A DNA stretch of 64,000 bases, taken from NCBI GenBank assembly GCA_913058145.1, contig CAJXQM010000002.1, forward strand, positions 124,001-188,000, given 5' to 3'. Of the stretch, positions 1 to 64,000 are shown piece after piece. Position 1 is the first letter of the stretch; the number at the start of each line of letters is the position of its first letter. The position numbers were made by a program, and so were the translations under genes. Below the pieces are notes generated by a model. It was not told where the DNA came from and made no database searches. It saw only the letters and a list, made by a program, of their open reading frames with translations. This DNA comes from an uncultured Colwellia sp. (GTDB lineage Bacteria; Pseudomonadota; Gammaproteobacteria; Enterobacterales; Alteromonadaceae).

Positions 1-669
1 GACCATATAACGGCTCATTCCTTCCCTTGCATCTGTGTGTCTGAAGAAATCAAAAAATCAGCTAATTTAACCGCAGAAGTCATTGAAAACTTTGTTGAGT
101 TACCTAGAAAATTACCCACTAGCTTATTTAAAACAGCCGCGCCAGCAACACAAGTCGCGTTTGTCGGTCGATTAAGTTACGAAAAAGGGCCAGATGTATT
201 TATTCGTCTAGCTAAGCAGTTACCACAATACGATTTTTCAATATACGGCAGTGGCCCTATGTTGGACGAAATCAACGCTACAGCAACGAGTAACGTGACA
301 TTAGAGGGCCATGTTACGTCAATGAATCCGCACTGGTCAAAGATAAGTTTGTTATGTATTACAAGTCGAGAAGAAGGCTTACCACTTGTTGCGATTGAAG
401 CACTCGTCAGAGGTATTCCCGTCATTAGTTTTGATATTGGGGGCATTGCATCAGTGGTAAAAAACAACTTAAATGGTTGGTTAATAACGCCCTATAACGA
501 AATAGCCTTTATCGAGTCAATAAAACAGGGACAAATGTTATCGAGGGAACAACGAAGAAAAATGTCCTCATTTGCGTATTCACATATTAAAAATAACTTC
601 TCCAGCAACGCTGTTATTCCTCAGATTTTTAATGTTTACCGTAAAGCATTGATAGGGTTATCATGTTAA
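1..669 (+). CDS. GT4 glycosyltransferase, 5'-truncated by the window edge
   Basis: C-terminal part of a family 4 (GT-B fold) glycosyltransferase that would transfer a sugar from a nucleotide-sugar during surface polysaccharide synthesis. Frame 1 is open from base 1 and the readable protein already runs through a GT-B linker, so the true start lies to the left; the GTG at 37 is internal. Seen: a beta-strand with VAFVGRLSYEKG that begins the nucleotide-binding domain, then SREEGLPLVAIEA with the EX7E signature and a GGIASVV donor-binding loop. Its stop overlaps the flippase start by 7 bases, so the two are probably translationally coupled. Donor and acceptor sugars cannot be told. Confidence 0.9.
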   Translation, partial: DHITAHSFPCICVSEEIKKSANLTAEVIENFVELPRKLPTSLFKTAAPATQVAFVGRLSYEKGPDVFIRLAKQLPQYDFSIYGSGPMLDEINATATSNVTLEGHVTSMNPHWSKISLLCITSREEGLPLVAIEALVRGIPVISFDIGGIASVVKNNLNGWLITPYNEIAFIESIKQGQMLSREQRRKMSSFAYSHIKNNFSSNAVIPQIFNVYRKALIGLSC

Positions 670-1976
670 ATAGGAGAACTAAAAGTATATTAAACCAATC
701 AGCATTATATGGCCTAAGTATTTTTCTGATGAAAGGTATTTCTTTAGTGATGCTGCCTGTTTATACCAGTTACTTAATGCCCTCAGAGTATGGTCGGCTA
801 GAGATTTTAGTCGTCTTTGCTAATATAGTCTCGATAGTTTTAGCATTTGGTTTAGGAGCAGCACTATATCGGTTTGTCGGCTTAGCTGACAGCATTGAAG
901 ATAAACAACAACGTGCAGCCGAATGTTTATTAGTGGCTGGTATCATTGCACTTTTGTCCTATACCATTTTCCATTTTTTTTCTAGAGATATACTGCCTTA
1001 TTTACCGGGAAATATCACAGAAAATGAACTCTATTTACTTGGTATATCACTGGCTGTCGGTGGTTTGATTGATATTCCATTAGCCTGGTTACGGATCACT
1101 GAACGAGCAGCATTATTTTTTGCTATTTCGATGTTCCAAGTACTGATACAAGTATCACTCACCTTTTATTGGTTAACCAATGGCTGGGGTATTAGCAGTA
1201 TTTTAGCGTCAGGTGCGGTGTCCTCAGTAATTGTTGCAATAATTTTATGCGTTATTCAATTTAAAGAAACTAAAATTAAATTTTCAATAAAACAGATTAA
1301 AAGTATCCTTACTTATGCAGGGCCCATTTTTATTAGTGGTGCTGCGGCATTTACCTTGTCAGGTATGGACCGGTGGTTACTCGCCGAACAGTTTGGTACC
1401 ACAGAAATTGCTTCGTATGCTATCGCAATTAAGTTCGCTTTAATCCCTACTCTACTTACCCAACCTTTTACACTATGGTGGCATCCTAAGCGATTTTCGG
1501 TACTTAAACAGCATGATGGTAAAAACATCAATGCACACTTTGCTGTGGTTGGTGCCATAATTTCAGTCATTATGTGTGGTGGCCTTGGTTTATTAGGACC
1601 GTTATTAATTCAGCATTTAACACCAATAGCTTATCATAATGCTATTGGTATCTTACCTTGGCTATTACTTTGTACCTTATTAAAGATGTTATCTGAGTTG
1701 TTTAACCTTGGCTGTTTTGTAGAAAAAAGTTCTCGGTTACAAATGAACCTCAATTTAGTGTCCTGCGGATTCGGTGCAGTTTTACTGGTTATTTTGGTGC
1801 CGCTATTTATGATAGAAGGTGCACTTACCGCGCTCATTTCTGCTAATGCTCTGCGCATGTGGCTTTTCTATTACTACAGTCAAAAAAAGGTCTATCTTCC
1901 CTACAAGTTTGGTTATTTATATTCGGCAATTAGCGCCGCTGTAATCGCCACCTGGTTTGGGCAAATGAGTGCATAA
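663..1976 (+). CDS. Wzx-type polysaccharide flippase (MATE/MOP superfamily)
   Basis: Integral membrane protein of 437 residues, the usual length for O-antigen/exopolysaccharide unit translocases. It begins with a short cationic segment (LNRRTKSILNQSALYG) followed by about a dozen hydrophobic helices to the C-terminus, including the family-typical start of helix 1 (GISLVMLPVYTSYLMPSEYG). The role, from the family, is flipping of an undecaprenyl-linked sugar repeat unit across the inner membrane. It overlaps the preceding glycosyltransferase by 7 bases, which supports a shared polysaccharide operon. The repeat unit carried is unknown. Confidence 0.88.
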   Translation: MLNRRTKSILNQSALYGLSIFLMKGISLVMLPVYTSYLMPSEYGRLEILVVFANIVSIVLAFGLGAALYRFVGLADSIEDKQQRAAECLLVAGIIALLSYTIFHFFSRDILPYLPGNITENELYLLGISLAVGGLIDIPLAWLRITERAALFFAISMFQVLIQVSLTFYWLTNGWGISSILASGAVSSVIVAIILCVIQFKETKIKFSIKQIKSILTYAGPIFISGAAAFTLSGMDRWLLAEQFGTTEIASYAIAIKFALIPTLLTQPFTLWWHPKRFSVLKQHDGKNINAHFAVVGAIISVIMCGGLGLLGPLLIQHLTPIAYHNAIGILPWLLLCTLLKMLSELFNLGCFVEKSSRLQMNLNLVSCGFGAVLLVILVPLFMIEGALTALISANALRMWLFYYYSQKKVYLPYKFGYLYSAISAAVIATWFGQMSA

Positions 1977-2106
1977 AGGCTTATCATATACGATCGCACA
2001 AGGTAAATAATCAAGATTCGCCTGAATTCACCTAAGTTATCATCGACAGTCGACTTAAGAGGTTGCCGCTGATTAGCCCGCCTTATAATATGTTGTACTC
2101 GTTAAC

Positions 2107-3156
2107 TCACGTCTTACTAGGTAGAATCAAGTTTTTTACATCACTTAATAAAGCTTTTAATACTCGTATTGAGGGAGATAATAAAAATGCGATGCTATGA
2201 CACCCACATGACCGTAAAACATTAGTAAACTTGAGCGTGGATTGCTGTTGACTAAAAGAAGTGTTTCTGTGGTATTCAGCGTAACCTACAAATAACCTAG
2301 CGGTACATTGCATTAGTGCAATAGGCTTAATATTAAAAATGTCCCTCGCGTAGCGTCGCATTATTTTTCGTGTTTGCAATAAACGTAATTTGACATTTGC
2401 ACTCTCTGAATTTGCACGCATCAAATAAGCCAGATCAACACTTTTGGTGAATCCTATTGGACCAGATAAAGCGATTTTTAGCCAAAGATCCCAATCTTCT
2501 GCGGAAGTGAGCTTTTCATCAAATTTGACCGAGGAGGTTATGGCCTCTTTATTGAGTAATACACCCGAGGTACCAATCACATTTTCAGCATAAATAATTG
2601 CAGCCCCTTGTTTAGGAATAATTTGATAGCCCACTTGCTTAGAGTGATTAATATATTTATTAAACAAAGGCCAATAATCAAAACAATCTCCGATAAATTT
2701 ATTTCCCTCATTAAAGTGCACGTAATTACAAAAACTTAATGTGATCTCTGGGTGTTTTTTATGAAACGCTAATTGCTTATCAAGTTTATGTGGCAACCAA
2801 TAATCATCCGCATCTAAAAACGCAATATATTTTCCCTGCGCTTTATCTAATCCAAAATTTCTTGCTTTGGAAACACTACCTCCATCAATTATTTTAAAAG
2901 GACAAATTCTTTTATCACATAACGCAGCTAAAGTGAGGTATGTCCAGGAATCATCTGTTGAACCATCATCAATAATTACAACTTCAACCTCATCAACAGA
3001 TTGATTTTGAATGCTTTTAATAGCTATAGGTAAGAATTTTAAACAATTTTTTGTTGGGATGATAATTGATACTACAGGTTCACTTCTCCCATCATGATGC
3101 TCAATTATATGACCTGTACCAAAAGTGTTTTTAATCGCTTGTTGTGGCTTTATCAT
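2107..3156 (-). CDS. GT2 family glycosyltransferase
   Basis: 349-residue GT-A fold transferase. Near the N-terminus it has VSIIIPTKNCLKFLPIAIKS, followed by VVIIDDGSTDDSW and then YIAFLDADDYW, whose DAD is the metal/nucleotide-sugar DXD motif. EDWDLWLKI further on is the usual catalytic-base region (ED). There is no membrane anchor. It lies opposite to its neighbours, convergent with the flippase and divergent from the next GT4 gene, so it is transcribed alone from the 3157-3288 interval. It probably adds one sugar to a surface glycan; specificity is not readable. Confidence 0.88.
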   Translation of the reverse strand: MIKPQQAIKNTFGTGHIIEHHDGRSEPVVSIIIPTKNCLKFLPIAIKSIQNQSVDEVEVVIIDDGSTDDSWTYLTLAALCDKRICPFKIIDGGSVSKARNFGLDKAQGKYIAFLDADDYWLPHKLDKQLAFHKKHPEITLSFCNYVHFNEGNKFIGDCFDYWPLFNKYINHSKQVGYQIIPKQGAAIIYAENVIGTSGVLLNKEAITSSVKFDEKLTSAEDWDLWLKIALSGPIGFTKSVDLAYLMRANSESANVKLRLLQTRKIMRRYARDIFNIKPIALMQCTARLFVGYAEYHRNTSFSQQQSTLKFTNVLRSCGCHSIAFLLSPSIRVLKALLSDVKNLILPSKT

Positions 3157-3242
3157 ATCAATATCTCATTAATTACTGTACGTAGTGGCATTAAATTTGC
3201 TTTACCCTTTTAAGATTTAAAAGCATTTTATATGCCAGTTTT

Positions 3243-3269
3243 TTTAAATATCAACAGTTGATATTTAAA
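3243..3269. promoter_or_regulatory. 27-bp perfect palindrome between divergent glycosyltransferase genes
   Basis: Arms 3243-3255 and 3257-3269 (TTTAAATATCAAC and its exact complement) flank a single central A. It sits 20 bases before the GT4 start at 3289 and inside the divergent GT2/GT4 spacer. A TATAAT hexamer follows directly at 3270-3275. The symmetry and position suggest a dimeric repressor or activator site, but a cruciform or simple AT-rich coincidence is not excluded; which factor binds is unknown. Confidence 0.45.
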
Positions 3270-3288
3270 TATAATAATAGGTAGTTCT

Positions 3289-4503
3289 ATGAAAAAAATA
3301 GCTTATGTATTGGCTAGTTATCCCGTTTTATCAGAAACCTTTGTTGGGACTGAAATGCGTAATATGCAATTGTGTGGACATGATATTCAGCCGATCGCTT
3401 TTCATCGCCATCAAGGTCAGTATCAAGCACAAGATCAAGCACTTAAAGACTGCACTTTATTTCTATCTGAGCATTCAAAACTGTGTGCTTTTAAAGGCTT
3501 AGCGTACATAGATTTAGGGATGTTAAAGGCAATAAAATTTTCTTTTCTGCAGCAAGGATTACCATTTAATTCTCTGATTGCTAATGCTTTAAAGCTTGTT
3601 TATCTTGCAAAAAAAAATAACTGCACCCATTTTCATGCACACTTTGCTCAAGGATCTGCAGCCACCGCGATTGTAGCTGCCAGGCTGTGTGGTGCAACCG
3701 TTTCATTTGTAGCGCATGGTTATGATATTTATGCAACTCCCCAAGATTTAGAACTAAAGTTAAATGCAGTGGACTTTGCCATTGCAGTTTGCCAAGACAT
3801 GGTTAATGACTTCAAGAATTTAGCGCCTAATGTTGCAGTTTCACTGGTTTATTGTGGGGTTGAACTTGATAGGTTTAGTAATAATCATTCACCAATGACT
3901 GAGCAAAATGCGACAACTACAGAAAGCATTCGCAATGTGCAATGCAAAAAGAATAAATTACTGTTTATTGGCCGACTTTGTGAAACTAAAGGTTTATTTA
4001 CTTTGTTGCATGCGTTGAAGCTTTTACCAAAGACTAAACGTCCAGTGATTGATTTAGTGGGAGATGGCGTACTTAAAAGTGATTTGCTGCAGTTTGCTGA
4101 TGCTCATCAATTAACTGAACATGTTAATTTTTTAGGGGCAAAACAATCGTCTTGGTTTATTAGCAATAACCACCATTATGATGCGATGATCGTACCCTTT
4201 GAACTTGCGAGTAACGGCGATAGAGATACAGGGCCGGTTGTCGTCAAAGAAGCAATGGCTTTAAAGTTACCTGTGATCACAACGTATTTTATGGGGTGCA
4301 AAGAGTTTATTACCCGCTCTACCGGTATACAGGTTCCACCTAAAAATCCGGTCAAATTAGCCGAGGCAATTATCAAATTTTATGGGCTGTCGGCTTGGGA
4401 TATTCAAACTATGAAAAACAATGCTTACGATCGAGTGCGGCAATTATATAGCGCTGAAAAACAAGCCGTTAAACTTTCATCAATTATTGAACAATATCAG
4501 TAA
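3289..4503 (+). CDS. GT4 glycosyltransferase (WcaL-like)
   Basis: 404-residue GT-B transferase of the colanic-acid WcaL/AmsK type. The N-terminal acceptor domain begins KKIAYVLASYPVLSETFVGTE, and HFHAHFAQGSAATA with VAHGYDIY follows. The C-terminal donor domain starts at LLFIGRLCETKG and holds the RDTGPVVVKEAMALKLPVI block with the family glutamate. An AGGTAG Shine-Dalgarno-like sequence lies about 7 bases before the ATG. Divergent from the GT2 gene and followed by a 195-base gap before glmS. It likely acts in the cytoplasm on the same surface polysaccharide; linkage is unknown. Confidence 0.88.
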   Translation: MKKIAYVLASYPVLSETFVGTEMRNMQLCGHDIQPIAFHRHQGQYQAQDQALKDCTLFLSEHSKLCAFKGLAYIDLGMLKAIKFSFLQQGLPFNSLIANALKLVYLAKKNNCTHFHAHFAQGSAATAIVAARLCGATVSFVAHGYDIYATPQDLELKLNAVDFAIAVCQDMVNDFKNLAPNVAVSLVYCGVELDRFSNNHSPMTEQNATTTESIRNVQCKKNKLLFIGRLCETKGLFTLLHALKLLPKTKRPVIDLVGDGVLKSDLLQFADAHQLTEHVNFLGAKQSSWFISNNHHYDAMIVPFELASNGDRDTGPVVVKEAMALKLPVITTYFMGCKEFITRSTGIQVPPKNPVKLAEAIIKFYGLSAWDIQTMKNNAYDRVRQLYSAEKQAVKLSSIIEQYQ

Positions 4504-4602
4504 TGACAGTACTCGTTAAAATACTCTGCGATTCTCAGATTCTTAAATGTATTTCTAATTGGCAAAGAACCTCTTTTCAAAATGCAAAAACTATATATTC
4601 AT

Positions 4603-4624
4603 AATCATATCTATATGATTTTTT
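4603..4624 (+). terminator. Weak AT-only hairpin terminator after GT4
   Basis: AATCATAT (4603-4610) and ATATGATT (4613-4620) are exact complements, followed by a run of T (4619-4624). The stem is purely AT-rich apart from one C-G pair and its formal loop is only two bases, so it is a weak candidate terminator for the 3289-4503 gene. Confidence 0.3.
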
Positions 4625-4698
4625 GGGATATATTTTCTGGCCTAATAACTGCAACAACAATATATATAAGTAAACTAACAATATAAAGAGGACTGTTT

Positions 4699-6495
4699 AT
4701 GTGTGGAATTATTGGTGCAGTAACAGAATCAGCAATAGAGCCTGTATTAGAGGGTTTAGGTAGACTTGAGTATCGCGGTTACGACTCTTCAGGTATTTCA
4801 ATATTATCTAACAATAAAATTCAAACGATAAAAGCACAGGGTAAACTTAACAACTTAAAAGAAAGGTTATCAATGCAATCGCTAGAGGGGAAGTGTTGCA
4901 TAGGCCATACGCGCTGGGCAACACACGGCAGAGCCAATGTAACCAACGCTCATCCTCATCAATGTGGGCAAGTATCTGTTGTACACAATGGCATTATCGA
5001 AAACTACTTACAGCTAAAGCAACAATTAATGCAATGGGGCCATCACTTTGATAGTTCAACCGATAGTGAAGTGGTACCTCATTTAATAAACCACTACCTT
5101 GCTCAGCAGATGTCTCCGGAAGAGGCAATCGAGAAAACTATCACCCAATTAAAGGGTAGTTACGCCCTCGGTATTCTAATTAATGGCACTAGCAATAATC
5201 TCTATGCAATTAAGCAAGGCAGTCCTTTAGTTATTTCACAAGGTAATAATGGTGCTTATATGGCTTCAGATGCCATGGGTTTAGGCGCTGATAGTAGCAA
5301 GATATATTATCCTAAAGATAACCAATTAATAACGCTAAATAACCACGAAATAAAGCTGTGTAGTCGATCACTCAATACGAAAATTCATTATGTTAATAAT
5401 AAACATTGCTCAAAAGTCATATCAAAAGGAGAGCATAGCTCTTTTATGGAAAAAGAAATTTTTGAGCAAGTGGATTTACTTAAAAAATTGTCGGTTAATA
5501 ATTATTATGATAAATATTCAGCAATTAATTTTAAGGACTTGAATAAAATCACCATTATTGCCTGTGGCACCTCATATTATGCAGCCTCTGTAGCAAAAAC
5601 TTGGTTTGAAAAGTACGCCAATATATTAGTTGAAATAGATATAGCCTCAGAATATCGTTATCGTTCACCTATTATCATTGACAATGAATTGACTATTTTT
5701 GTCTCACAATCTGGAGAAACAGCTGATACTTTAGCCGCATTGCGTTATGCAAAAAGTAAAAGTGCGCAAACACTCGCCTTAGTAAACGTGGCCAACAGTA
5801 CCATAGCGAGAGAAGCAAAATTCACCTTTGAAATTTATGCGGGCCCTGAAATTGGTGTTGCTTCCACTAAAGCATTTACCTGTCAATTAGCCATATTTTA
5901 TAAAATAGCTATGGAGGCTGCAAAACAAAGATCCTTCATAGAGCCTTCTGAGTTAAAAGAGTTAGCACTTAATTTTATGCAATTACCTTATATCATAGAG
6001 AAAATCTTACAGAACCGTACTGATATGAAAATGATGGCTAAAAAGTTATCTAACTATTCAAACATACTTTTTCTTGGTCGTGGTGCTCTCACCGCTATTG
6101 CACAAGAAGGTGCGTTAAAACTGAAAGAAATTAGCTATATTCATGCCGAAGCTTATGCCGCTGGTGAATTAAAACATGGGCCAATCGCTTTGCTTGATGA
6201 AAAAATGCCTGTAGTGGTTATTGCGCCTAAAAATAATCTAACTGATAAATTGCTTTCAAACATTCAAGAAGTACAAGCCCGAAATGCTCCACTCTTTATC
6301 ATAGGTGATAGTAGTATTAGGGAATATGTTAACTTGCAAGAAGATGAATTCTTTGAACTACCCCTAATACCTGAATCTATACTCCCCATAATTAGTGTTA
6401 TCCCGATGCAATTACTCGCCTTATACAGTGCTAAGATACTAGGAAAAAATATTGACCAACCCAGAAACTTAGCCAAATCGGTGACAGTTGAATGA
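4699..6495 (+). CDS. glmS: Glutamine--fructose-6-phosphate aminotransferase (isomerizing)
   Basis: Makes glucosamine-6-phosphate from fructose-6-phosphate and glutamine, the first step to UDP-GlcNAc. The N-terminal glutaminase domain starts MCGIIGAV, with Cys2 as nucleophile after Met removal, and contains HTRWATHGRANVTNAHPH. Two SIS sugar-isomerase domains follow (about 285-430 and 455-590), with SQSGETADTLAALR, GPEIGVASTKAFTCQ and the C-terminal DQPRNLAKSVTVE. The length of 598 is close to the roughly 609 of E. coli GlmS. A strong AAGAGGA ribosome site precedes the ATG. It overlaps the next acyltransferase by 4 bases. Sitting inside a glycan cluster, it may be a dedicated extra copy; whether another glmS exists lies outside the window. 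Confidence 0.96.
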   Translation: MCGIIGAVTESAIEPVLEGLGRLEYRGYDSSGISILSNNKIQTIKAQGKLNNLKERLSMQSLEGKCCIGHTRWATHGRANVTNAHPHQCGQVSVVHNGIIENYLQLKQQLMQWGHHFDSSTDSEVVPHLINHYLAQQMSPEEAIEKTITQLKGSYALGILINGTSNNLYAIKQGSPLVISQGNNGAYMASDAMGLGADSSKIYYPKDNQLITLNNHEIKLCSRSLNTKIHYVNNKHCSKVISKGEHSSFMEKEIFEQVDLLKKLSVNNYYDKYSAINFKDLNKITIIACGTSYYAASVAKTWFEKYANILVEIDIASEYRYRSPIIIDNELTIFVSQSGETADTLAALRYAKSKSAQTLALVNVANSTIAREAKFTFEIYAGPEIGVASTKAFTCQLAIFYKIAMEAAKQRSFIEPSELKELALNFMQLPYIIEKILQNRTDMKMMAKKLSNYSNILFLGRGALTAIAQEGALKLKEISYIHAEAYAAGELKHGPIALLDEKMPVVVIAPKNNLTDKLLSNIQEVQARNAPLFIIGDSSIREYVNLQEDEFFELPLIPESILPIISVIPMQLLALYSAKILGKNIDQPRNLAKSVTVE

Positions 6496-7220
6496 ATACT
6501 TTTAACATCAATCACACCAAGCAGTGGGCTAAAACCAGTGATAGCTTTTTAGCACGGTTAATAAAAACACTATGGTTTAAAACTAAAGCTATAGAGATGC
6601 CAAACATCCCCTTTCTATTTAAACTACTTTATTTCGTTCACCTCGTAATAAAACATGTAATTTCTGATGTACTGCGCATTATTTATTACACTCCTTTGAT
6701 TAAATCTAGACTTAAAAACAACCCAAAACAGCTTTATTTATATGGCGGGTTACCCGTCGTCATTGGCAGCCTAGACATTATCATGGGAGATAAGGTCAGA
6801 TGGGCCGCCATGACAACAATTAGTGGACGTGCTGTCGGACATAACATTCCTCAATTAAGAATCGGTGATAATGTTGATATAAGTTGGCGTACCTCAATAT
6901 CGGTCGGTAAGTCTATTTCCATTGGCAATAATGTTCGCATTGCCGGTGATTGTTATTTAGCGGGTTATCCTGGGCATCCTATTAACGCAAAGTTGCGCGC
7001 TTTAGGTAAGCCCGATGAAGACTCACAAGTCGGTGATATTATTTTAGAAGACGACGTTTGGCTAGCCACTGGAGTAAAAGTAATGCCTGGCGTAACCATT
7101 GGTCGGGGCACTATTGTCGCTGCAGGAAGCGTAGTCACTAAGAATTTGCCCCGTTTTGTGCTCGCGGCGGGGGTACCAGCAAAAGTTATAAAATCAATTG
7201 AGGATGAAAGTCATGATTAA
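6492..7220 (+). CDS. Hexapeptide-repeat acyltransferase (LbH family)
   Basis: 242 residues. The C-terminal two thirds are left-handed beta-helix hexapeptide repeats (IGDNVDISWRTSISVGKSIS, IGNNVRIAG, GVKVMPGVTIGRGTIVAAGS), ending in the classic VPAKVIKSI of sugar O-acetyltransferases. The N-terminal 70 residues are an extra region with a hydrophobic stretch. It probably O-acetylates a sugar of the surface glycan using acetyl-CoA. The start ATG overlaps the glmS stop (ATGA), and its own end overlaps the next gene's start, so the three genes form a tight translationally coupled operon. Acyl donor and acceptor are inferred only at family level. Confidence 0.85.
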   Translation: MNTFNINHTKQWAKTSDSFLARLIKTLWFKTKAIEMPNIPFLFKLLYFVHLVIKHVISDVLRIIYYTPLIKSRLKNNPKQLYLYGGLPVVIGSLDIIMGDKVRWAAMTTISGRAVGHNIPQLRIGDNVDISWRTSISVGKSISIGNNVRIAGDCYLAGYPGHPINAKLRALGKPDEDSQVGDIILEDDVWLATGVKVMPGVTIGRGTIVAAGSVVTKNLPRFVLAAGVPAKVIKSIEDESHD

Positions 7221-8475
7221 TTCACTACCGTTAAAGCCTTTAGTAGCATCTAATAAAAATAGGCCGCTAATCGTTTTTGGAGAAGACTGGGGAGCGCATC
7301 CTAGTTCAACTCAGCATCTAGTGAAAGTGCTTGGTCAAACTAGACCGGTTATTTGGCTTAATTCAATTGGCCTAAGAAAGCCAAAACTAACATGCCATGA
7401 CTTGGTAAGGCTTTTTAACAAAGTAAAGTCTTTCATTGTTAATCAACCTACTAACACTAAAGAGAACAATAAAGCTAAAGATGGCCATAACACTGATAAC
7501 AACACCAACAGTCACTTTATCATTATAAACCCATTAGTTATCCCCTGTGCAAATAGCTGGTTTTCTTTAACGCTGAGTAAGATTATTTTAAAGGGGCAAC
7601 TCAAGTTAGCATGTAAAAAGCTTGCGATAATAGATCCTATTATTTGGACATCGTTACCAACTTCAGTTGATTATTTAACACTCTTTGGCAAAGCCCCTTG
7701 CGTATATTATTGCGGAGATGACTTTAATAGCCTTACTGGTGTTGATCACCAATTTGTATCTCAAAAAGAAAAGGAGTTAGTTGAAAAATCTAGTTATATT
7801 TTTACTGCCAGTGAAAAGATGCTCGATAAATTTCCTAGTAATAAAGCCGTTAATATTCCGCATGGTGTCAACTTTTCACTGTTTAGTCAGAAGATTAAGA
7901 ATACTCCTTATGATTTACCGCAAGGTAAGCCTATCGCGGGTTTTTACGGCAGTATTTCAGCTTGGTTAGATCAAGATTTATTAGTGCAAACTATTAAGGC
8001 ATTACCTCATTGGCATTTTGTTTTTATCGGTAAAGTTGACTGTAATGTAGATAAACTACAACAGTTCTCTACGGTCTATTTTTTAGGTTCTAGGCCTCAT
8101 AATGACTTACCTAAGTACATACAAAACTGGAATGTTGCTATGCTACCTTTCCTAAATAATAAACAAATACAAATGTGTAATCCCTTAAAGTTAAGAGAGT
8201 ATATAGCTAGCGGGACGCCAGTGGTCACTACTGATTTCAATGCCTTAAAAGGGTATCGAAAACATCTGCACATTGCTAATGCAGCCACACCATTTTATCA
8301 AGCTATACTGCTAGCAAATGCTGAAATAGCCCCTACTGTTAACTTTGATAACCTTGAAAACATGAGTGATTTACTTACCATCACTCAAGTGAAAAAAACT
8401 AGAAAAACCTCCGTCATTAATGAATCATGGGAAAGTAGAGCAATGGATGTTCAGCGCTACTTAGGTATGTGTTAA
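7213..8475 (+). CDS. TuaH-like glycosyltransferase
   Basis: About 420 residues, GT-B type. The N-terminus carries IVFGEDWGAHPSSTQHLVKV followed by RPVIWLNSIGLRKPK, typical of TuaH/WcaI-like transferases. The middle has YYCGDDF, the C-terminal donor domain starts at PIAGFYGSISAWLD, and REYIASGTPVVTTDF is the donor-binding block. Start chosen at ATG 7213 because AGGA at 7201-7204 gives correct spacing; TTG 7198 and ATG 7204 are also in frame but badly placed. It overlaps the acyltransferase stop by 8 bases. Last gene of the polysaccharide operon. Confidence 0.82.
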   Translation: MINSLPLKPLVASNKNRPLIVFGEDWGAHPSSTQHLVKVLGQTRPVIWLNSIGLRKPKLTCHDLVRLFNKVKSFIVNQPTNTKENNKAKDGHNTDNNTNSHFIIINPLVIPCANSWFSLTLSKIILKGQLKLACKKLAIIDPIIWTSLPTSVDYLTLFGKAPCVYYCGDDFNSLTGVDHQFVSQKEKELVEKSSYIFTASEKMLDKFPSNKAVNIPHGVNFSLFSQKIKNTPYDLPQGKPIAGFYGSISAWLDQDLLVQTIKALPHWHFVFIGKVDCNVDKLQQFSTVYFLGSRPHNDLPKYIQNWNVAMLPFLNNKQIQMCNPLKLREYIASGTPVVTTDFNALKGYRKHLHIANAATPFYQAILLANAEIAPTVNFDNLENMSDLLTITQVKKTRKTSVINESWESRAMDVQRYLGMC

Positions 8476-8516
8476 AGTTAGCATCGTTGATAACAGAGGC
8501 AGGTTTATTAAATTAT

Positions 8517-9191
8517 TTACCTATCTTCGTCACCAAATAAAACCACTTTATGCTCATCTAACCATAATGGGTATTTTGCCATCACCTTCGTAAACATTGG
8601 GCTTTGTAAGTAATTATTAAGCCACTGTCTCACTTTTGGATATGGTGATTGTAAATACCACTGGCGCTCTATTCTCGCAAACTGACGAATAAATGGGAGC
8701 AAAGCAATATCGGCAAGGCTCTCTGTGTTTGACATTAAAAAATGGTGACTGGTTAGACGATTTTCTAATGTTTGAATAAACTGCTCACACAATTCTCTGC
8801 ATTCAATAAGATTAGTTTCTCGGTAACGTTTGGCACATTTATATTGCTCTAAACATACCTTAAATTCATGATCGAATGAGTTTATTAAATTAAGCATGTC
8901 TGATAATCCATGCTCATTGTTAGTTTGTAATAAATCATCAGGGTCAGTTTTATTAAGCGCCCATAACATTATCGCTAAACTTTCTTCTACGACAGTGCCG
9001 TTAGTTAACACTAAAACAGGCACGGTAGCCTTAGGCGATGCGACTATCATTTCTTTAGGTTTATTGCTTAAAACAATATCTCGTAGCATAACGGGTTGCT
9101 TCGCTTTAAAAATAGCAATGCGAGCGCGCATGGCATAAGGGCAATTTCTTAGCGAATAAAGAATAGGTAAAGTGGAATCAGTATTTATCAT
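8517..9191 (-). CDS. Glutathione S-transferase family protein
   Basis: 224 residues with the GST layout. An N-terminal thioredoxin-like domain has PILYSLRNCPYAMRARIAIF (Cys-Pro-Tyr as in glutaredoxin/omega-like GSTs), KATVPVLVLTNGTVVEESLA with the cis-Pro and the ES glutathione-binding pair, and a helical C-terminal domain with SLADIALLPFIRQFARIE. Cytosolic. It may be a thiol transferase or an SspA-like stress protein; the Cys in the active-site position favours the omega/Cys-GST type over detoxifying Tyr/Ser types. Transcribed alone, convergent with the polysaccharide operon. Confidence 0.85.
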   Translation of the reverse strand: MINTDSTLPILYSLRNCPYAMRARIAIFKAKQPVMLRDIVLSNKPKEMIVASPKATVPVLVLTNGTVVEESLAIMLWALNKTDPDDLLQTNNEHGLSDMLNLINSFDHEFKVCLEQYKCAKRYRETNLIECRELCEQFIQTLENRLTSHHFLMSNTESLADIALLPFIRQFARIERQWYLQSPYPKVRQWLNNYLQSPMFTKVMAKYPLWLDEHKVVLFGDEDR

Positions 9192-9462
9192 TAGTTGTAT
9201 TCATCTGTAAATGCATTTGTCATGAAATAGATGCTCATTAAGTGAATTACTTATAAAAGTTGTTGTGCTTAGTTTTTATGGTTAGTGAGTTAACATGAGG
9301 CCATTAAGATGCAGATATTACTACTTTAACGATGCTTTCACCCCACTTAAATTGGAATGATTTGTATTTAGAATACTTTAACTGTATTCATAGGCTAAAT
9401 ATATGCGTAAAATCACATCCTTTGAAATTTAACTGCCTTAATTATTGGCTAAAGTTGTATAG

Positions 9463-11790
9463 ATGAGTTCTAAAATTGAATTGTTAGCCCCAGGTGGCGA
9501 TATAGATGCAATAAAAGCAGCAATCATTGCGGGTGCCGATGCGGTTTATTGTGGTTTAGACACTTTTAACGCGCGAAACCGCGCTGCTAATATTTCTTTT
9601 GATGAACTGGTAGGCGTTATTCGGCTTGCGCATCAGTATGACTGCCAAATATTTTTAACCTTAAACATTATTATATTAGAGCGTGAATTTAAATCACTAG
9701 CTAAATTATTAAGTAAGCTAGTCAATACCACACTCGACGGTGTTATCGTTCAAGATATAGGACTGCTTTATATTTTAAATAAGCATTTTCCTACGCTAGA
9801 CATTCACGCTTCTACCCAATTAACAACGCATAATATTGGCCAAATTCCTTTTCTTAAAAAGTTAGGTGCTTCACGTGTAAATTTATCAAGAGAAATGAAT
9901 TTAAGAGAAATTACCGCCGTTACTGCTGTTGCTCAAAAACATGATGTATTGACCGAAGTATTTGTACATGGGTCATTATGTGTCGCTTTTTCAGGGTTAT
10001 GTTATTCAACCTCAGCCAGTGTCGGTAATTCAGGAAACCGAGGCCGATGCAGTCAAGCGTGTCGTGAAGAGTATGAAACAACGCCATCCGGTAATAACTT
10101 CCCATTAAACATCAAAGACAACTCAGCCTTTTTCGACTTGCCAGAATTAATTGATGCCGGTGTTCACTCATTTAAAGTGGAAGGCCGCATTAAAGGCGCT
10201 AGTTATGTTCATACGGTAATTGATAGTTTCCGTAAACAAATTGATGGTTTTGTTGAAACAGGTAAATTATTAGAAGATGGTGAACGACTCTATAAAGTAT
10301 TTAATCGTGATTTAACCAATAGTTTTTTACGTGGCGATTTAAATCAGTCAATGTTTATTGAAAACCCACGAGATAATTCAAAATATCACGCTATTGATCA
10401 AAGTAACGCAATTTCTGTTGTGCAAATTCATGAGGTAGAACAAAACCTAAGTGATGAAAAAACACAAATAAATATTGCTGTAAATGACAAAATAAAGCAC
10501 TTAAGTGTAGATAAACGTCCTTTATCGCTCACCTTTACAGGTGAAGTTGGCAGCCCATTAACACTAACAGCAATTACTCAAGACTACACAGCAGGTAAAA
10601 CAACCACTGAAGAGCAAACAATTGTTATCCCTACACATAATTTGTTAGTAGCGAGTGATAAAAATTGTATTGATAAAGAGGCGATTAAAAAACGCTTTAA
10701 AGGCTTTAATAATTCACAATTTAATTTAACTGAATTAAACCTTGATGGCATTCCAGAAGGTGTGAATATCCCTTTTAAGAACCTTACTGCTCTCAAAAAT
10801 GAATTATCATTACAATTAAACGATAATATCCCTTTACACCTTGAAGTCATTTTACCTAAGTTAGTACGCCATCCAAAACAAACAGATAATGAAGAAGCGA
10901 CAAGTCACCTTAAAGCAAAGCTATCAATATTAATTAGTGATGAGTTAGACTTAAATTTAATCAATGTGACAGATGCAGACATTTACTTTAAATTACCTGA
11001 CGCTTATAAGCGTGACTGCACTAAATATGTTGCTTTTTTTAATGAGAATCCACGACTTATCCCATGGTTTCCTTCGGTATTAATTGGTAAGGATTTTGAC
11101 GCCGCGTTAAACATTTTGGAACAAGTTAAACCTGAATTAATTGTGACTAACAATACCGGCATTGCAAGTCGTGCTTTTGAGTTAGGCATAAAATGGATAG
11201 CGGGACCATTCTTAAATACCACTAATTCCTATGCTCTATTGGCAATGAAAGAAGCATTCAATTGTGAAGGTGCGTTTATTTCAAATGAAATAAATCATCA
11301 GCAAATGAAAACAATTGCCCGTCCTGAAAACTTTAAATTGTTTTACAGTATTTATCACCCCATTTTATTAATGACAAGTAGACAATGTTTCTTCCAACAA
11401 AGTGTTGGTTGTGAAAAACCCCGTATCGATAATGGCTGTATGCTCTCTTGTGATAAATCTACCAGCATTACCAATCTTAAAGGTATTTCATTCGCTATTG
11501 ATAAACAAAAAGCCGGTTACCCAAGTATTTATAATAATGATCAGTTTTTAAATATGGAAATTATTAACGATTTAGCCCAATTATATGATGGCTTTATGAT
11601 CGACTTAACTAATATAGGCTCTGGTGATAAAGCACCCCCCGATAAAGCCCTACTGATTGAGCAATTTGAACAATTGCTTAAGGCAGACGAAAATGCCAAT
11701 AACGGTTCAGATACACAATTAAGTATTCAAACGACTCTCAACGAATTGGTGCCAGAATCCACCAACGTGCAATACCATAATGGGCTGTAA
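9463..11790 (+). CDS. U32 peptidase family protein (RlhA/YhbU-like)
   Basis: 775 residues. It opens with IELLAPGGDIDAIKAAIIAG and ADAVYCGLDTFNARNRA, a TIM-barrel-like U32 start, then has the U32 signature block EVFVHGSLCVAFSGLCY followed by GRCSQACREEY, which supplies cysteines for a likely iron-sulfur cluster. KVEGRIKGASYVHTVIDS follows. A long C-terminal part contains further cysteine pairs (MTSRQCFFQQSVGCEKP, GCMLSCDKS), matching the larger double-module U32 proteins. E. coli relatives RlhA and TrhP/TrhO-type proteins hydroxylate RNA, so an RNA-modification role is likelier than proteolysis, but this is inference. Monocistronic, with a 271-base upstream spacer in which no other gene is seen. 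Confidence 0.8.
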   Translation: MSSKIELLAPGGDIDAIKAAIIAGADAVYCGLDTFNARNRAANISFDELVGVIRLAHQYDCQIFLTLNIIILEREFKSLAKLLSKLVNTTLDGVIVQDIGLLYILNKHFPTLDIHASTQLTTHNIGQIPFLKKLGASRVNLSREMNLREITAVTAVAQKHDVLTEVFVHGSLCVAFSGLCYSTSASVGNSGNRGRCSQACREEYETTPSGNNFPLNIKDNSAFFDLPELIDAGVHSFKVEGRIKGASYVHTVIDSFRKQIDGFVETGKLLEDGERLYKVFNRDLTNSFLRGDLNQSMFIENPRDNSKYHAIDQSNAISVVQIHEVEQNLSDEKTQINIAVNDKIKHLSVDKRPLSLTFTGEVGSPLTLTAITQDYTAGKTTTEEQTIVIPTHNLLVASDKNCIDKEAIKKRFKGFNNSQFNLTELNLDGIPEGVNIPFKNLTALKNELSLQLNDNIPLHLEVILPKLVRHPKQTDNEEATSHLKAKLSILISDELDLNLINVTDADIYFKLPDAYKRDCTKYVAFFNENPRLIPWFPSVLIGKDFDAALNILEQVKPELIVTNNTGIASRAFELGIKWIAGPFLNTTNSYALLAMKEAFNCEGAFISNEINHQQMKTIARPENFKLFYSIYHPILLMTSRQCFFQQSVGCEKPRIDNGCMLSCDKSTSITNLKGISFAIDKQKAGYPSIYNNDQFLNMEIINDLAQLYDGFMIDLTNIGSGDKAPPDKALLIEQFEQLLKADENANNGSDTQLSIQTTLNELVPESTNVQYHNGL

Positions 11791-11984
11791 TCTATCATTA
11801 ATACATAAAGCGTCTTAATCATAAATAGCTAAGACGTCATGAAAAATGTATCTTGATTGGTAAACGGTTATATAATTTTAAGTTATTATTTAGTAAAGCA
11901 TCATAAAATCCTCCTTAAGTGCTATATACACAATCTATAAATCAATTAGAGTTATCTAACACAATGTTGAATAAGGTGGTTTGA

Positions 11985-12551
11985 ATGTATAAACACATAA
12001 TGATTTTACTCGCATTGATAAATGTTTCTTGTGTTGAACAGCGCACTATCGTTCATACTGAACCATTTTATCAGGGTACAAAAAAAATAAGTTTACTTGA
12101 TAATAAAGGTAAAAAGCTGTTTATAGGTTCTATTAATTTTTCAGCACAACAAGACACGATTCATTATCAAATTGATTTGAAACATAGCGAATTCAAAGAT
12201 TATTTTTTATCGATGAAAGAAATGAAATGCTTAGAAGGACCTGAATTATGGTGCCACCTAGCCTACCCATACGACAACCCAAGAATTATAACAAAATTAG
12301 ATTTTAACTGGCTATCACATGATTTATTATTCATGTATAAAAAGAACTCTGAATTTGGCGCTAACTTTTATAATGGCATCTATTACGATTTTAAACTCGA
12401 ATCAGATCGGTTAATAGGCACCGCAATGGCACTTGATCTTAATCTGTTAGCAGCACCGCCAGAAGATCAGACAAAACAACCGATAACCGTTCATGATATT
12501 GACGAGATGGAAGTAACGAGTCGTTGGTTACCTCAAATAGAAATTAAGTAA
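11985..12551 (+). CDS. Putative lipoprotein of unknown function
   Basis: 188 residues, family not recognised. The N-terminus MYKHIMILLALINVSC looks like a short lipoprotein signal with Cys16 as the possible lipidation site, though the -3 residue (Asn) is not the usual Leu. The rest is soluble and beta-rich looking, with two nearby cysteines (MKCLEGPELWCHLAYPY) that could form a disulfide, which suits the periplasm. An AAGGTGG ribosome site precedes the ATG. Flanked by the U32 gene and xthA in the same direction but with spacers near 195 bases on each side, so probably its own transcript. Confidence 0.7.
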   Translation: MYKHIMILLALINVSCVEQRTIVHTEPFYQGTKKISLLDNKGKKLFIGSINFSAQQDTIHYQIDLKHSEFKDYFLSMKEMKCLEGPELWCHLAYPYDNPRIITKLDFNWLSHDLLFMYKKNSEFGANFYNGIYYDFKLESDRLIGTAMALDLNLLAAPPEDQTKQPITVHDIDEMEVTSRWLPQIEIK

Positions 12552-12747
12552 CCATTCCTATTCTTGTGCTTATTTCAGTAAGGCAAGCGTGAACAAGTTA
12601 CAGATCAGTAACAATACAGAGTACTAGTTGTTACGAGTTGAACTTGCTCAAATAATAGACACAATTAAAATTTTATAAAAATAACTTGCGAGTAAGTTAT
12701 CAAACAAGCAAGATCTCATTAATCTTTTACTTCAGTACTCAAATAAT

Positions 12748-13557
12748 ATGAAAATTATCAGTTTCAACATTAATGGCCTTCGTGCTCGTCTTCACCAACT
12801 ACAAGCAATTATTGATAAACATCAGCCTGATATTATCGGTTTACAAGAAATTAAAGTCCATGATGAAGTATTCCCATTAGAAGCGGTTGAAGCGATGGGA
12901 TATCACGTATATTTTCATGGGCAGAAAGCGCATTATGGCGTTGCTATGTTATGCAAAAAAGAAGCGAGAAAGGTTCAAAAAGGCTTTCCAACTGACGATG
13001 AAGAAGCTCAGCGACGTATGATCATGGTAGAAACAACCAATGATAAAGGTGAAAAAATCACCGTACTTAACGGCTATTTTCCACAGGGCGAAAGTATTAC
13101 TCATGAAACTAAATACCCATATAAACGTAAATTTTATCAAGACTTAATGACTTATCTAAATGAACACCATACTAACGATGAACAAATCGTTGTCATGGGC
13201 GATATTAATATATCTCCACTTGATTTAGATATTGGCATTGGTGAAATTAACCGTAAACGCTGGTTAAAATCAGGTAAGTGTTCATTTCAATTAGAAGAAC
13301 GTGAATGGTTAAAAACACTGATGGATTGGGGCTTTATTGATACCTTCCGCCAACTTCATCCAGTGCGTACTGAACGTTACTCCTGGTTTGACTATCGTTC
13401 TCGTGGCTTTGATGATAACCGTGGTTTACGTATAGATGTTGTTTTGGCAACAAAAACCTTAAGTGAGCAATGTGTCGAATCAGATATTGACTATGAACTT
13501 CGTGGTATAGAAAAACCTTCTGATCATGCACCAATTTGGTCAACATTTAGCGACTAA
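12748..13557 (+). CDS. xthA: Exodeoxyribonuclease III
   Basis: Major AP endonuclease and 3'-5' exonuclease of base excision repair. The 269 residues match the family (268 in E. coli). Seen in order: [15 protein letters not shown] with the metal-binding Asn, [13 protein letters not shown] with the catalytic Glu, [27 protein letters not shown] with the Asp/Asn pair, [19 protein letters not shown], and the C-terminal PSDHAPIW Asp-His. Cytosolic. It is followed after 54 bases by rlmA and may share a transcript. Confidence 0.96.
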
Positions 13558-13611
13558 CTTACCGACCGATTTACCTGGTAACTATTTACCGACTAATAAT
13601 AAGATAAATTC

Positions 13612-14424
13612 ATGTCATTATTACCTGCTCATTACCTTTGTCCACTTTGTCAGCAAGCATTAACGCTTACTGACAAAACTTATGCTTGTATAAACAATCA
13701 CAGTTTTGATCAAGCTAAACAAGGGTATGTAAATTTATTACCCGTACAATTTAAACATTCAAAAGCACCCGGTGATAATAAAAACATGGTTATTGCTAGG
13801 CGCGCATTCCTTGATAAACAGTTTTACCAACCATTGGTTGATAAAATGCTCGAACTGTATCAACAATATGGTCAAAGTGATGCGCCATTACTTGATGCGG
13901 GTTGCGGTGAAGGTTTTTATACTCATCAGCACAAAACTATTCATAACCAAGTTTATGGCGTTGATATAGCAAAAGAAACCATAAAAATAGCCGCCAAGCG
14001 CTATCAAAAATGTCACTTTAGCGTGGGTACTTTATCTAAGCTAAGTTTTAGTGATAACTATTTTGGCTGGTTAGCCTCTGTTTATGCCCCTATTTTAGAA
14101 AATGAATTCACACGAGTTTTGCAAAAAAATGGGTACTTATTAACTGTAACACCTGCTGAGCAGCATTTATTTGAATTGAAAGAATTGATTTATCAACAAG
14201 CAAATGAACACGATATAACTAAAACGCCAATTAATAATTTAACGCTCGTTGAAGAACAAAAGTTAACTTACACAATGAACTTTGAACACAGTGATGATGT
14301 GCTAAATTTATTAGCAATGACACCTTTTGCATTTAAAGCATCAAATCAGTTAATCGAAGAAATTAAAGCGATGAGTAAATTTAGCTGTCAGGCTGATTTT
14401 ATTCTAAGACTTTATAAAAAATAA
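13612..14424 (+). CDS. rlmA: 23S rRNA (guanine-N1)-methyltransferase RlmA
   Basis: SAM-dependent enzyme that methylates G745 of 23S rRNA in E. coli. The N-terminus has the RlmA zinc finger: CPLCQQAL, then YACINNHSFD with the last Cys and His, followed by the conserved QGYVNLLPVQFKHSKAPGDN. The Rossmann SAM site is PLLDAGCGEGFYTHQ. Length 270 agrees with the family. Substrate choice G745 versus G748 (TlrB type) follows from the gammaproteobacterial context. Probably co-transcribed with xthA. Confidence 0.93.
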   Translation: MSLLPAHYLCPLCQQALTLTDKTYACINNHSFDQAKQGYVNLLPVQFKHSKAPGDNKNMVIARRAFLDKQFYQPLVDKMLELYQQYGQSDAPLLDAGCGEGFYTHQHKTIHNQVYGVDIAKETIKIAAKRYQKCHFSVGTLSKLSFSDNYFGWLASVYAPILENEFTRVLQKNGYLLTVTPAEQHLFELKELIYQQANEHDITKTPINNLTLVEEQKLTYTMNFEHSDDVLNLLAMTPFAFKASNQLIEEIKAMSKFSCQADFILRLYKK

Positions 14425-14461
14425 ACACCTAAAATGAGTAGTTCAGTTCGCTAGATTAGCG

Positions 14462-14935
14462 CTACTGTTTATTACTAGAAGCATAGGTTAACTGTAATAA
14501 TTGCGCTAAATCTATATATCTTGGTTTAGCAATTGCTAGGTCTGTTAGTTTATTTTGACTGCCCTGCTCTTTTGCTTTCTCTAAACCACTACGATACCAA
14601 GAGGCCAATGTGGGTGGTAATAACTTATCCGCTTTAACGCCTAAAATCACCAAGGCTTGCACGGGTATAGATAATAAAAATAATCCATAAACCAAAGCAA
14701 TTGGTAAGGCATTTAATACATTAGCGATACTACCTGAGCCAAGAAAAAAACCTGATGAAAAATAAAGCTGCATAATAAAAATAAATAATGCCAAAGCAGG
14801 AAAATAGCGGCAAAAAAAACGAGCACTTTGCACTGCTCGATAATCAGCAAAATAACGAACTAATTCTGCCTTTTCTGGCCAAAAATCAATATATTTCTGA
14901 CCTAATTTAATCAGTTGTACTACAGATAAATTCAT
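14462..14935 (-). CDS. yfbV: UPF0208 membrane protein YfbV
   Basis: 157-residue inner-membrane protein. An N-terminal cytosolic part (LGQKYIDFWPEKAELVRYF) matches the YfbV pattern, followed by two hydrophobic helices (LALFIFIMQLYF and ALPIALVYGLFLLSIPVQAL) and LPPTLASWYRSGLEKAKEQG. The E. coli homologue insulates the Ter macrodomain of the chromosome. It ends convergently 38 bases after rlmA and reads away from the large hairpin spacer 14936-15355. Confidence 0.88.
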   Translation of the reverse strand: MNLSVVQLIKLGQKYIDFWPEKAELVRYFADYRAVQSARFFCRYFPALALFIFIMQLYFSSGFFLGSGSIANVLNALPIALVYGLFLLSIPVQALVILGVKADKLLPPTLASWYRSGLEKAKEQGSQNKLTDLAIAKPRYIDLAQLLQLTYASSNKQ

Positions 14936-15208
14936 AGATAAATACCGTAAATTCCTTATACGTACTATAGCAGCTACCTGTTAATAGCAAAAGTAATAGG
15001 GTAAGTTTACTGATAATAATCCTCGGATAAGGTGTTTTCGTAGCATCTATGCTGTGCACGTTGTGTCAATAACAGAGTAAGTTGCTGGGTGCCCAGTTAT
15101 GTAATTGATTTTCTCGATAGTTTAGATAAAAAGTAGATCTAAAGACAATAAATCAAATTTCACACAATCAAAAATAACGATAAAAAGCAAGCGCTTATGT
15201 ATTTAATC

Positions 15209-15265
15209 ATAGATTATTCACAATGATATCCACAGCTTTTGTGGATATCATTGTGAATAATCTAT
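15209..15265. repeat. Perfect inverted repeat, 26-bp arms with 5-base loop
   Basis: Left arm 15209-15234 and right arm 15240-15265 are exact reverse complements around the loop GCTTT. The inner end of each arm holds ATATCCACA, one mismatch from the DnaA box TTATCCACA. The structure is bidirectional. On the plus strand it is followed by a pyrimidine-rich TTTTCTTCTTCTC, so it could end transcription, but no gene reads into it from the left. It is far longer than a normal terminator stem and may be an inserted palindromic element or a regulatory site. Confidence 0.7.
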
Positions 15266-15286
15266 TTTCTTCTTCTCTAGAGTTAA

Positions 15287-15316
15287 TTGATAAAAATCGT
15301 TATAGTAGTTTCTAAT
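15287..15316 (+). promoter_or_regulatory. Candidate sigma-70 promoter for yffB-dapE
   Basis: TTGATA (15287-15292) and TCTAAT (15311-15316) are each one base from consensus and separated by 18 bases, 40 bases before the yffB ATG. Placement just downstream of the big hairpin suits a promoter insulated from upstream reading. Confidence 0.4.
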
Positions 15317-15355
15317 TTTTATATTAATAATTAATTTTCCTGAGACACACAAAAT

Positions 15356-15730
15356 ATGACTAAAACAATCACTTTATATGGCATAAATAATTGTGACACA
15401 GTAAAAAAAGCGCAAAAGTGGCTAACAGCTAATGGCATTAACTATGTGTTTTTTGATTTTAAAAAACAATCTCTAACCAGTGAGTTATTAGCCCAGTTTG
15501 TCGAATTAAATGATTGGAGCACACTACTAAACATGCGTAGTACTACTTACCGAAATTTAAGCAGTGAAATAAAAAACAATTTAACTAATGCGGTTGCTTT
15601 TGAGCAAGTACTTGCCCAACCTACTTTATTAAAACGCCCTTTATTACTCATTGAAACAGATGATTCTCAATGTGTTCCACAACTGCACTTAGGTTTTAAA
15701 ACTGAAAACTATCAAGCAATTTTCCAATAA
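15356..15730 (+). CDS. yffB: ArsC-family reductase YffB (Spx/MgsR-like)
   Basis: 124-residue thioredoxin-fold protein of the ArsC/Spx superfamily. The start TKTITLYGINNCDTVKKAQK has a single active-site Cys with no CXXC, and later RPLLLIETD matches the ArsC-like RP motif. E. coli YffB is likewise encoded directly before dapE, and this pairing supports the name. Substrate not established; glutathione-dependent thiol reduction is the family proposal. A 41-base gap leads into dapE, so co-transcription is likely. Confidence 0.88.
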   Translation: MTKTITLYGINNCDTVKKAQKWLTANGINYVFFDFKKQSLTSELLAQFVELNDWSTLLNMRSTTYRNLSSEIKNNLTNAVAFEQVLAQPTLLKRPLLLIETDDSQCVPQLHLGFKTENYQAIFQ

Positions 15731-15771
15731 AATTTAGCCCTAATTCACACTATTAAAAGCAAAGAGTTAAT

Positions 15772-16935
15772 ATGCAAAACCCAAGAAGCAATGTGATAGA
15801 ACTAGCCATAGATTTACTTTCTCGTCCATCGGTTACGCCTGAAGATGCCGGCTGCCAGCAGCTGATAAAAGAACGTTTAGCCAAGCTTGGCTTTATCAAT
15901 GAAACGATGATGTTTGAAGACACTACTAATTTATGGTCACGTCGTAATGGTGGTATAAAGTCCGATGAAATAGTCTTTTGCTTTGCGGGTCATACTGATG
16001 TAGTACCACCAGGAAATTTAGAACTGTGGAATACTCCCCCTTTTGAACCCACAATAATTGATGGCATGCTCTATGGGCGAGGAACTGCTGATATGAAAGG
16101 TAGCCTTGCTGCTATGGTTGTAGCAACAGAGCGCTTTGTTCATGACTACCCATCATATAATGGTGCTATTACTTATTTAATCACCAGTGATGAAGAAGGC
16201 CCCTTTATTAACGGTACAACGCGCGTCATTGATACGTTAGAAGCGCGTAATGAAAAAATAACCTATTGTATTGTTGGTGAGCCTTCAAGCACAAATAAAG
16301 TAGGTGATATCATTAAAAATGGTCGACGGGGCTCTATATCTGCTGAAGTTGATATTAAGGGTAAACAGGGGCATGTGGCCTACCCTGACCATGTAAAAAA
16401 CCCAATTCATATCGCAATGCCCGCATTAACTGAATTAAGCCAGATCCATTGGGATAATGGTAATGATTACTTTCCAGCAACCAGTTTTCAATTGTCGAAT
16501 ATTAATTCAGGCACAGGTGCTACCAATGTTGTTCCAGGACATTTAACCGCACTATTTAATTTACGTTATAGCACAGAATTAACCGATCAAATCATTGTAG
16601 AACAAGTAGAATCCATTTTAAATAAACACCAACTAGAATACGATATTAAATGGACCTTTAATGGTAAACCTTTTATAACTGAGTTAAACAATGAAAAAGG
16701 TGATTTTTTAACTTCGGTAAGCAACGCAGTAACCTCCGTAACAGGAATACCACCGGTATTGTCTACTTCTGGCGGTACTTCTGATGGTCGCTTTATTGCA
16801 CCGACAGGCGCAAAAGTTATCGAACTAGGCCCATGCAATGCTACCATACACCAAGTAAATGAGTCGGTTGCTTGTGATGACTTAGATAAGCTATGTGATA
16901 TTTATTATGCTTGTTTAAAAGAAGTACTTCTTTAG
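15772..16935 (+). CDS. dapE: Succinyl-diaminopimelate desuccinylase
   Basis: Zinc enzyme that removes succinate from N-succinyl-LL-diaminopimelate in lysine and peptidoglycan precursor synthesis. The 387 residues fit the family. Seen: [13 protein letters not shown] (His and Asp ligands), [15 protein letters not shown] (bridging Asp), [11 protein letters not shown] (catalytic Glu-Glu), a dimerisation domain with [20 protein letters not shown], and late [13 protein letters not shown] with a C-terminal His ligand in [14 protein letters not shown]. Cytosolic. Next gene, an M15 peptidase, starts 18 bases later. Confidence 0.96.
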
Positions 16936-16953
16936 TAAAAAATAGAAATAATT

Positions 16954-17718
16954 ATGCCAACAAATAATATAACAATTTTAGGTGATATAAATAAACAATT
17001 GCTGGGTTTAACAGATCAACACATTCATTATTTAACGAATCAAAGCTTAACACAAAATAATGAAAGAACACCGGGTCAAACGTCATCGAGGTCGAATATT
17101 GGCATTCACCAACAAATGAACGTGGCTTTTAAAGCACTCCGACACAGTGCAAAAACAGCAGGAATAGAACTAAAAATTGCCAGTGGTTTTCGCTCCTTTG
17201 AACGACAGCTACAAATATGGAATAACAAGTTTATTGGAAATACTGCTATTAAAAAAGCCAATGGGGAAATAGTCGATATTAGCAGTTTATCTGACTGGCA
17301 AATCATAGAAGAAATTTTACTTTATTCTGCACTACCTGGGGCGAGTAGGCATCATTGGGGCTGTGATATTGATGTCTATGCACCAAATTTATTAGCTAAC
17401 GGAGAATCACTACAACTTGAGCCTTGGGAATATCAACAATCAGGTCCTATGGCTGCGTTATCTTCTTGGCTTACACAACACGCAGCAGAGTTTGGCTTTT
17501 ACTTACCTTATGACTGTTATCGAGGTGGCATTGCCGCAGAGCCATGGCATTTATCTTTTGCGCCACTGGCAACGCAATATCAAGCAACATTTAAACTCCA
17601 AGCATTACAAGCGTGTTTAATAAGCACGGATATTGCTGGTAAAATGGTAATTATTGATAATTTAACCGAGATAGCTAAACGTTATATTAATAATGTAAAT
17701 ACCCGATTAAGTATTTAA
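16954..17718 (+). CDS. M15 family D-alanyl-D-alanine carboxypeptidase-like protein
   Basis: 254 residues with the VanY/M15B zinc peptidase motif set: SGFRSFERQLQIWNNKF, SRHHWGCDIDVYAP supplying His and Asp zinc ligands, and EPWHLSFAP supplying the last His. The family trims D-Ala from peptidoglycan peptides. No signal peptide is visible, which is odd for a murein enzyme: it may act in the cytoplasm on recycled peptides or use a non-classical route. Directly follows dapE, so cell-wall precursor synthesis and turnover are grouped. Confidence 0.85.
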   Translation: MPTNNITILGDINKQLLGLTDQHIHYLTNQSLTQNNERTPGQTSSRSNIGIHQQMNVAFKALRHSAKTAGIELKIASGFRSFERQLQIWNNKFIGNTAIKKANGEIVDISSLSDWQIIEEILLYSALPGASRHHWGCDIDVYAPNLLANGESLQLEPWEYQQSGPMAALSSWLTQHAAEFGFYLPYDCYRGGIAAEPWHLSFAPLATQYQATFKLQALQACLISTDIAGKMVIIDNLTEIAKRYINNVNTRLSI

Positions 17719-17787
17719 GCCATTTTAAATGATCACTTAGTTAGTCTGACGGGTATCAGAAGGCTACAAAACAAAATAGGAAAACTC

Positions 17788-17982
17788 ATGGATAACTGGA
17801 TCGCTTACGCAATGATTACCATTGCTTTTGTAATAATTGTAGGTAATTTTAGTACGTTTCAAAAAAACACTAACCAGAGAATGCGCAAAAAAAACTTAAA
17901 TGATCTCGAAGAAACGCTGCCAAGAAATAATAAAACAGATCATAAAATGCCTACCCTAGATAAAAACAAACTTAAAAAGTAG
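17788..17982 (+). CDS. Small DUF2897 membrane protein
   Basis: 64 residues: one N-terminal transmembrane helix (WIAYAMITIAFVIIVGNFST) followed by a basic, polar tail. It fits the short DUF2897 proteins found beside dapE-region genes in Vibrio, Shewanella and relatives. Preceded by AGGAAAA, a good ribosome site, and closed by the terminator at 18008-18035. Function unknown. Confidence 0.75.
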   Translation: MDNWIAYAMITIAFVIIVGNFSTFQKNTNQRMRKKNLNDLEETLPRNNKTDHKMPTLDKNKLKK

Positions 17983-18007
17983 CAGTAACTTCCTAAATAA
18001 AGCCATA

Positions 18008-18035
18008 AAAAAACGCCAACTAGTCGGCGTTTTTT
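18008..18035. terminator. Bidirectional rho-independent terminator
   Basis: AAAAAACGCC (18008-18017) pairs with GGCGTTTTTT (18026-18035) around an 8-base loop. The A and T tracts on both sides let it work for the DUF2897 transcript on the plus strand and for bamC, which ends at 18055, on the minus strand. Confidence 0.85.
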
Positions 18036-18054
18036 AAAATTTAAAATTTATCAA

Positions 18055-19182
18055 TTAATAAAAAGATCTAAAAGATAAACCTGTCTCCATTACAGGGAAA
18101 ATTCGCTCTAACGTTTCTAATGGTAAAGGCTCACCATCAGCATTATAAATACTAACTGATGTTTGTTGATCCTTATCATCAAGTGGAGCAAGCACAAATT
18201 GATATTTAGCATCATTGACTTCAATAACCGGCCCTTCATCCCCCCAAATAGTATCCCAAATACTTGTTTCAGGTTTAATAAAGGCTACATAATAAGTTTT
18301 ATTACTTTCGTTTAAATCATTAATAGTAAAACCGTGTTTTTCGAAGAAAATAGGCATGTTGTCCCAAAGGTTATTCAATCCCATTTCGACAACATAAGCT
18401 GGCTCTGCCTCACTATTTTCACCTAAAACGACCAATTTCTGATTAGCCCGCATTAAACGGTTTTCACGTTGTTGTAAACGATAATTATAATCGACTTGAG
18501 CAACAACCTCATTAAGCATTAGCATTTCAGCACGCTGTTTATCAATAGGATCTATCGTCTTACTACCGCCGTCATTATCGGTTTTAATATAATCGATTAA
18601 TGAAACTTTTAATGATACGCTTCGCCCATGAGGCTTAAGGAAAAACTCATAACGAAAACGTATACTTGTCGATGATTCAATATCAGTAAATAACCAGCCC
18701 GTTACTATCTCACTATGATACCAATCAGATTCATAAATTTCAGTTTTACTCTGTTTTTTACTTCCTGGTTCATCTTGAGATGATGAATCGACAACCTCAT
18801 AACTAACATCATCAGACTTTAATTGGCTAACAAGTGCATTTTGAATAAAAACCAATAAATCTTTATTTTCAATTGTTTTATCAAACCAAATAATGGCTTC
18901 ATGAGTGCCAGCAATAACACGAGAAGATGCCGCAATTGGCAAAACTAAAGATGGTGCTCTTATATCTACTTTCTCACCAAGAGAGCCTTGATAATTTATT
19001 TTTTTCGTTATTAAAAATTCTTTTTGTGTTGCTGGTTTGTCTAAATTTTTAGGAACAATAAACGCTTTAGATTCATGCTTTTTTGCATAATCAAAATTTC
19101 CCTGTGCACGTTTACTATCAACACTACTACATGCTGACAGCGTCAAACTAAGCACAGAAAAATAAAACAATTGACGACTCAT
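18055..19182 (-). CDS. bamC: Outer membrane assembly lipoprotein BamC
   Basis: Lipoprotein of the BAM complex that folds beta-barrel proteins into the outer membrane. The 375 residues start MSRQLFYFSVLSLTLSACSS, a good lipobox (LSAC, Cys18). After it comes an unstructured segment typical of BamC, then two helix-grip domains (about 90-220 and 250-375) with PAYVVEMGLNNLWDNMPIF and a conserved C-terminal FPVMETGLSFRSFY. In E. coli bamC follows dapA in one operon; here no dapA precedes it and the gene faces the gcvR remnant, so it must use its own promoter in 19183-19371. Confidence 0.92.
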   Translation of the reverse strand: MSRQLFYFSVLSLTLSACSSVDSKRAQGNFDYAKKHESKAFIVPKNLDKPATQKEFLITKKINYQGSLGEKVDIRAPSLVLPIAASSRVIAGTHEAIIWFDKTIENKDLLVFIQNALVSQLKSDDVSYEVVDSSSQDEPGSKKQSKTEIYESDWYHSEIVTGWLFTDIESSTSIRFRYEFFLKPHGRSVSLKVSLIDYIKTDNDGGSKTIDPIDKQRAEMLMLNEVVAQVDYNYRLQQRENRLMRANQKLVVLGENSEAEPAYVVEMGLNNLWDNMPIFFEKHGFTINDLNESNKTYYVAFIKPETSIWDTIWGDEGPVIEVNDAKYQFVLAPLDDKDQQTSVSIYNADGEPLPLETLERIFPVMETGLSFRSFY

Positions 19183-19371
19183 TAAAACTCCTGAGAAAAA
19201 CGATTTACAAAATTAGTATTTATTAGGTAACTCAAATCGTATTTGGTTCAATTTGATACCTATTATTAGCGCACCATGGTACTTGGCTGTTTTTGCAAAC
19301 ACAAGTCATTCAATATTTTTTCTTACTTGTATACGCTATAATACTTTTCTCCCATCAATTTAGGTGTTTTA

Positions 19372-19494
19372 ATGTCTCAATATTTAGTCCTAACCGCCAT
19401 GGGATCCGATACAACAAGTTGTGTTAGTTAATTAACTAAATTAGCAAGTGAATGTGGCTACATTAGAGAAAGCTCACATAAAAATAATTACTGA
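19372..19494 (+). pseudogene. gcvR: gcvR remnant (glycine cleavage repressor)
   Basis: Reading from ATG 19372 gives MSQYLVLTAMGSD, closely matching the start of GcvR (E. coli: SQHYLVITALGAD), then an in-frame TAA at 19429-19431. The same frame continues as LTKLASECGYIRESS, matching the next GcvR segment (VSSCGCNIEDS), and stops again at 19492. The roughly 130 following residues, both ACT domains, are gone and bcp starts at 19516. In E. coli gcvR lies directly before bcp, so position and sequence both support a decayed gcvR. Nothing functional can be made from it. Confidence 0.8.
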
Positions 19495-19515
19495 ATTAAA
19501 AACGAAAGGAAATAT

Positions 19516-19992
19516 ATGAATACCCTAACCGTCGGTGATAAAGCACCATTATTTACCCTAAATGATGAAAATGAACATGCCGTAGCTTTAGCTGATTTTA
19601 TTGGCAAAAAACAGGTATTAGTTTACTTTTACCCAAAAGCGATGACACCAGGTTGTACAGTACAAGCACAAGGTCTTCGTGATAGCCAAAGTCAATTAAA
19701 TGAGTTAAACACAGTGGTTTTTGGTATTTCTCCTGACGAACCTAAGCGTTTAGCAAAATTTTGTCAGCGTGATGAATTGAACTTCACCTTGTTGTCTGAT
19801 GTAGATCATAAGGTTGCTGATGATTTTGGTGTTTGGGGCTTGAAGAAGTTTATGGGTAAGGAATACGATGGTATTCACCGCTTAAGCTTTTTAATTGGTT
19901 TAGATGGACAAATAAGCCATGTTTTTAATAAATTCAAAACTAAAGAACATCATCAAGTAGTACTTGATATGTTAAATGAATTAGCTAAATAA
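19516..19992 (+). CDS. bcp: Thioredoxin-dependent peroxiredoxin Bcp (PrxQ)
   Basis: 158-residue peroxiredoxin reducing H2O2 and organic peroxides in the cytosol. KAMTPGCTVQAQGLRD holds the peroxidatic Cys47, the catalytic Thr44 and Pro45, and the matching Arg is in the GIHRLSF segment. Position 52, which in E. coli Bcp is the resolving Cys five residues on, is Gln here. The only other Cys is Cys83 in KFCQRDE, where some PrxQ proteins keep their resolving Cys. It is therefore probably still a 2-Cys enzyme of the alpha-3 type. AAGGAAA ribosome site before the ATG; lies just after the gcvR remnant. Confidence 0.94.
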   Translation: MNTLTVGDKAPLFTLNDENEHAVALADFIGKKQVLVYFYPKAMTPGCTVQAQGLRDSQSQLNELNTVVFGISPDEPKRLAKFCQRDELNFTLLSDVDHKVADDFGVWGLKKFMGKEYDGIHRLSFLIGLDGQISHVFNKFKTKEHHQVVLDMLNELAK

Positions 19993-19998
19993 TGTAAC

Positions 19999-20038
19999 CA
20001 AGCACGGTAAGGGAAGTTCTTTACACTTACTGTGCTTG
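19999..20038. terminator. Hairpin between convergent bcp and AI-2E transporter genes
   Basis: CAAGCACGGTAAG and CTTACTGTGCTTG pair over 13 positions with one G-T wobble around a 14-base loop. No clear T tract follows on either side, so termination is plausible only from its place between convergent genes. Confidence 0.45.
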
Positions 20039-20051
20039 TATTTAGAAACAA

Positions 20052-21119
20052 TTAAGCCTCTTGCTCTACCTTTGTGGTATAAGTCCACGCGTTAATAACA
20101 GCCTTCACTAAAGTCGCTAATGGAATAGCAAAAAACACTCCCCAAAAACCCCATAAACCACCAAAAAATATAACCGCTATGATAATGGTAACCGGGTGTA
20201 AATTAACCGCTTCAGAAAATAATAATGGCACAATAACATTGCCATCAAGTGCTTGAATGACTCCATAGGCCAACATCACATAACCTAACTCGTTACTATA
20301 ACCAAATTGAAACAAGGCAACTAAAAACACAGGAATAGTGACTATCGTTGCGCCAACGTAAGGTACTAACACTGACAAACCTACTAATACGCCTAATAAA
20401 ACCGCATATTGTAAATCAAGTAGAATAAAAGCTATGGTTGTCGAAATGCCAACAATTAAAATTTCAATCACTTTACCACGAATATAATTCATTATTTGCT
20501 GATTCATTTCTTTGCCAACTTGTGTCGCCATACGGCGCTCTTTTGGTAGAAAAAGAGTCGCACTAGCCAGTAAATCATTTTTATCCTTGAGAAAGAAAAA
20601 CACCATTAATGGCACTAAAATAAGATAAATCATTAAAGCAACTAAATCGGATATAGAATTTAAAGAAGCCTTCAGCGCTAACTCTCCCCAATCAAGCAGT
20701 TTATCTTTAATTGAAGCAATAAAGGTTTCAATTTGAGACGCCTGAATAATATCAGGGTATTGTTCAGGTAATGTTAATAAATACTGCTGACCTTGCGATA
20801 TCATTTGAGGTACTTCTTGTAATAAATTACTACTTTGTTTCCAAATAATCGGCATTAAACCAAACATTGAAATTAATGTAACCCCAACAAAAGCGGCAAC
20901 AACTAACGCAGTAGCCCCTGTGCGAGAGAAGTTAAGATTGACCATTTTATTTACGGGTAAATCTAATAAAAAAGCGATCGACAAAGCCACTAATACGGGC
21001 ATAAGTAATTGACTAAAAAAGGCAATGAATAAAAATGAACATACCAAGATCACCACTAATGTCACTGCATGAGGGTCTGAAAAATTACGCGTATACCAGT
21101 TGCGGAACAACTTAAACAT
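20052..21119 (-). CDS. perM: AI-2E family transporter (PerM-like)
   Basis: 355-residue inner membrane protein with about eight helices in the AI-2E exporter/PerM arrangement: paired N-terminal helices (LVVILVCSFLFIAFFSQLL; VALSIAFLLDLPVNKMV), a periplasmic helical segment (VPQMISQGQQYLLTLPEQYP), and a C-terminal block with the family motif VGLSVLVPYVGATIVTIPV and QALDGNVIVPLLFSEAVNLH. Substrate is not known for most members; TqsA exports AI-2, UPF0118 relatives act as Na+/H+ antiporters. In E. coli perM is also beside bepA and near bcp. tusA-like gene 33 bases upstream is likely co-transcribed. Confidence 0.87.
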   Translation of the reverse strand: MFKLFRNWYTRNFSDPHAVTLVVILVCSFLFIAFFSQLLMPVLVALSIAFLLDLPVNKMVNLNFSRTGATALVVAAFVGVTLISMFGLMPIIWKQSSNLLQEVPQMISQGQQYLLTLPEQYPDIIQASQIETFIASIKDKLLDWGELALKASLNSISDLVALMIYLILVPLMVFFFLKDKNDLLASATLFLPKERRMATQVGKEMNQQIMNYIRGKVIEILIVGISTTIAFILLDLQYAVLLGVLVGLSVLVPYVGATIVTIPVFLVALFQFGYSNELGYVMLAYGVIQALDGNVIVPLLFSEAVNLHPVTIIIAVIFFGGLWGFWGVFFAIPLATLVKAVINAWTYTTKVEQEA

Positions 21120-21152
21120 ATTTATCCTATTTTACTATTGAAATGAGTTATC

Positions 21153-21371
21153 TTAACTTGATATGGTAATTTTAACCCTACCATTGTCAATAAGACTTTG
21201 GTTATAACTATAACCTAGCTTGTAAAGCAGTTTAGGGATATCTTTAATCGAACCTTTATCTGCAATGGTTAAAATACAAAGATCACCCATTTGCATTTTT
21301 TGTAAACGTAAACGTAAGTTAACCAATGGCAGAGGACATTTTTCGTCACTGGCATCATATTCGAAGATCAT
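21153..21371 (-). CDS. TusA-family sulfur-carrier protein
   Basis: 72 residues with the SirA/TusA fold: FEYDASDEKCPLPLVNLRLR has the CPXP motif with the sulfur-carrying Cys, followed by GDLCILTIADKGSIKDIPKL. Proteins of this size carry persulfide sulfur to tRNA thiolation, molybdopterin or other pathways. It is upstream of perM in the same direction; this pairing occurs in other gammaproteobacteria, where the small protein is a TusA paralogue, not TusA itself. Confidence 0.88.
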   Translation of the reverse strand: MIFEYDASDEKCPLPLVNLRLRLQKMQMGDLCILTIADKGSIKDIPKLLYKLGYSYNQSLIDNGRVKITISS

Positions 21372-21427
21372 TTTATATTTCTTACATATACCTTTTTTTT
21401 TACAAGGTAATCTGAGACAATTATTGT

Positions 21428-21625
21428 TGACATACTATCTTAACTCTTGCGATTAAAATAGCGGAAAATAAAACTAAATGAGTAGCTTAGCTACAAACCT
21501 TAATTTAAGAGAGAGTAACATCCTTAAAAAGTTACATTGGGTTAGTTTTCTGACGATACTTCATTAACATAGCCGCGATAAAATATGCGCATGCTATTTA
21601 GAATAAGCAACTGAGTTGCTTTTTT
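21428..21625 (+). ncRNA. Candidate small RNA with promoter-like start and terminator
   Basis: The spacer between tusA and the next plus-strand reading frame has a consensus -35 box TTGACA (21428-21433), an AT-rich possible -10 near 21452-21460, and about 150 bases with no credible reading frame. It ends in a rho-independent terminator: AAGCAAC (21605-21611), loop TGA, GTTGCTT (21615-21621), T tract to 21625. The only plus-strand gene to the left is bcp, 1.6 kb away. A short transcript from about 21465 to 21625 would explain the signals; a bepA leader with attenuator is the alternative. The -10 is weak and spacing imperfect, so this is tentative. Confidence 0.4.
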
Positions 21626-21648
21626 AATATTGACTTATCAAAGTGGGG

Positions 21649-21834
21649 ATGAAAAAATTTAGCTTAAGTCCATATTTTTATTATCAAATTGAAACATTAA
21701 TTAAAATATTATACGAATCTTTTGACCTTGTTGATGTCGAAGGTTATAGCATTGCCAAGTTCTATCAAGAAATTGATCGAAAAAGTGGTAATATACTAAA
21801 TAGTGACGTTATTCAAAAGCTTTCTAATAATTAG
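21649..21834 (+). CDS. Hypothetical small protein
   Basis: 61 residues from ATG 21649 (a GTG at 21643 is also in frame). Family not recognised. The protein is mixed charged and aromatic (SLSPYFYYQIETLIKILYES; IAKFYQEIDRKSGN) with no membrane helix or cysteines. The ribosome site is poor: GTGGGG lies directly against the ATG. It lies between the candidate small-RNA terminator and bepA in the same direction. Composition is protein-like, but it might be spurious. Confidence 0.4.
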   Translation: MKKFSLSPYFYYQIETLIKILYESFDLVDVEGYSIAKFYQEIDRKSGNILNSDVIQKLSNN

Positions 21835-21903
21835 CCTTTTATTTTCGACTTCTTTTTAGTCTCTATTTTATTCTTAGCCTTTATTTGATAACAGGAAGCC
21901 GTA

Positions 21904-23370
21904 TTGTTTACTATTAAACCCTTTTTTCTTGCTTGTGCATTAACAGTAATGATAGCAAGTACATGCTCTTTTAATGTTGAGGCCAATGGTCAGAATAATA
22001 AAAACAAACTGCCTGAAATAGGCATTTCAGGCTTTAGTGTCCTTTCTTTAGATAAGGAGCGGCAAATAGGTCAAGCCATGATGCGCCAATTACGCGCTAG
22101 CCAACCATTAATTCAAGACCCGGTATTAATTGAATACATTAATCATTTAGGTAATCAATTAATCAAAAATGCTCAAGATGTTAATTACGCCTTCAAGTTT
22201 TTTTTAATCAATAATAACGAACTCAACGCCTTTGCCTTTTTCGGTGGACATGTTGGTATTCATAGTGGCTTACTAACAACAGCAGACAATGAAAGTGAAC
22301 TAGCTTCTGTTATTGCTCATGAAATTTCTCATGTCACTCAACGTCATTTAGCACGCCGATTAGAATCCCAGAGTAGAAGCCAAACATTATCAATGACAGG
22401 CATGATATCAGGTATTTTATTAGCCTTAGTAAACCCTACGGTTGGCATGGCGGCATTGAGTGCTTCAATGGCGGCATCACAACAAGCTAGCATCAATTAC
22501 ACCCGTGGCAATGAAAAAGAAGCTGATAGAGTTGGCATTGCACTTTTAGCTACCAGTAACTTTGATCCTCAGGGGGCACCCAGTTTTTTTGGTAAAATGT
22601 CAGAAAAATATCGCTATGCAAGTAAACCTCCTGCCATGTTATTAACTCACCCTTTGCCTGAGTCTCGAATCGCTGATGCAAGACAACGTGCGCACAATTA
22701 TCCTGCTAAAAAGTTAGCACCAAGCTTACAATTTGAATTAGCTAAAGCTAGAATTCAAGCGCGTTATCAAGGTAAACCAAAAGACAATATAAGTTATTTC
22801 AAACAACAATTGATTAAGAAAAAATACACACTAAAAGCAGCAGCTGAATATGGCTTAGCCATCTCTTATTTTGAAAATAAACAATATCAACCAGCCAAAA
22901 AACTGCTTGAATCGTTAAAAAGTCAGGATCAACATAACCTATTTTATATCGATGTCCTTACCGATGTTTATTTGGCATTAAAAGATCATGATCAAGCATT
23001 AACTATGTTGGCTAATTTAGCATTGTATATGCCTAACAATCAGGTCATCAGCCTGAACTATGGCAACGCGTTATTAAGCGCTGGCAACTATGAGCAAGCC
23101 GCCACAGTACTACAAGACTTTTTACTCGTTAATCCTAATAACTTCATTGCCTATGATATATTAACCACCGTTTATCGAAAACAAGATAAAAAGGGCTTAA
23201 TGCATACAGCTAAAGCTGAAGTACTTGCTTTACTTGGTGCTTATAATAAAGCAGTAGATGAATTACAAACCAGTTACACCTTAGTAGAAGAACAGCCATT
23301 GCTACAAAAACGGATTAAAGCACGTATTTTACAACTTCAAGAACTAGAAAATAAGTTAAAACGCTTATAG
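21904..23370 (+). CDS. bepA: Outer membrane biogenesis M48 metalloprotease BepA
   Basis: Periplasmic zinc metallopeptidase/chaperone (YfgC) that assists LptD maturation and degrades misfolded outer-membrane proteins. The TTG start at 21904 is preceded by AGGAAG five bases away, which decides the start. Residues 1-28 form a signal peptide (KPFFLACALTVMIASTCSF). The HEISH zinc motif is at 139-143 and the third ligand Glu lies in GNEKEADRVG near 205. The C-terminal half (about 275-470) holds TPR repeats such as FYIDVLTDVYLALKDHDQAL. 488 residues is the normal length. arsC follows, as in E. coli. Confidence 0.94.
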   Translation: MFTIKPFFLACALTVMIASTCSFNVEANGQNNKNKLPEIGISGFSVLSLDKERQIGQAMMRQLRASQPLIQDPVLIEYINHLGNQLIKNAQDVNYAFKFFLINNNELNAFAFFGGHVGIHSGLLTTADNESELASVIAHEISHVTQRHLARRLESQSRSQTLSMTGMISGILLALVNPTVGMAALSASMAASQQASINYTRGNEKEADRVGIALLATSNFDPQGAPSFFGKMSEKYRYASKPPAMLLTHPLPESRIADARQRAHNYPAKKLAPSLQFELAKARIQARYQGKPKDNISYFKQQLIKKKYTLKAAAEYGLAISYFENKQYQPAKKLLESLKSQDQHNLFYIDVLTDVYLALKDHDQALTMLANLALYMPNNQVISLNYGNALLSAGNYEQAATVLQDFLLVNPNNFIAYDILTTVYRKQDKKGLMHTAKAEVLALLGAYNKAVDELQTSYTLVEEQPLLQKRIKARILQLQELENKLKRL

Positions 23371-23423
23371 CCAAAATTACTTATTTACCATTAATTATTA
23401 AACTTACTAAAAGAAACAAACAT

Positions 23424-23765
23424 ATGTTAACTATTTATCACAACCCAAGGTGCTCCAAAAGTCGTCAAACACTTGAGTTAATCCAACAAAACTCCAATAA
23501 AGAACTCTCCATTGTTGAGTACCTTAAGCAACCATTAACTCAAGTAGAAATTGAACAGCTTTTATCACTACTTTCATGTAAACCTATCGATATGATGCGA
23601 GTAAAAGAAGCTGAATTCAAAGAACAAAATTTAGTCAGCGCGAATGATGACCAACTAATTGAGGCAATGATGAATACGCCTAAACTGATTGAGCGTCCTA
23701 TTGTTAGTGATGGCAATCAAGCCATTATTGGTCGCCCACCAGAAAATGTTTTGGCTTTATGCTAA
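23424..23765 (+). CDS. arsC: Glutaredoxin-dependent arsenate reductase family protein (YfgD)
   Basis: 113-residue ArsC-type protein: LTIYHNPRCSKSRQTLEL has the active Cys10 with CX3R-like surrounding basics, RPIVSDGNQAIIGRPPENVL carries the substrate-binding Arg and the typical C-terminal GRP. Conserved next to bepA in enterics as yfgD. Whether it really reduces arsenate is unknown; no arsenic resistance operon surrounds it. Cytosolic. Confidence 0.9.
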   Translation: MLTIYHNPRCSKSRQTLELIQQNSNKELSIVEYLKQPLTQVEIEQLLSLLSCKPIDMMRVKEAEFKEQNLVSANDDQLIEAMMNTPKLIERPIVSDGNQAIIGRPPENVLALC

Positions 23766-23786
23766 TTTAATAGGTAATTCTAACAA

Positions 23787-24173
23787 ATGAAAAAACAAAA
23801 AATTTCCACCAATAATTTAAAAAAAATAGCACTATTCGGTTATTTTTCTTTACTTTTTTTTATGCCTTTATGGTTATTAGTATTATCTCCTAGTGAGGGG
23901 TTAAGTGCTTCAACAACGCTATTACTATTTATCTTACCGTTACTGTTTCCGTTAAAAGGGCTGTTACAAGGCAACCCATTTACTTATGCTTGGGCAAATT
24001 TCATTGTACTTATTTATTTCTTACATAGTTTAACCACACTATGGATATTACCAAACGATATGGTCTGGGCAATACTAGAGCTTATTTTTGCAACCATGAT
24101 GTTTTTGGGCTGCAGTTATTATGCTAAATATAGAGGACAAGAGCTCGGTCTTAGTATTAGAAAAAAGAAGTAA
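23787..24173 (+). CDS. DUF2069 membrane protein
   Basis: 128 residues with four hydrophobic helices (FGYFSLLFFMPLWLLVLSP; TLLLFILPLLFPLKGLLQG; FIVLIYFLHSLTTLWIL; ILELIFATMMFLGCSYYAKY) and a basic C-terminus. The GLLQGNPFTYAWANF loop is typical of DUF2069, which is commonly encoded next to arsC/wrbA in gammaproteobacteria. Starts 21 bases after arsC, so same transcript. Function unknown. Confidence 0.85.
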   Translation: MKKQKISTNNLKKIALFGYFSLLFFMPLWLLVLSPSEGLSASTTLLLFILPLLFPLKGLLQGNPFTYAWANFIVLIYFLHSLTTLWILPNDMVWAILELIFATMMFLGCSYYAKYRGQELGLSIRKKK

Positions 24174-24218
24174 GATAAATAAAATTTACAGTAAAATAAG
24201 GCACCTGTTATTCATATG

Positions 24219-24263
24219 TTAAGTATTTTAAGTATTTTAAGTATTTTAAGTATTTTAAGTATT
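24219..24263 (+). repeat. 9-bp tandem repeat, five copies
   Basis: Five head-to-tail copies of TTAAGTATT, with a sixth partial copy that runs straight into the Shine-Dalgarno TAAGGAG of the next gene. The array lies within the leader between DUF2069 and the lipoprotein start. Read from ATG 24216 it would encode a repeating Leu-Ser-Ile, but this is unlikely to be translated as part of the lipoprotein. Confidence 0.85.
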
Positions 24264-24275
24264 TTAAGGAGTGAA

Positions 24276-26189
24276 ATGGTGTTTAAGAACCAACGAGTCA
24301 GTAAACTATCCATTTATTCTATTATATTAATAACAGGGTTAGGCTTAACGGCTTGTAATGGCCATTCAACTAAAGAGATCGCTGCGAATGGAAATTTAGA
24401 TATAAATAAAATAATCGTTATTGACACCCACTTATCAAATCAACAAAGTGTAGAGCTTATTTTATTTTATCCCAACGACAAGCTCAGTAAAATTAACTGG
24501 CTACAAACAGCGGGTGAAAACATCACCTTATTGGCTAAAAATACGAAGGTAATCGCTTTTACTCCTAACACACCTGGTGATTACAGTTTTATGGTCAGTT
24601 TTTCTGTTAATGGTGGCGCCAGCCAAACATTGAGCCAATCAATCACTATTAGTGAAACAGCAAATAAAATTGCGGCACGTCTAAGTCATGCGGTGTTAAG
24701 TGACAATAAAGTATCATTACGCACAACGTTAAGTGCCTCTATAGTCGCAAGTACATTGCAATGGCGACAAGTTTCAGGACCACAAGTCAACTTTAGTGAA
24801 CCGAATACCCAAGGAAATTTAACGGTATATTTCAATGCCCCTCAAGTAAATAAAGACACACTGCTTAATTTTGAAGTTTCAGCATCTGACGGTGAAAAAA
24901 CGTTTACTGATCATGTGGCTATTTTAGTTGAACCTGCACCTGCAATAGCAAGTAATGCCTATTTTGATGAGCGAGTTGCTCGCACTTTTCCTTATAATAG
25001 TAACACTCCTTATGCCCAAAGCTTGGTCAATTGTACTTATAGCAATACTTTAAGTAGCTCTTGTACCTTAGCTAACTTACCCTTACTGGCTCAAGAAAAC
25101 ATATCCCTTTCAGTAAACAACATTATGGACCGAGTTGTTGTATCACATCAATGGATGGGAGATCGCTTTAAAGATTTTCTCGTTAACAATGATGATAATA
25201 ATGACTTTAAACGATTACTTCGGGCAACCACCGCCATTGTCATTTCTTATGATATACGCCCTTCTTTTTATTGGGCGGCGACAGGAGCAATTTATTTAGA
25301 TGCTGAAAATTTTTGGTTAACGCCACAAGAGCGCGACACCATAAATGAGGCGCCTGATTTTCGTACCCATTTTGGCAACGACCTTCAGTTTTCCATGCCA
25401 TGGCGTTATGTAAAAGATAACCAATATGCCAACCGCTATTTTAGTAAAGAGCAAAGGGTAACCCGTACTAGCAACGATGGATTTTATCGTTTAGCTTCGC
25501 TGTTATATCACGAACTTGCCCATGCAAATGACTTTTTTCCAAGTACTGAGTGGTTTACTCACAATGAACAAACTCGCATATTAGACGCCGCAACCAATAC
25601 CAGTTTTGAATCAGATAAATTATCAATTTCCTTGCCATTACAAAGCCAAAAAATGCGAGATTTAGCGCAAGTTAGTTTTTCTGGTGAGACAGCAAACACC
25701 ACCCAAAACTCTTACCAACCTGTCGATATCAAAGCTTTCTTTAGCCCTGATACGGCCAATGATTTTTATGCTTATTCAAGTCTCTTTGAGGATTATGCCA
25801 TGTTGTTTGAAGAATTCATGATGCAAAATCGCTTTCAAGTATTTCGCGATGTTGCAATAACGAATAATCCAACGGGTGATAATATTAGCGCTCAAGATTA
25901 TATTGTTACTTGGGGACAAAGAGGTCGTATAGGCGAAGAGAACATTAAACCTAGAGTAGCATTTAGTGCTAGTAGAGTTTTACCTGAATTTGATAGCAAC
26001 AGCGCCTTAACGATTGTGCCTAAACCTATTGACATGACAGAGGGTAAAGATTGGTTAGAAAATTTAGCCATAAGCCCGTTATCATTCAGTAGTATAATCA
26101 AACAGAGGAGTTTAAATATAACAACTAAGCAAACTCAAATAGCACCTGTGTCTTATCGATATTACCAAAAAACCTTACCTAAACATTAA
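24276..26189 (+). CDS. Putative lipoprotein with Ig/PKD-like domains and an HExxH metallopeptidase motif
   Basis: Family not recognised. Start taken at ATG 24276 because TAAGGAG (24265-24271) precedes it and the next residues form a lipoprotein signal: LSIYSIILITGLGLTAC, lipobox LTAC with Cys27. The longer reading frame from 24216 only adds the tandem-repeat Leu-Ser-Ile run. About residues 45-220 look like two Ig/PKD-type beta domains (IAFTPNTPGDYSFMVSF; LQWRQVSGPQVNFSEP; DGEKTFTDHVAILV). The second half has YHELAHANDFFPSTEW with His412, Glu413, His416, a zinc-protease motif, and EDYAMLFEEFMM further on that could give another ligand. It suggests a surface or periplasmic metallopeptidase; activity is inference. 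Confidence 0.7.
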   Translation: MVFKNQRVSKLSIYSIILITGLGLTACNGHSTKEIAANGNLDINKIIVIDTHLSNQQSVELILFYPNDKLSKINWLQTAGENITLLAKNTKVIAFTPNTPGDYSFMVSFSVNGGASQTLSQSITISETANKIAARLSHAVLSDNKVSLRTTLSASIVASTLQWRQVSGPQVNFSEPNTQGNLTVYFNAPQVNKDTLLNFEVSASDGEKTFTDHVAILVEPAPAIASNAYFDERVARTFPYNSNTPYAQSLVNCTYSNTLSSSCTLANLPLLAQENISLSVNNIMDRVVVSHQWMGDRFKDFLVNNDDNNDFKRLLRATTAIVISYDIRPSFYWAATGAIYLDAENFWLTPQERDTINEAPDFRTHFGNDLQFSMPWRYVKDNQYANRYFSKEQRVTRTSNDGFYRLASLLYHELAHANDFFPSTEWFTHNEQTRILDAATNTSFESDKLSISLPLQSQKMRDLAQVSFSGETANTTQNSYQPVDIKAFFSPDTANDFYAYSSLFEDYAMLFEEFMMQNRFQVFRDVAITNNPTGDNISAQDYIVTWGQRGRIGEENIKPRVAFSASRVLPEFDSNSALTIVPKPIDMTEGKDWLENLAISPLSFSSIIKQRSLNITTKQTQIAPVSYRYYQKTLPKH

Positions 26190-26200
26190 ACAGGATACCC

Positions 26201-26491
26201 ATGAATAAAGAAATTGAAATTCAAGCAGCCGTCTTTCGCCGTTTATTAGCTCACTTAGATAATCGTAAAGATGTGCAAAATATAGAGCTGATGAACTTAG
26301 CAGGATTTTGTCGAAATTGTTTTAGTAAATGGACAGTAGCTGAAGCAGAAAAGCTTGGTGTTGATGTTGATATTGATACGGCCCGCGAGCAAGTTTACGG
26401 TATGCCTTATAGTGATTGGAAAGAAAAGCATCAGTTGCCAGCTACTGAAGAGCAATTAGCTAAATTTAATGCGTCAAATAAAGCTAAGTAA
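26201..26491 (+). CDS. DUF1244 protein
   Basis: 96-residue cytosolic protein with the DUF1244 core: AAVFRRLLAHLDNRKDVQNI, LMNLAGFCRNCFSKW with two Cys, and YGMPYSDWKEKHQ. A GGATA ribosome site lies before the ATG, 11 bases after the lipoprotein stop. The family is widespread in proteobacteria and has a four-helix fold, but its function is not established. Confidence 0.88.
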   Translation: MNKEIEIQAAVFRRLLAHLDNRKDVQNIELMNLAGFCRNCFSKWTVAEAEKLGVDVDIDTAREQVYGMPYSDWKEKHQLPATEEQLAKFNASNKAK

Positions 26492-26618
26492 TCAATGTTG
26501 GGCAATATAGCGCGTTAAAAATACAGTAGCTTTATGTAAAATTTAGCTACTACAATATTTAACGATTATAATACTTAACGTCAAAACTTAACTATGTACA
26601 ACAATTAATAACTAATAA

Positions 26619-27332
26619 TCAATGAAATAACGTTACTTCATCTTCGGTTAAGTTACGCCATTCACCTGGCGCTAAATCAGCTAATTTAAGCGCACCAATT
26701 TGCTCTCGATGTAAACCGACAACTCTATTGCCTACGGCAGAAAACATGCGTTTTACTTGATGATATCTACCTTCTGTTATCGTTAGCAGTACTTCATTGT
26801 TAACATCAGTATCCGTTACTAATGTTAAAATAGCCGATTTAGTTAACGACGACTCACCTTGTAATTGTATGCCTTGAGAAAACTGCTCAATAAGTGCAAT
26901 TGACTTTTCAACAGTGATTGGCGTTCTAAGCCAAACTCGATAGATTTTTTGACATTCTTTTTTCGGTGAAATAACATTATGCGACCAACGGCCATCATCG
27001 GTAATTAATACTAAACCTGTAGTATCCGCGTCTAACCGCCCTGCTATGTGTAAATCAAACGCTTTATCAACATCAACAAAGTTTAATACCGATGGATAGC
27101 CTTCATCAACATTAGAACAAATAGTATCGGCTACTTTATGCAACATGAAATAACGTGAGCCACGGGCTGTTAATGTTTGACCATCAATTTTAATGTTATT
27201 ATTTTCATGCACCTGCATAGCAGGATTTTTAGCAACATCACCATTAACACGAACTTCACCACTTTTAAGTAACTTTTTTGCTTCACTTCGTGTTAATTCA
27301 GTACTTTTACAAATAAACTTATCTAGGCGCAT
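26619..27332 (-). CDS. rsuA: 16S rRNA pseudouridine(516) synthase
   Basis: Converts U516 of 16S rRNA to pseudouridine. An N-terminal S4 RNA-binding domain (RLDKFICKSTELTRSEAKKL; GEVRVNGDVAKNP) precedes the catalytic domain with the signature AGRLDADTTGLVLITDDG, whose first Asp is catalytic, and GRYHQVKRMFSAVGNRV. The 237 residues are close to E. coli RsuA (231). Three bases separate it from the uL16 hydroxylase gene upstream, so both ribosome-modifying enzymes share a transcript. Confidence 0.93.
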   Translation of the reverse strand: MRLDKFICKSTELTRSEAKKLLKSGEVRVNGDVAKNPAMQVHENNNIKIDGQTLTARGSRYFMLHKVADTICSNVDEGYPSVLNFVDVDKAFDLHIAGRLDADTTGLVLITDDGRWSHNVISPKKECQKIYRVWLRTPITVEKSIALIEQFSQGIQLQGESSLTKSAILTLVTDTDVNNEVLLTITEGRYHQVKRMFSAVGNRVVGLHREQIGALKLADLAPGEWRNLTEDEVTLFH

Positions 27333-27335
27333 CAG

Positions 27336-28490
27336 TTATTCACTTGCCTCAACCCAAAACCAAAAGCCTTGATCGAGTAGTTCACACATTAACAAAAGAA
27401 ACTGTTCATTGTCATACCAGGGTGCCAGTTCATCGGTGGTAACAATGGATTGATCACATAATAATTTAATCACCGGAGCAATCTCGCTAGAAAAACCCTT
27501 TTGCTCACCGTTGATATAAAAAACACCGTCGTTAACTGTATCCTCAAAATAAAAAGCTCTAAGACCCCCTAAACGCTTAATACTGTGAATAGTAAGTAAC
27601 TGAGACACTTCATCACGCTCAAATGGTTCTTCACTGGGCATTAAGTCTAAGTCATGTTTGGCATTGGTTAAAAATTTACCGACAAAACTTTTAAATACTT
27701 GCTCATTTTCAAGTAAGTTATTTAACTGGTTTTTAATACTATCGTAATCTTTATTGGTAATTTCACCACTGTGAGTAATCGCTTGACGATCAGCATCTTC
27801 AAGTAACTCTGTTCCTAATTCATTATCAATCAGGTGATCGGCCAGTGCACTTAATAAGCTCACAGTAGAATTAGCACGAAAACCAACAGAAAAACTCATT
27901 GATGGCTCTAATGCAATTCCTTCATGAGGAAAGCCAGGGGGAATATAAATAATATCTCCCGGCTCTAATTCAACATCGATAATGGCTTCGAACGCTTCAA
28001 CATGCAGTAACGCTTCATGGGCAATCACTTCATTCTGCTTGGTATTATCACCAACACGCCAATGGCGCTTGCCTGAGCCTTGGCAAATAAATACGTCATA
28101 ATTATCAACATGAGGACCAACACTACCACCCGCGGTGGCAAAACTTGCCATTAAGTCATCCAAACGCCAGTGAGGAAGAAACCTAAAAGGCTCAATGAGC
28201 TCTGCCGCTTCTTCGCTAAAATTATCCAAGGCTTGTACCACTAATGACCAATCTTTATCGCCAAGCTGCTCATATTGTTCAAATGGGCCAAATTCAGCTT
28301 GCCATTCTTCGCCCTTTTTATAGACCAAACGCGACTCTACCTCTTCTTCCATCGCTAGACCTGCTAATTCGTCCGGCAATATAGGGTCGACAAAGTTTTT
28401 AAATCCTTGTTTGATTACAACAGGCTTCTTTTGCCAATATTTTTTTAAGAATTCATTTTGGCTCATTTGATTTAAATCTAAGGTAAACAT
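27336..28490 (-). CDS. roxA: Ribosomal protein uL16 arginine hydroxylase (cupin/JmjC, YcfD/RoxA)
   Basis: Fe(II)/2-oxoglutarate oxygenase that hydroxylates an arginine of ribosomal protein uL16. The N-terminus MFTLDLNQMSQNEFLKKYWQ and KKPVVIKQGF match the family. The JmjC iron site is GPHVDNYDVFICQGSGKRHW (His-x-Asp) with the distal His in YIPPGFPHEGI. A C-terminal winged-helix dimerisation domain follows. 384 residues versus 373 in E. coli. Next to rsuA, a coherent ribosome-modification pair. Confidence 0.9.
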   Translation of the reverse strand: MFTLDLNQMSQNEFLKKYWQKKPVVIKQGFKNFVDPILPDELAGLAMEEEVESRLVYKKGEEWQAEFGPFEQYEQLGDKDWSLVVQALDNFSEEAAELIEPFRFLPHWRLDDLMASFATAGGSVGPHVDNYDVFICQGSGKRHWRVGDNTKQNEVIAHEALLHVEAFEAIIDVELEPGDIIYIPPGFPHEGIALEPSMSFSVGFRANSTVSLLSALADHLIDNELGTELLEDADRQAITHSGEITNKDYDSIKNQLNNLLENEQVFKSFVGKFLTNAKHDLDLMPSEEPFERDEVSQLLTIHSIKRLGGLRAFYFEDTVNDGVFYINGEQKGFSSEIAPVIKLLCDQSIVTTDELAPWYDNEQFLLLMCELLDQGFWFWVEASE

Positions 28491-28688
28491 AATTTTCTCT
28501 AACCTGTATTAATAGTAATCGTCACTCATTACGCTATGTTAACAATTTTGTGCAACCGACATACCCATAATTTTGATGCAAAAATTCACAATATTCATGA
28601 CATTCATTAACTTTATTGAAAGAAAAGGTTTTGGACGTGATGAATTAGCGAATTTGTAGTATTTATAAGTAAAACTTACACATAAGAC

Positions 28689-29528
28689 TTATAAACTCGC
28701 CGCGTAGGCTCTAGCTTTTGCTAAATCTTCAGGTGTATCAACACCTTCTACTGGCACATTAGTTTTTGCTACGGCAACATGGATATTTTCACCCTGATAA
28801 AGTACGCGCAATTGTTCAAGCGCTTCAACTTGCTCTAACTTGCTAGTTGGCCAGTTAACATAATCTTTAATAAAACCTGCGCGATAAGCATATATACCCA
28901 CATGGCGTAAATAAAACTCACCTATATTGTCTATTTTTTCGTTATTAAGGAAGCGGTTACGATCATAGGGAATTGTCGCTCGGCTAAAGTAAAGTGCATA
29001 ACCATCTTTATCTGTTATCACTTTTACTGCGTTAGCGTTAAACGCTTCATCAACTGAATCGATATTAATCGCTAAAGTCGACATACGAGATATTTTACTT
29101 CCTCGATTAATAATATTACGAGGGGTTTCATCCATCGCGTCATCATGCTGATGTGCTAAATTATTGGCTACTTGCGCGATATTCTCTGGTGGAATAAAAG
29201 GCTCGTCCCCTTGTACATTAACAATAATTTCATTATCACTAAACTGATATTGCTCCATCACCTCAGCCAAACGTTCAGTACCTGATTGGTGATCTGCACG
29301 TGTTTTACACACTTCACCACCAAAGGCCTTGACTACTTGTTCTACTTCATCATGATCAGTTGCGACAATGACTTTACTCGCACCACTGAGTTGCGCTTTT
29401 TCAACAACCCATTGAATCATGGGCTTACCACCGATATCCGCTAATACTTTGCCCGGTAACCGGGATGATTGATATCGAGCGGGAATAACAACCACAAAAG
29501 AAGTATTCGCCAAAGTAGCACTTATCAT
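28689..29528 (-). CDS. kdsB: 3-deoxy-manno-octulosonate cytidylyltransferase
   Basis: Activates Kdo as CMP-Kdo for lipopolysaccharide core synthesis. Motifs: [20 protein letters not shown] (nucleotide loop), [40 protein letters not shown] and the late [14 protein letters not shown] place the start at ATG 29528, giving 279 residues, five bases after the ycaR stop; the open frame extends to 29585 but that part overlaps ycaR. It has about 18 extra residues ([17 protein letters not shown] region) before MSTLAI compared with the 248-residue E. coli enzyme. Part of the ycaR/kdsB/lpxK/msbA lipid A-LPS group. Confidence 0.94.
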
Positions 29529-29532
29529 ATTT

Positions 29533-29733
29533 TTATGATTCCCGTTCAGCCGTTTCATTATCAAAAGCGATGTGTCGGGCTTCATTTTCTAAAAGCACCG
29601 GAATATCTTTATCTATTGCATAAGCTAATTTATCAAATTTACAAATAAGCTCTTGCTGAGCTTTATCGTAATCAAGCTTACCTTTACACACAGGACAAGC
29701 CAATATTTCCATTAATTTTGTATCGAAGGCCAT
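29533..29733 (-). CDS. ycaR: Trm112-family protein YcaR
   Basis: 66 residues: [21 protein letters not shown] carries the CPXC zinc-binding half, followed by [20 protein letters not shown]. Matches YcaR, the small Trm112-like protein encoded between lpxK and kdsB in E. coli and many gammaproteobacteria. Only three of the four usual zinc cysteines are visible. Exact job unknown. Confidence 0.9.
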
Positions 29734-29789
29734 TATTTTATTCTCTTAATTTTATTTTGAGTTTTATTGTTTATTTACAGTATTGTTAT

Positions 29790-30815
29790 TTATGAGGCTA
29801 ACTGCTTAATATGTTGTCTCAATACTTGTTCATCTTGCTCTGAAAACTGCGCATCAACGGGTAAATACCACCAGTTGATTTGTGTGAATTTTTGACATTT
29901 TACCGCATCTTTCTCCGTCATTAATAGCGGTAAATCATCCTTAAATTGATTAAAATCATGAGGTGTGAAATTTTTATGATCAATAAAACCTTGTTGCTTT
30001 TCTAAATAAAAACCTAGCTGCTGTAAGGTATCAAAAAATCGTTGTGGTGAGCCAATACCGGCAATGGCATTTACCTTAATATTATTGGCTAAAAAATCGG
30101 TAAGGCAAACTTCTTCTCCTGTTTGCATATGACATAATTTGGTAGCAACTAAGCTCATTAATGATGATTTATCTCTTATCTGAAAATCGCCCTTTCTCGT
30201 CTTAGATTCACCGTTGAAAATAACGATATCCGCATTATTCAATCGCCATGCTCCTTCTCGTAAAGGCCCTGCCGGTAATAGTAACCCATTACCCAAAAGA
30301 CGTTTGCCATCAACGACAATGATTTCTAAATCACGCTGTAAACGATAATGCTGCAAGCCGTCATCACTGATAATAACATCACAACCTAGCTCAATTAGCT
30401 TTTGAGCATTAGCCACTCTATCACTACCAACAACAACGGGAACATCGCAACGCTTGAAAATAATAATGGGTTCATCGCCTGCTTGCTCTGTAGTGCTCAG
30501 CTTGGATAATGAATAAGGATAAACGTCAGCTTTGCCGCCATAACCACGAGAAATAACGCCCGGTTTAAGGCCCAGTGTTTTAGCTAGTTCAACTAAATGG
30601 ATCACTACAGGCGTTTTACCATTGCCACCAACACCAATGTTACCGACAACAATAACGGGTTTGCTCACTGAGTAAGATTTAAATAATCCTAGACCAAAAG
30701 CAAATCGGCGAATTGAACTCAGTATGAAAAAAAATACGGTCAATGGCAATAATAATGGGACTAGCCACCATTTTGCACTGTGGTTATCAAACCAAACTTT
30801 TTCAATTAATCGCAT
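29790..30815 (-). CDS. lpxK: Tetraacyldisaccharide 4'-kinase
   Basis: Phosphorylates the 4' position of the lipid A disaccharide at the inner membrane. An N-terminal hydrophobic helix (WWLVPLLLPLTVFFFILSS) anchors it, then VVGNIGVGGNGKTPVVIHL is the P-loop. VISRGYGGK, SDDGLQHYRLQRDLEIIVVD with the catalytic DDG-H, and MTEKDAVKCQKF are family landmarks. 341 residues, normal. 61 bases downstream of msbA in the same direction, giving the classic msbA-lpxK pair. Confidence 0.95.
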   Translation of the reverse strand: MRLIEKVWFDNHSAKWWLVPLLLPLTVFFFILSSIRRFAFGLGLFKSYSVSKPVIVVGNIGVGGNGKTPVVIHLVELAKTLGLKPGVISRGYGGKADVYPYSLSKLSTTEQAGDEPIIIFKRCDVPVVVGSDRVANAQKLIELGCDVIISDDGLQHYRLQRDLEIIVVDGKRLLGNGLLLPAGPLREGAWRLNNADIVIFNGESKTRKGDFQIRDKSSLMSLVATKLCHMQTGEEVCLTDFLANNIKVNAIAGIGSPQRFFDTLQQLGFYLEKQQGFIDHKNFTPHDFNQFKDDLPLLMTEKDAVKCQKFTQINWWYLPVDAQFSEQDEQVLRQHIKQLAS

Positions 30816-30876
30816 CGTAACTGCTCATTAATAAAATTACTCACTCTAAATTTTGACCTCAACATTAAATAATAAA

Positions 30877-32667
30877 TTACGATTGAAATTGGAAATTATG
30901 TAACTGGGCATAAGCACCTTTTTTAGCAAGTAATGTTTGATGATCCCCTTGCTCAATTATTTCGCCTTGCTCCATTACAATAATTTTATCGGCATTCTCA
31001 ATGGTTGATAAACGGTGAGCTATAACAATAGACGTTCTATTCTTTTGTAAAGTTTGCAGAGCATCTTGAATATGACGTTCAGATTCAGTATCTAAAGCAC
31101 TGGTTGCTTCATCTAAAATTAAGAACGGTGCATCACATAATAAAGCACGTGCTATCGCGACGCGTTGTCTTTGCCCACCAGAAAGCAGAGCACCATTTTC
31201 TCCAAGGTTAGTATCAAGTCCGTGTTCCATTTGCTCAGCAAACTCCATCACATGAGCACTTTTTGCAGCGGCAATAATTTCTTCTCGACTAGCTTCTGGT
31301 TTACCATAAGCGATATTATTAGCTAACGTATCGTTAAATAACACGACTTGCTGGGAAACATAAGCAAATTGATGTCGTAAGCTTTTTAATTGATATTGCT
31401 CAATGTTAACGTTATCGATTAATATTTCACCTTCGTTAGCATCATAAAAGCGTAACAATAAGGCACTGGCTGTAGATTTTCCACTACCAGATCGTCCTAC
31501 GAGGGCAAGGGTTTCTCCAGGACTTAATTCAAACGACACATCTTTTAAAGCCCATTTTGTATCTCCGGTTTTATCACTAACAATACCATAAGAAAAATCA
31601 ACATTTTTAAAGACAATGCTCCCTTGTGCTTTTTCAAAAATCAGTGTGCCCTGATCATTTTCTGTTTTTTGGTCTAGCACTCCAAAAATACTAACACAGG
31701 CAGCCATACCCTTTTGAAATTCACTATTCACATTGGTTAGCATTTTTAAGGGCCTCAATAGCATGGTCATATAGGTAATAACACTGACAAAACTACCGGC
31801 AGAAATACTCTCCCGTAAACTCTCAGTATTAACCGCGTAAAACACAAACGCTAAGGCAAATGAAGCGATAATTTGAATAACAGGCACGCTAGCCGCTTTA
31901 GCAGCGGTTAATTTCATGCGTTGATGGCGGTTGTGTTTATTAATTTGTGCAAAACGGGTAAATTCTCGACTCTGTCCACCAAAAGTAACCACAACTTTAT
32001 GGCCATTAAACGTTTGTTCTGCTGCCGTTGTCACTTCCCCCATCGCACCCTGAATGCTTTTACTGACCTTGCGAAAACGTTTTGAGACAATACTAACAAT
32101 AACGGCAATTAATGGCGTAACCAGTAAGAAAATGACTGACAATTGCCAGCTAATAAAAAACATCAAGCCAATTAAACCAATAACAAAGGCACTTTGCTGA
32201 ACAATAACTAAAATTGATTTACTGACTGAATTTAATACTTGTTCAGTATCATAAGTCAGTTTAGAAATCAGTCCGCCTGTTGATTCTTTATCATGAAAAG
32301 ATACTGGCATTGCCATAATATGTTCAAATAAATTTTGTTTTAGATCAGTAACCACATGATTACCTACCCAAGCTAAACAATAATTAGCAACAAAATGAAA
32401 AACACCCCGAAAGAAAAATGCCACGACCACAAATACCGGCGCCCATTTCATAAAGTCAGGATTGGCGCCTGCTAAACCATCATCAATAAGGGGTTGTAAT
32501 TTTGATAGAAAATACACATCAATGGCGGCATACCCCAACATACCAACGATTGCAGCAAAAAAACCGAGTTTATAGGGTTTCGCATAAGAAAGAAGTCGTT
32601 TGAAATTTTGCCATGTGGTTGCGGATAAATCAGACATTGATTCCTGCTTCGGTGATGATATTGCCAT
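30877..32667 (-). CDS. msbA: Lipid A flippase ABC transporter MsbA
   Basis: Homodimeric ABC exporter that flips lipid A-core across the inner membrane. 596 residues: six N-terminal transmembrane helices (about 30-310), then the ATPase with Walker A ALVGRSGSGKSTASALL, Q-loop, signature LLSGGQRQRVAIARAL, Walker B FLILDEATSALD and the switch His in VIAHRLST. First gene of the msbA-lpxK-ycaR-kdsB run; its promoter lies in 32668-32766. The AATGGC context and AGAAAGA ribosome-like site support the start at 32667. Confidence 0.95.
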   Translation of the reverse strand: MAISSPKQESMSDLSATTWQNFKRLLSYAKPYKLGFFAAIVGMLGYAAIDVYFLSKLQPLIDDGLAGANPDFMKWAPVFVVVAFFFRGVFHFVANYCLAWVGNHVVTDLKQNLFEHIMAMPVSFHDKESTGGLISKLTYDTEQVLNSVSKSILVIVQQSAFVIGLIGLMFFISWQLSVIFLLVTPLIAVIVSIVSKRFRKVSKSIQGAMGEVTTAAEQTFNGHKVVVTFGGQSREFTRFAQINKHNRHQRMKLTAAKAASVPVIQIIASFALAFVFYAVNTESLRESISAGSFVSVITYMTMLLRPLKMLTNVNSEFQKGMAACVSIFGVLDQKTENDQGTLIFEKAQGSIVFKNVDFSYGIVSDKTGDTKWALKDVSFELSPGETLALVGRSGSGKSTASALLLRFYDANEGEILIDNVNIEQYQLKSLRHQFAYVSQQVVLFNDTLANNIAYGKPEASREEIIAAAKSAHVMEFAEQMEHGLDTNLGENGALLSGGQRQRVAIARALLCDAPFLILDEATSALDTESERHIQDALQTLQKNRTSIVIAHRLSTIENADKIIVMEQGEIIEQGDHQTLLAKKGAYAQLHNFQFQS

Positions 32668-33082
32668 TGGCTAGTCTTTCTCATTTCGTATTATGTGTTC
32701 ACAATAGCCTGATTTTAACGTGATTTCTGTCAACAACCAAATTTTTCTCATAGTAAGATTTTTATATATACCCAAACCACCTCAAGATGCGAGTTTCAGG
32801 ATGCCTGAGCGAAGCATGATCAAGGCACATATTTTTATTAATGGTCATTCCATTAAAAACAGATCTAACGCAGAGTATGATTTGCTCAGCCATCCCCATA
32901 GGGCTGGTTTATAAACGTTTTAGCTGCGTTATTCATTTTGAGAAGGGAACAACCATTCTCTTAAATCAATGCCTTGCCTACATGGATATAGGTACTTAGG
33001 TTCAGTCTGGAACTATGAACCTGTGCTTAAAACGTTTCTAATTTCAGCTGAATCCTGCATCTTGAAGTGGCTTGGGTATACA
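32668..33082. other. 415-base spacer between comEC and msbA, mostly a MITE-like repeat
   Basis: No gene is supported on either strand. The first hundred bases upstream of msbA must hold its promoter. From 32767 on, the spacer is filled by the inverted-repeat element listed separately, which ends two bases before the comEC stop region. Confidence 0.6.
32767..33080. mobile_element. MITE-like element with 24-bp terminal inverted repeats
   Basis: The ends are imperfect inverted repeats of 24 bases: TATACCCAAACCACCTCAAG... at 32767-32790 and the complement of TATACCCAAGCCACTTCAAG... at 33057-33080, differing at two positions. Inside the 314-base element no reading frame for a transposase is seen, but shorter inverted segments occur (AACGCAG near 32867 and CTGCGTT near 32923; GAGAA and TTCTC around 32939-32961). 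TATA at each end may be part of a target-site duplication. Elements with this type of end are common in Alteromonadales spacers; I state that from general memory. Confidence 0.72.
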
Positions 33083-35554
33083 CTAATGAGCAAACCAAAA
33101 TGGCCACAAATCATGGTAATAAGAGCGTTTACTGATACCTTGATCTGACATCGTAAATATAATTTGGCCCGATTTTGCAGTATTCAGTAATTTAACATTG
33201 TGTTGCTTGTAACGTTGAACAACTTCAGTAACCGGCATATGCCAGCGATTTATATACCCGGCACTCGCAACAGCAAATGATGGCTGCAGCGTAGTGATAA
33301 ACAAATCACTTGATGAGGTTTTTGACCCATGATGTGGCACAATTAAAATATCTGTACTCAGTTTGGGGTATTCTTGAAGTAACGCCGTTTCAATTTTTTT
33401 TGAAATATCCCCCGTCAATAACACACTGTGCTTACCATCAGAAATTAACAGCACACAAGAATCATCATTTTCTTTGCTTACAATGTTCTTGGGCCATAGC
33501 ATTTTAAAGTGTAAATTTTGCCAAAAAAATGACTTCCCTTGTAGGCAAACAGCATTTTTTGGTGCTTGCTTGTTATTATAGATCAACTCATTTAAGACAA
33601 TAGATTCTTGTATTTTTGTTAAACCACCTGCATGATCATTATCACTATGACTGATTATCAATTTATCTAATTGCGCTACCCCGCTATATTGTAAATAAGG
33701 TAAAATCACGGCATCAGCCATGTTAAACCCGCTTGGATAGGCAGCACCAGTGTCGTATAAGATGGCATTAGAATCTCGTTGAATCAATAAAGACAAACCT
33801 TGTCCAACATCAAAAACAACAAGCTGCCACGGTGTATAGTCAGCTTTCTCTAGTACATTGATATTGGAACTAATGGTATTTAGGGCGTTAGTGTTCAAGG
33901 TCTTGGTAATTACGACAAAAAATAATAAATTACTACAGCTAATCGCCACAAAAAACTTTATCATCTGCTTTTTCTGATTATGAATAAAATAATTGTTCAT
34001 TATAGGTAGCTGAAATAACCAACAAATACTTATAATCCCAAGCAATACTAACAATTTAATGTCCATATTTGAAAGTTTTACGACTGCCCATGTTTGCTGT
34101 GACAAATAACTTAAATAATGCCATAGCGATTGTAGACTATCGAGACAACACGTCATCAAAAACTGAGATAGTGATTCGGAAAAAGGCATCACGAACACTG
34201 ATAATAAACACAAAGGAATACTAAAAAAACTCATCCAAGGCACTGCCACCAAATTAGCAAACAACGCGACTAAAGAAACTTGCTGAAAAAACACCGCGCT
34301 AATAGGTAATAACATCAGTGTTAAACTTAATTGGATAACAAATAACCCTTTAATAAAACGCCAAACAGCATTGCCTCTATTAAGCACACTTTTAAAACGC
34401 CATAAAGTAAGGAATATTATAGTAACGGCATAAACAGATAACCAAAAACTCGCGGTAAATAAACTAAAAGGTGTCATTAGTGTTAATAAAAATAATGTTA
34501 ATAATAGCCAACGTTTTATGGAAATATGTAAACTCAATACCCGTGATAACCAATAAATACTGAGCATCAGTAACGCCCGTATTGTCGGTAAAGAAAAGCC
34601 TGCTAAATAACCATAGATTATCCCTACACCTAAACTTACCGCTATAACAAAGTAGCGAATATTAATCGTTTGAAATAAACGTAAATTGTTGCAAAGACTT
34701 AATGGTAATAAACGAATGAGCAGCATAATAAAAAAGTAACTACCTGTAGCAACTAAACCAATATGTAAACCCGAAATAGCAATAAGGTGCCCTGTACCTG
34801 TTGTTTGTAAAACTTGCCATAATTGTTGATTTAAGTCGCTGCGAGAACCAAAGCCTAATGCGAGTAATAAAGGTGATAAATCATGTTCAGGTAATAAGCC
34901 TTTATAGGTATTAAAAAGCTGTTGTCGTATTGAGTTTTGTGTTTTAAAAACGTAATTGTCTTTATCCTTAATAACATAACCTGTTGCAATAATACGCTTA
35001 CTCCTCAGCCATGTTTGATAACTAACCCCTCCTAGATTTGCTAAACCATGTGCCGGCTTAAATTTTACTTTTAATTCTACAACTTGCCCTTGTTGCACAG
35101 AAAAACTGGCATCTTTCCAACTTAATCGGATTTTTATTATCGTGTTTAATTTTTTTGAATTAACATGAGTAACATTTAGATTAAAGCGAAGTGATTTTTT
35201 ATTACTAGTAATTTGAATTGGATTAGCTGATGATTGTAAGTTGCTCACCTGACCTTTTACCCATTGAGGTGCTGCCGCTAGTTCCAGTGAATTTAAATTA
35301 TTATCTTGCCAGAGGTTTTGATAATGAAAGGCATTTAATAGCATCCAACTAGCACCAAAAAACAAACCGGAGCTCAAACGTAGAGGTTTGTAAGAAAAAA
35401 GGGTGATTGAAAGTAAAATAAGTAAAAATAGCACAAAAAGATCTGGCACTATTGGTAAAAATAGTGACAATATAGAACCAATAAAAAAGCTAGCTAGCCA
35501 CCAATCCATAGCGAACGAAATACTTCCTATAATGTTTACAGTGTTAGTTTGCAT
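33083..35554 (-). CDS. comEC: DNA internalization competence protein ComEC/Rec2
   Basis: Inner membrane channel for single-stranded DNA uptake. 823 residues. N-terminal helices (WWLASFFIGSILSLFLPIV), then an OB-fold-like soluble domain (about 90-190), the competence core of many helices with LLALGFGSRSDLNQQLWQV and GTGHLIAISGLHIGLVATGS, and a C-terminal metallo-beta-lactamase domain with LVVFDVGQGLSLLIQRD and SHSDNDHAGGL. The start may instead be the Met of MDWWLASFF, 15 residues later. It abuts the MITE-like element at its 3' end. Divergent from the DUF2062 gene. Confidence 0.92.
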   Translation of the reverse strand: MQTNTVNIIGSISFAMDWWLASFFIGSILSLFLPIVPDLFVLFLLILLSITLFSYKPLRLSSGLFFGASWMLLNAFHYQNLWQDNNLNSLELAAAPQWVKGQVSNLQSSANPIQITSNKKSLRFNLNVTHVNSKKLNTIIKIRLSWKDASFSVQQGQVVELKVKFKPAHGLANLGGVSYQTWLRSKRIIATGYVIKDKDNYVFKTQNSIRQQLFNTYKGLLPEHDLSPLLLALGFGSRSDLNQQLWQVLQTTGTGHLIAISGLHIGLVATGSYFFIMLLIRLLPLSLCNNLRLFQTINIRYFVIAVSLGVGIIYGYLAGFSLPTIRALLMLSIYWLSRVLSLHISIKRWLLLTLFLLTLMTPFSLFTASFWLSVYAVTIIFLTLWRFKSVLNRGNAVWRFIKGLFVIQLSLTLMLLPISAVFFQQVSLVALFANLVAVPWMSFFSIPLCLLSVFVMPFSESLSQFLMTCCLDSLQSLWHYLSYLSQQTWAVVKLSNMDIKLLVLLGIISICWLFQLPIMNNYFIHNQKKQMIKFFVAISCSNLLFFVVITKTLNTNALNTISSNINVLEKADYTPWQLVVFDVGQGLSLLIQRDSNAILYDTGAAYPSGFNMADAVILPYLQYSGVAQLDKLIISHSDNDHAGGLTKIQESIVLNELIYNNKQAPKNAVCLQGKSFFWQNLHFKMLWPKNIVSKENDDSCVLLISDGKHSVLLTGDISKKIETALLQEYPKLSTDILIVPHHGSKTSSSDLFITTLQPSFAVASAGYINRWHMPVTEVVQRYKQHNVKLLNTAKSGQIIFTMSDQGISKRSYYHDLWPFWFAH

Positions 35555-35580
35555 GCAAAGTTAAAGATAATAATGAGTAT

Positions 35581-36096
35581 ATGCCAAAAAAACTAATTAA
35601 GCGCTTTATGCCAAACAGCCAAAGTATTAAAAACAATAAACATTTGAAAATTTTTGGCGACCTATTACACAATCCACACTTATGGCATATGAATCGTCAT
35701 TCCGTCGCGAAAGCCTTTGCCGTTGGTTTGTTTTTTGCTTTTATACCGGTTCCATTTCAGATGGTATTGGCTGCAGGTACTGCTATTTTAGTGCATTCTA
35801 ACCTCCCTATTTCAATCGCTCTTGTGTGGATAACAAATCCATTAACCATGCCCGTTATATTTTATGCTTGTTATATCGTTGGGTCATGGTTAATAGGTAC
35901 AAAAGCTCAAGAGTTTAACTTTGAGGCGAATTGGCAATGGGTAGTTGACAGTTTATCAACCATTGGCCCTGCATTTTTATTAGGCTGTGGAGTTTTAGCC
36001 GTAACTTTTGCCATATTTGGTTACTTTATCATTCAAGGTTTATGGCGTTACCATGCGATAAAAGCATGGAAAAAAAGAGAAAAAATCAGTAAATAA
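35581..36096 (+). CDS. DUF2062 membrane protein
   Basis: 171 residues, two to three membrane helices: RHSVAKAFAVGLFFAFIPVP, LPISIALVWITNPLTMPVIF with the family-specific TNPLT(M)P motif, and a last helix ILGCGVLAVTFAIFGYF-like region. DUF2062 is found alone or fused to glycosyltransferases; function unknown. Starts 26 bases from the divergent comEC start and converges on ruvB. Confidence 0.86.
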   Translation: MPKKLIKRFMPNSQSIKNNKHLKIFGDLLHNPHLWHMNRHSVAKAFAVGLFFAFIPVPFQMVLAAGTAILVHSNLPISIALVWITNPLTMPVIFYACYIVGSWLIGTKAQEFNFEANWQWVVDSLSTIGPAFLLGCGVLAVTFAIFGYFIIQGLWRYHAIKAWKKREKISK

Positions 36097-36109
36097 TCAC
36101 TAAATTATT

Positions 36110-37117
36110 TTATTGATTTGGCTTAATAATTGAAAAGTGATCGTATGCTCTATCTGTAGCAATACGTCCACGGGGTGTGCGTTGCAGGAAACCTTGCTGA
36201 ATTAGAAATGGCTCAAGTACATCTTCAATCGTTTCTCGCTCTTCACCTATAGCAGCAGCAAGATTATCAAGCCCTACAGGCCCTCCCATAAACTTATCAA
36301 TAATGGCATGCAGTAATTTTCTATCCATAATATCAAAACCTTCATGGTCTACTTCCAGCATATCAAGTGCGGCTGCCGCTGTTTCTTTATTGACCAAGCC
36401 ATGGGTTTTTATATCCGCATAATCTCGCACTCGTCGCAATAATCTATTCGCTATGCGAGGTGTTCCACGTGCACGTTTAGCTACTTCAAAAGCGCCTTCT
36501 TCATCAAGACTTAAATTTAAAAAATGCGCTGAACGTTTTACGATAGTTGTTAAATCTTGCACATTATAAAATTCTAGCCGTTGTACTATGCCAAATCGGT
36601 CACGTAGTGGCGAGGTTAATGCCCCCGCACGAGTTGTGGCGCCAATTAACGTAAAAGGGGGTAAGTCTAACTTTATCGAGCGAGCAGCAGGCCCTTCACC
36701 AATCATAATATCTAATTGATAATCTTCCATTGCCGGATACAATATTTCTTCCACAATAGGGCTTAAGCGATGAATTTCATCAATGAACAAAATATCGTTT
36801 TCTTCTAAGTTAGTTAACAGTGCAGCTAGATCGCCTGCTTTTTCAAGTACAGGGCCAGAGGTTGTTCGAATACTGACGCCCATTTCATTAGCGACAATAT
36901 TGGCTAAAGTCGTTTTTCCTAAGCCCGGAGGACCAAAAATAAGCAAGTGATCAAGTGGCTCTCCGCGTTTTTTTGCTGCAGGAATGAAAATTTCCATTTG
37001 CGCTTTAACATGGGCTTGGCCAGTATAGTCACTGAGCATTTTAGGGCGAATAGCGCGATCAACCCCGATATCTTCAATGCTTGCAGCTGGCTCAATTAAG
37101 CGATCCGCTTCTATCAT
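36110..37117 (-). CDS. ruvB: Holliday junction branch migration helicase RuvB
   Basis: Hexameric AAA+ motor that drives branch migration with RuvA. 335 residues: [20 protein letters not shown], Walker [18 protein letters not shown], Walker [13 protein letters not shown], sensor [18 protein letters not shown] with the arginine finger, and a C-terminal winged helix ending [19 protein letters not shown]. 66 bases downstream of ruvA in one operon. Confidence 0.97.
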
Positions 37118-37183
37118 TTTTATTCCTATTTGTTAAAAAAAGTGACCGTTGAAATTGTACTTGCTATGCATTTTTTGATGACT

Positions 37184-37819
37184 TTATAACATTGACTTTA
37201 AGGCATGACGAATGATATTTTCGCTCGACATACCATCAGTATAAACAAGTTTAACCGCTTTATCTGCTTGAACCTGCTTGTAACCTAATGATATTAAGGC
37301 ATTAGTCGCATCACCTTTATTGTTATAGGCGTTATCACTCAAGGTATTTACAAATATTTGTTCGGTACTTAACTGTACAGGCATAGCGTCAGTTGCTGAT
37401 GTTGATGACATTTGCCAATCTTTTAACTTGTCTCGCATTTCAATTAATAAACGCTCTGCCGTTTTTTTACCTACACCTGGTATTTTTACAATACCAGAAA
37501 GATCATCATGTCTAACACAACTGACAAATTGATCGGCTGACATAGCAGATAATACGGCTAAGGCCAACTTGGGACCAACACCATTGACTTTAATTAATAA
37601 ACGAAATAATTTTCGTTCTGTTTGATTAGCAAATCCATACAATAACTGGGCATCTTCGCGCACAACAAAATGAGTATAGATAATAGCTGAGTCATTTAAT
37701 TCAGGTAATGCATAGATACTCGTCATTGGCATAGTGACCTCATAACCAACGCCAGCGCATTCAATAAGGATTTCAGGAGGGGATTTTTCAGCAATAGTGC
37801 CAGATAAACGACCGATCAC
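37184..37819 (-). CDS. ruvA: Holliday junction binding protein RuvA
   Basis: Tetrameric junction-binding partner of RuvB. 211 residues: OB domain with [20 protein letters not shown] and [10 protein letters not shown], then two helix-hairpin-helix motifs ([38 protein letters not shown]), and the domain III that contacts RuvB at [16 protein letters not shown]. Operon order ruvC, ruvA, ruvB is as in E. coli. Confidence 0.97.
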
Positions 37820-37962
37820 AATTAATAACCTACAGATAATGATTAAGAGAATAAAAGCATAGCACTATATATTTATACAGTAAAGTTACGTTTCAAATGA
37901 CGTGTTAAAATTGACTAGCAAAGTAAGTACAAAGACCTGTGTGATAACAGATCAAGACTCAA

Positions 37963-38496
37963 TTATCGTAATCTACCTCTGACAACTTTACTGGCTTGTC
38001 CTGCAAGTTTTGTCAGGCTTTCATGGCTGTGACCATGGCATAAAGCAACGGCAAGCGCATCAGCGGCATCAGCTTGTGGTGTTCCCGCTAATTTAAGAAT
38101 GGTTTTTACCATATGTTGGACTTGGCTTTTATCTGCCCCACCCGTACCAACAACGGCTTGTTTAATTTGTCTGGCAGAATATTCAGCTATCGTTAGGCCA
38201 CTGTTAGTGGCAGCAACAATAGCAGCGCCTCTAGCTTGTCCTAACTTTAATGCGGAGTCTGGATTTTTTGCCATAAAAACTTGTTCAATGGCAAACATAT
38301 CAGGCTTAAATTGGAGAATGATTTCAGAAACACCGGCAAAAATAGTTTGTAAACGTGAGGCAAGATCTTCACCTTGACTGAGTGCTTTAATACAGCCACT
38401 GCCAAGGTAAGTAAAACTACGCCCTTGTTGTTTAATAACCCCATAGCCAGTGAAGCGTGAACCGGGATCGATACCTAAAATAATAGACATTTTCAT
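37963..38496 (-). CDS. ruvC: Holliday junction endonuclease RuvC
   Basis: Resolvase cutting Holliday junctions. I start it at ATG 38496 ([19 protein letters not shown]) because AGG lies seven bases before; the open frame reaches 38523 but the extra codons fall in a REP-like repeat. 177 residues against 173 in E. coli. Catalytic acids: Asp in ILGIDPGS, Glu in [12 protein letters not shown], and the [12 protein letters not shown] pair near residue 140. 143 bases separate it from ruvA, longer than usual. Confidence 0.95.
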
Positions 38497-38510
38497 TGGT
38501 AACCTTTTTT

Positions 38511-38665
38511 GACCCTTCGACAAGCTCAGGGAGAACGGTTATGCGCCCGTTTGTCATGAGCGCGCAGCAGTCGAAGGGCGAAAAGCTCCCTCCGACAGGC
38601 TCAGGACAAACGGGAAGTAACTATACATACTAAACTTCCGTTCCTCCTGAGCCTGTCGAAGGGTC
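38511..38665. repeat. REP-like inverted repeat cluster upstream of ruvC
   Basis: Outer arms 38511-38530 (GACCCTTCGACAAGCTCAGG) and 38646-38665 are complementary at 19 of 20 positions. Between them are further copies in both directions: AGTCGAAGGG near 38569, a CCGACAGGCTCAGG unit near 38592, and an inner pair around ACAAACGGGAAGT and ACTTCCGTT. It lies between aspS and ruvC and could form a branched RNA/DNA structure. Related sequence recurs at 41496-41617. Confidence 0.8.
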
Positions 38666-38697
38666 TAAAGCTCTACGAGTATAGGGTCGAGGAGTCT

Positions 38698-40482
38698 TTA
38701 CTCAGAACTTTTCTCTTCTTTAATTATCGCCACACCTAGTTCAGCTAACTGAGCAGCGTTAGCATTACCAGGTGCATTAGTTAATGGACAGGCTGCTGTA
38801 TTCGTTTTCGGGAATGCCATTACTTCACGAATAGAGCTAGCACCAGTCATTAACATCACTAAGCGATCCAGACCAAAAGCTAAACCTGCATGTGGCGGCG
38901 CACCGTATTGTAGGGCTTCAAGTAAGAAACCAAATTTCTCTTGTGCTTCTTCTTCACCAATACCTAAAATTCTAAACGCGGCAGACTGCATGTCTTGGTT
39001 ATGAATACGTACAGAGCCACCACCAAGTTCACAACCATTGAGAACCATATCATAAGCATCAGACAAGGCGCCTAATGGGTCAGCTTCTAGCTGCTCCGGT
39101 GTTAAGTTAGTGGGTGCGGTAAATGGATGATGAAGTGCATGCATGTGACCATCGATTTCTTCAAACATTGGGAAATCAACAACCCATAATGGTTTCCAGT
39201 CACCTTCAAGTAAATCTAAATCTTCACCTAACTTAAGACGAAGCGCACCAAGAGATTCAGTCACTACGTTATAAGTGTCTGCGCCGAAGAATATAATATC
39301 ACCGGTTTTAGCATTAGTGCGTTCAAGTAACGCTTTTGCTGCCTCTGCTGATAAGAATTTCAAAATAGGTGATTGTAACCCTTCAAGTCCTGTGGCTAAG
39401 GCGGCATCAATATCGTTAACTTTCATCCATGGCATACCTTTGGCGCCATAAATGCCAACAAACTTAGTCAGATCATCAATGCCTTTTCTTGAAAACTTAG
39501 CTGCGCCACCTGGTGCACAAATAACAGCCACACGGCCATTGTCATCATTTGCTGGACCAGAGAACACTTTAAACTCTACATCTTTCAATATATCAGCGAC
39601 ATCAACTAACTCTAACGGATTACGTAAGTCCGGTTTGTCTGAGCCAAAACGTCGCATTGCTTCGCTAAATGGCATAGACGGAAATTTTTCCAGATCAACA
39701 TCAAGCATTTCTTTAAATAGCTCTCTAATCATGGTTTCACTAACATCCATGACTTGTGTGCTACTCATAAATGAGGTTTCAATATCTATTTGAGTAAATT
39801 CAGGTTGCCTGTCTGCACGTAAATCTTCATCACGAAAACATTTAACAATTTGATAATAACGTTCCATACCCGACATCATTAGTAATTGTTTAAATAACTG
39901 TGGCGATTGCGGCAAAGCGAAGAACTTGCCTTTGTGCGTTCGACTTGGTACTAAATAATCACGAGCACCTTCTGGAGTTGCGGCAGTAAGCATAGGCGTT
40001 TCAATATCTAAAAACCCTAATGCTTCTAAAGAACTGCGCACTTTTGAAGTCACTTTAGCGCGAAAACGCATACGTTCAGTCATTTCAACACGGCGTAAAT
40101 CAAGGTAGCGATATTTTAAACGCTGCTCTTCTGAATTCACTTGGTTTGAATCAAGTGGTAAAGGTGCTGATTTATTCAAAATAGTCAGTTCAAGACCTAG
40201 TATCTCAATGGCACCGGTTTTCATTGTTTTATTCACTTGGCCTTCAGGACGAGCGCGAACTATGCCTTTAAGCTGAACACAAAATTCATTACGTAACGTG
40301 TTGGCAGTAGCAAGTACTTCAGGAAGATCGGGATCATAAACAACTTGAACTAACCCTTCTCGATCACGTAAATCAAGAAATATAACCGCGCCTAAATCAC
40401 GACGACGATTAACCCAGCCACAAAGAGTGACTTCTTGACCGATATGAGATTCGTTAACTTCACCACAATAAAGACTACGCAT
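38698..40482 (-). CDS. aspS: Aspartyl-tRNA synthetase
   Basis: Class IIb aminoacyl-tRNA synthetase. 594 residues. OB-fold anticodon domain at the N-terminus ([20 protein letters not shown]), motif 1 region [10 protein letters not shown], motif 2 [20 protein letters not shown] and [19 protein letters not shown], the bacterial GAD insertion (about 290-420), and motif 3 [17 protein letters not shown]. With no gatCAB signs visible in the window, discriminating versus non-discriminating form cannot be told. Flanked by REP-like repeats on its downstream side. Confidence 0.97.
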
Positions 40483-40750
40483 GTATTTTTTGCCTTGCTA
40501 CTTTGATAATTAGAAATAGACGCTAACTCAATTTACTTTGGCTAGCGATAAATGCCGATATTATAAAGCAAAGATTGGTAAAGTCACCCCGTTAAGACGA
40601 GTAATAATAAAGGAGCAATAAAGAAATAATAATTTACAAAAAAACGTTAACAACGTATCTCTAAAAGTTGTTGTTAACTATTTGTTTTTATATCTAATCA
40701 ATATCAGTTAAAATAAGGTACTTAGTTAAGCAATAACGTATAAATGATTA

Positions 40751-41491
40751 ATGACCATGCACACTCCTGATACCGATTTAATTTACTCTAATCCCCAAGC
40801 CCAAGTAAACGATTTTGCTTTTGACGCACAAGTAGTGGAAGTTTTTCCCGATATGATCAGTCGATCAGTGCCTGGCTACGCTACTATTATTGACACCATC
40901 GGTCGGCTTAGCCAACAATTTGTACAAGACAATACCACTGTTTATGATTTGGGTTGTTCATTAGGCGCCGCAACCTTAGCTATGCGTAAAGGAATTAATG
41001 CTAAGCAGTGTAAAATTATGTCTGTTGATAATTCATCAGCAATGGTTGAACGCTGTAAAATGCATATCAATGCTTTTAAAGGCACCACACCCGTTGATGT
41101 TATTGAAGCGAACATTCAAGATATCAACATTGAAAATGCGTCTATGGTGGTACTTAATTTTACCTTACAGTTTATCGATAAAACAGAGCGACAAGGTTTA
41201 ATCAATAGCATTGCAAAAGGTATTAATGAGGGCGGCTTGTTAGTTATTTCTGAAAAAATATCCCATGGTGATTCTGTTATTGATGAACATTTAATTAATT
41301 TACATCATGATTTTAAACGCGCTAATGGTTATAGCGAACTAGAAGTTGCGCAAAAACGCACCGCACTAGAAAACGTAATGCGTACAGATTCGGTAGAGCA
41401 GCATATTAATCGCCTAAAAAGTGCAGGCTTTAGTCGTGTATCTCCCTGGTTTCAATGCTTTAATTTTATCTCTTTTATTGCCATAAAATAA
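40751..41491 (+). CDS. cmoA: Carboxy-S-adenosyl-L-methionine synthase CmoA
   Basis: Makes carboxy-SAM from SAM and prephenate, used by CmoB for the cmo5U34 tRNA modification. 246 residues: [20 protein letters not shown] is the CmoA start motif, then Rossmann site [18 protein letters not shown] and [16 protein letters not shown]. First ATG at 40751; a second ATG at 40757 is possible. cmoB follows, separated by the REP-like repeat. Divergent from aspS across a 268-base spacer with no other gene seen. Confidence 0.95.
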
Positions 41492-41495
41492 GTTC

Positions 41496-41617
41496 CTCCG
41501 TTCGCCCTTCCTTCGACAAGCTCAGGATGAACGGAAACACTCCGTTTGCCCTTCCTTTGACAAGCTCAGGATGAACGGAAACACTCCGTTTGCCCTGAGC
41601 GCGAAGCAGTCGAAGGG
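41496..41617. repeat. REP-like tandem repeat between cmoA and cmoB
   Basis: Two 44-base direct copies (41496-41539 and 41540-41583, differing at two positions) and a third partial copy 41584-41617 that ends with AGTCGAAGGG. Each full copy contains CTTCGACAAGCTCAGG or its one-base variant, the same core as the repeat at 38511-38665. The repeat lies within an expected cmoAB transcript, so it could affect mRNA stability or partial termination. Confidence 0.8.
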
Positions 41618-41673
41618 AGCTATCGAAGGACGACAAGTTCAAAATAAACAAACAACAACAAAATGAATTACTC

Positions 41674-42651
41674 ATGACACATTTTAATAAATTTTATCAA
41701 GAAATTGCGACAAACCGTTTAAGCCATTGGTTAAATACCTTGCCATCACAACTTGATTATTGGCATAAAAACAACCTTCATGGTGAATATAAGCATTGGC
41801 AAAAAACATTAGATGCCCTGCCAACATCACAGACAACCCAGACCTCAGCTATTGATTTGGTCAATAGTGTCACTGTTGGCTGCGAAGAAGATTTTAATGC
41901 TGGTGAACATAAGCGCTTAGAAAACTTGTTAAAAAAATTCAAACCTTGGCGCAAAGGCCCGTATCATATTCATGGATTGCATATAGACACAGAATGGCGA
42001 AGTGATTACAAATGGGACAGATTAGCCCCTCACATCAGCGATTTATCAGGCAGGTACATACTTGATATTGGTTGTGGCAGTGGTTATCACTTATGGCGTA
42101 TGCGCGGTGCAGGAGCAAAATTTGTTGTCGGTATTGATCCAACCCAGTTATTTTTAATGCAATTTAACGCTGTGCAACATTTTATTAATGATAACAACGT
42201 TAATTTATTACCACTAGGCGTCGAACAGTTACCTGAGCTTAATGCGTTTGATAGCGTATTTGCGATGGGCGTTTTATATCATCGTCGCTCACCCATTGAT
42301 TTTATTTATCAATTAAAAGCACAATTAGTTAAAGGCGGTGAATTGATACTTGAAACACTCATTGTTGATGGTGATGAAAATACGGTATTAGTGCCTGGTG
42401 AACGATACGCTAAAATGCGTAATGTCTGGTTTTTACCTAGTGCTAAAGCCATGTGTGGATGGTTAGAGCGCTGTGGTTTCACCGATATCCGCGTGGTCAA
42501 CACCGATATTACGGCACTTGATGAACAAAGAAAAACCGACTGGATTGATACAGAGTCACTATCTGACTTTCTTGATCCCCTGGATAATAGCAAAACGATT
42601 GAAGGTTACCCTGCTCCTCAACGAGCTATTTTTATTGCAACTAAACCCTAA
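41674..42651 (+). CDS. cmoB: tRNA U34 carboxymethyltransferase CmoB
   Basis: Transfers the carboxymethyl group of carboxy-SAM to 5-hydroxyuridine at tRNA position 34. 325 residues: an N-terminal lobe with [20 protein letters not shown] and [11 protein letters not shown], the Rossmann site [20 protein letters not shown], then [12 protein letters not shown] and [13 protein letters not shown]. Length as in E. coli (323). Ends at a strong terminator at 42662-42690. Confidence 0.95.
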
Positions 42652-42661
42652 ATAAAAATTT

Positions 42662-42694
42662 AAAGCAAGTATTCATCTCATACTTGCTTTTGTT
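42662..42694 (+). terminator. Rho-independent terminator after cmoB
   Basis: AAAGCAAGTAT (42662-42672) and ATACTTGCTTT (42680-42690) are exact complements with a 7-base loop, followed by TGTTT. It lies 11 bases after the cmoB stop. Confidence 0.85.
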
Positions 42695-42888
42695 TATCAC
42701 TAGTTTTAGTCCCCACAGTACAAACTCTAAACTGAAATTCCCGATAATTTTTATTATATAATATATTACGATCATTATATAAATCATTTTGGTTCTATAT
42801 TCATTTATAAAATAGCATGTTAAGGTAAATTTTGAACTAACATGCCCTCTGAAAAATAGCTTTGATAAAATTATAGGTTTGTAATCTA

Positions 42889-44232
42889 ATGAACAATATT
42901 TGGTTAGAACGACGGTTAAAAAAGGTATCAACAAGACAACAAGATCACCGAGATCCCTATCAACGTGATCGAGCTCGAATATTACATTCAGCCGCCTTTA
43001 GACGTTTACAATCAAAAACCCAAGTAATGGGCAGTGGACAAAGTGACTTTTATCGTACTCGTTTAACCCATTCACTTGAAGCTGCCCAAATTGGTTCAGG
43101 CATTACCTCACAGCTTCGTTTTAAATCACCTAAACTTTGCCAAGTTTTGTTTCCTGCTACTGATAGTTTAATTGAAGCCATTTGTTTAGCGCATGATATT
43201 GGTCACCCTCCGTTCGGCCACGGCGGTGAAGTTGCCTTACATTATATGATGCGTGATAACGGAGGTTTTGAAGGTAATGGGCAAACCTTTAGAATTGTTG
43301 CTCGTCTTGAACCTTTTAGTGAACGCCACGGTATGAATTTAACCCGAAGAACGTTACTCGGTTTACTGAAGTATCCACAAGTATTAGATCAGCTAAATAA
43401 ACCAAGACGAAATAGTGCTATTGATAATTTCAGACAACTTAAAGCCAGTGAGTGGCATCCACCAAAAGGATTGTATAGCGATGACAGCGAGATAATTGAT
43501 TGGTTATTATCCTCTTTATCAGTCACTGACCGTAAACTTTTTCAACAGATAAATGTTATGGTAAATAGTCATCATAAAACAAGGTTTAAGTCACTTGATT
43601 GTTCAATAATGGAACTAGCTGATGATATTGCTTATGGCATACACGATCTTGAAGATGCCATTGTTACGGGTATAGTCAATCAACATGATTTTGAATCACA
43701 CGTGATCAGTAAGCTAACGTCATTAGATGATCCATGGCTTAAGCCATACGCTCAAACGTTAACTGCTAAACTATTTAGTGAGGAACATCACTTACAAAAA
43801 GATGCTATTGGCGGTTTGGTTAATTACCTCATTACCGCTGTTGAGTTAACTGATTTGAATGAACTATATGACGATGTAAATTTTGAAGAAGAATTACTTA
43901 GATACAACGCGACTTTGCCAACAATCACTATGCAAGCATTACAAATTTTTAAAGACTTCGTTTATAACTTTGTTATTAAACAAACCAATATTCAGCGACT
44001 TGAATATAGGGGTCAACAAATAGTGATGGAGCTATTTGAAGCGCTTTCCTCTGATCCTTTGAGATTACTACCCAATAATAGCGCTAAGCGCTGGCAACAT
44101 GCCGTAAATAATGGTGACAATGCTCATCGAGTAATTGCCGACTATGTTGCCGGTATGACTGACGAATACGCGAGTCGTTTGCATCAAACATTATTTGTTG
44201 CCAATGCTTCTGGCTCATATCAATTAATTTAG
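42889..44232 (+). CDS. dgt: dGTPase-like HD-domain triphosphohydrolase
   Basis: Hydrolyses dNTPs, likely dGTP, to nucleoside and triphosphate. 447 residues: RRLQSKTQVMGSGQSDFYRT, then the HD motif RLTHSLEAAQIGSG and CLAHDIGHPPFGHGGE with the metal His-Asp, later ELADDIAYGIHDLEDA supplying the last Asp. This is the shorter Dgt-like type (E. coli Dgt is 505). Monocistronic, preceded by an AT-rich region with TATAAT-like sequences around 42757-42775 and the cmoB terminator. Confidence 0.9.
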   Translation: MNNIWLERRLKKVSTRQQDHRDPYQRDRARILHSAAFRRLQSKTQVMGSGQSDFYRTRLTHSLEAAQIGSGITSQLRFKSPKLCQVLFPATDSLIEAICLAHDIGHPPFGHGGEVALHYMMRDNGGFEGNGQTFRIVARLEPFSERHGMNLTRRTLLGLLKYPQVLDQLNKPRRNSAIDNFRQLKASEWHPPKGLYSDDSEIIDWLLSSLSVTDRKLFQQINVMVNSHHKTRFKSLDCSIMELADDIAYGIHDLEDAIVTGIVNQHDFESHVISKLTSLDDPWLKPYAQTLTAKLFSEEHHLQKDAIGGLVNYLITAVELTDLNELYDDVNFEEELLRYNATLPTITMQALQIFKDFVYNFVIKQTNIQRLEYRGQQIVMELFEALSSDPLRLLPNNSAKRWQHAVNNGDNAHRVIADYVAGMTDEYASRLHQTLFVANASGSYQLI

Positions 44233-44236
44233 TATT

Positions 44237-44267
44237 AAAAAAAATACCAGGCATTGCTACCTGGTAT
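44237..44267 (-). terminator. Terminator for the TonB-dependent receptor gene
   Basis: ATACCAGG (44244-44251) pairs with CCTGGTAT (44260-44267), loop of 8. On the minus strand the stem is followed by eight Us, from the A tract 44237-44244. It lies 30 bases beyond the receptor stop and may also stop the convergent dgt transcript. Confidence 0.8.
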
Positions 44268-44296
44268 AAATTATCAATTAAGTTTAGAGGATTAAT

Positions 44297-46822
44297 TTAA
44301 AAACTAAAATTCAACTTCGCTGAATAGGTTGTGCCATCAAATCCATAAGGTAATGCTCTAACAGGGTACTTAAACGCTCCGTTAGTGATAGCATCTAATA
44401 CTTCATCTTGGCCTAATTCATCAGGTGTTACATCAAACACGTTGTTAACGGTTAATGAAACATTCAAATTAGCATTAATTTGATAATTAACATTAACATC
44501 AATTAATACTGCGGCTTCAACCGTGCTTGTTGGCTTAAATGATGAGCCTAATGGGATATGATTACTTCCAAAATAATCAATATCTGTTTCACCAAAGTAA
44601 TTAGCTCTAACTAAAGTGCTCCAATCATTTTTAGCATAGTCCACAGAAAAAGTAGCACGTTCTTGTGGTTGTCCATCAGTAAGGAAGCTGCGTTGTAGAT
44701 CATCTAATGCTATATTTACAGGAATACCTTCAGGCGTATTAACACTATCAATTTTTGTTTCATTAACATTACCCGCTAACGTAACACCAAAATCACCTTC
44801 ATTTAGCTCGGTTTTATAGGTAATAATTAAATCAATACCTTTGGTGGTAGAGTTAACCGAATTAGAAAAATAATTCGCTTGCACAGCACCTGTGGCATTT
44901 AATGCTGCTACAGCATCAGCATTAAAGGAGACTTGATCTGCTGATAATAAACTAGCGAGATTAATGCGGTCTTCAATTTTAATATTATAGGCGTCTATAG
45001 TTAACGTTACTTCATCCGAAATATCTAGCACAGCGCCAAGGCTAATACTTTCTGAAGTTTCTAGTTTAAGGCTATCTACACCTAATGCTGAAGGGAATGG
45101 AGAACCTGCAGTTGCGGTAAACGACTGCGTTAATGAACCATCAGAGGCTAAATTAGTAGTAAAGGCTGTGTATGCGCTTTGTTGCAATGACGGTGCTCTA
45201 AAACCAGTAGCAATAGCTCCACGTAAGGCCAAATCATCATTGACTTCAAAACGAGTAGAAATCTTACCAACTAAATCGTCACCGGCATCAGAGAAGTCTT
45301 CATAACGAAGTGCTGTGCCAACTAACCAACTATCAGTAATTTGAGTTTCCATATCTACATAAAGTGCATAACTGCTTCTGTCTTCTTTACCCGCAGCGTC
45401 AGGTCTTAAACCAGGGTAGGCTTGAAAACCACAACCGGCAAAAACACCTGAATCGATAACTGATGGGAATGCTGAACTGCTATCTGACGGGCCACAAGAG
45501 TATGAAGCTATTTCACCAGCAACAATTTCATAATTTTCTTCACGGTATTCCGCACCAAAAGCGATGTATAAATCATCAGAGCGACCAATATCTACGCTAC
45601 CAGAAATATCCGCATTAAACGTTAATTGATCAAATCTAAAACCACCACTATAACCAGAAGTAGGGCCAGAATTTGCCGCAATATCATCATCAGATGCACT
45701 GGGATTATTATAAAGGTATTCAGCAGCATAAGAGGCATTTATACTGTTCTTTGAATCGAAATCATAACTATTTTTGCCATAAACACTTGAAATATCAAAC
45801 TGCCAATTTTCATTGATGTCACCTCTAAGGCCTACTGCAAATGAAACATCTTCTGCTTCGTTGTCAATACGGGGTAAAAATCCATCAGGATAAATTTGAG
45901 AGACATTTTTAGCTGCTTCATCAAAGTTTCTAAAAAATCCGTTACCTAATGCTGTTCGGTTTGAATAACCACCAAAAGAATACAGTTCATATTCAGCAAC
46001 AGGGATCATGGCGTTATAAAAAAATGAAGTGAATTCTGACTCTGAATTACCTTGTCCCCAGCGTACTGTATCTGAGATAGTTCCAGGTGCTATCGTTGAA
46101 GAGCCGCCTGTATCAGGTTGAGCGCGGTTAGTACCGTCAGCATCACGATACTCTAATGATAAATTAATAAAGCCATCTTCAGCAATTTCAAAGCCAGTAT
46201 TTACCCCAAATGAATAGCCGTCACCATCACCTTCGGTTGTGCCGCCGTATTGTACGTAACCAGTTGTTTTATCAGTTGAATCACGAAGTGAAAGATTAAT
46301 TACACCGGCAATCGCGTCTGAGCCATATTGTGCTGCAGCGCCATCTCTAAGTACTTGTACATCTTTTAAGGCTATTAATGGAATAGCATTCATATCCGTA
46401 CCAGCTGCACCAGCACCAACCGTTCCATTTAAACCAAATATTGCTTGGTTATGACGACGTTTACCATTCACTAGAACAAGTGTTTGATCAGGTTGTAACC
46501 CACGTAATGTTGCAGGTCTGAATAGATCTGAACCATCAGATACTTGCGTTCTACTAAAGTTAAAAGAAGGCGCAGAAGCTTGTAAGCTTTGACCAAGTTC
46601 AGTAAAACCACTTCTAGATAAATCATCGGCAGTGATAATATCCACAGGTACTGCTGAATCAGTAATGGTTCGTGTAGAAACGCGCGTTCCTAATATTGAA
46701 ATCTTTTCTACATTATCTATTTCAGCAGATGCTGATTGTTCTGCAGCGGCGATAAAGCTATAGCTAGATAAGGCCAAACTAATGCCAAGGGCTAAGGTGT
46801 GATTACGGAATTTTTTAGTCAT
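44297..46822 (-). CDS. TonB-dependent outer membrane receptor
   Basis: 841 residues. Signal peptide MTKKFRNHTLALGISLALSS to about residue 27 (AAAEQ). The plug domain follows, with EKISILGTRVSTRTITDS, PVDIITADDLSRSGFTELGQ and PDQTLVLVNGKRRHNQAIFG, then VQVLRDGAAAQYGSDAIAGV. The rest is the 22-strand barrel ending in SAKLNFSF with terminal Phe as a BAM signal. It imports an unknown ligand using TonB energy. The plug resembles the iron-siderophore/other TonB families with the QYGSDAIAGVI motif; no uptake genes lie nearby to tell the substrate. Monocistronic with its own terminator. Confidence 0.93.
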   Translation of the reverse strand: MTKKFRNHTLALGISLALSSYSFIAAAEQSASAEIDNVEKISILGTRVSTRTITDSAVPVDIITADDLSRSGFTELGQSLQASAPSFNFSRTQVSDGSDLFRPATLRGLQPDQTLVLVNGKRRHNQAIFGLNGTVGAGAAGTDMNAIPLIALKDVQVLRDGAAAQYGSDAIAGVINLSLRDSTDKTTGYVQYGGTTEGDGDGYSFGVNTGFEIAEDGFINLSLEYRDADGTNRAQPDTGGSSTIAPGTISDTVRWGQGNSESEFTSFFYNAMIPVAEYELYSFGGYSNRTALGNGFFRNFDEAAKNVSQIYPDGFLPRIDNEAEDVSFAVGLRGDINENWQFDISSVYGKNSYDFDSKNSINASYAAEYLYNNPSASDDDIAANSGPTSGYSGGFRFDQLTFNADISGSVDIGRSDDLYIAFGAEYREENYEIVAGEIASYSCGPSDSSSAFPSVIDSGVFAGCGFQAYPGLRPDAAGKEDRSSYALYVDMETQITDSWLVGTALRYEDFSDAGDDLVGKISTRFEVNDDLALRGAIATGFRAPSLQQSAYTAFTTNLASDGSLTQSFTATAGSPFPSALGVDSLKLETSESISLGAVLDISDEVTLTIDAYNIKIEDRINLASLLSADQVSFNADAVAALNATGAVQANYFSNSVNSTTKGIDLIITYKTELNEGDFGVTLAGNVNETKIDSVNTPEGIPVNIALDDLQRSFLTDGQPQERATFSVDYAKNDWSTLVRANYFGETDIDYFGSNHIPLGSSFKPTSTVEAAVLIDVNVNYQINANLNVSLTVNNVFDVTPDELGQDEVLDAITNGAFKYPVRALPYGFDGTTYSAKLNFSF

Positions 46823-47169
46823 TTCATGGTTTCCAATTATTAAAGCAATATTTTTGCTGTTGGTTTTTAGTTATTATTCCTATCTATATGTACAATAATT
46901 TTTACAAAAATCTAATCAAATGATTACTTAGATAGTTTAATTATTTTTTCGTAGGATATATTGTTGCAGGGTTAAATGTCTAATACTTATTTAATGAAAT
47001 TACTTTAAAATACTAAAACCAATGCTTTTTTCAGCTGTGTTTTATTTTCCCTTAATAAAGTCTAAAAATTCCTTGTGAAAATTTCACTAAATATTACCGT
47101 ATAAATACTGCAAGTTAAAAACTGTATTGGTTGGATAAAAAATAGTATGACCACCGAAATATTCTAACC
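46823..47169. other. 347-base spacer between kinase-like gene and receptor gene
   Basis: AT-rich, no reading frame supported on either strand. It is the promoter region for the receptor (minus strand) and the trailer of the kinase-like gene. I see no strong terminator hairpin, no repeat and no Fur-type palindrome. Confidence 0.5.
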
Positions 47170-49017
47170 TTATACTAGCTTAGGGTTTTTAGGATAAAAA
47201 CGCTCTGGCAAACTACTGATGTGTTCAAAAAAACGGGTGTCTTTATAAGGGAGCTTCATAAAGCCAGAGATACCAATACCATTAATGGTTGGTAATAATG
47301 CCATAATTTCAGCTAAACATTGGGTAAACTCACCTTGTTTTTCATGATTTAGCAGCATTAAGTAACTATGAATTTTTAAATGGGTGGGCAACACTTCAAA
47401 AATAATACAACCCGTATGATGAATAAGGTTTAGCCTTGACAATACAGCCATTAATTCATCAGGCAAGTACAAATATTCATCTGGATCTTTACCATCCTCA
47501 AAATAAGAATGAAGCCGTGTTATATCATCAATGTCAGCAACGTCACTCACCTCAAACGCAATGCACTGTTCAGATAAGGCAATAAAGGGCATATTTTGAT
47601 CTTCTCGCTCCACATGCAAGGTATTACGTGCATTAAACAAACAACTCTTAAATACACCAATACGAAATATTCCTTGGGCCAAATGGATCATATTATTAAC
47701 GGCACTTTCAAAAGACGTTTGTAAACTCGGTTCAAACAAGGTTAAATTAGAATCCATGTAAACGCCCTCTTTCGCCCAACGAATAGCCAACCCCCCGACA
47801 ACAGGAAAGTTACCTAAACGGCTTAAGGCAGCAATAAACGCTTTTTCATTATCCCCCATCCCCATTAAGTAATTTTTATAATATTTCTCTAACTGTACGT
47901 CATCTATATCGTCTAAGCTTTCACCGTTCGACTCTTCTCGTAAAAAAGACTTACGGGAACCATAGACTACGGTATCAATTTCTTCTTCTTTGGGTTTAGT
48001 CCATACAGGAATCAGCGGCTCTATTTTTATAACAGTCGGTTTATCTGATAACACTAACTGCTTTAAATAAGATAAATTATTAAAAAAATAATCACCTCCT
48101 TTACAGCGCTGTTGTTCATCATCACTGAGCATTGCCATTAACACGTTCGCTAACATTTTGGGTAAGCCTAACGAATTAGGCGTGATTACGTTTGTTCCAT
48201 AGCGACATGACTGCCCCGAGGCTATCGCATACAGTGTTGCTGCTAAACCTTGTTCATCAAAACGTGGTGACGATAATCCACCATTAATTTGTTCTGGTCC
48301 AATAAAGTACACATCACCTAACCTGGCATTACTGTGCTGTAAGTCACTACTCATTAAATCCATAATGTTGTTACTAGTACTGTGTCCGTCAACATCTAGC
48401 TGAGCAATAACCGAAGAGCCCCAATCAATCAACTGCACCAAGCCTGTTGCTTCATCAAAAACCACATTAGAAGGCTTTATATCACCATGAACATAAGGTT
48501 TATTATTGGTGTGAGCATTCACATCCCGTAAATAAATTAATATATCAGCTAACTGAATAGCAATACTAACGACAAGTTCTGGTGAAAGTGGGCCATGTTG
48601 TTGTGAAAGCTGCTCTAAGTCGATACCTGGCGCGCGACTCATTTGCAAAATAGACTGTCGCTTTATTTTTTGATAGTCAATAACATGAGGAATTTGAACA
48701 TGGTTTAACTGCCCTTGAATATCAGCTTCTTCACTGAGTCTGTCTTGCACATGTTGTGGTAAATTAAGCCGTGAAAATTTAAATACCACCTCATCTCCAA
48801 CACTATTATTCGCACAAAACACAAAACCATAAGCACCTTTGCCAAGTAAGGCGATATTTTTATAACCAAGGTGTTTTAGTTGTTGCTGACAAAGATCAAC
48901 CCACTGCTTTAATTTAGTGGCATCTTTATGATTAAGCAGGTAAATAGATTGCTCTTCAGCAATGTAGAAATGTTGGAGCTTTTGTTCACTACTCTTTTCA
49001 GTTTGGCTTGTTGTCAC
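47170..49017 (-). CDS. Serine/threonine protein kinase-like protein with unknown C-terminal domain
   Basis: 615 residues. The kinase domain covers about 40-320: glycine loop ALLGKGAYGFVFCANN, lysine in VVFKFSRLNL, catalytic loop PYVHGDIKPSNVVFDEA and LIDWGSSV, with DWG in place of DFG. All catalytic residues (Lys, HGD, Asn, Asp) are kept, so activity is likely. The C-terminal 290 residues (from about VYGSRKSFLREE) match no domain that I recognise; no transmembrane helix is seen, so it is cytosolic. It follows the bkd operon after a terminator, with the same orientation, so any link to branched-chain metabolism is only positional. Confidence 0.8.
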   Translation of the reverse strand: MTTSQTEKSSEQKLQHFYIAEEQSIYLLNHKDATKLKQWVDLCQQQLKHLGYKNIALLGKGAYGFVFCANNSVGDEVVFKFSRLNLPQHVQDRLSEEADIQGQLNHVQIPHVIDYQKIKRQSILQMSRAPGIDLEQLSQQHGPLSPELVVSIAIQLADILIYLRDVNAHTNNKPYVHGDIKPSNVVFDEATGLVQLIDWGSSVIAQLDVDGHSTSNNIMDLMSSDLQHSNARLGDVYFIGPEQINGGLSSPRFDEQGLAATLYAIASGQSCRYGTNVITPNSLGLPKMLANVLMAMLSDDEQQRCKGGDYFFNNLSYLKQLVLSDKPTVIKIEPLIPVWTKPKEEEIDTVVYGSRKSFLREESNGESLDDIDDVQLEKYYKNYLMGMGDNEKAFIAALSRLGNFPVVGGLAIRWAKEGVYMDSNLTLFEPSLQTSFESAVNNMIHLAQGIFRIGVFKSCLFNARNTLHVEREDQNMPFIALSEQCIAFEVSDVADIDDITRLHSYFEDGKDPDEYLYLPDELMAVLSRLNLIHHTGCIIFEVLPTHLKIHSYLMLLNHEKQGEFTQCLAEIMALLPTINGIGISGFMKLPYKDTRFFEHISSLPERFYPKNPKLV

Positions 49018-49116
49018 AAAGGTAACCTACTTTTGATAATAACCGTTTAACTTTCTATTAAACCAAGCTCAGTTTATCTGTTATTGATAATAAATAAAAA
49101 ATAATTTTCATATAAA

Positions 49117-49141
49117 AAACGCACCCCATTAGAGTGCGTTT
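49117..49141 (-). terminator. Rho-independent terminator after bkd E2
   Basis: AAACGCAC (49117-49124) and GTGCGTTT (49134-49141) pair around a 9-base loop. On the minus strand the stem continues into a TTTTTTATA tract. It separates the bkd operon from the kinase-like gene at 49017. Confidence 0.8.
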
Positions 49142-49178
49142 AGTAGTCAATAACGTATAAAAATAATTTGAATTAAAA

Positions 49179-50447
49179 CTAACGCATATGCACTAGCATG
49201 TTACTGGGTTTTTCTAGAAATACTTTCCATAAATTACAAAAACGGGCAATGCTGCCACCATCAATAATGCGGTGATCACCAGACCAACTCACTTGCATTA
49301 TGCTGCGTGCTTCAACATTGCCTTGTTCGTTAAACCTTGGCAAGGTTTGTAATTTACCTAGCGCAACAATAGCCGCTTCGGGCTTGTTAATAATCGGTGT
49401 CGCCACCGTACCACCAATAGCACCAATATTAGAGATTGTTATCGTGCCACCTTTTAAATCAGCTTGCTGCACTCTACCACTGCGCGCGTCAGCCGTTAAA
49501 CGCGTAATATCTGTCGCTAAGTCTAAGATTGATTTATTTTGAACTTGTTTTACATTCGGTACTAATAAGCCTACTTTTGAATCAACCGCCATACCTATAT
49601 TATGATCAGTAAAATAGGTTAGATCGGTACAATCATCATTCACTTGACTGTTTATTACAGGGAATTCTTTTAAGGCTATCGACATCGCTTTCATAAAAAA
49701 TGGCATCATGGTTAGCTTAATATCTTGCTCTGCTAAGATTGCTTTTACTGTATAATCTTCTTTGAGCTCGAACCGCAGCTTAATTAACTCGGTCATGTCG
49801 ATTTCTTCACAATAAGTAAAGTGAGGAATGGTACTAACCGAATTAACCATCGCTTTTGCCATCATCGCTTTAATACCCTTTATTTTTTCAACGTAGCTAG
49901 GCTCAACACGCGTAGAAGAAATATTAGTTTGCACAGCAATCGTATAATCACCTTGTTCAAACGAGACAACATCATTTTTATACACTCGCCCTTTTTTACC
50001 TGAGCCGGTCACATCACTAATATTAACATCTAACTCACGGGCAACACGACGAACGGCCGGGCTAGCAATCGCTTTACCCTTGATTTGTCTTTGCTCGATA
50101 CTCTGTGTTTCTGTTTCATCTAATTCATTGCTAGACACTGCTTTTTCAGCTTTTACTTTAACCAACACCTCATTGTCTGCCTCTTTGGGCTCAACACTTT
50201 CGCCACCGTCAGCGGTAATCATTGAGAACATCGGTGAATGTACTTTGGCTATTTCACCTTGTTTATAAAAAAGTTTTTTTATTACACCTGAATACATCGC
50301 AGGAATTTGTACTAACGCTTTATCTGTCATTACATCCGCAATAGGTTGATCTTCAACGACTGTTTCACCTTCTTTAACTAGCCATTCAACCAGTTCACAC
50401 TCAACGATACCTTCACCAATATCAGGTAATATAAAATCAATGCTCAT
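49179..50447 (-). CDS. bkdC: Branched-chain 2-oxoacid dehydrogenase E2 (dihydrolipoyl acyltransferase)
   Basis: Core acyltransferase of the complex that oxidises 2-oxoacids of Leu, Ile and Val. 422 residues: lipoyl domain with VMTDKALVQIPAMYSG (lipoyl-Lys about 43), a flexible linker, an E1/E3-binding domain (ASPAVRRVARELDVNIS DVTGSGKKGRV block), and the C-terminal CAT domain with SVSTIPHFTYCEE, GTITISNIGAIGG and the catalytic His-Asp motif WSGDHRIIDGGS. One lipoyl domain, as usual for bkd E2. Starts 60 bases after the E1 beta gene. No E3 is in the operon, so the general Lpd is probably shared. Confidence 0.93.
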   Translation of the reverse strand: MSIDFILPDIGEGIVECELVEWLVKEGETVVEDQPIADVMTDKALVQIPAMYSGVIKKLFYKQGEIAKVHSPMFSMITADGGESVEPKEADNEVLVKVKAEKAVSSNELDETETQSIEQRQIKGKAIASPAVRRVARELDVNISDVTGSGKKGRVYKNDVVSFEQGDYTIAVQTNISSTRVEPSYVEKIKGIKAMMAKAMVNSVSTIPHFTYCEEIDMTELIKLRFELKEDYTVKAILAEQDIKLTMMPFFMKAMSIALKEFPVINSQVNDDCTDLTYFTDHNIGMAVDSKVGLLVPNVKQVQNKSILDLATDITRLTADARSGRVQQADLKGGTITISNIGAIGGTVATPIINKPEAAIVALGKLQTLPRFNEQGNVEARSIMQVSWSGDHRIIDGGSIARFCNLWKVFLEKPSNMLVHMR

Positions 50448-50506
50448 ATTTTTTTCCTATTAATTTTTATCAGTCGTTCTTATCGGTTATTCCGATCGGC
50501 AATGTA

Positions 50507-51484
50507 TTAGAAATTAATACTATGTTTAATCGCTTCGTATATTTTTAAATGATCGCTTACGTATTCTTTTTCTAATGCTAATGGATAAGGCGTATCTAAA
50601 CCACAAACACGTTCTATGGGTGACTCTAAATGTAAAAAACATTCTTGTTGAATAGTTGCCGCTATCTCACTAGCAAAACCGGCTGTTAAGGGGGCTTCTT
50701 GGCTAACTAATAAACGACCTGTTTTAACTACCGAGTTAGCTATTGTCTCTATATCCCAAGGTAAGATACTTCGTAAATCAATCACTTCACAAGAAATTCC
50801 GTTATTAGCCGCTAAATCTGCTGCTTTTTGTAACACTTCCATTTGTGCACCCCAAGCCAGTAACGTAATATCACTACCCGTTTGCAATACTTCGGCTTTA
50901 CCAAGTGGTAATTGATAATCTTCCTCGGGTACTTCCCCTAACGAGGCGCGATATAAACGTTTAGGCTCAAAAAATATAACAGGGTTATCATCACGGATTG
51001 AAGCGAGTAACAGGCCTTTAGCTTGATAGGGGTTACGTGGAATAACCACTTTTAAACCCGGCGTATGCGCAAAGTACGCTTCGGGTGATTGGCTGTGATA
51101 CAAACCACCCGCAATACCACCACCATAAGGCGAGCGAATAGTTAACTTACCCACATCAAACTCATTACCACTGCGGTAGCGAAATTTAGCGGCTTCATTA
51201 ACAATTTGATCAAAAGCAGGAAAAATATAATCTGCAAATTGAATTTCAGCAATGGGGCGAGATCCTTGCGCCGCCAAACCATTCGCAAAACCAATAATAC
51301 CTTGCTCAACTAATGGCGTATTGAAACAGCGTGATTTTCCATATTTATCTTGTAAACCACTAGTAGCTCGGAACACGCCACCAAAATGGCCCACATCTTC
51401 ACCAAAACATAAGGTGGAATCATTTTCGCCCATGGCGATATCAAGCGCATTATTAATGGCTTGCAACATATTCATTTTTGCCAT
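50507..51484 (-). CDS. bkdB: Branched-chain 2-oxoacid dehydrogenase E1 subunit beta
   Basis: 325 residues, transketolase-like beta subunit. [40 protein letters not shown] with the catalytic Glu, [18 protein letters not shown] and [20 protein letters not shown] follow the E1-beta pattern. The C-terminal half has [15 protein letters not shown] and [17 protein letters not shown]. Two bases separate it from the alpha gene. The neighbouring leucine dehydrogenase and E1 alpha/beta arrangement favour branched-chain over pyruvate or acetoin substrates. Confidence 0.93.
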
Positions 51485-51486
51485 GA

Positions 51487-52668
51487 CTAAAATTTCCCAG
51501 CGGTAAATGGATAGGCTTCTGGATATTTATTAACGTGCGCTTTCACTTGTTCTAATTGCGCTTTCAATTGTGTTGACGGGACATCATAAACATCAGTAAT
51601 TAAGGTATCGATATGAGGTTTACTAATTTTTTCGGATACTTTAACAGCAGCTAATATCTTTTCGCGCAGTTTTTCAAAGAGTGCTTTCTCTTTATCTTCA
51701 TCCCACCAATTTTGTGCCAACAGCCAATTTTTCATTCTTAAAATGGGATCATTCGCCTGCCACTTGGCTTCTTCTTCACGGGTGCGATAGCCTGATGGAT
51801 CGTCAGAGGTTGAATGGGCGCCTAAGCGATAAGACATCGCCTCAATCAATACCGGTGCATTCTCTTTCAATGCATATTTCCGAGCTGTTTGGGTGGCTTT
51901 AATGACGGCCAAAATATCATTACCGTCTACTCTCAAGGTTTTGATACCATAACCGACACCACGCGAAGCAATGCCATTGCCTTTAAACTGTTCATCTGAC
52001 GGTGTTGAAATAGCATAGCCATTATTACGACAGAAAAAAATCACAGGGGCTTTGTGCACTGCTGCCATATTTAAACCGGCATGAAAATCACCTTCGGATG
52101 CCGCACCTTCGCCAAAATAACACAGAGTGACTGCATCTAATCCTTGAAGTTTTTGACCATAAGCATACCCTGTTGCTTGTGGTATTTGTGTACCTAATGG
52201 GGATGATATGGTCATATAATTCAATTCACTGGAGCCATAATGAATGGGCATTTGTCTGCCTTTCCCTAAATCTTTTTCATTAGAAAACATTTGGTTCATA
52301 AAATTTTCGAGACTAAAGCCACGAAACATTAAGGCACCTTGCTCACGGTATTGGCTCATAATCATATCTTGTGGCTTTAAGCCAGCTGCTCCACCAACAC
52401 TAGCCGCTTCCTCGCCTAATGCCGCCATATAAAAACTTAAGCGACCTTGGCGTTGTGATGCCACCATACGTTCATCTAAAACACGATGAAAAACGAAGGT
52501 TTTATACACCTTAACAGCAAGCGCTTGATCCATGTCAGGCATGTCACTGCCCGTATATACACTACCGTCTTGCTTTAAAATTTTCAGCTCTGGAATTTCT
52601 ACGCTGGAACCGTCAATAAACGTAGGTTTATGTACAACTGGCCCATCATTATAAAGTTCACTACTCAT
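51487..52668 (-). CDS. bkdA: Branched-chain 2-oxoacid dehydrogenase E1 subunit alpha
   Basis: 393 residues, thiamine-diphosphate-binding alpha subunit. [33 protein letters not shown] and the ThDP motif [20 protein letters not shown] followed by [11 protein letters not shown] are characteristic. The phosphorylation-loop region reads [20 protein letters not shown]. Decarboxylates the 2-oxoacids and reduces lipoyl of E2. First enzyme of the complex in this operon; leucine dehydrogenase is 86 bases upstream in the same direction. Confidence 0.93.
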
Positions 52669-52754
52669 AACATTCTCTTATTTTAATTGCGCTAGCGATC
52701 ACCGTTTGATAAGGAAAAACAGGTATATCAAATTTTGTTGATAAGTTATTAAAT

Positions 52755-53792
52755 TTAGTTTTTAAAACGCTCTTGGGCTATTTGATTAGCAACGATTTCA
52801 GTTGAATAGCCAGTTTTATCTGCTCTCTCAAAAATACTGGTTAATATAGTGCCAATCGATTCAATATGAGCTTTAAGGTCATCTGTACCTCCTCCATTAC
52901 GCTGATATGCAATATCAATTATTCCACCGGCATTGATTACATAGTCAGGTGCATATAAAATATCATTAGATAGTATAAGTTGAGATATTTCAGATCGAGC
53001 AAGTTGGTTATTAGCAGCACCGGCAATTACTTTTGCCTTTAATTGACTTAACGTTTCTTCATTAATAACGCCCCCCATAGCACATGGTGCAAAAACATCC
53101 ACATCAACTGTGTAAATGTCTTCATGTGCAACAAACTTAGCACCTAATTCAGTTACCACCCTCTCAACATTTGCAGGAAATATATCTGTAACCGTTAACT
53201 CCACACCTTCTGCCTGTAAGTATTTACACAAATGAAAGCCCACGTTACCGACACCTTGCACGGCAACTTTTAAGCCTCTTAGATCTGTTCGTCTTAATTT
53301 GTGCTTAACAGCTGCTTTTAAACCAATAAATACTCCATAAGCCGTTGATGGTGACGGATCACCACCATGCTCACTACCTTTTACAACGCCTGAGGCATAT
53401 TGTGTACACTCGCCAATAGTCACCATATCAGCCACACTAGTTCCGGAATCTTCAGCCGTAATATAGGCTCCAGACAAACCCTCAATTGCCCGTCCTAAAG
53501 CACGTAATAATTCAGGGGTTTTATCTTTACGATGATCACCAATAATGACGCATTTACCGCCACCTAAAGGTAAACCTGCGATAGCTGATTTGTAAGTCAT
53601 ACCACGTGAAAGACGAAGAACATCTGTTAAAGCCTCCTCATCACTTTCATAAGGCCACATTCTACAACCACCTAAAGAGGGTCCCAAATTAGTATTATGC
53701 ACTGCAATAATAGCTTTGAGGCCACTTTGTTCATCTTCAACAAATACTACTTTTTCATGGTTGTCAAATTCCAAATGAGAAAAAACAGACAT
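52755..53792 (-). CDS. ldh: Leucine dehydrogenase (Glu/Leu/Phe/Val dehydrogenase family)
   Basis: 345 residues. NAD-dependent oxidative deamination of Leu, Ile and Val to the oxoacids fed to the bkd complex. LGPSLGGCRMWPYESDEEAL, GMTYKSAIAGLPLGGGKCVI with the catalytic Lys, TAEDSGTSVADM, the NAD site VAVQGVGNVGFHLCKYL and APCAMGGVINEET-AAGAANNQLA are family signatures. The gene order dehydrogenase then E1 alpha, E1 beta, E2 makes one catabolic unit. Gene symbol is tentative: leuDH and ldh are both used. Confidence 0.9.
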   Translation of the reverse strand: MSVFSHLEFDNHEKVVFVEDEQSGLKAIIAVHNTNLGPSLGGCRMWPYESDEEALTDVLRLSRGMTYKSAIAGLPLGGGKCVIIGDHRKDKTPELLRALGRAIEGLSGAYITAEDSGTSVADMVTIGECTQYASGVVKGSEHGGDPSPSTAYGVFIGLKAAVKHKLRRTDLRGLKVAVQGVGNVGFHLCKYLQAEGVELTVTDIFPANVERVVTELGAKFVAHEDIYTVDVDVFAPCAMGGVINEETLSQLKAKVIAGAANNQLARSEISQLILSNDILYAPDYVINAGGIIDIAYQRNGGGTDDLKAHIESIGTILTSIFERADKTGYSTEIVANQIAQERFKN

Positions 53793-54044
53793 ACTTTATT
53801 ACCTATTATAATGACTTAGTAAACAGAATTTATTTAATGACTATGCAACCGACAAGTTCAATCACATAGACATTAATATACCTATATTCAAGCGTATTTT
53901 TTATTTAAAATAAGTATTAAAAACTCTTATTTAGGTATTAAACATACTCAATTAACTGTTTTTAAGCATATTTTTTCTGTTATTTACTTCACTTTCAAAT
54001 AAATATAAAATATCCATAATATTTAATATAGCAAAATATTTACC
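53793..54044. promoter_or_regulatory. Divergent regulatory region of leucine dehydrogenase and Lrp-type gene
   Basis: 252 very AT-rich bases between divergent starts, no gene seen. It contains short symmetrical elements such as GTATTAAACATAC near 53933 and repeated AAGCRTATTTTTT-like tracts, which fit Lrp-family recognition in degenerate AT sequence. A role as the site where the neighbouring Lrp/AsnC protein acts is inferred from arrangement only. Confidence 0.45.
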
Positions 54045-54506
54045 ATGCACTTAGATAAAACAGATAAAACAATTCTAAAACTAATTCAAACTGACGCAAA
54101 TATGTCAACTGCAGAAATAGCAGACAAAGTAAACCTGTCACAACCCCCATGTTGGCGACGCATAAAACGCTTAGAAGAAGGAGGATACATTATTAAACGG
54201 GTAGGAATTTTAAATGCCAATAAGCTAGGATTACATATTGTTATCTACGCAGAAGTTAAGCTATCCGCTAATAGTGAAATAATGGCATTCGAAGAGAATA
54301 TAATAAAAATACCAGAGGTAACAGAATGCTACGTGATGTTAGGTCAAGTTGATTTTCTATTAAGAATAGTCTCCGCAGATATTGCCGCCTATGAAAAGTT
54401 ATACCGAGAAAAATTATCAAAACTACCTGGAGTACAAGAACTGAACTCAAGTGTTGCTATGGGCGAAGTTAAACGTACCACAGAACTACCAATAGATTTA
54501 TTGTAA
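54045..54506 (+). CDS. Lrp/AsnC family transcriptional regulator (BkdR-like)
   Basis: 153 residues: N-terminal winged helix-turn-helix (DKTDKTILKLIQTDANMSTA; SQPPCWRRIKRLEEGGYI) and a C-terminal AsnC ligand domain (VTECYVMLGQVDFLLRIV; LPGVQELNSSVAMGEVKRTT). Divergent to the branched-chain catabolic genes, as bkdR is in Pseudomonas, so it probably activates or represses them in response to branched-chain amino acids. Family membership sure, target inferred. Confidence 0.92.
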   Translation: MHLDKTDKTILKLIQTDANMSTAEIADKVNLSQPPCWRRIKRLEEGGYIIKRVGILNANKLGLHIVIYAEVKLSANSEIMAFEENIIKIPEVTECYVMLGQVDFLLRIVSADIAAYEKLYREKLSKLPGVQELNSSVAMGEVKRTTELPIDLL

Positions 54507-54874
54507 TGGTGACTAATCTACTACGGGGGCTTCTGACTAGCTTTACCCTACTTAATAGAATGCAAATTCACATATAGTCAGCTGGAATTAGAAATGCCTT
54601 TAGGCGATGCATCAATTCAAGAGAATGCTCGCTTCTTTCCCAAAATTAATAACAATCGGGCCAAACCTTACCTTTACGTAAATTGACTTACAATATTGTT
54701 TAGCGATGAACGTGGACTATTTGTAAAAAGATATAAATTTCTCGGCCATAGCGGCCAGTTTTTCTGACATGACACACTACTAAAGGTAGTGTGCAAAACA
54801 CGATTAAACGACTGTTACTCACACAAGCTGGCTTCTAAATTGTTGATAAAAAATTAGTTGTAGTTAATTAATGA
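54507..54874. other. 368-base spacer between the Lrp-type gene and aldo/keto reductase gene
   Basis: Convergent genes on both sides; no reading frame supported. A hairpin CACACTAC/GTAGTGTG with loop TAAAG lies at 54773-54793, possibly a terminator or stabiliser though without a T tract, and a small GGCC-ATAGC-GGCC stem near 54744. The spacer is long for convergent genes and may be the residue of a lost gene, but I found no recognisable remnant. Confidence 0.5.
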
Positions 54875-55927
54875 TTAAAAAGGAACTGAGAATTGCTTTA
54901 GTACATCGTTAATTTCAATCATTAACTCTTTTGACAATTCAGTGTTAAAAGCGGCTATGTTTTCTTCTAACTGTGTCATTGTTGTTGCACCAATGATAGT
55001 TGACGTAACACCTTTGACTTGATCACACCAAGCCAGTGCCAATTGTGCAGGTGTTATATCAAATTGTTTTGCTAAATCAACATAGGCTTGAGCTGCTGTA
55101 TTGCTATTTTTTGTGTCTCTGAAGAGCCCGTTTCTTTGCATAAGAGTCCATCGACTTCCCTCTGGACGAGCACCATTAAGATATTTTCCTGTCAATATTC
55201 CTGTTGCTAAAGGAGACCAAGGCAAATAAGCAATATTCTCACGTACGCAGTTTTCAATTAAGTAAGGCCAATCTTTTGTCTGTAGTAAACTAAATTCATT
55301 TTGAATAGAAACCATTCGAGGTAAATCATATTTATCACTTAAACGTAAATATTGATTAATTCCCCAAGTAGTATCATCTGAAAGCCCGCAATAGCGAATT
55401 TTTCCGGTTTTAACGCTGTCAGCTAGCCCTTGCAATATATCTAACATTTGCTCAGTTTCTTCAGCTGTGTCTTCATTAAGAAAACCTTCACTATTTGGCC
55501 AATGATTACCAAAATGTGGTGATTTACGATTAGGCCAATGTAGTTGATATAAATCAATATAATCAGTTTGTAAGCGTATTAACGAGGCATCAATTGCCTC
55601 AATAACAGTTTTTCCTGAAATATTACTCCCATCACGTATGTATGAAAAACCTGGTCCAGCTATTTTTGATGCAAGCACGATATCTTTTCGTTGAGAAGGA
55701 TTAGCCGCTAACCAGTTACCAATTATAGCTTCTGTTTTACCGTAAGTTTTTTCTGATGGTGGAACAGCATACATCTCGGCGGTATCAATAAAATTGATAC
55801 CCTGTGCTAAAGCATGGTCAATTTGAGCATTTGCATCTTGTTGATTATTCTGTAATCCCCACGTCATACTGCCTAAAGAAACTCGAGATACACTTAAAGA
55901 ACTACTGCCTAATGGGACATACTTCAT
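54875..55927 (-). CDS. Aldo/keto reductase (Tas-like)
   Basis: 350-residue TIM-barrel NADP(H) oxidoreductase. YVPLGSSSLSVSRVSLGSMT, INFIDTAEMYAVPPSEKTYG (Asp and catalytic Tyr), DIVLASKIAGPG (catalytic Lys), DYIDLYQLHWPNR (His) and AYLPWSPLATGILTGKYL with the C-terminal VTSTIIGATTMTQLEENIAA cofactor site follow Tas of E. coli (346 residues). Physiological substrate unknown. Monocistronic. Confidence 0.9.
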   Translation of the reverse strand: MKYVPLGSSSLSVSRVSLGSMTWGLQNNQQDANAQIDHALAQGINFIDTAEMYAVPPSEKTYGKTEAIIGNWLAANPSQRKDIVLASKIAGPGFSYIRDGSNISGKTVIEAIDASLIRLQTDYIDLYQLHWPNRKSPHFGNHWPNSEGFLNEDTAEETEQMLDILQGLADSVKTGKIRYCGLSDDTTWGINQYLRLSDKYDLPRMVSIQNEFSLLQTKDWPYLIENCVRENIAYLPWSPLATGILTGKYLNGARPEGSRWTLMQRNGLFRDTKNSNTAAQAYVDLAKQFDITPAQLALAWCDQVKGVTSTIIGATTMTQLEENIAAFNTELSKELMIEINDVLKQFSVPF

Positions 55928-56137
55928 AATATTGAATTACCATAGGGTTTACTGTGACTAAATACTAACAAAAACATCCACGATTTCACATAGTGTGCCT
56001 GCTTTTAATAATAATGTTTGAAAAAAATTATACTTACTACCAGTTCCACTTGAAAATGCATGATTGAGCTAGAATTAGCTAAAGATTAAACCCTTTTACA
56101 CATTAACGGACGATAAATTAGCCAGCTGAGATTAACG

Positions 56138-57226
56138 TTACTCTGGATTCACTTCTACTGGAATTACCGTTAATAAAGCTCGTTGACCAATAGCAACATT
56201 AGCATTAGGAAAAATAATAGCCTCGCCTGTCTGTTGAGTTTTGATTTCTTGTTCACCATCTTGTGCGATAACAGTACCAATAGCAAAGTCAGTAAAGTTT
56301 TCAACATCGTCGCTAAAGTTCAATGTAAAATCATTACAGTGACGGTCAATAACTTGGTTTATCTCAAAAAAGCTAAAATTTTCTTTTTTATATTCAATTA
56401 AAGCTAACGGTTGTCCTGATATTAAAGCGGTTAAGCTCCCTATTACACCCGTAAATTTTACCATGTCATTTTCACCAAAAGGCTTTACTTTACCTAATTC
56501 GACAGTAAAAGCATGGGCACCAAATTCATTTGACGAAAAATAGCTAAACGTTGTGGTTGGCGCATTAGAAAATAAAATAGTATTGATGCCACAAGCAAGC
56601 ATAAATTGTAATTGTTCTTTTATCCAAGGTTTATTCTGTCTGAATGGGTAAACAGCAAACTTATCATTTTTTGAGCCACGAATGGCAGTGTGCAAATCAT
56701 AATGAAAACGCTCTCCCTGCCCTTGATTAAAAAAGTTAGTAACCGTTTTTTCTAACAACAAAGCACGATGACGCTCTTTATTTATTAACCCCGCACCTTG
56801 TCCTTGGTCTTTTGAATGACCACCAGAAAATAAGCGATTTAAATTTTCTTCCACAAAACGTTGCGATATATTAATAGAAGCGGGATTACCAAATAAAAAT
56901 AATGTTTTATGTTCAAGGTGTAATTCACCTAAAATCAATTGCTTAATTAGCGTATTACAGATTTCAATAGGAGCTGTCTCATTACCATGAATCGCGCTAG
57001 ATAAAACGATATCTTTACTTGATATATGATTTAATGGTTCAAACATTATAATACCCGTATCAAGTACAGACACTTTAGTTTTTGCCATCTTTTTTGTGCA
57101 ATGAACTTCAAAGTTAAACGCAGTCATAGAGTATTCATGACTGCGGGTTAACTGCAAAAAGTCACCTGATTTTTGAAGTTGAGCTTGTAGCTGTAAAGCG
57201 GATAATTTCGCTTGTGGGTAGTTCAT
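56138..57226 (-). CDS. astE: Succinylglutamate desuccinylase
   Basis: Last step of the arginine succinyltransferase pathway: N-succinylglutamate to succinate and glutamate. 362 residues: zinc site SSAIHGNETAPIEICN (His, Glu), NPASINISQRFVEENLNRLF (Asn-Arg substrate pair), FHYDLHTAIRGSKNDKFAVY (His ligand) and HAFTVELGKVKPFGEND with catalytic Glu. Longer than E. coli AstE (322) by extra residues mainly at the N-terminus. The other ast genes are not nearby. Confidence 0.88.
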   Translation of the reverse strand: MNYPQAKLSALQLQAQLQKSGDFLQLTRSHEYSMTAFNFEVHCTKKMAKTKVSVLDTGIIMFEPLNHISSKDIVLSSAIHGNETAPIEICNTLIKQLILGELHLEHKTLFLFGNPASINISQRFVEENLNRLFSGGHSKDQGQGAGLINKERHRALLLEKTVTNFFNQGQGERFHYDLHTAIRGSKNDKFAVYPFRQNKPWIKEQLQFMLACGINTILFSNAPTTTFSYFSSNEFGAHAFTVELGKVKPFGENDMVKFTGVIGSLTALISGQPLALIEYKKENFSFFEINQVIDRHCNDFTLNFSDDVENFTDFAIGTVIAQDGEQEIKTQQTGEAIIFPNANVAIGQRALLTVIPVEVNPE

Positions 57227-57320
57227 ATTAACCTTTGTTATTTTTATTCGTGCTTTACCTTCGTACTTTTTTTCGCACGCGCAACCTAATACTCTTCAAT
57301 TAGTTGTATTTACTCAACGA

Positions 57321-58997
57321 TTACAATCCCGACGATTTAAACGCAGCACTCACAATATCTTGAGCCTCTTTTACGATCGTTTGCAGATGTTGTTCATCAA
57401 TAAAGCTTTCAGCGTATATTTTGTAAATCTCTTCCGTACCCGACGGACGAGCAGCAAACCAACCATTATCAGTAACTACTTTAATACCGCCAATAGCCGC
57501 ATTATTTCCTGGTGCTTGAGAAATGATTTTTACTATTTTTTCGCCTGCTAACATATCAGCAGTAACATCATTACTCGATAATGCAGTCAGTACTTTTTTC
57601 TGTTCAAATGAAGCAACCGCTTCAACACGGCCATAACAGGGTTCTCCTAGTTCACTAACCAACTCAAGGTAATGCTGATATGGATCTTTACCAGTCACTG
57701 CTAATATTTCAGCTGCCAATAACGCCATAATAAAACCGTCTTTGTCGGTAGTCCAAGTGCTGCCATCACGGGCTACAAATGAAGCGCCGGCGCTTTCTTC
57801 GCCGCCAAAAGCGTAGCTTGAATCACCTAAACCATCAACAAACCATTTAAAACCTACGGGTACTTCTGATAATGGTCTATTAATCTTTTTCGCTACGCGA
57901 TCAATGAGTGAACTAGAAACGAGTGTTTTACCTATTTTACTCTTTTCAGGCCAATCTCGGTGTGTCATTAAATAGTTAATAGCAACCGCCAAATAATGAT
58001 TGGGGTTCATTAAACCACCACTTCTAGTCACTATGCCATGTCGATCGAAATCAGGATCATTGCCCACGCTGATATCAAAATCATCCTTCATAGCAATAAG
58101 ACCTGCCATAGCAAAAGGAGATGAACAATCCATGCGAATTTTACCGTCTTTATCTAGCGGCATAAAAGCAAAACTGGCATCAACAACTGGGTTCACAATA
58201 GTAATATTTAAATCGTATTTTTTAGCAATTGCTGGCCAATAAGCAATACCTGAACCACCAAGTGGATCTACACCTATGCTTACGCCAGATTTAGCGATAG
58301 CTTGCATATCAATAACTTGATCAAGTTGACTAACATAGTGTTCAATAAAATCTTGCTGCGTTAATAATTCAGACTCTACTGCTTTCATATAGGTAAGTTG
58401 TTTTACATCAACTAAGTCGGCTTTAATAAGTGCATTGGCTCTTTGCTCAATTTGCTTAGTGATACTCCCTTCTGCAGGACCACCGTGTGGTGGGTTATAC
58501 TTGATACCCCCATCAGTGGGTGGGTTATGTGAAGGCGTAATAATAATGCCATCAGCAATAGAGTACTCATCGTGGGTTTTATTGTGAGAGATTATAAGCC
58601 TTGAAATCACTGGTGTTGGTGTAAAACATGCATTAGTTATCGACGTTGAAAAAACATCATCTTGAATAACAACATTCATACCATTGGCTATCAGCACTGA
58701 AATTGCACTGGCAAAAGCAGGTTCAGATAACGCATGAGTATCTTTACCTAAAAAAAGTGGTCCTGTTATTTTTTGAGCGATGCGGTACTCTGCAATAGCC
58801 TGACAAATAGCAATAATATGGTACTCATTAAAGCTAATTTTAGTTGCTGAGCCTCGGTGGCCAGATGTACCAAAACTTACTTGTTGAGCGGCAATATCTA
58901 CATCGGGTTTTTTAAGATAATAATCACTAACTAATTGACCAATATTAATTCTATCTTCTGGACGAGCTGGCTTACCAGCATGTGGATGAACAGACAT
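57321..58997 (-). CDS. pgm: Phosphoglucomutase (alpha-D-glucose phosphate-specific)
   Basis: Interconverts glucose-1- and glucose-6-phosphate. 558 residues: ISFGTSGHRGSATKISFNEY, active serine loop IIITPSHNPPTDGGIKYNPP, metal loop VGNDPDFDRHGIV, sugar loop FGGEESAGASFV and phosphate site ARPSGTEEIYKIYAES. Feeds nucleotide-sugars such as those used in the glycan cluster at the left end. 51 bases downstream of seqA in the same direction, the usual seqA-pgm arrangement. Confidence 0.96.
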   Translation of the reverse strand: MSVHPHAGKPARPEDRINIGQLVSDYYLKKPDVDIAAQQVSFGTSGHRGSATKISFNEYHIIAICQAIAEYRIAQKITGPLFLGKDTHALSEPAFASAISVLIANGMNVVIQDDVFSTSITNACFTPTPVISRLIISHNKTHDEYSIADGIIITPSHNPPTDGGIKYNPPHGGPAEGSITKQIEQRANALIKADLVDVKQLTYMKAVESELLTQQDFIEHYVSQLDQVIDMQAIAKSGVSIGVDPLGGSGIAYWPAIAKKYDLNITIVNPVVDASFAFMPLDKDGKIRMDCSSPFAMAGLIAMKDDFDISVGNDPDFDRHGIVTRSGGLMNPNHYLAVAINYLMTHRDWPEKSKIGKTLVSSSLIDRVAKKINRPLSEVPVGFKWFVDGLGDSSYAFGGEESAGASFVARDGSTWTTDKDGFIMALLAAEILAVTGKDPYQHYLELVSELGEPCYGRVEAVASFEQKKVLTALSSNDVTADMLAGEKIVKIISQAPGNNAAIGGIKVVTDNGWFAARPSGTEEIYKIYAESFIDEQHLQTIVKEAQDIVSAAFKSSGL

Positions 58998-59047
58998 GTT
59001 TTTCCTTTTTATTAATTATTTATCTAATGATTACTTAGAAACTGACT

Positions 59048-59662
59048 CTAAAGTAGCTCACGGATTTTTATCACATCATTCTCATCATAACCTAACAACG
59101 TAGCAGCTTCTGTTAACATCATTTTTTTACGCGTAGTATTTGAGTTGGTAATAACCCAAAATGGACTTTGAGGAACTTGTTTCGGTTTAGTACTGCTTCC
59201 GCTCGCCGTTAATATTTCTTCACTCAACGCAAAATATAAACGTTTATTTTTTCTAGCACTTACTTTAGGCGCTATATTAGTCACTATATTAAATTTCTTT
59301 GGGTGTGCTCGATATAAAGCAGCAAGAATTAATAAAAAACGCCCTACCGCACCACGTTGCATAGCAAGCTCTTCTTTATTAATGAAATTAAACACACTTT
59401 CTGATCTAGTAATAGGTTCTATTTCGCCAAACTCAGCGCCAACAGCATTAGAATCAGCCACATCGGTGTTTTGAGATAATTCACCTTGTTTAGTATCGTC
59501 ACCTTTTGTTTCAGTTACTAGAGGCGATGCAGGAACTGACAGCTGATTATTATCTCTTAACGGGAGTAAACGACGCAGGATACTTGAAGCGCTCTCACCA
59601 ATAGCTTGTGTATTAGAAACAATATGCAGATAAAGTTCATCGTCTATTTCAATATTTTTCAT
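59048..59662 (-). CDS. seqA: Replication initiation negative modulator SeqA
   Basis: Binds hemimethylated GATC and sequesters oriC. 204 residues: the N-terminal multimerisation domain ([32 protein letters not shown] block), a variable linker of about 50 residues, and the C-terminal DNA-binding domain with [20 protein letters not shown] and [20 protein letters not shown], where the Asn-Thr-x-x-Lys loop reads the GATC. Presence implies Dam methylation. Linker is longer than in E. coli (181 residues). Confidence 0.93.
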
Positions 59663-59771
59663 TTATCACTAACTTCTATAAATTTTTAAGTCCCGCGAGA
59701 TTATACCCAAATTCAGGGTAATTTCATGATAAAATCATCATAAGTTAAAAATAAATGAATAAATAAATAAA

Positions 59772-60578
59772 ATGACAAATATATGCCAGCCAACCCAAAT
59801 ACACACTAAGCAGTTAAATTATCAACAATTAGGAGAAGGCAAGAATATAGTGCTAATTCATGGTTTATTTGGTAGCTTAGAAAATTTAAATATGGTTGCC
59901 AAAAGTCTAAGCCAACATTATTGCGTTACGAGTATTGATGTCAGAAACCATGGTAATTCTTTTCACCAACAAGATATGGACTATCAAGTTCTTGCACAAG
60001 ACGTCATTAACTTATTAGATGACTTATCTATTGAACACTGCCATATCTTAGGTCATTCAATGGGAGGGAAAATTGCGATGAAAATTGCACTTTCATTTCC
60101 AGAGCGCATTAGTAAGCTTATTGTCGCTGATATTGCTCCTGTAAAATACCCTGCCCATCATTTAACAATTATTGAAGGCTTGCAAGCAATCGATTTAACA
60201 CAAGTTCATAAACGTAAAGATGCTGATATTCAATTAAGCAAATATGTCACTGATAATGGCGTTAGGCAGTTTTTACTGCGAAATATAGCGCTAAATGAAC
60301 AAGGAAAATTTCAATTCAAATGTAACCTGCTTTTTATTGCACAAGGTTATGAACAGATAATGCAAAGTCTTAGTGGTCAAGCTGATGAACAATTTAATGG
60401 TGATACGCTCTTTATTAAAGGGGCTAATTCAGATTACATATTACCTGAACATCACAGTGCTATCGCGTTACTATTCCCTGAAGCTAAAGCTAAAATAATT
60501 CAAGGTGCGGGGCATTGGTTACATGCTGAAAAAACAGTTGCCTTTAATAAAATAGTGACCCGTTTTTTAAATAGCTAA
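59772..60578 (+). CDS. ybfF: Alpha/beta hydrolase YbfF
   Basis: 268 residues: NIVLIHGLFGSLENLNMVA (oxyanion HG), SIDVRNHGNSF, nucleophile elbow LGHSMGGKIAMKIAL with Ser, and the terminal catalytic His in IIQGAGHWLHAEK. E. coli YbfF is an acyl-CoA thioesterase/esterase encoded next to seqA; same arrangement here, divergent from seqA. Physiological substrate unknown. Confidence 0.9.
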   Translation: MTNICQPTQIHTKQLNYQQLGEGKNIVLIHGLFGSLENLNMVAKSLSQHYCVTSIDVRNHGNSFHQQDMDYQVLAQDVINLLDDLSIEHCHILGHSMGGKIAMKIALSFPERISKLIVADIAPVKYPAHHLTIIEGLQAIDLTQVHKRKDADIQLSKYVTDNGVRQFLLRNIALNEQGKFQFKCNLLFIAQGYEQIMQSLSGQADEQFNGDTLFIKGANSDYILPEHHSAIALLFPEAKAKIIQGAGHWLHAEKTVAFNKIVTRFLNS

Positions 60579-60790
60579 ACTCTCAATAATTAGCTCATTT
60601 TTTTATCAAAGAAATGTTGCGCCTTTGATGAAGATCAACAAATTAACTTGGTAAATAAGTTAGAGTTTTAACACTTAATTACAATTTAAGTGTTCTGAAA
60701 GTAAATGTGTTTAATGTCATTACATGCTACACTGTTGCCAATTTTTTGGCTTACATCACTTGATGTATTTTTCATAGTGAAATAACACAC

Positions 60791-61012
60791 ATGCTAGCTG
60801 AGCATTTAGAACTTATTGAGGCGATAGGCCTTAACTTATTTTTTCTTTTCATTTTTGGTTTTATTGGTTTATCGATTCACGATGTGATGAATAAAAATGA
60901 TGTGCCTAAAATGGGTAGAGTAATCGTTTATTTCGTCCTTTTTTTGGGCTGTTTCGGTTTTATTGCAAAGGGCATCATTCAATTTGTCTGGGAAAGTATG
61001 GGTGTAGGGTAA
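60791..61012 (+). CDS. DUF2788 small membrane protein
   Basis: 73 residues with two hydrophobic helices (IGLNLFFLFIFGFIGLSIHD and VIVYFVLFLGCFGFIAKGII) linked by a charged loop. Matches DUF2788, encoded next to ybfE in Alteromonadales and Vibrio. The stop overlaps the ybfE start (TAATG), so the genes are translationally coupled. Function unknown. Confidence 0.82.
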   Translation: MLAEHLELIEAIGLNLFFLFIFGFIGLSIHDVMNKNDVPKMGRVIVYFVLFLGCFGFIAKGIIQFVWESMGVG

Positions 61013-61305
61013 TGGCCAAAGAGTTAACTGATTTAACTACTATTGACCTATTTAGTGATGATAAGCGTCCTGGACGCCCCAAAACAAGTCCACATCCACG
61101 CAATATACAGATAAAGCTAAATAAACGTAATCAAGTCAAACGAGATAAAACTAAAGGTTTAAAGCGGGTTGAATTTAAAATACACCATAGCTTATTTGAA
61201 CAGTTAGAAAAATTGGCTAAAAATAACAACATTAGCCGCAGTGAATTAATTGAATCGCTATTGGTTGAATCTTTAGCAAATAAAACAAATTTAATTGAAG
61301 TCTAA
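61012..61305 (+). CDS. ybfE: LexA-regulated protein YbfE (ribbon-helix-helix type)
   Basis: 97 residues. N-terminus DLTTIDLFSDDKRPGRPKTS and basic RNQVKRDKTKGLKRVEFKIH, then a CopG-like helix-turn-helix segment NNNISRSELIESLLVESLAN. E. coli ybfE precedes fldA and fur and is SOS-linked; no LexA box that I can confirm is seen before this gene. Likely DNA-binding, targets unknown. Transcribed together with DUF2788 and fldA. Confidence 0.86.
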   Translation: MAKELTDLTTIDLFSDDKRPGRPKTSPHPRNIQIKLNKRNQVKRDKTKGLKRVEFKIHHSLFEQLEKLAKNNNISRSELIESLLVESLANKTNLIEV

Positions 61306-61318
61306 AAGGTAAATATTC

Positions 61319-61843
61319 ATGGCAATCGTAGGTTTATTTTTCGGCAGTGATACCGGCAACACCGAAGCAATTAGTAAAATGATCCAGAAAAAGCTGGGTA
61401 AAAAGATGATCGATGTTAAAGACATCGCTAAAAGCACAAAAGAAGAAATTTCAGAGTTTGATATGCTCATTTTAGGCATACCAACTTGGTACTATGGTGA
61501 AAACCAGTGTGATTGGGATGACTTTCTTCCTGACCTTGAAGAAATCGACTTTACTGACAAGTTAGTCGCAATTTTTGGTTTAGGTGACCAAGAAGATTAC
61601 GCAGAGTACTTTTGCGATGCCATGGAGCCATTACGTGATATTGTTGAAAGTAAAGGTGCTATTGTTGTGGGTAATTGGCCTACTGAGGGCTATGAATTTG
61701 AAGCATCAAAAGCATTAATTGATGAAAATACTTTTATTGGTTTATGCATTGATGAAGACAGACAGCCTGAATTAACTAATGGACGTGTTAGTGAATGGGT
61801 TAAGCAACTCAATGATGAAATGTGCTTAGCCGACCTTGCTTAA
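61319..61843 (+). CDS. fldA: Flavodoxin
   Basis: 174-residue FMN electron carrier. Phosphate loop LFFGSDTGNTEAISK, the aromatic FMN-stacking regions LGIPTWYYGENQCDWDDF and IFGLGDQEDYAEYFCDAMEP, and VVGNWPTEGYEFEAS belong to long-chain flavodoxins. Serves ferredoxin-NADP reductase partners and radical-SAM enzymes under iron limitation. 13 bases after ybfE and followed by two hairpins, one with a T tract; fur follows. Confidence 0.95.
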   Translation: MAIVGLFFGSDTGNTEAISKMIQKKLGKKMIDVKDIAKSTKEEISEFDMLILGIPTWYYGENQCDWDDFLPDLEEIDFTDKLVAIFGLGDQEDYAEYFCDAMEPLRDIVESKGAIVVGNWPTEGYEFEASKALIDENTFIGLCIDEDRQPELTNGRVSEWVKQLNDEMCLADLA

Positions 61844-61866
61844 TCCTTATATTATATAAGGATTAA
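61840..61866 (+). repeat. 12-bp-arm inverted repeat overlapping the fldA stop codon
   Basis: TTAATCCTTATA (61840-61851) and TATAAGGATTAA (61855-61866) are exact complements around TTA. The left arm contains the fldA stop codon at 61841-61843. It precedes the proper terminator at 61889-61911 and could be an mRNA-stabilising hairpin, or an operator ahead of fur. Confidence 0.6.
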
Positions 61867-61888
61867 ATAACTGCTATTTGTAACAAGA

Positions 61889-61911
61889 AAGCTCAACAAA
61901 TGAGCTTTTTT
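61889..61911 (+). terminator. Rho-independent terminator after fldA
   Basis: AAGCTCA (61889-61895), loop ACAAA, TGAGCTT (61901-61907) and a T tract to 61911. Separates fldA from fur. Confidence 0.85.
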
Positions 61912-62015
61912 GCTATTTAAAACTAAAAAATATTAATAAATACAACTAAGACTTTATCCTTAGTCAATAACCTCATATACTTTTGAGCATTATCACCTTT
62001 AGAGAATTTATTTTC

Positions 62016-62459
62016 ATGGCAGAACAAAATGAAGAACTTAAAAGAGCCGGATTAAAAATCACTTTACCACGTATTAAAATCTTAGCTATTCTTCAAAAGC
62101 CAAATAACCAGCATATTAGCGCAGAAGATGTGTATAAATTATTGTTAGAGCAACACGAAGAAATCGGCTTAGCAACGGTTTATCGCGTATTAAACCAGTT
62201 TGATGATGCCGGTATTGTAACCCGCCATCATTTTGAAGGTGGTAAATCAGTCTTTGAACTTGCCCATAAAAAACATCATGACCATTTAGTGTGTTTAAAA
62301 TGTGGTAACGTGGTTGAATTTGAAGATGATGTTATTGAACAAAGGCAGTCTGACATTGCTAAATCTCATAAAATCACTCTAACAAACCACAGTCTTTATT
62401 TATATGGTGAGTGTGAAGACAAAATCGCTTGTGAAGAATATCGGATAACACATTTATAA
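62016..62459 (+). CDS. fur: Ferric uptake regulator Fur
   Basis: Iron-sensing repressor. Start taken at ATG 62016 (MAEQNEELKRAGLKITLPRI), 147 residues versus 148 in E. coli; the open frame extends to 61983 but those codons are not part of the family. Winged helix to about residue 80 with DVYKLLLEQHEEIGLATVYR recognition helix, then the metal core HKKHHDHLVCLKCGNVVEFE with CXXC zinc site and the distal YLYGECEDKIACEEY pair of cysteines. No Fur box confirmed in its own upstream 100 bases. Confidence 0.95.
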   Translation: MAEQNEELKRAGLKITLPRIKILAILQKPNNQHISAEDVYKLLLEQHEEIGLATVYRVLNQFDDAGIVTRHHFEGGKSVFELAHKKHHDHLVCLKCGNVVEFEDDVIEQRQSDIAKSHKITLTNHSLYLYGECEDKIACEEYRITHL

Positions 62460-62635
62460 CCTTAATAAATCGTGTCATTTTTGCTGTTTTTTAACCTGAG
62501 GTGACACAGGTATTACCTATTAATAAAGGCAGATTACACCCCTTAAATCCAAACGATAATATTTTGAAAACGATATTTTTGATGAATTTAGAAAAAAGGT
62601 AAGTCGGTTCAAAACTAAATTCTGGAGGAATAAAG

Positions 62636-63094
62636 ATGAGCCTAGCGTTAAAAGTCATTCCACCGGTACAGATTATTATTAGTATAATTTTAATGTTCGG
62701 CTTAGCCTATTATCTCCCTCAATACCATTTTTCTTTGGCGCTCAGCTTCCCTCTAATTATATTGTTAATAGCCTTAGCTGGCCTTATTGGTTCATTGGCT
62801 TTAATTGATTTTCGTAAGCACAAAACAACTTATCATCCCCATACCCCTGAAAAAACCAGTACCGTAGTAGATACGGGGATTTACGCCTATTCACGTAATC
62901 CTATGTATTTAGCATTAGTTTTAATTTTATTCGCTTTAGCGCTTTACTTTAAAAACGTCACTTGCTTCGGCGTTATTCCGCTATTCATAGGGTATATTAC
63001 TCAATATCAAATAAAGCCTGAAGAAGTGATGCTTAATAAACTTTTCCCGACTGATTACCAAGTCTACAGACAAAAAGTACGGCGTTGGTTGTAA
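62636..63094 (+). CDS. Isoprenylcysteine carboxyl methyltransferase-like membrane protein
   Basis: 152 residues with four to five helices (VIPPVQIIISIILMFGLAYY; LIILLIALAGLIGSLALIDF; ALVLILFALALYFKN) and the ICMT/PEMT-like motif VVDTGIYAYSRNPMYLALVL plus C-terminal HP-like EEVMLNKLFPTDYQVYRQKV. The family uses SAM at the membrane to methylate small lipids or thiols, but bacterial substrates are mostly unknown. Strong GGAGGAA ribosome site before the ATG. Stands alone downstream of fur. Confidence 0.82.
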   Translation: MSLALKVIPPVQIIISIILMFGLAYYLPQYHFSLALSFPLIILLIALAGLIGSLALIDFRKHKTTYHPHTPEKTSTVVDTGIYAYSRNPMYLALVLILFALALYFKNVTCFGVIPLFIGYITQYQIKPEEVMLNKLFPTDYQVYRQKVRRWL

Positions 63095-63247
63095 ATAAAG
63101 TCTACTTATCACAAAATCCGTATGATGTTGCTAGTATTGCAAAACCACAATCAAAGGTAAGTTAATCTTTAAAATAGAACGGCTAGTATTAAAAGGTCAT
63201 ATCTATCATAACCTACCCTTTTTTAAAAAAATGACAACGTTTTTTCG

Positions 63248-63817
63248 TTATGCTTTTTTCAAATAAGCTGCGACTAAAACGATACGCGTTCCGTTTACTT
63301 TGCCTTCAATATGCTCTGAATTATCGGTTAATGAAATACCACGCACCATAGTACCTTGCTTAGCCGTAAAATTAGCACCTTTAACTTTTAAATCTTTGAT
63401 CAACGTAACATTATCACCATCTTGTAATTCTGCCCCGTTGCTATCTCGGGTTGGCCCTTCAGTTTGTTCAGCTGCTATGCCCTGTTCCGCCCAAGTTCTT
63501 ACTTCATCTTCTAGATAAATCATTTCAAGTGCGTCTTGTGCCCAACTCTCTGTTGAAAGTTTATGCAACATACGATATGACATTACTTGTACCGCAGGCT
63601 CTTGATTCCACATACTATCATTTAAACAACGCCAATGATTTGCATCTAACGCTTTAGTCGCTTCAATTTGAGATTGACAGTTTTGGCAAATATACACACA
63701 TTGTTGTGCGCTTAAGTCACTTGTTGGTGGTACAGGAAATACGGATAAGCTATCTGTTACTGCACAAAGTTCACAGCTGTTATTACTTCGTTGTTGCAAT
63801 GCTTGTTCGGTTGCCAT
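63248..63817 (-). CDS. PhnA-like zinc-ribbon protein
   Basis: 189 residues from ATG 63817, chosen because AGGA lies seven bases before; the open frame to 63841 adds only a poor start. An N-terminal zinc ribbon (SNNSCELCAVTDSLSVFPVP; QQCVYICQNCQSQIEA), then a PhnA C-terminal domain (DSNGAELQDGDNVTLIKDLK; GTMVRGISLTDNSEHIEGKV). Called alkylphosphonate utilisation protein by homology, but PhnA is not a phosphonate-cleaving enzyme in most species and the function is unclear. Confidence 0.88.
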   Translation of the reverse strand: MATEQALQQRSNNSCELCAVTDSLSVFPVPPTSDLSAQQCVYICQNCQSQIEATKALDANHWRCLNDSMWNQEPAVQVMSYRMLHKLSTESWAQDALEMIYLEDEVRTWAEQGIAAEQTEGPTRDSNGAELQDGDNVTLIKDLKVKGANFTAKQGTMVRGISLTDNSEHIEGKVNGTRIVLVAAYLKKA

Positions 63818-64000
63818 GGTTATTCCTAATAAAAAATACACTATATTGTAATAACATAATTATAACATGCTATTTATCCTCAATAAATGCCCTGTAATCG
63901 TTAATAACAGTAATTAAAATAATGAATAGTTCAACTTAGTATCCAAAGGATAAATTAATTAAATCGGTATAAGTAGACAAGTTAGCATATCAATGATAAA

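Follow-up and report, generated by a model that had tools for sequence, protein, structure and literature searches.

Decay of gcvR in place in an uncultured Colwellia and the repeated loss of gcvR together with gcvA in the genus

In the genome of an uncultured Colwellia sp. (GCA_913058145.1) gcvR is present only as a remnant of a gene that very probably decayed at its original site, either once its partner gene gcvA had been lost or along with that loss. The remnant lies in a stretch of 64,000 nucleotides of contig CAJXQM010000002.1 (positions 124,001 to 188,000, forward strand), which is referred to as the window and to which all coordinates without a prefix apply. The genome, G000 in the following, is 3.0 Mb in size, in 68 contigs and 97% complete. 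It carries stubs of three genes, those of gcvR, of gcvA and of a putative small RNA gene beside lolE. In the genus the two protein genes are lost together on at least five branches, and a palindrome is kept at two loci, one of them gcvA and the other the RNA gene.

PMC1557403 describes for E. coli that GcvA activates gcvB in the presence of glycine, that GcvA with GcvR represses in the absence of glycine, and that GcvR represses via a complex with the activator GcvA. Since GcvR of E. coli acts through GcvA, gcvR can decay neutrally once GcvA is gone. Applied to Colwellia, the loss of GcvA would leave GcvR without a known target, and the decay of gcvR would be neutral.

The gcvR remnant before bcp

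The remnant was read against the gene of G017, which among the genomes with gcvR matches the surrounding DNA best. The features are:

18055 to 19182, minus strand: bamC, intact, divergent from the gcvR remnant (open reading frame list; same neighbour in relatives)
19372 to 19494, plus strand: gcvR pseudogene as a whole (frame reading, whole-genome match, NCBIfam, DNA alignment to G017)
19372 to 19457, plus strand: retained 5' block of gcvR, codons 1-29 (of the first 88 bases, 77 identical to G017)
19429 to 19431, plus strand: nonsense codon TAA at codon 20, GAA in G017 (alignment to G017)
19458 to 19461, plus strand: deletion junction, at which 4 bases replace 412 of the G017 gene (net 408, in frame)
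19462 to 19481, plus strand: degraded 3' tail of gcvR (IRESSH versus IRKNTHN in G017)
19516 to 19992, plus strand: bcp, intact, the next gene downstream of the remnant (open reading frame list; relatives)

The frame between bamC and bcp translates as MSQYLVLTAMGSDTTSCVS, a stop, LTKLASECGYIRESSHKNNY and a second stop. When the whole genome was searched with one intact Colwellia GcvR, this frame was the single match (86% identity over residues 1-29, one internal TAA, E = 1.0e-8), and an intact gcvR was not found in G000. With the stop written as X, the remnant has one NCBIfam match at E <= 0.01, which is GcvR (NF008612, E = 8.3e-5; model positions 7-39, 22 bits, far under the whole-protein cut-off), and one Pfam match, ACT_6 (E = 0.0033, under the curated cut-off). 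The remnant lies at the syntenic site upstream of bcp: the slot between bamC and bcp holds an intact gcvR in the nearest named relatives, Colwellia sp. 39_35_sub15_T18 (L002) and Colwellia maritima (L003). These results bear out the first-pass annotation, made from the sequence of the window, in which gcvR was proposed to have decayed in place, and the frame can be aligned base by base with the intact G017 gene. A 167-amino-acid ACT protein (G000:C16) was considered as a substitute GcvR and rejected. Its best NCBIfam match is NF001220, below the cut-off, and the GcvR model gives just 22 bits, so that it is read as a paralogue.

Because of the stop at codon 20 and the net deletion of 408 bases, the frame no longer encodes two complete ACT domains. 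The piece is a pseudogene and not a working member of the GcvR family. It had been described as the first 35 residues of GcvR with everything thereafter deleted. This is correct for codons 1-29, but the letters IRES fit the C-terminal tail better than residues 31-35. In the alignment to G017 the deletion is internal, and the letters 3' of the junction match the tail of gcvR (IRESSHK) and then the leader of bcp.

Other genomes of the genus differ at this site. G021 carries its own, different and frameshifted gcvR stub. In G014, G018, G020, and G027 no frame resembling GcvR was seen in front of bcp. Relatives with unrelated sequence in place of gcvR had been named beforehand as evidence against decay; such relatives are found in these four genomes, but all of them are on other branches. 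In G018 (L185, near 5281), DNA on the bamC side shares 92.6% identity with the window over 190 aligned bases. There is no gcvR, however, and the bcp copy is divergent in sequence (61% identity), which suggests that gcvR-bcp was replaced there.

Absence of dapA from the neighbourhood

As the first-pass annotation had noted, there is no dapA between bamC and the remnant. This is, however, ordinary for the lineage and unrelated to the decay of gcvR, because relatives with gcvR also lack dapA there. It is absent between bamC and gcvR in all ten loci L002-L011 (titled Colwellia, Thalassotalea, Thalassomonas, and in one case Endozoicomonas) and in all 17 Pseudoalteromonas loci, and each of these loci has gcvR. 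The proposed comparison with Colwellia and Thalassotalea thus gave gcvR in the named relatives, but dapA in none of the loci. The idea that one or two deletions took away dapA and most of gcvR has to be given up also for the reason that the gcvR deletion sits inside gcvR. Among 80 bcp loci of named genomes (tblastn, E <= 1e-4; L036 is truncated upstream) dapA is present in 49 and gcvR in 56. That dapA must lie elsewhere in the genome was predicted correctly: two proteins of G000 score above the TIGR00674 cut-off for DapA, and the gene of one is followed by dapD. The second (L082:1480-2388) is encoded between a cinA-like and an mreB-like open reading frame. Locus L009, titled Endozoicomonas sp. 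G2_1, is of the Colwellia/Thalassotalea type (bamC-gcvR-bcp, 82% bcp identity), and the record is possibly misnamed.

The gcvA stub

In relatives the order at the gcvA site is kdsA, a small minus-strand open reading frame, gcvA, a hydrolase gene, a DUF423-like open reading frame, and rlmM, with gene names assigned partly by eye. Between kdsA and the hydrolase gene of G000 there is only a match to GcvA residues 281-310 (tblastn, E = 8.6e-6), which is also backed by a DNA alignment with G017. A search of G000 with the GcvA model NF008352 yielded no full-length orthologue; the best match has E = 1.6e-56, compared with <= 1.4e-119 in the 30 genus genomes with gcvA. The whole-genome check for gcvA proposed at the outset therefore ends at a C-terminal stub at the ancestral site. 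In G018 this site retains GcvA residues 254-309 in two frames. There is no GcvA match in G014, G020, and G021, in which kdsA adjoins the hydrolase gene, nor in G027, in which kdsA, the hydrolase gene and rlmM are present.

The gap between kdsA and gcvA in relatives (L136:4658-5053 and its equivalents) contains a divergent open reading frame of about 100 amino acids with a start that by eye resembles a signal peptide, and a long conserved stretch precedes it. The G017 copy has no Pfam or NCBIfam match. In the five genomes without gcvA that were checked, this frame was not found at the site.

Co-loss in the genus

The genus sample consists of 37 genomes (G000 and 36 others). Matches to gcvR without stops were obtained in 31 of them and gcvA in 30 (GcvA model, >= 399 bits), G009 being counted with gcvA though the frame is broken, as is its kdsA. 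The same six genomes lack each gene, namely G000, G014, G018, G020, G021, and G027 (Fisher p = 3.0e-6). The seventh gcvA absence is that of G003, which concerns gcvA only and where the contig ends inside the neighbouring kdsA.

In a seven-gene tree the losses fall on at least five branches, provided that lost genes do not return. In the tree the labels 'ubiX' and 'prmC' stand as placeholders for two syntenic open reading frames. G018 and G026 are sisters, and so are G027 and G017, both pairs with 100% support, and neither gene is missing in G026 or G017. The losers G014 and G020 are sisters of each other. G021 is weakly placed (1057 of 2954 sites, support 68), and G000 joins G018 and G026 in the protein tree and G017 and G027 in the DNA tree, with at least five losses either way. 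In single-contig genomes the distance between gcvR and gcvA is about 745 kb (G011) and 368 kb (G032), which is why one deletion cannot explain the paired losses.

A match to GcvP was found in all genomes of the genus except G021 (94% complete), and glycine cleavage itself may therefore have been lost there.

The palindrome and the glycine cleavage operon

Within 330 bases before gcvA the palindrome CATTAG-N5-CTAATG is present in 25 of the 28 genus genomes in which the gcvA start is covered; in G019, G030, and G032 it is not exact. It is presumed to be the GcvA site. Outside the genus, G047 has it no more than 25 bases ahead of the GcvA frame, and G041 has it 128 bases ahead of gcvT (L234:4084-4100). 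In Colwellia not even the loose form TTAG-N5-CTAA was found before gcvT (0 of 35 genus genomes with gcvT covered), and there was none in G050. Its presence in the outgroup G041 suggests that the ancestors of Colwellia may have had this box before gcvT and then lost it. A promoter-like block before gcvT is kept, also in the three losers that were aligned. CTAAT/ATTAG words before gcvT were considered as GcvA sites in the genus and rejected, since they are scattered and none are paired. It should be noted that in Shewanella, according to PMC3223726, the predicted control of gcvTHP by GcvA relies on a motif that differs from the E. coli one, so that a GcvA site of another type before gcvT of Colwellia is possible.

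A glycine riboswitch, which would be the expected substitute as an alternative control of gcv, was likewise rejected: RF00504 had no match in the 37 genus genomes (strict filters), and in ten gcv or gcvA stretches no Rfam family reached its threshold.

The exact palindrome was found in 33 of 39 genus genomes, which are all 30 with gcvA, G296, G297 (in the palindrome survey only and outside the gcvA and gcvR counts) and the loser G027. It is absent genome-wide in G000, G003, G014, G018, G020, and G021. The palindrome cannot be used as a pure marker of lolE and gcvA. G027 has one exact copy away from both genes, and in G032 (L283:4371) and G031 (L284:4385) the same palindrome stands close before an open reading frame that by eye is nqrA-like.

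A putative small RNA gene beside lolE

In 16 of 20 chosen regions around palindrome hits not belonging to gcvA the same non-coding segment borders the palindrome, with lolE visible in 15. Reading from the box towards lolE, the segment ends in a GC-rich hairpin and a T-run. It looks like a small RNA gene, so far not annotated, which is about 180 nt long and has a terminator of its own and a promoter-like spacing after the box, and the RNA, if made, would depend on GcvA. A model built from the 16 segments finds a seventeenth in G034, which was outside model building, with 207.5 bits. At the RNA loci Rfam has no family at threshold; the scores of GcvB (RF00022) at three single loci are 22.7, 18.5, and 15.7 bits versus a gathering score of 42, and GcvB has the best E-value in one of the three. 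Of 19 predicted pairs only 1 shows a change on both sides, and z is -2.08 (one sequence); a conserved structure is thus weakly supported except for the terminator hairpin, which is clear. Among open-licence PubMed Central papers, none linking GcvB with Colwellia was found.

In G000 the gene appears as a stub (L293:15437-15563) that matches only model positions 65-182 (73.7 bits, E = 1e-10). The terminator pairs are broken, and the box, the promoter and the 5' third are gone. The 3' half is well conserved, and some residual use is therefore possible. About 2.8 kb with two other open reading frames lie between the stub and ybgC (L293:12631-15437), one of 168 amino acids, LuxR-like by eye, and one of 575 amino acids; this arrangement was not seen in G011, G006, G015, G022, and G018. 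The loser G018 has the RNA in full length (L343:17995-18201, minus strand, 131.4 bits), and the core box ATTAG-N5-CTAAT and the promoter-like region are kept. Of the two losers in which the RNA was looked at, its loss is thus shown for G000 and refuted for G018.

What the losses mean

The first-pass annotation saw in the decay of gcvR a release of the glycine cleavage genes from GcvR control. If gcvR alone had been lost, the gcv operon would be activated constitutively by GcvA, as GcvA targets are in E. coli without GcvR: PMC1557403 reports that a gcvB fusion is constitutive in a gcvR mutant, and gcvT, gcvH, and gcvP are open in G000. This explanation is nevertheless highly unlikely, for no gcvA orthologue was found in G000 and the stub of gcvA lies at the ancestral site. 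The release itself is probably wrong, both because of this stub and because of the lack of TTAG-N5-CTAA before gcvT in 35 of 35 genomes. It is almost certain, too, that the short frame in front of bcp no longer has a use, such as that of a leader peptide for this gene. The start codon with an upstream AGG is kept and the first codons are well conserved, but the stop at codon 20 and the loss of both ACT domains speak against use, as do the different, frameshifted stub of G021 and the four losers without any GcvR-like frame at this place.

General genome reduction, in which gcvA, gcvR and the RNA would have been lost independently as dispensable and without a functional tie, is a further rival. 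Loser genomes are smaller than those of keepers (Mann-Whitney p = 0.013), so that reduction may contribute, and LysR candidates are few in G000 (12) and G021 (13). Against this, G013 with 3.3 Mb and 14 LysR candidates keeps both genes, and the losers G014, G018, and G020 have 4.0-4.3 Mb. Moreover, it is the same six genomes that lack both genes, and random length-weighted draws of five loss branches reproduced the observed loss set in 0 of 200,000 cases. As a full explanation, reduction without a functional tie is therefore unlikely.

For the preferred explanation, decay of gcvR after or together with the loss of gcvA, GcvR would have to act only through GcvA in Colwellia as well. The third stub of G000, that of the RNA gene whose promoter in relatives has the palindrome as does that of gcvA and of which the 3' part is left, would then mark a further step, and the protein regulators would have gone first and the RNA thereafter. 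A wider proposal, which we put forward tentatively, is that in Colwellia the small RNA beside lolE, rather than the glycine cleavage operon, may be the main conserved output of GcvA/GcvR, along with gcvA and perhaps the divergently encoded small exported protein. The circuit would be a dispensable module that is dismantled repeatedly and stepwise, regulators first and RNA last, with G018 midway and G000 at the end.

The GcvA/GcvR pair of E. coli and Yersinia is matched by that of the Colwellia relatives in that their GcvA is above the NF008352 cut-off, the palindrome is found before gcvA, and their GcvR matches NF008612 (E = 8.7e-41, 139 bits, cut-off 267). In contrast to that pair, both genes are stubs in G000, and before gcvT the palindrome is lacking in the genus, although not in the outgroup G041. 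The putative RNA resembles GcvB in its wiring: the gene is intergenic, about 180 nt long and ends in a terminator, and a presumed GcvA box precedes its promoter. It differs in that it lies beside lolE instead of divergent from gcvA and in that its Rfam score is below gathering.

Enteric genetics had already revealed the tie of GcvR to GcvA. Here two unlinked genes were lost together at least five times in parallel, which is natural evidence that GcvR is of little use without GcvA. The analysis also brings up a candidate small RNA gene, below the Rfam threshold and preceded by a presumed GcvA box, and a genus in which this box is lacking before gcvTHP. What the core output of GcvA is can thus be tested in sister species of which one has the circuit and the other does not.

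The wider family

In 246 genomes of the family gcvR was found in 193 (E <= 1e-30) and gcvA in 234 (E <= 1e-90), the line for gcvR having been set after a gap between 1.3e-32 and 4.8e-14 was seen. Of the 12 genomes without gcvA, 9 are also without gcvR, and three of these nine are genus genomes; one of the nine, G267, is only 59% complete. The other three, G175, G177, and G244 (97, 78, and 88% complete), have kept gcvR without gcvA. The opposite, gcvA without gcvR, applies to 44 of 234 genomes. In the family GcvA is thus often retained without GcvR and GcvR rarely without GcvA (Fisher p = 7.2e-5, uncorrected for relatedness). In clades with small genomes (genera g35, g51, and g53) gcvA is kept and gcvR is mostly missing, which is the reverse of the Colwellia pattern.
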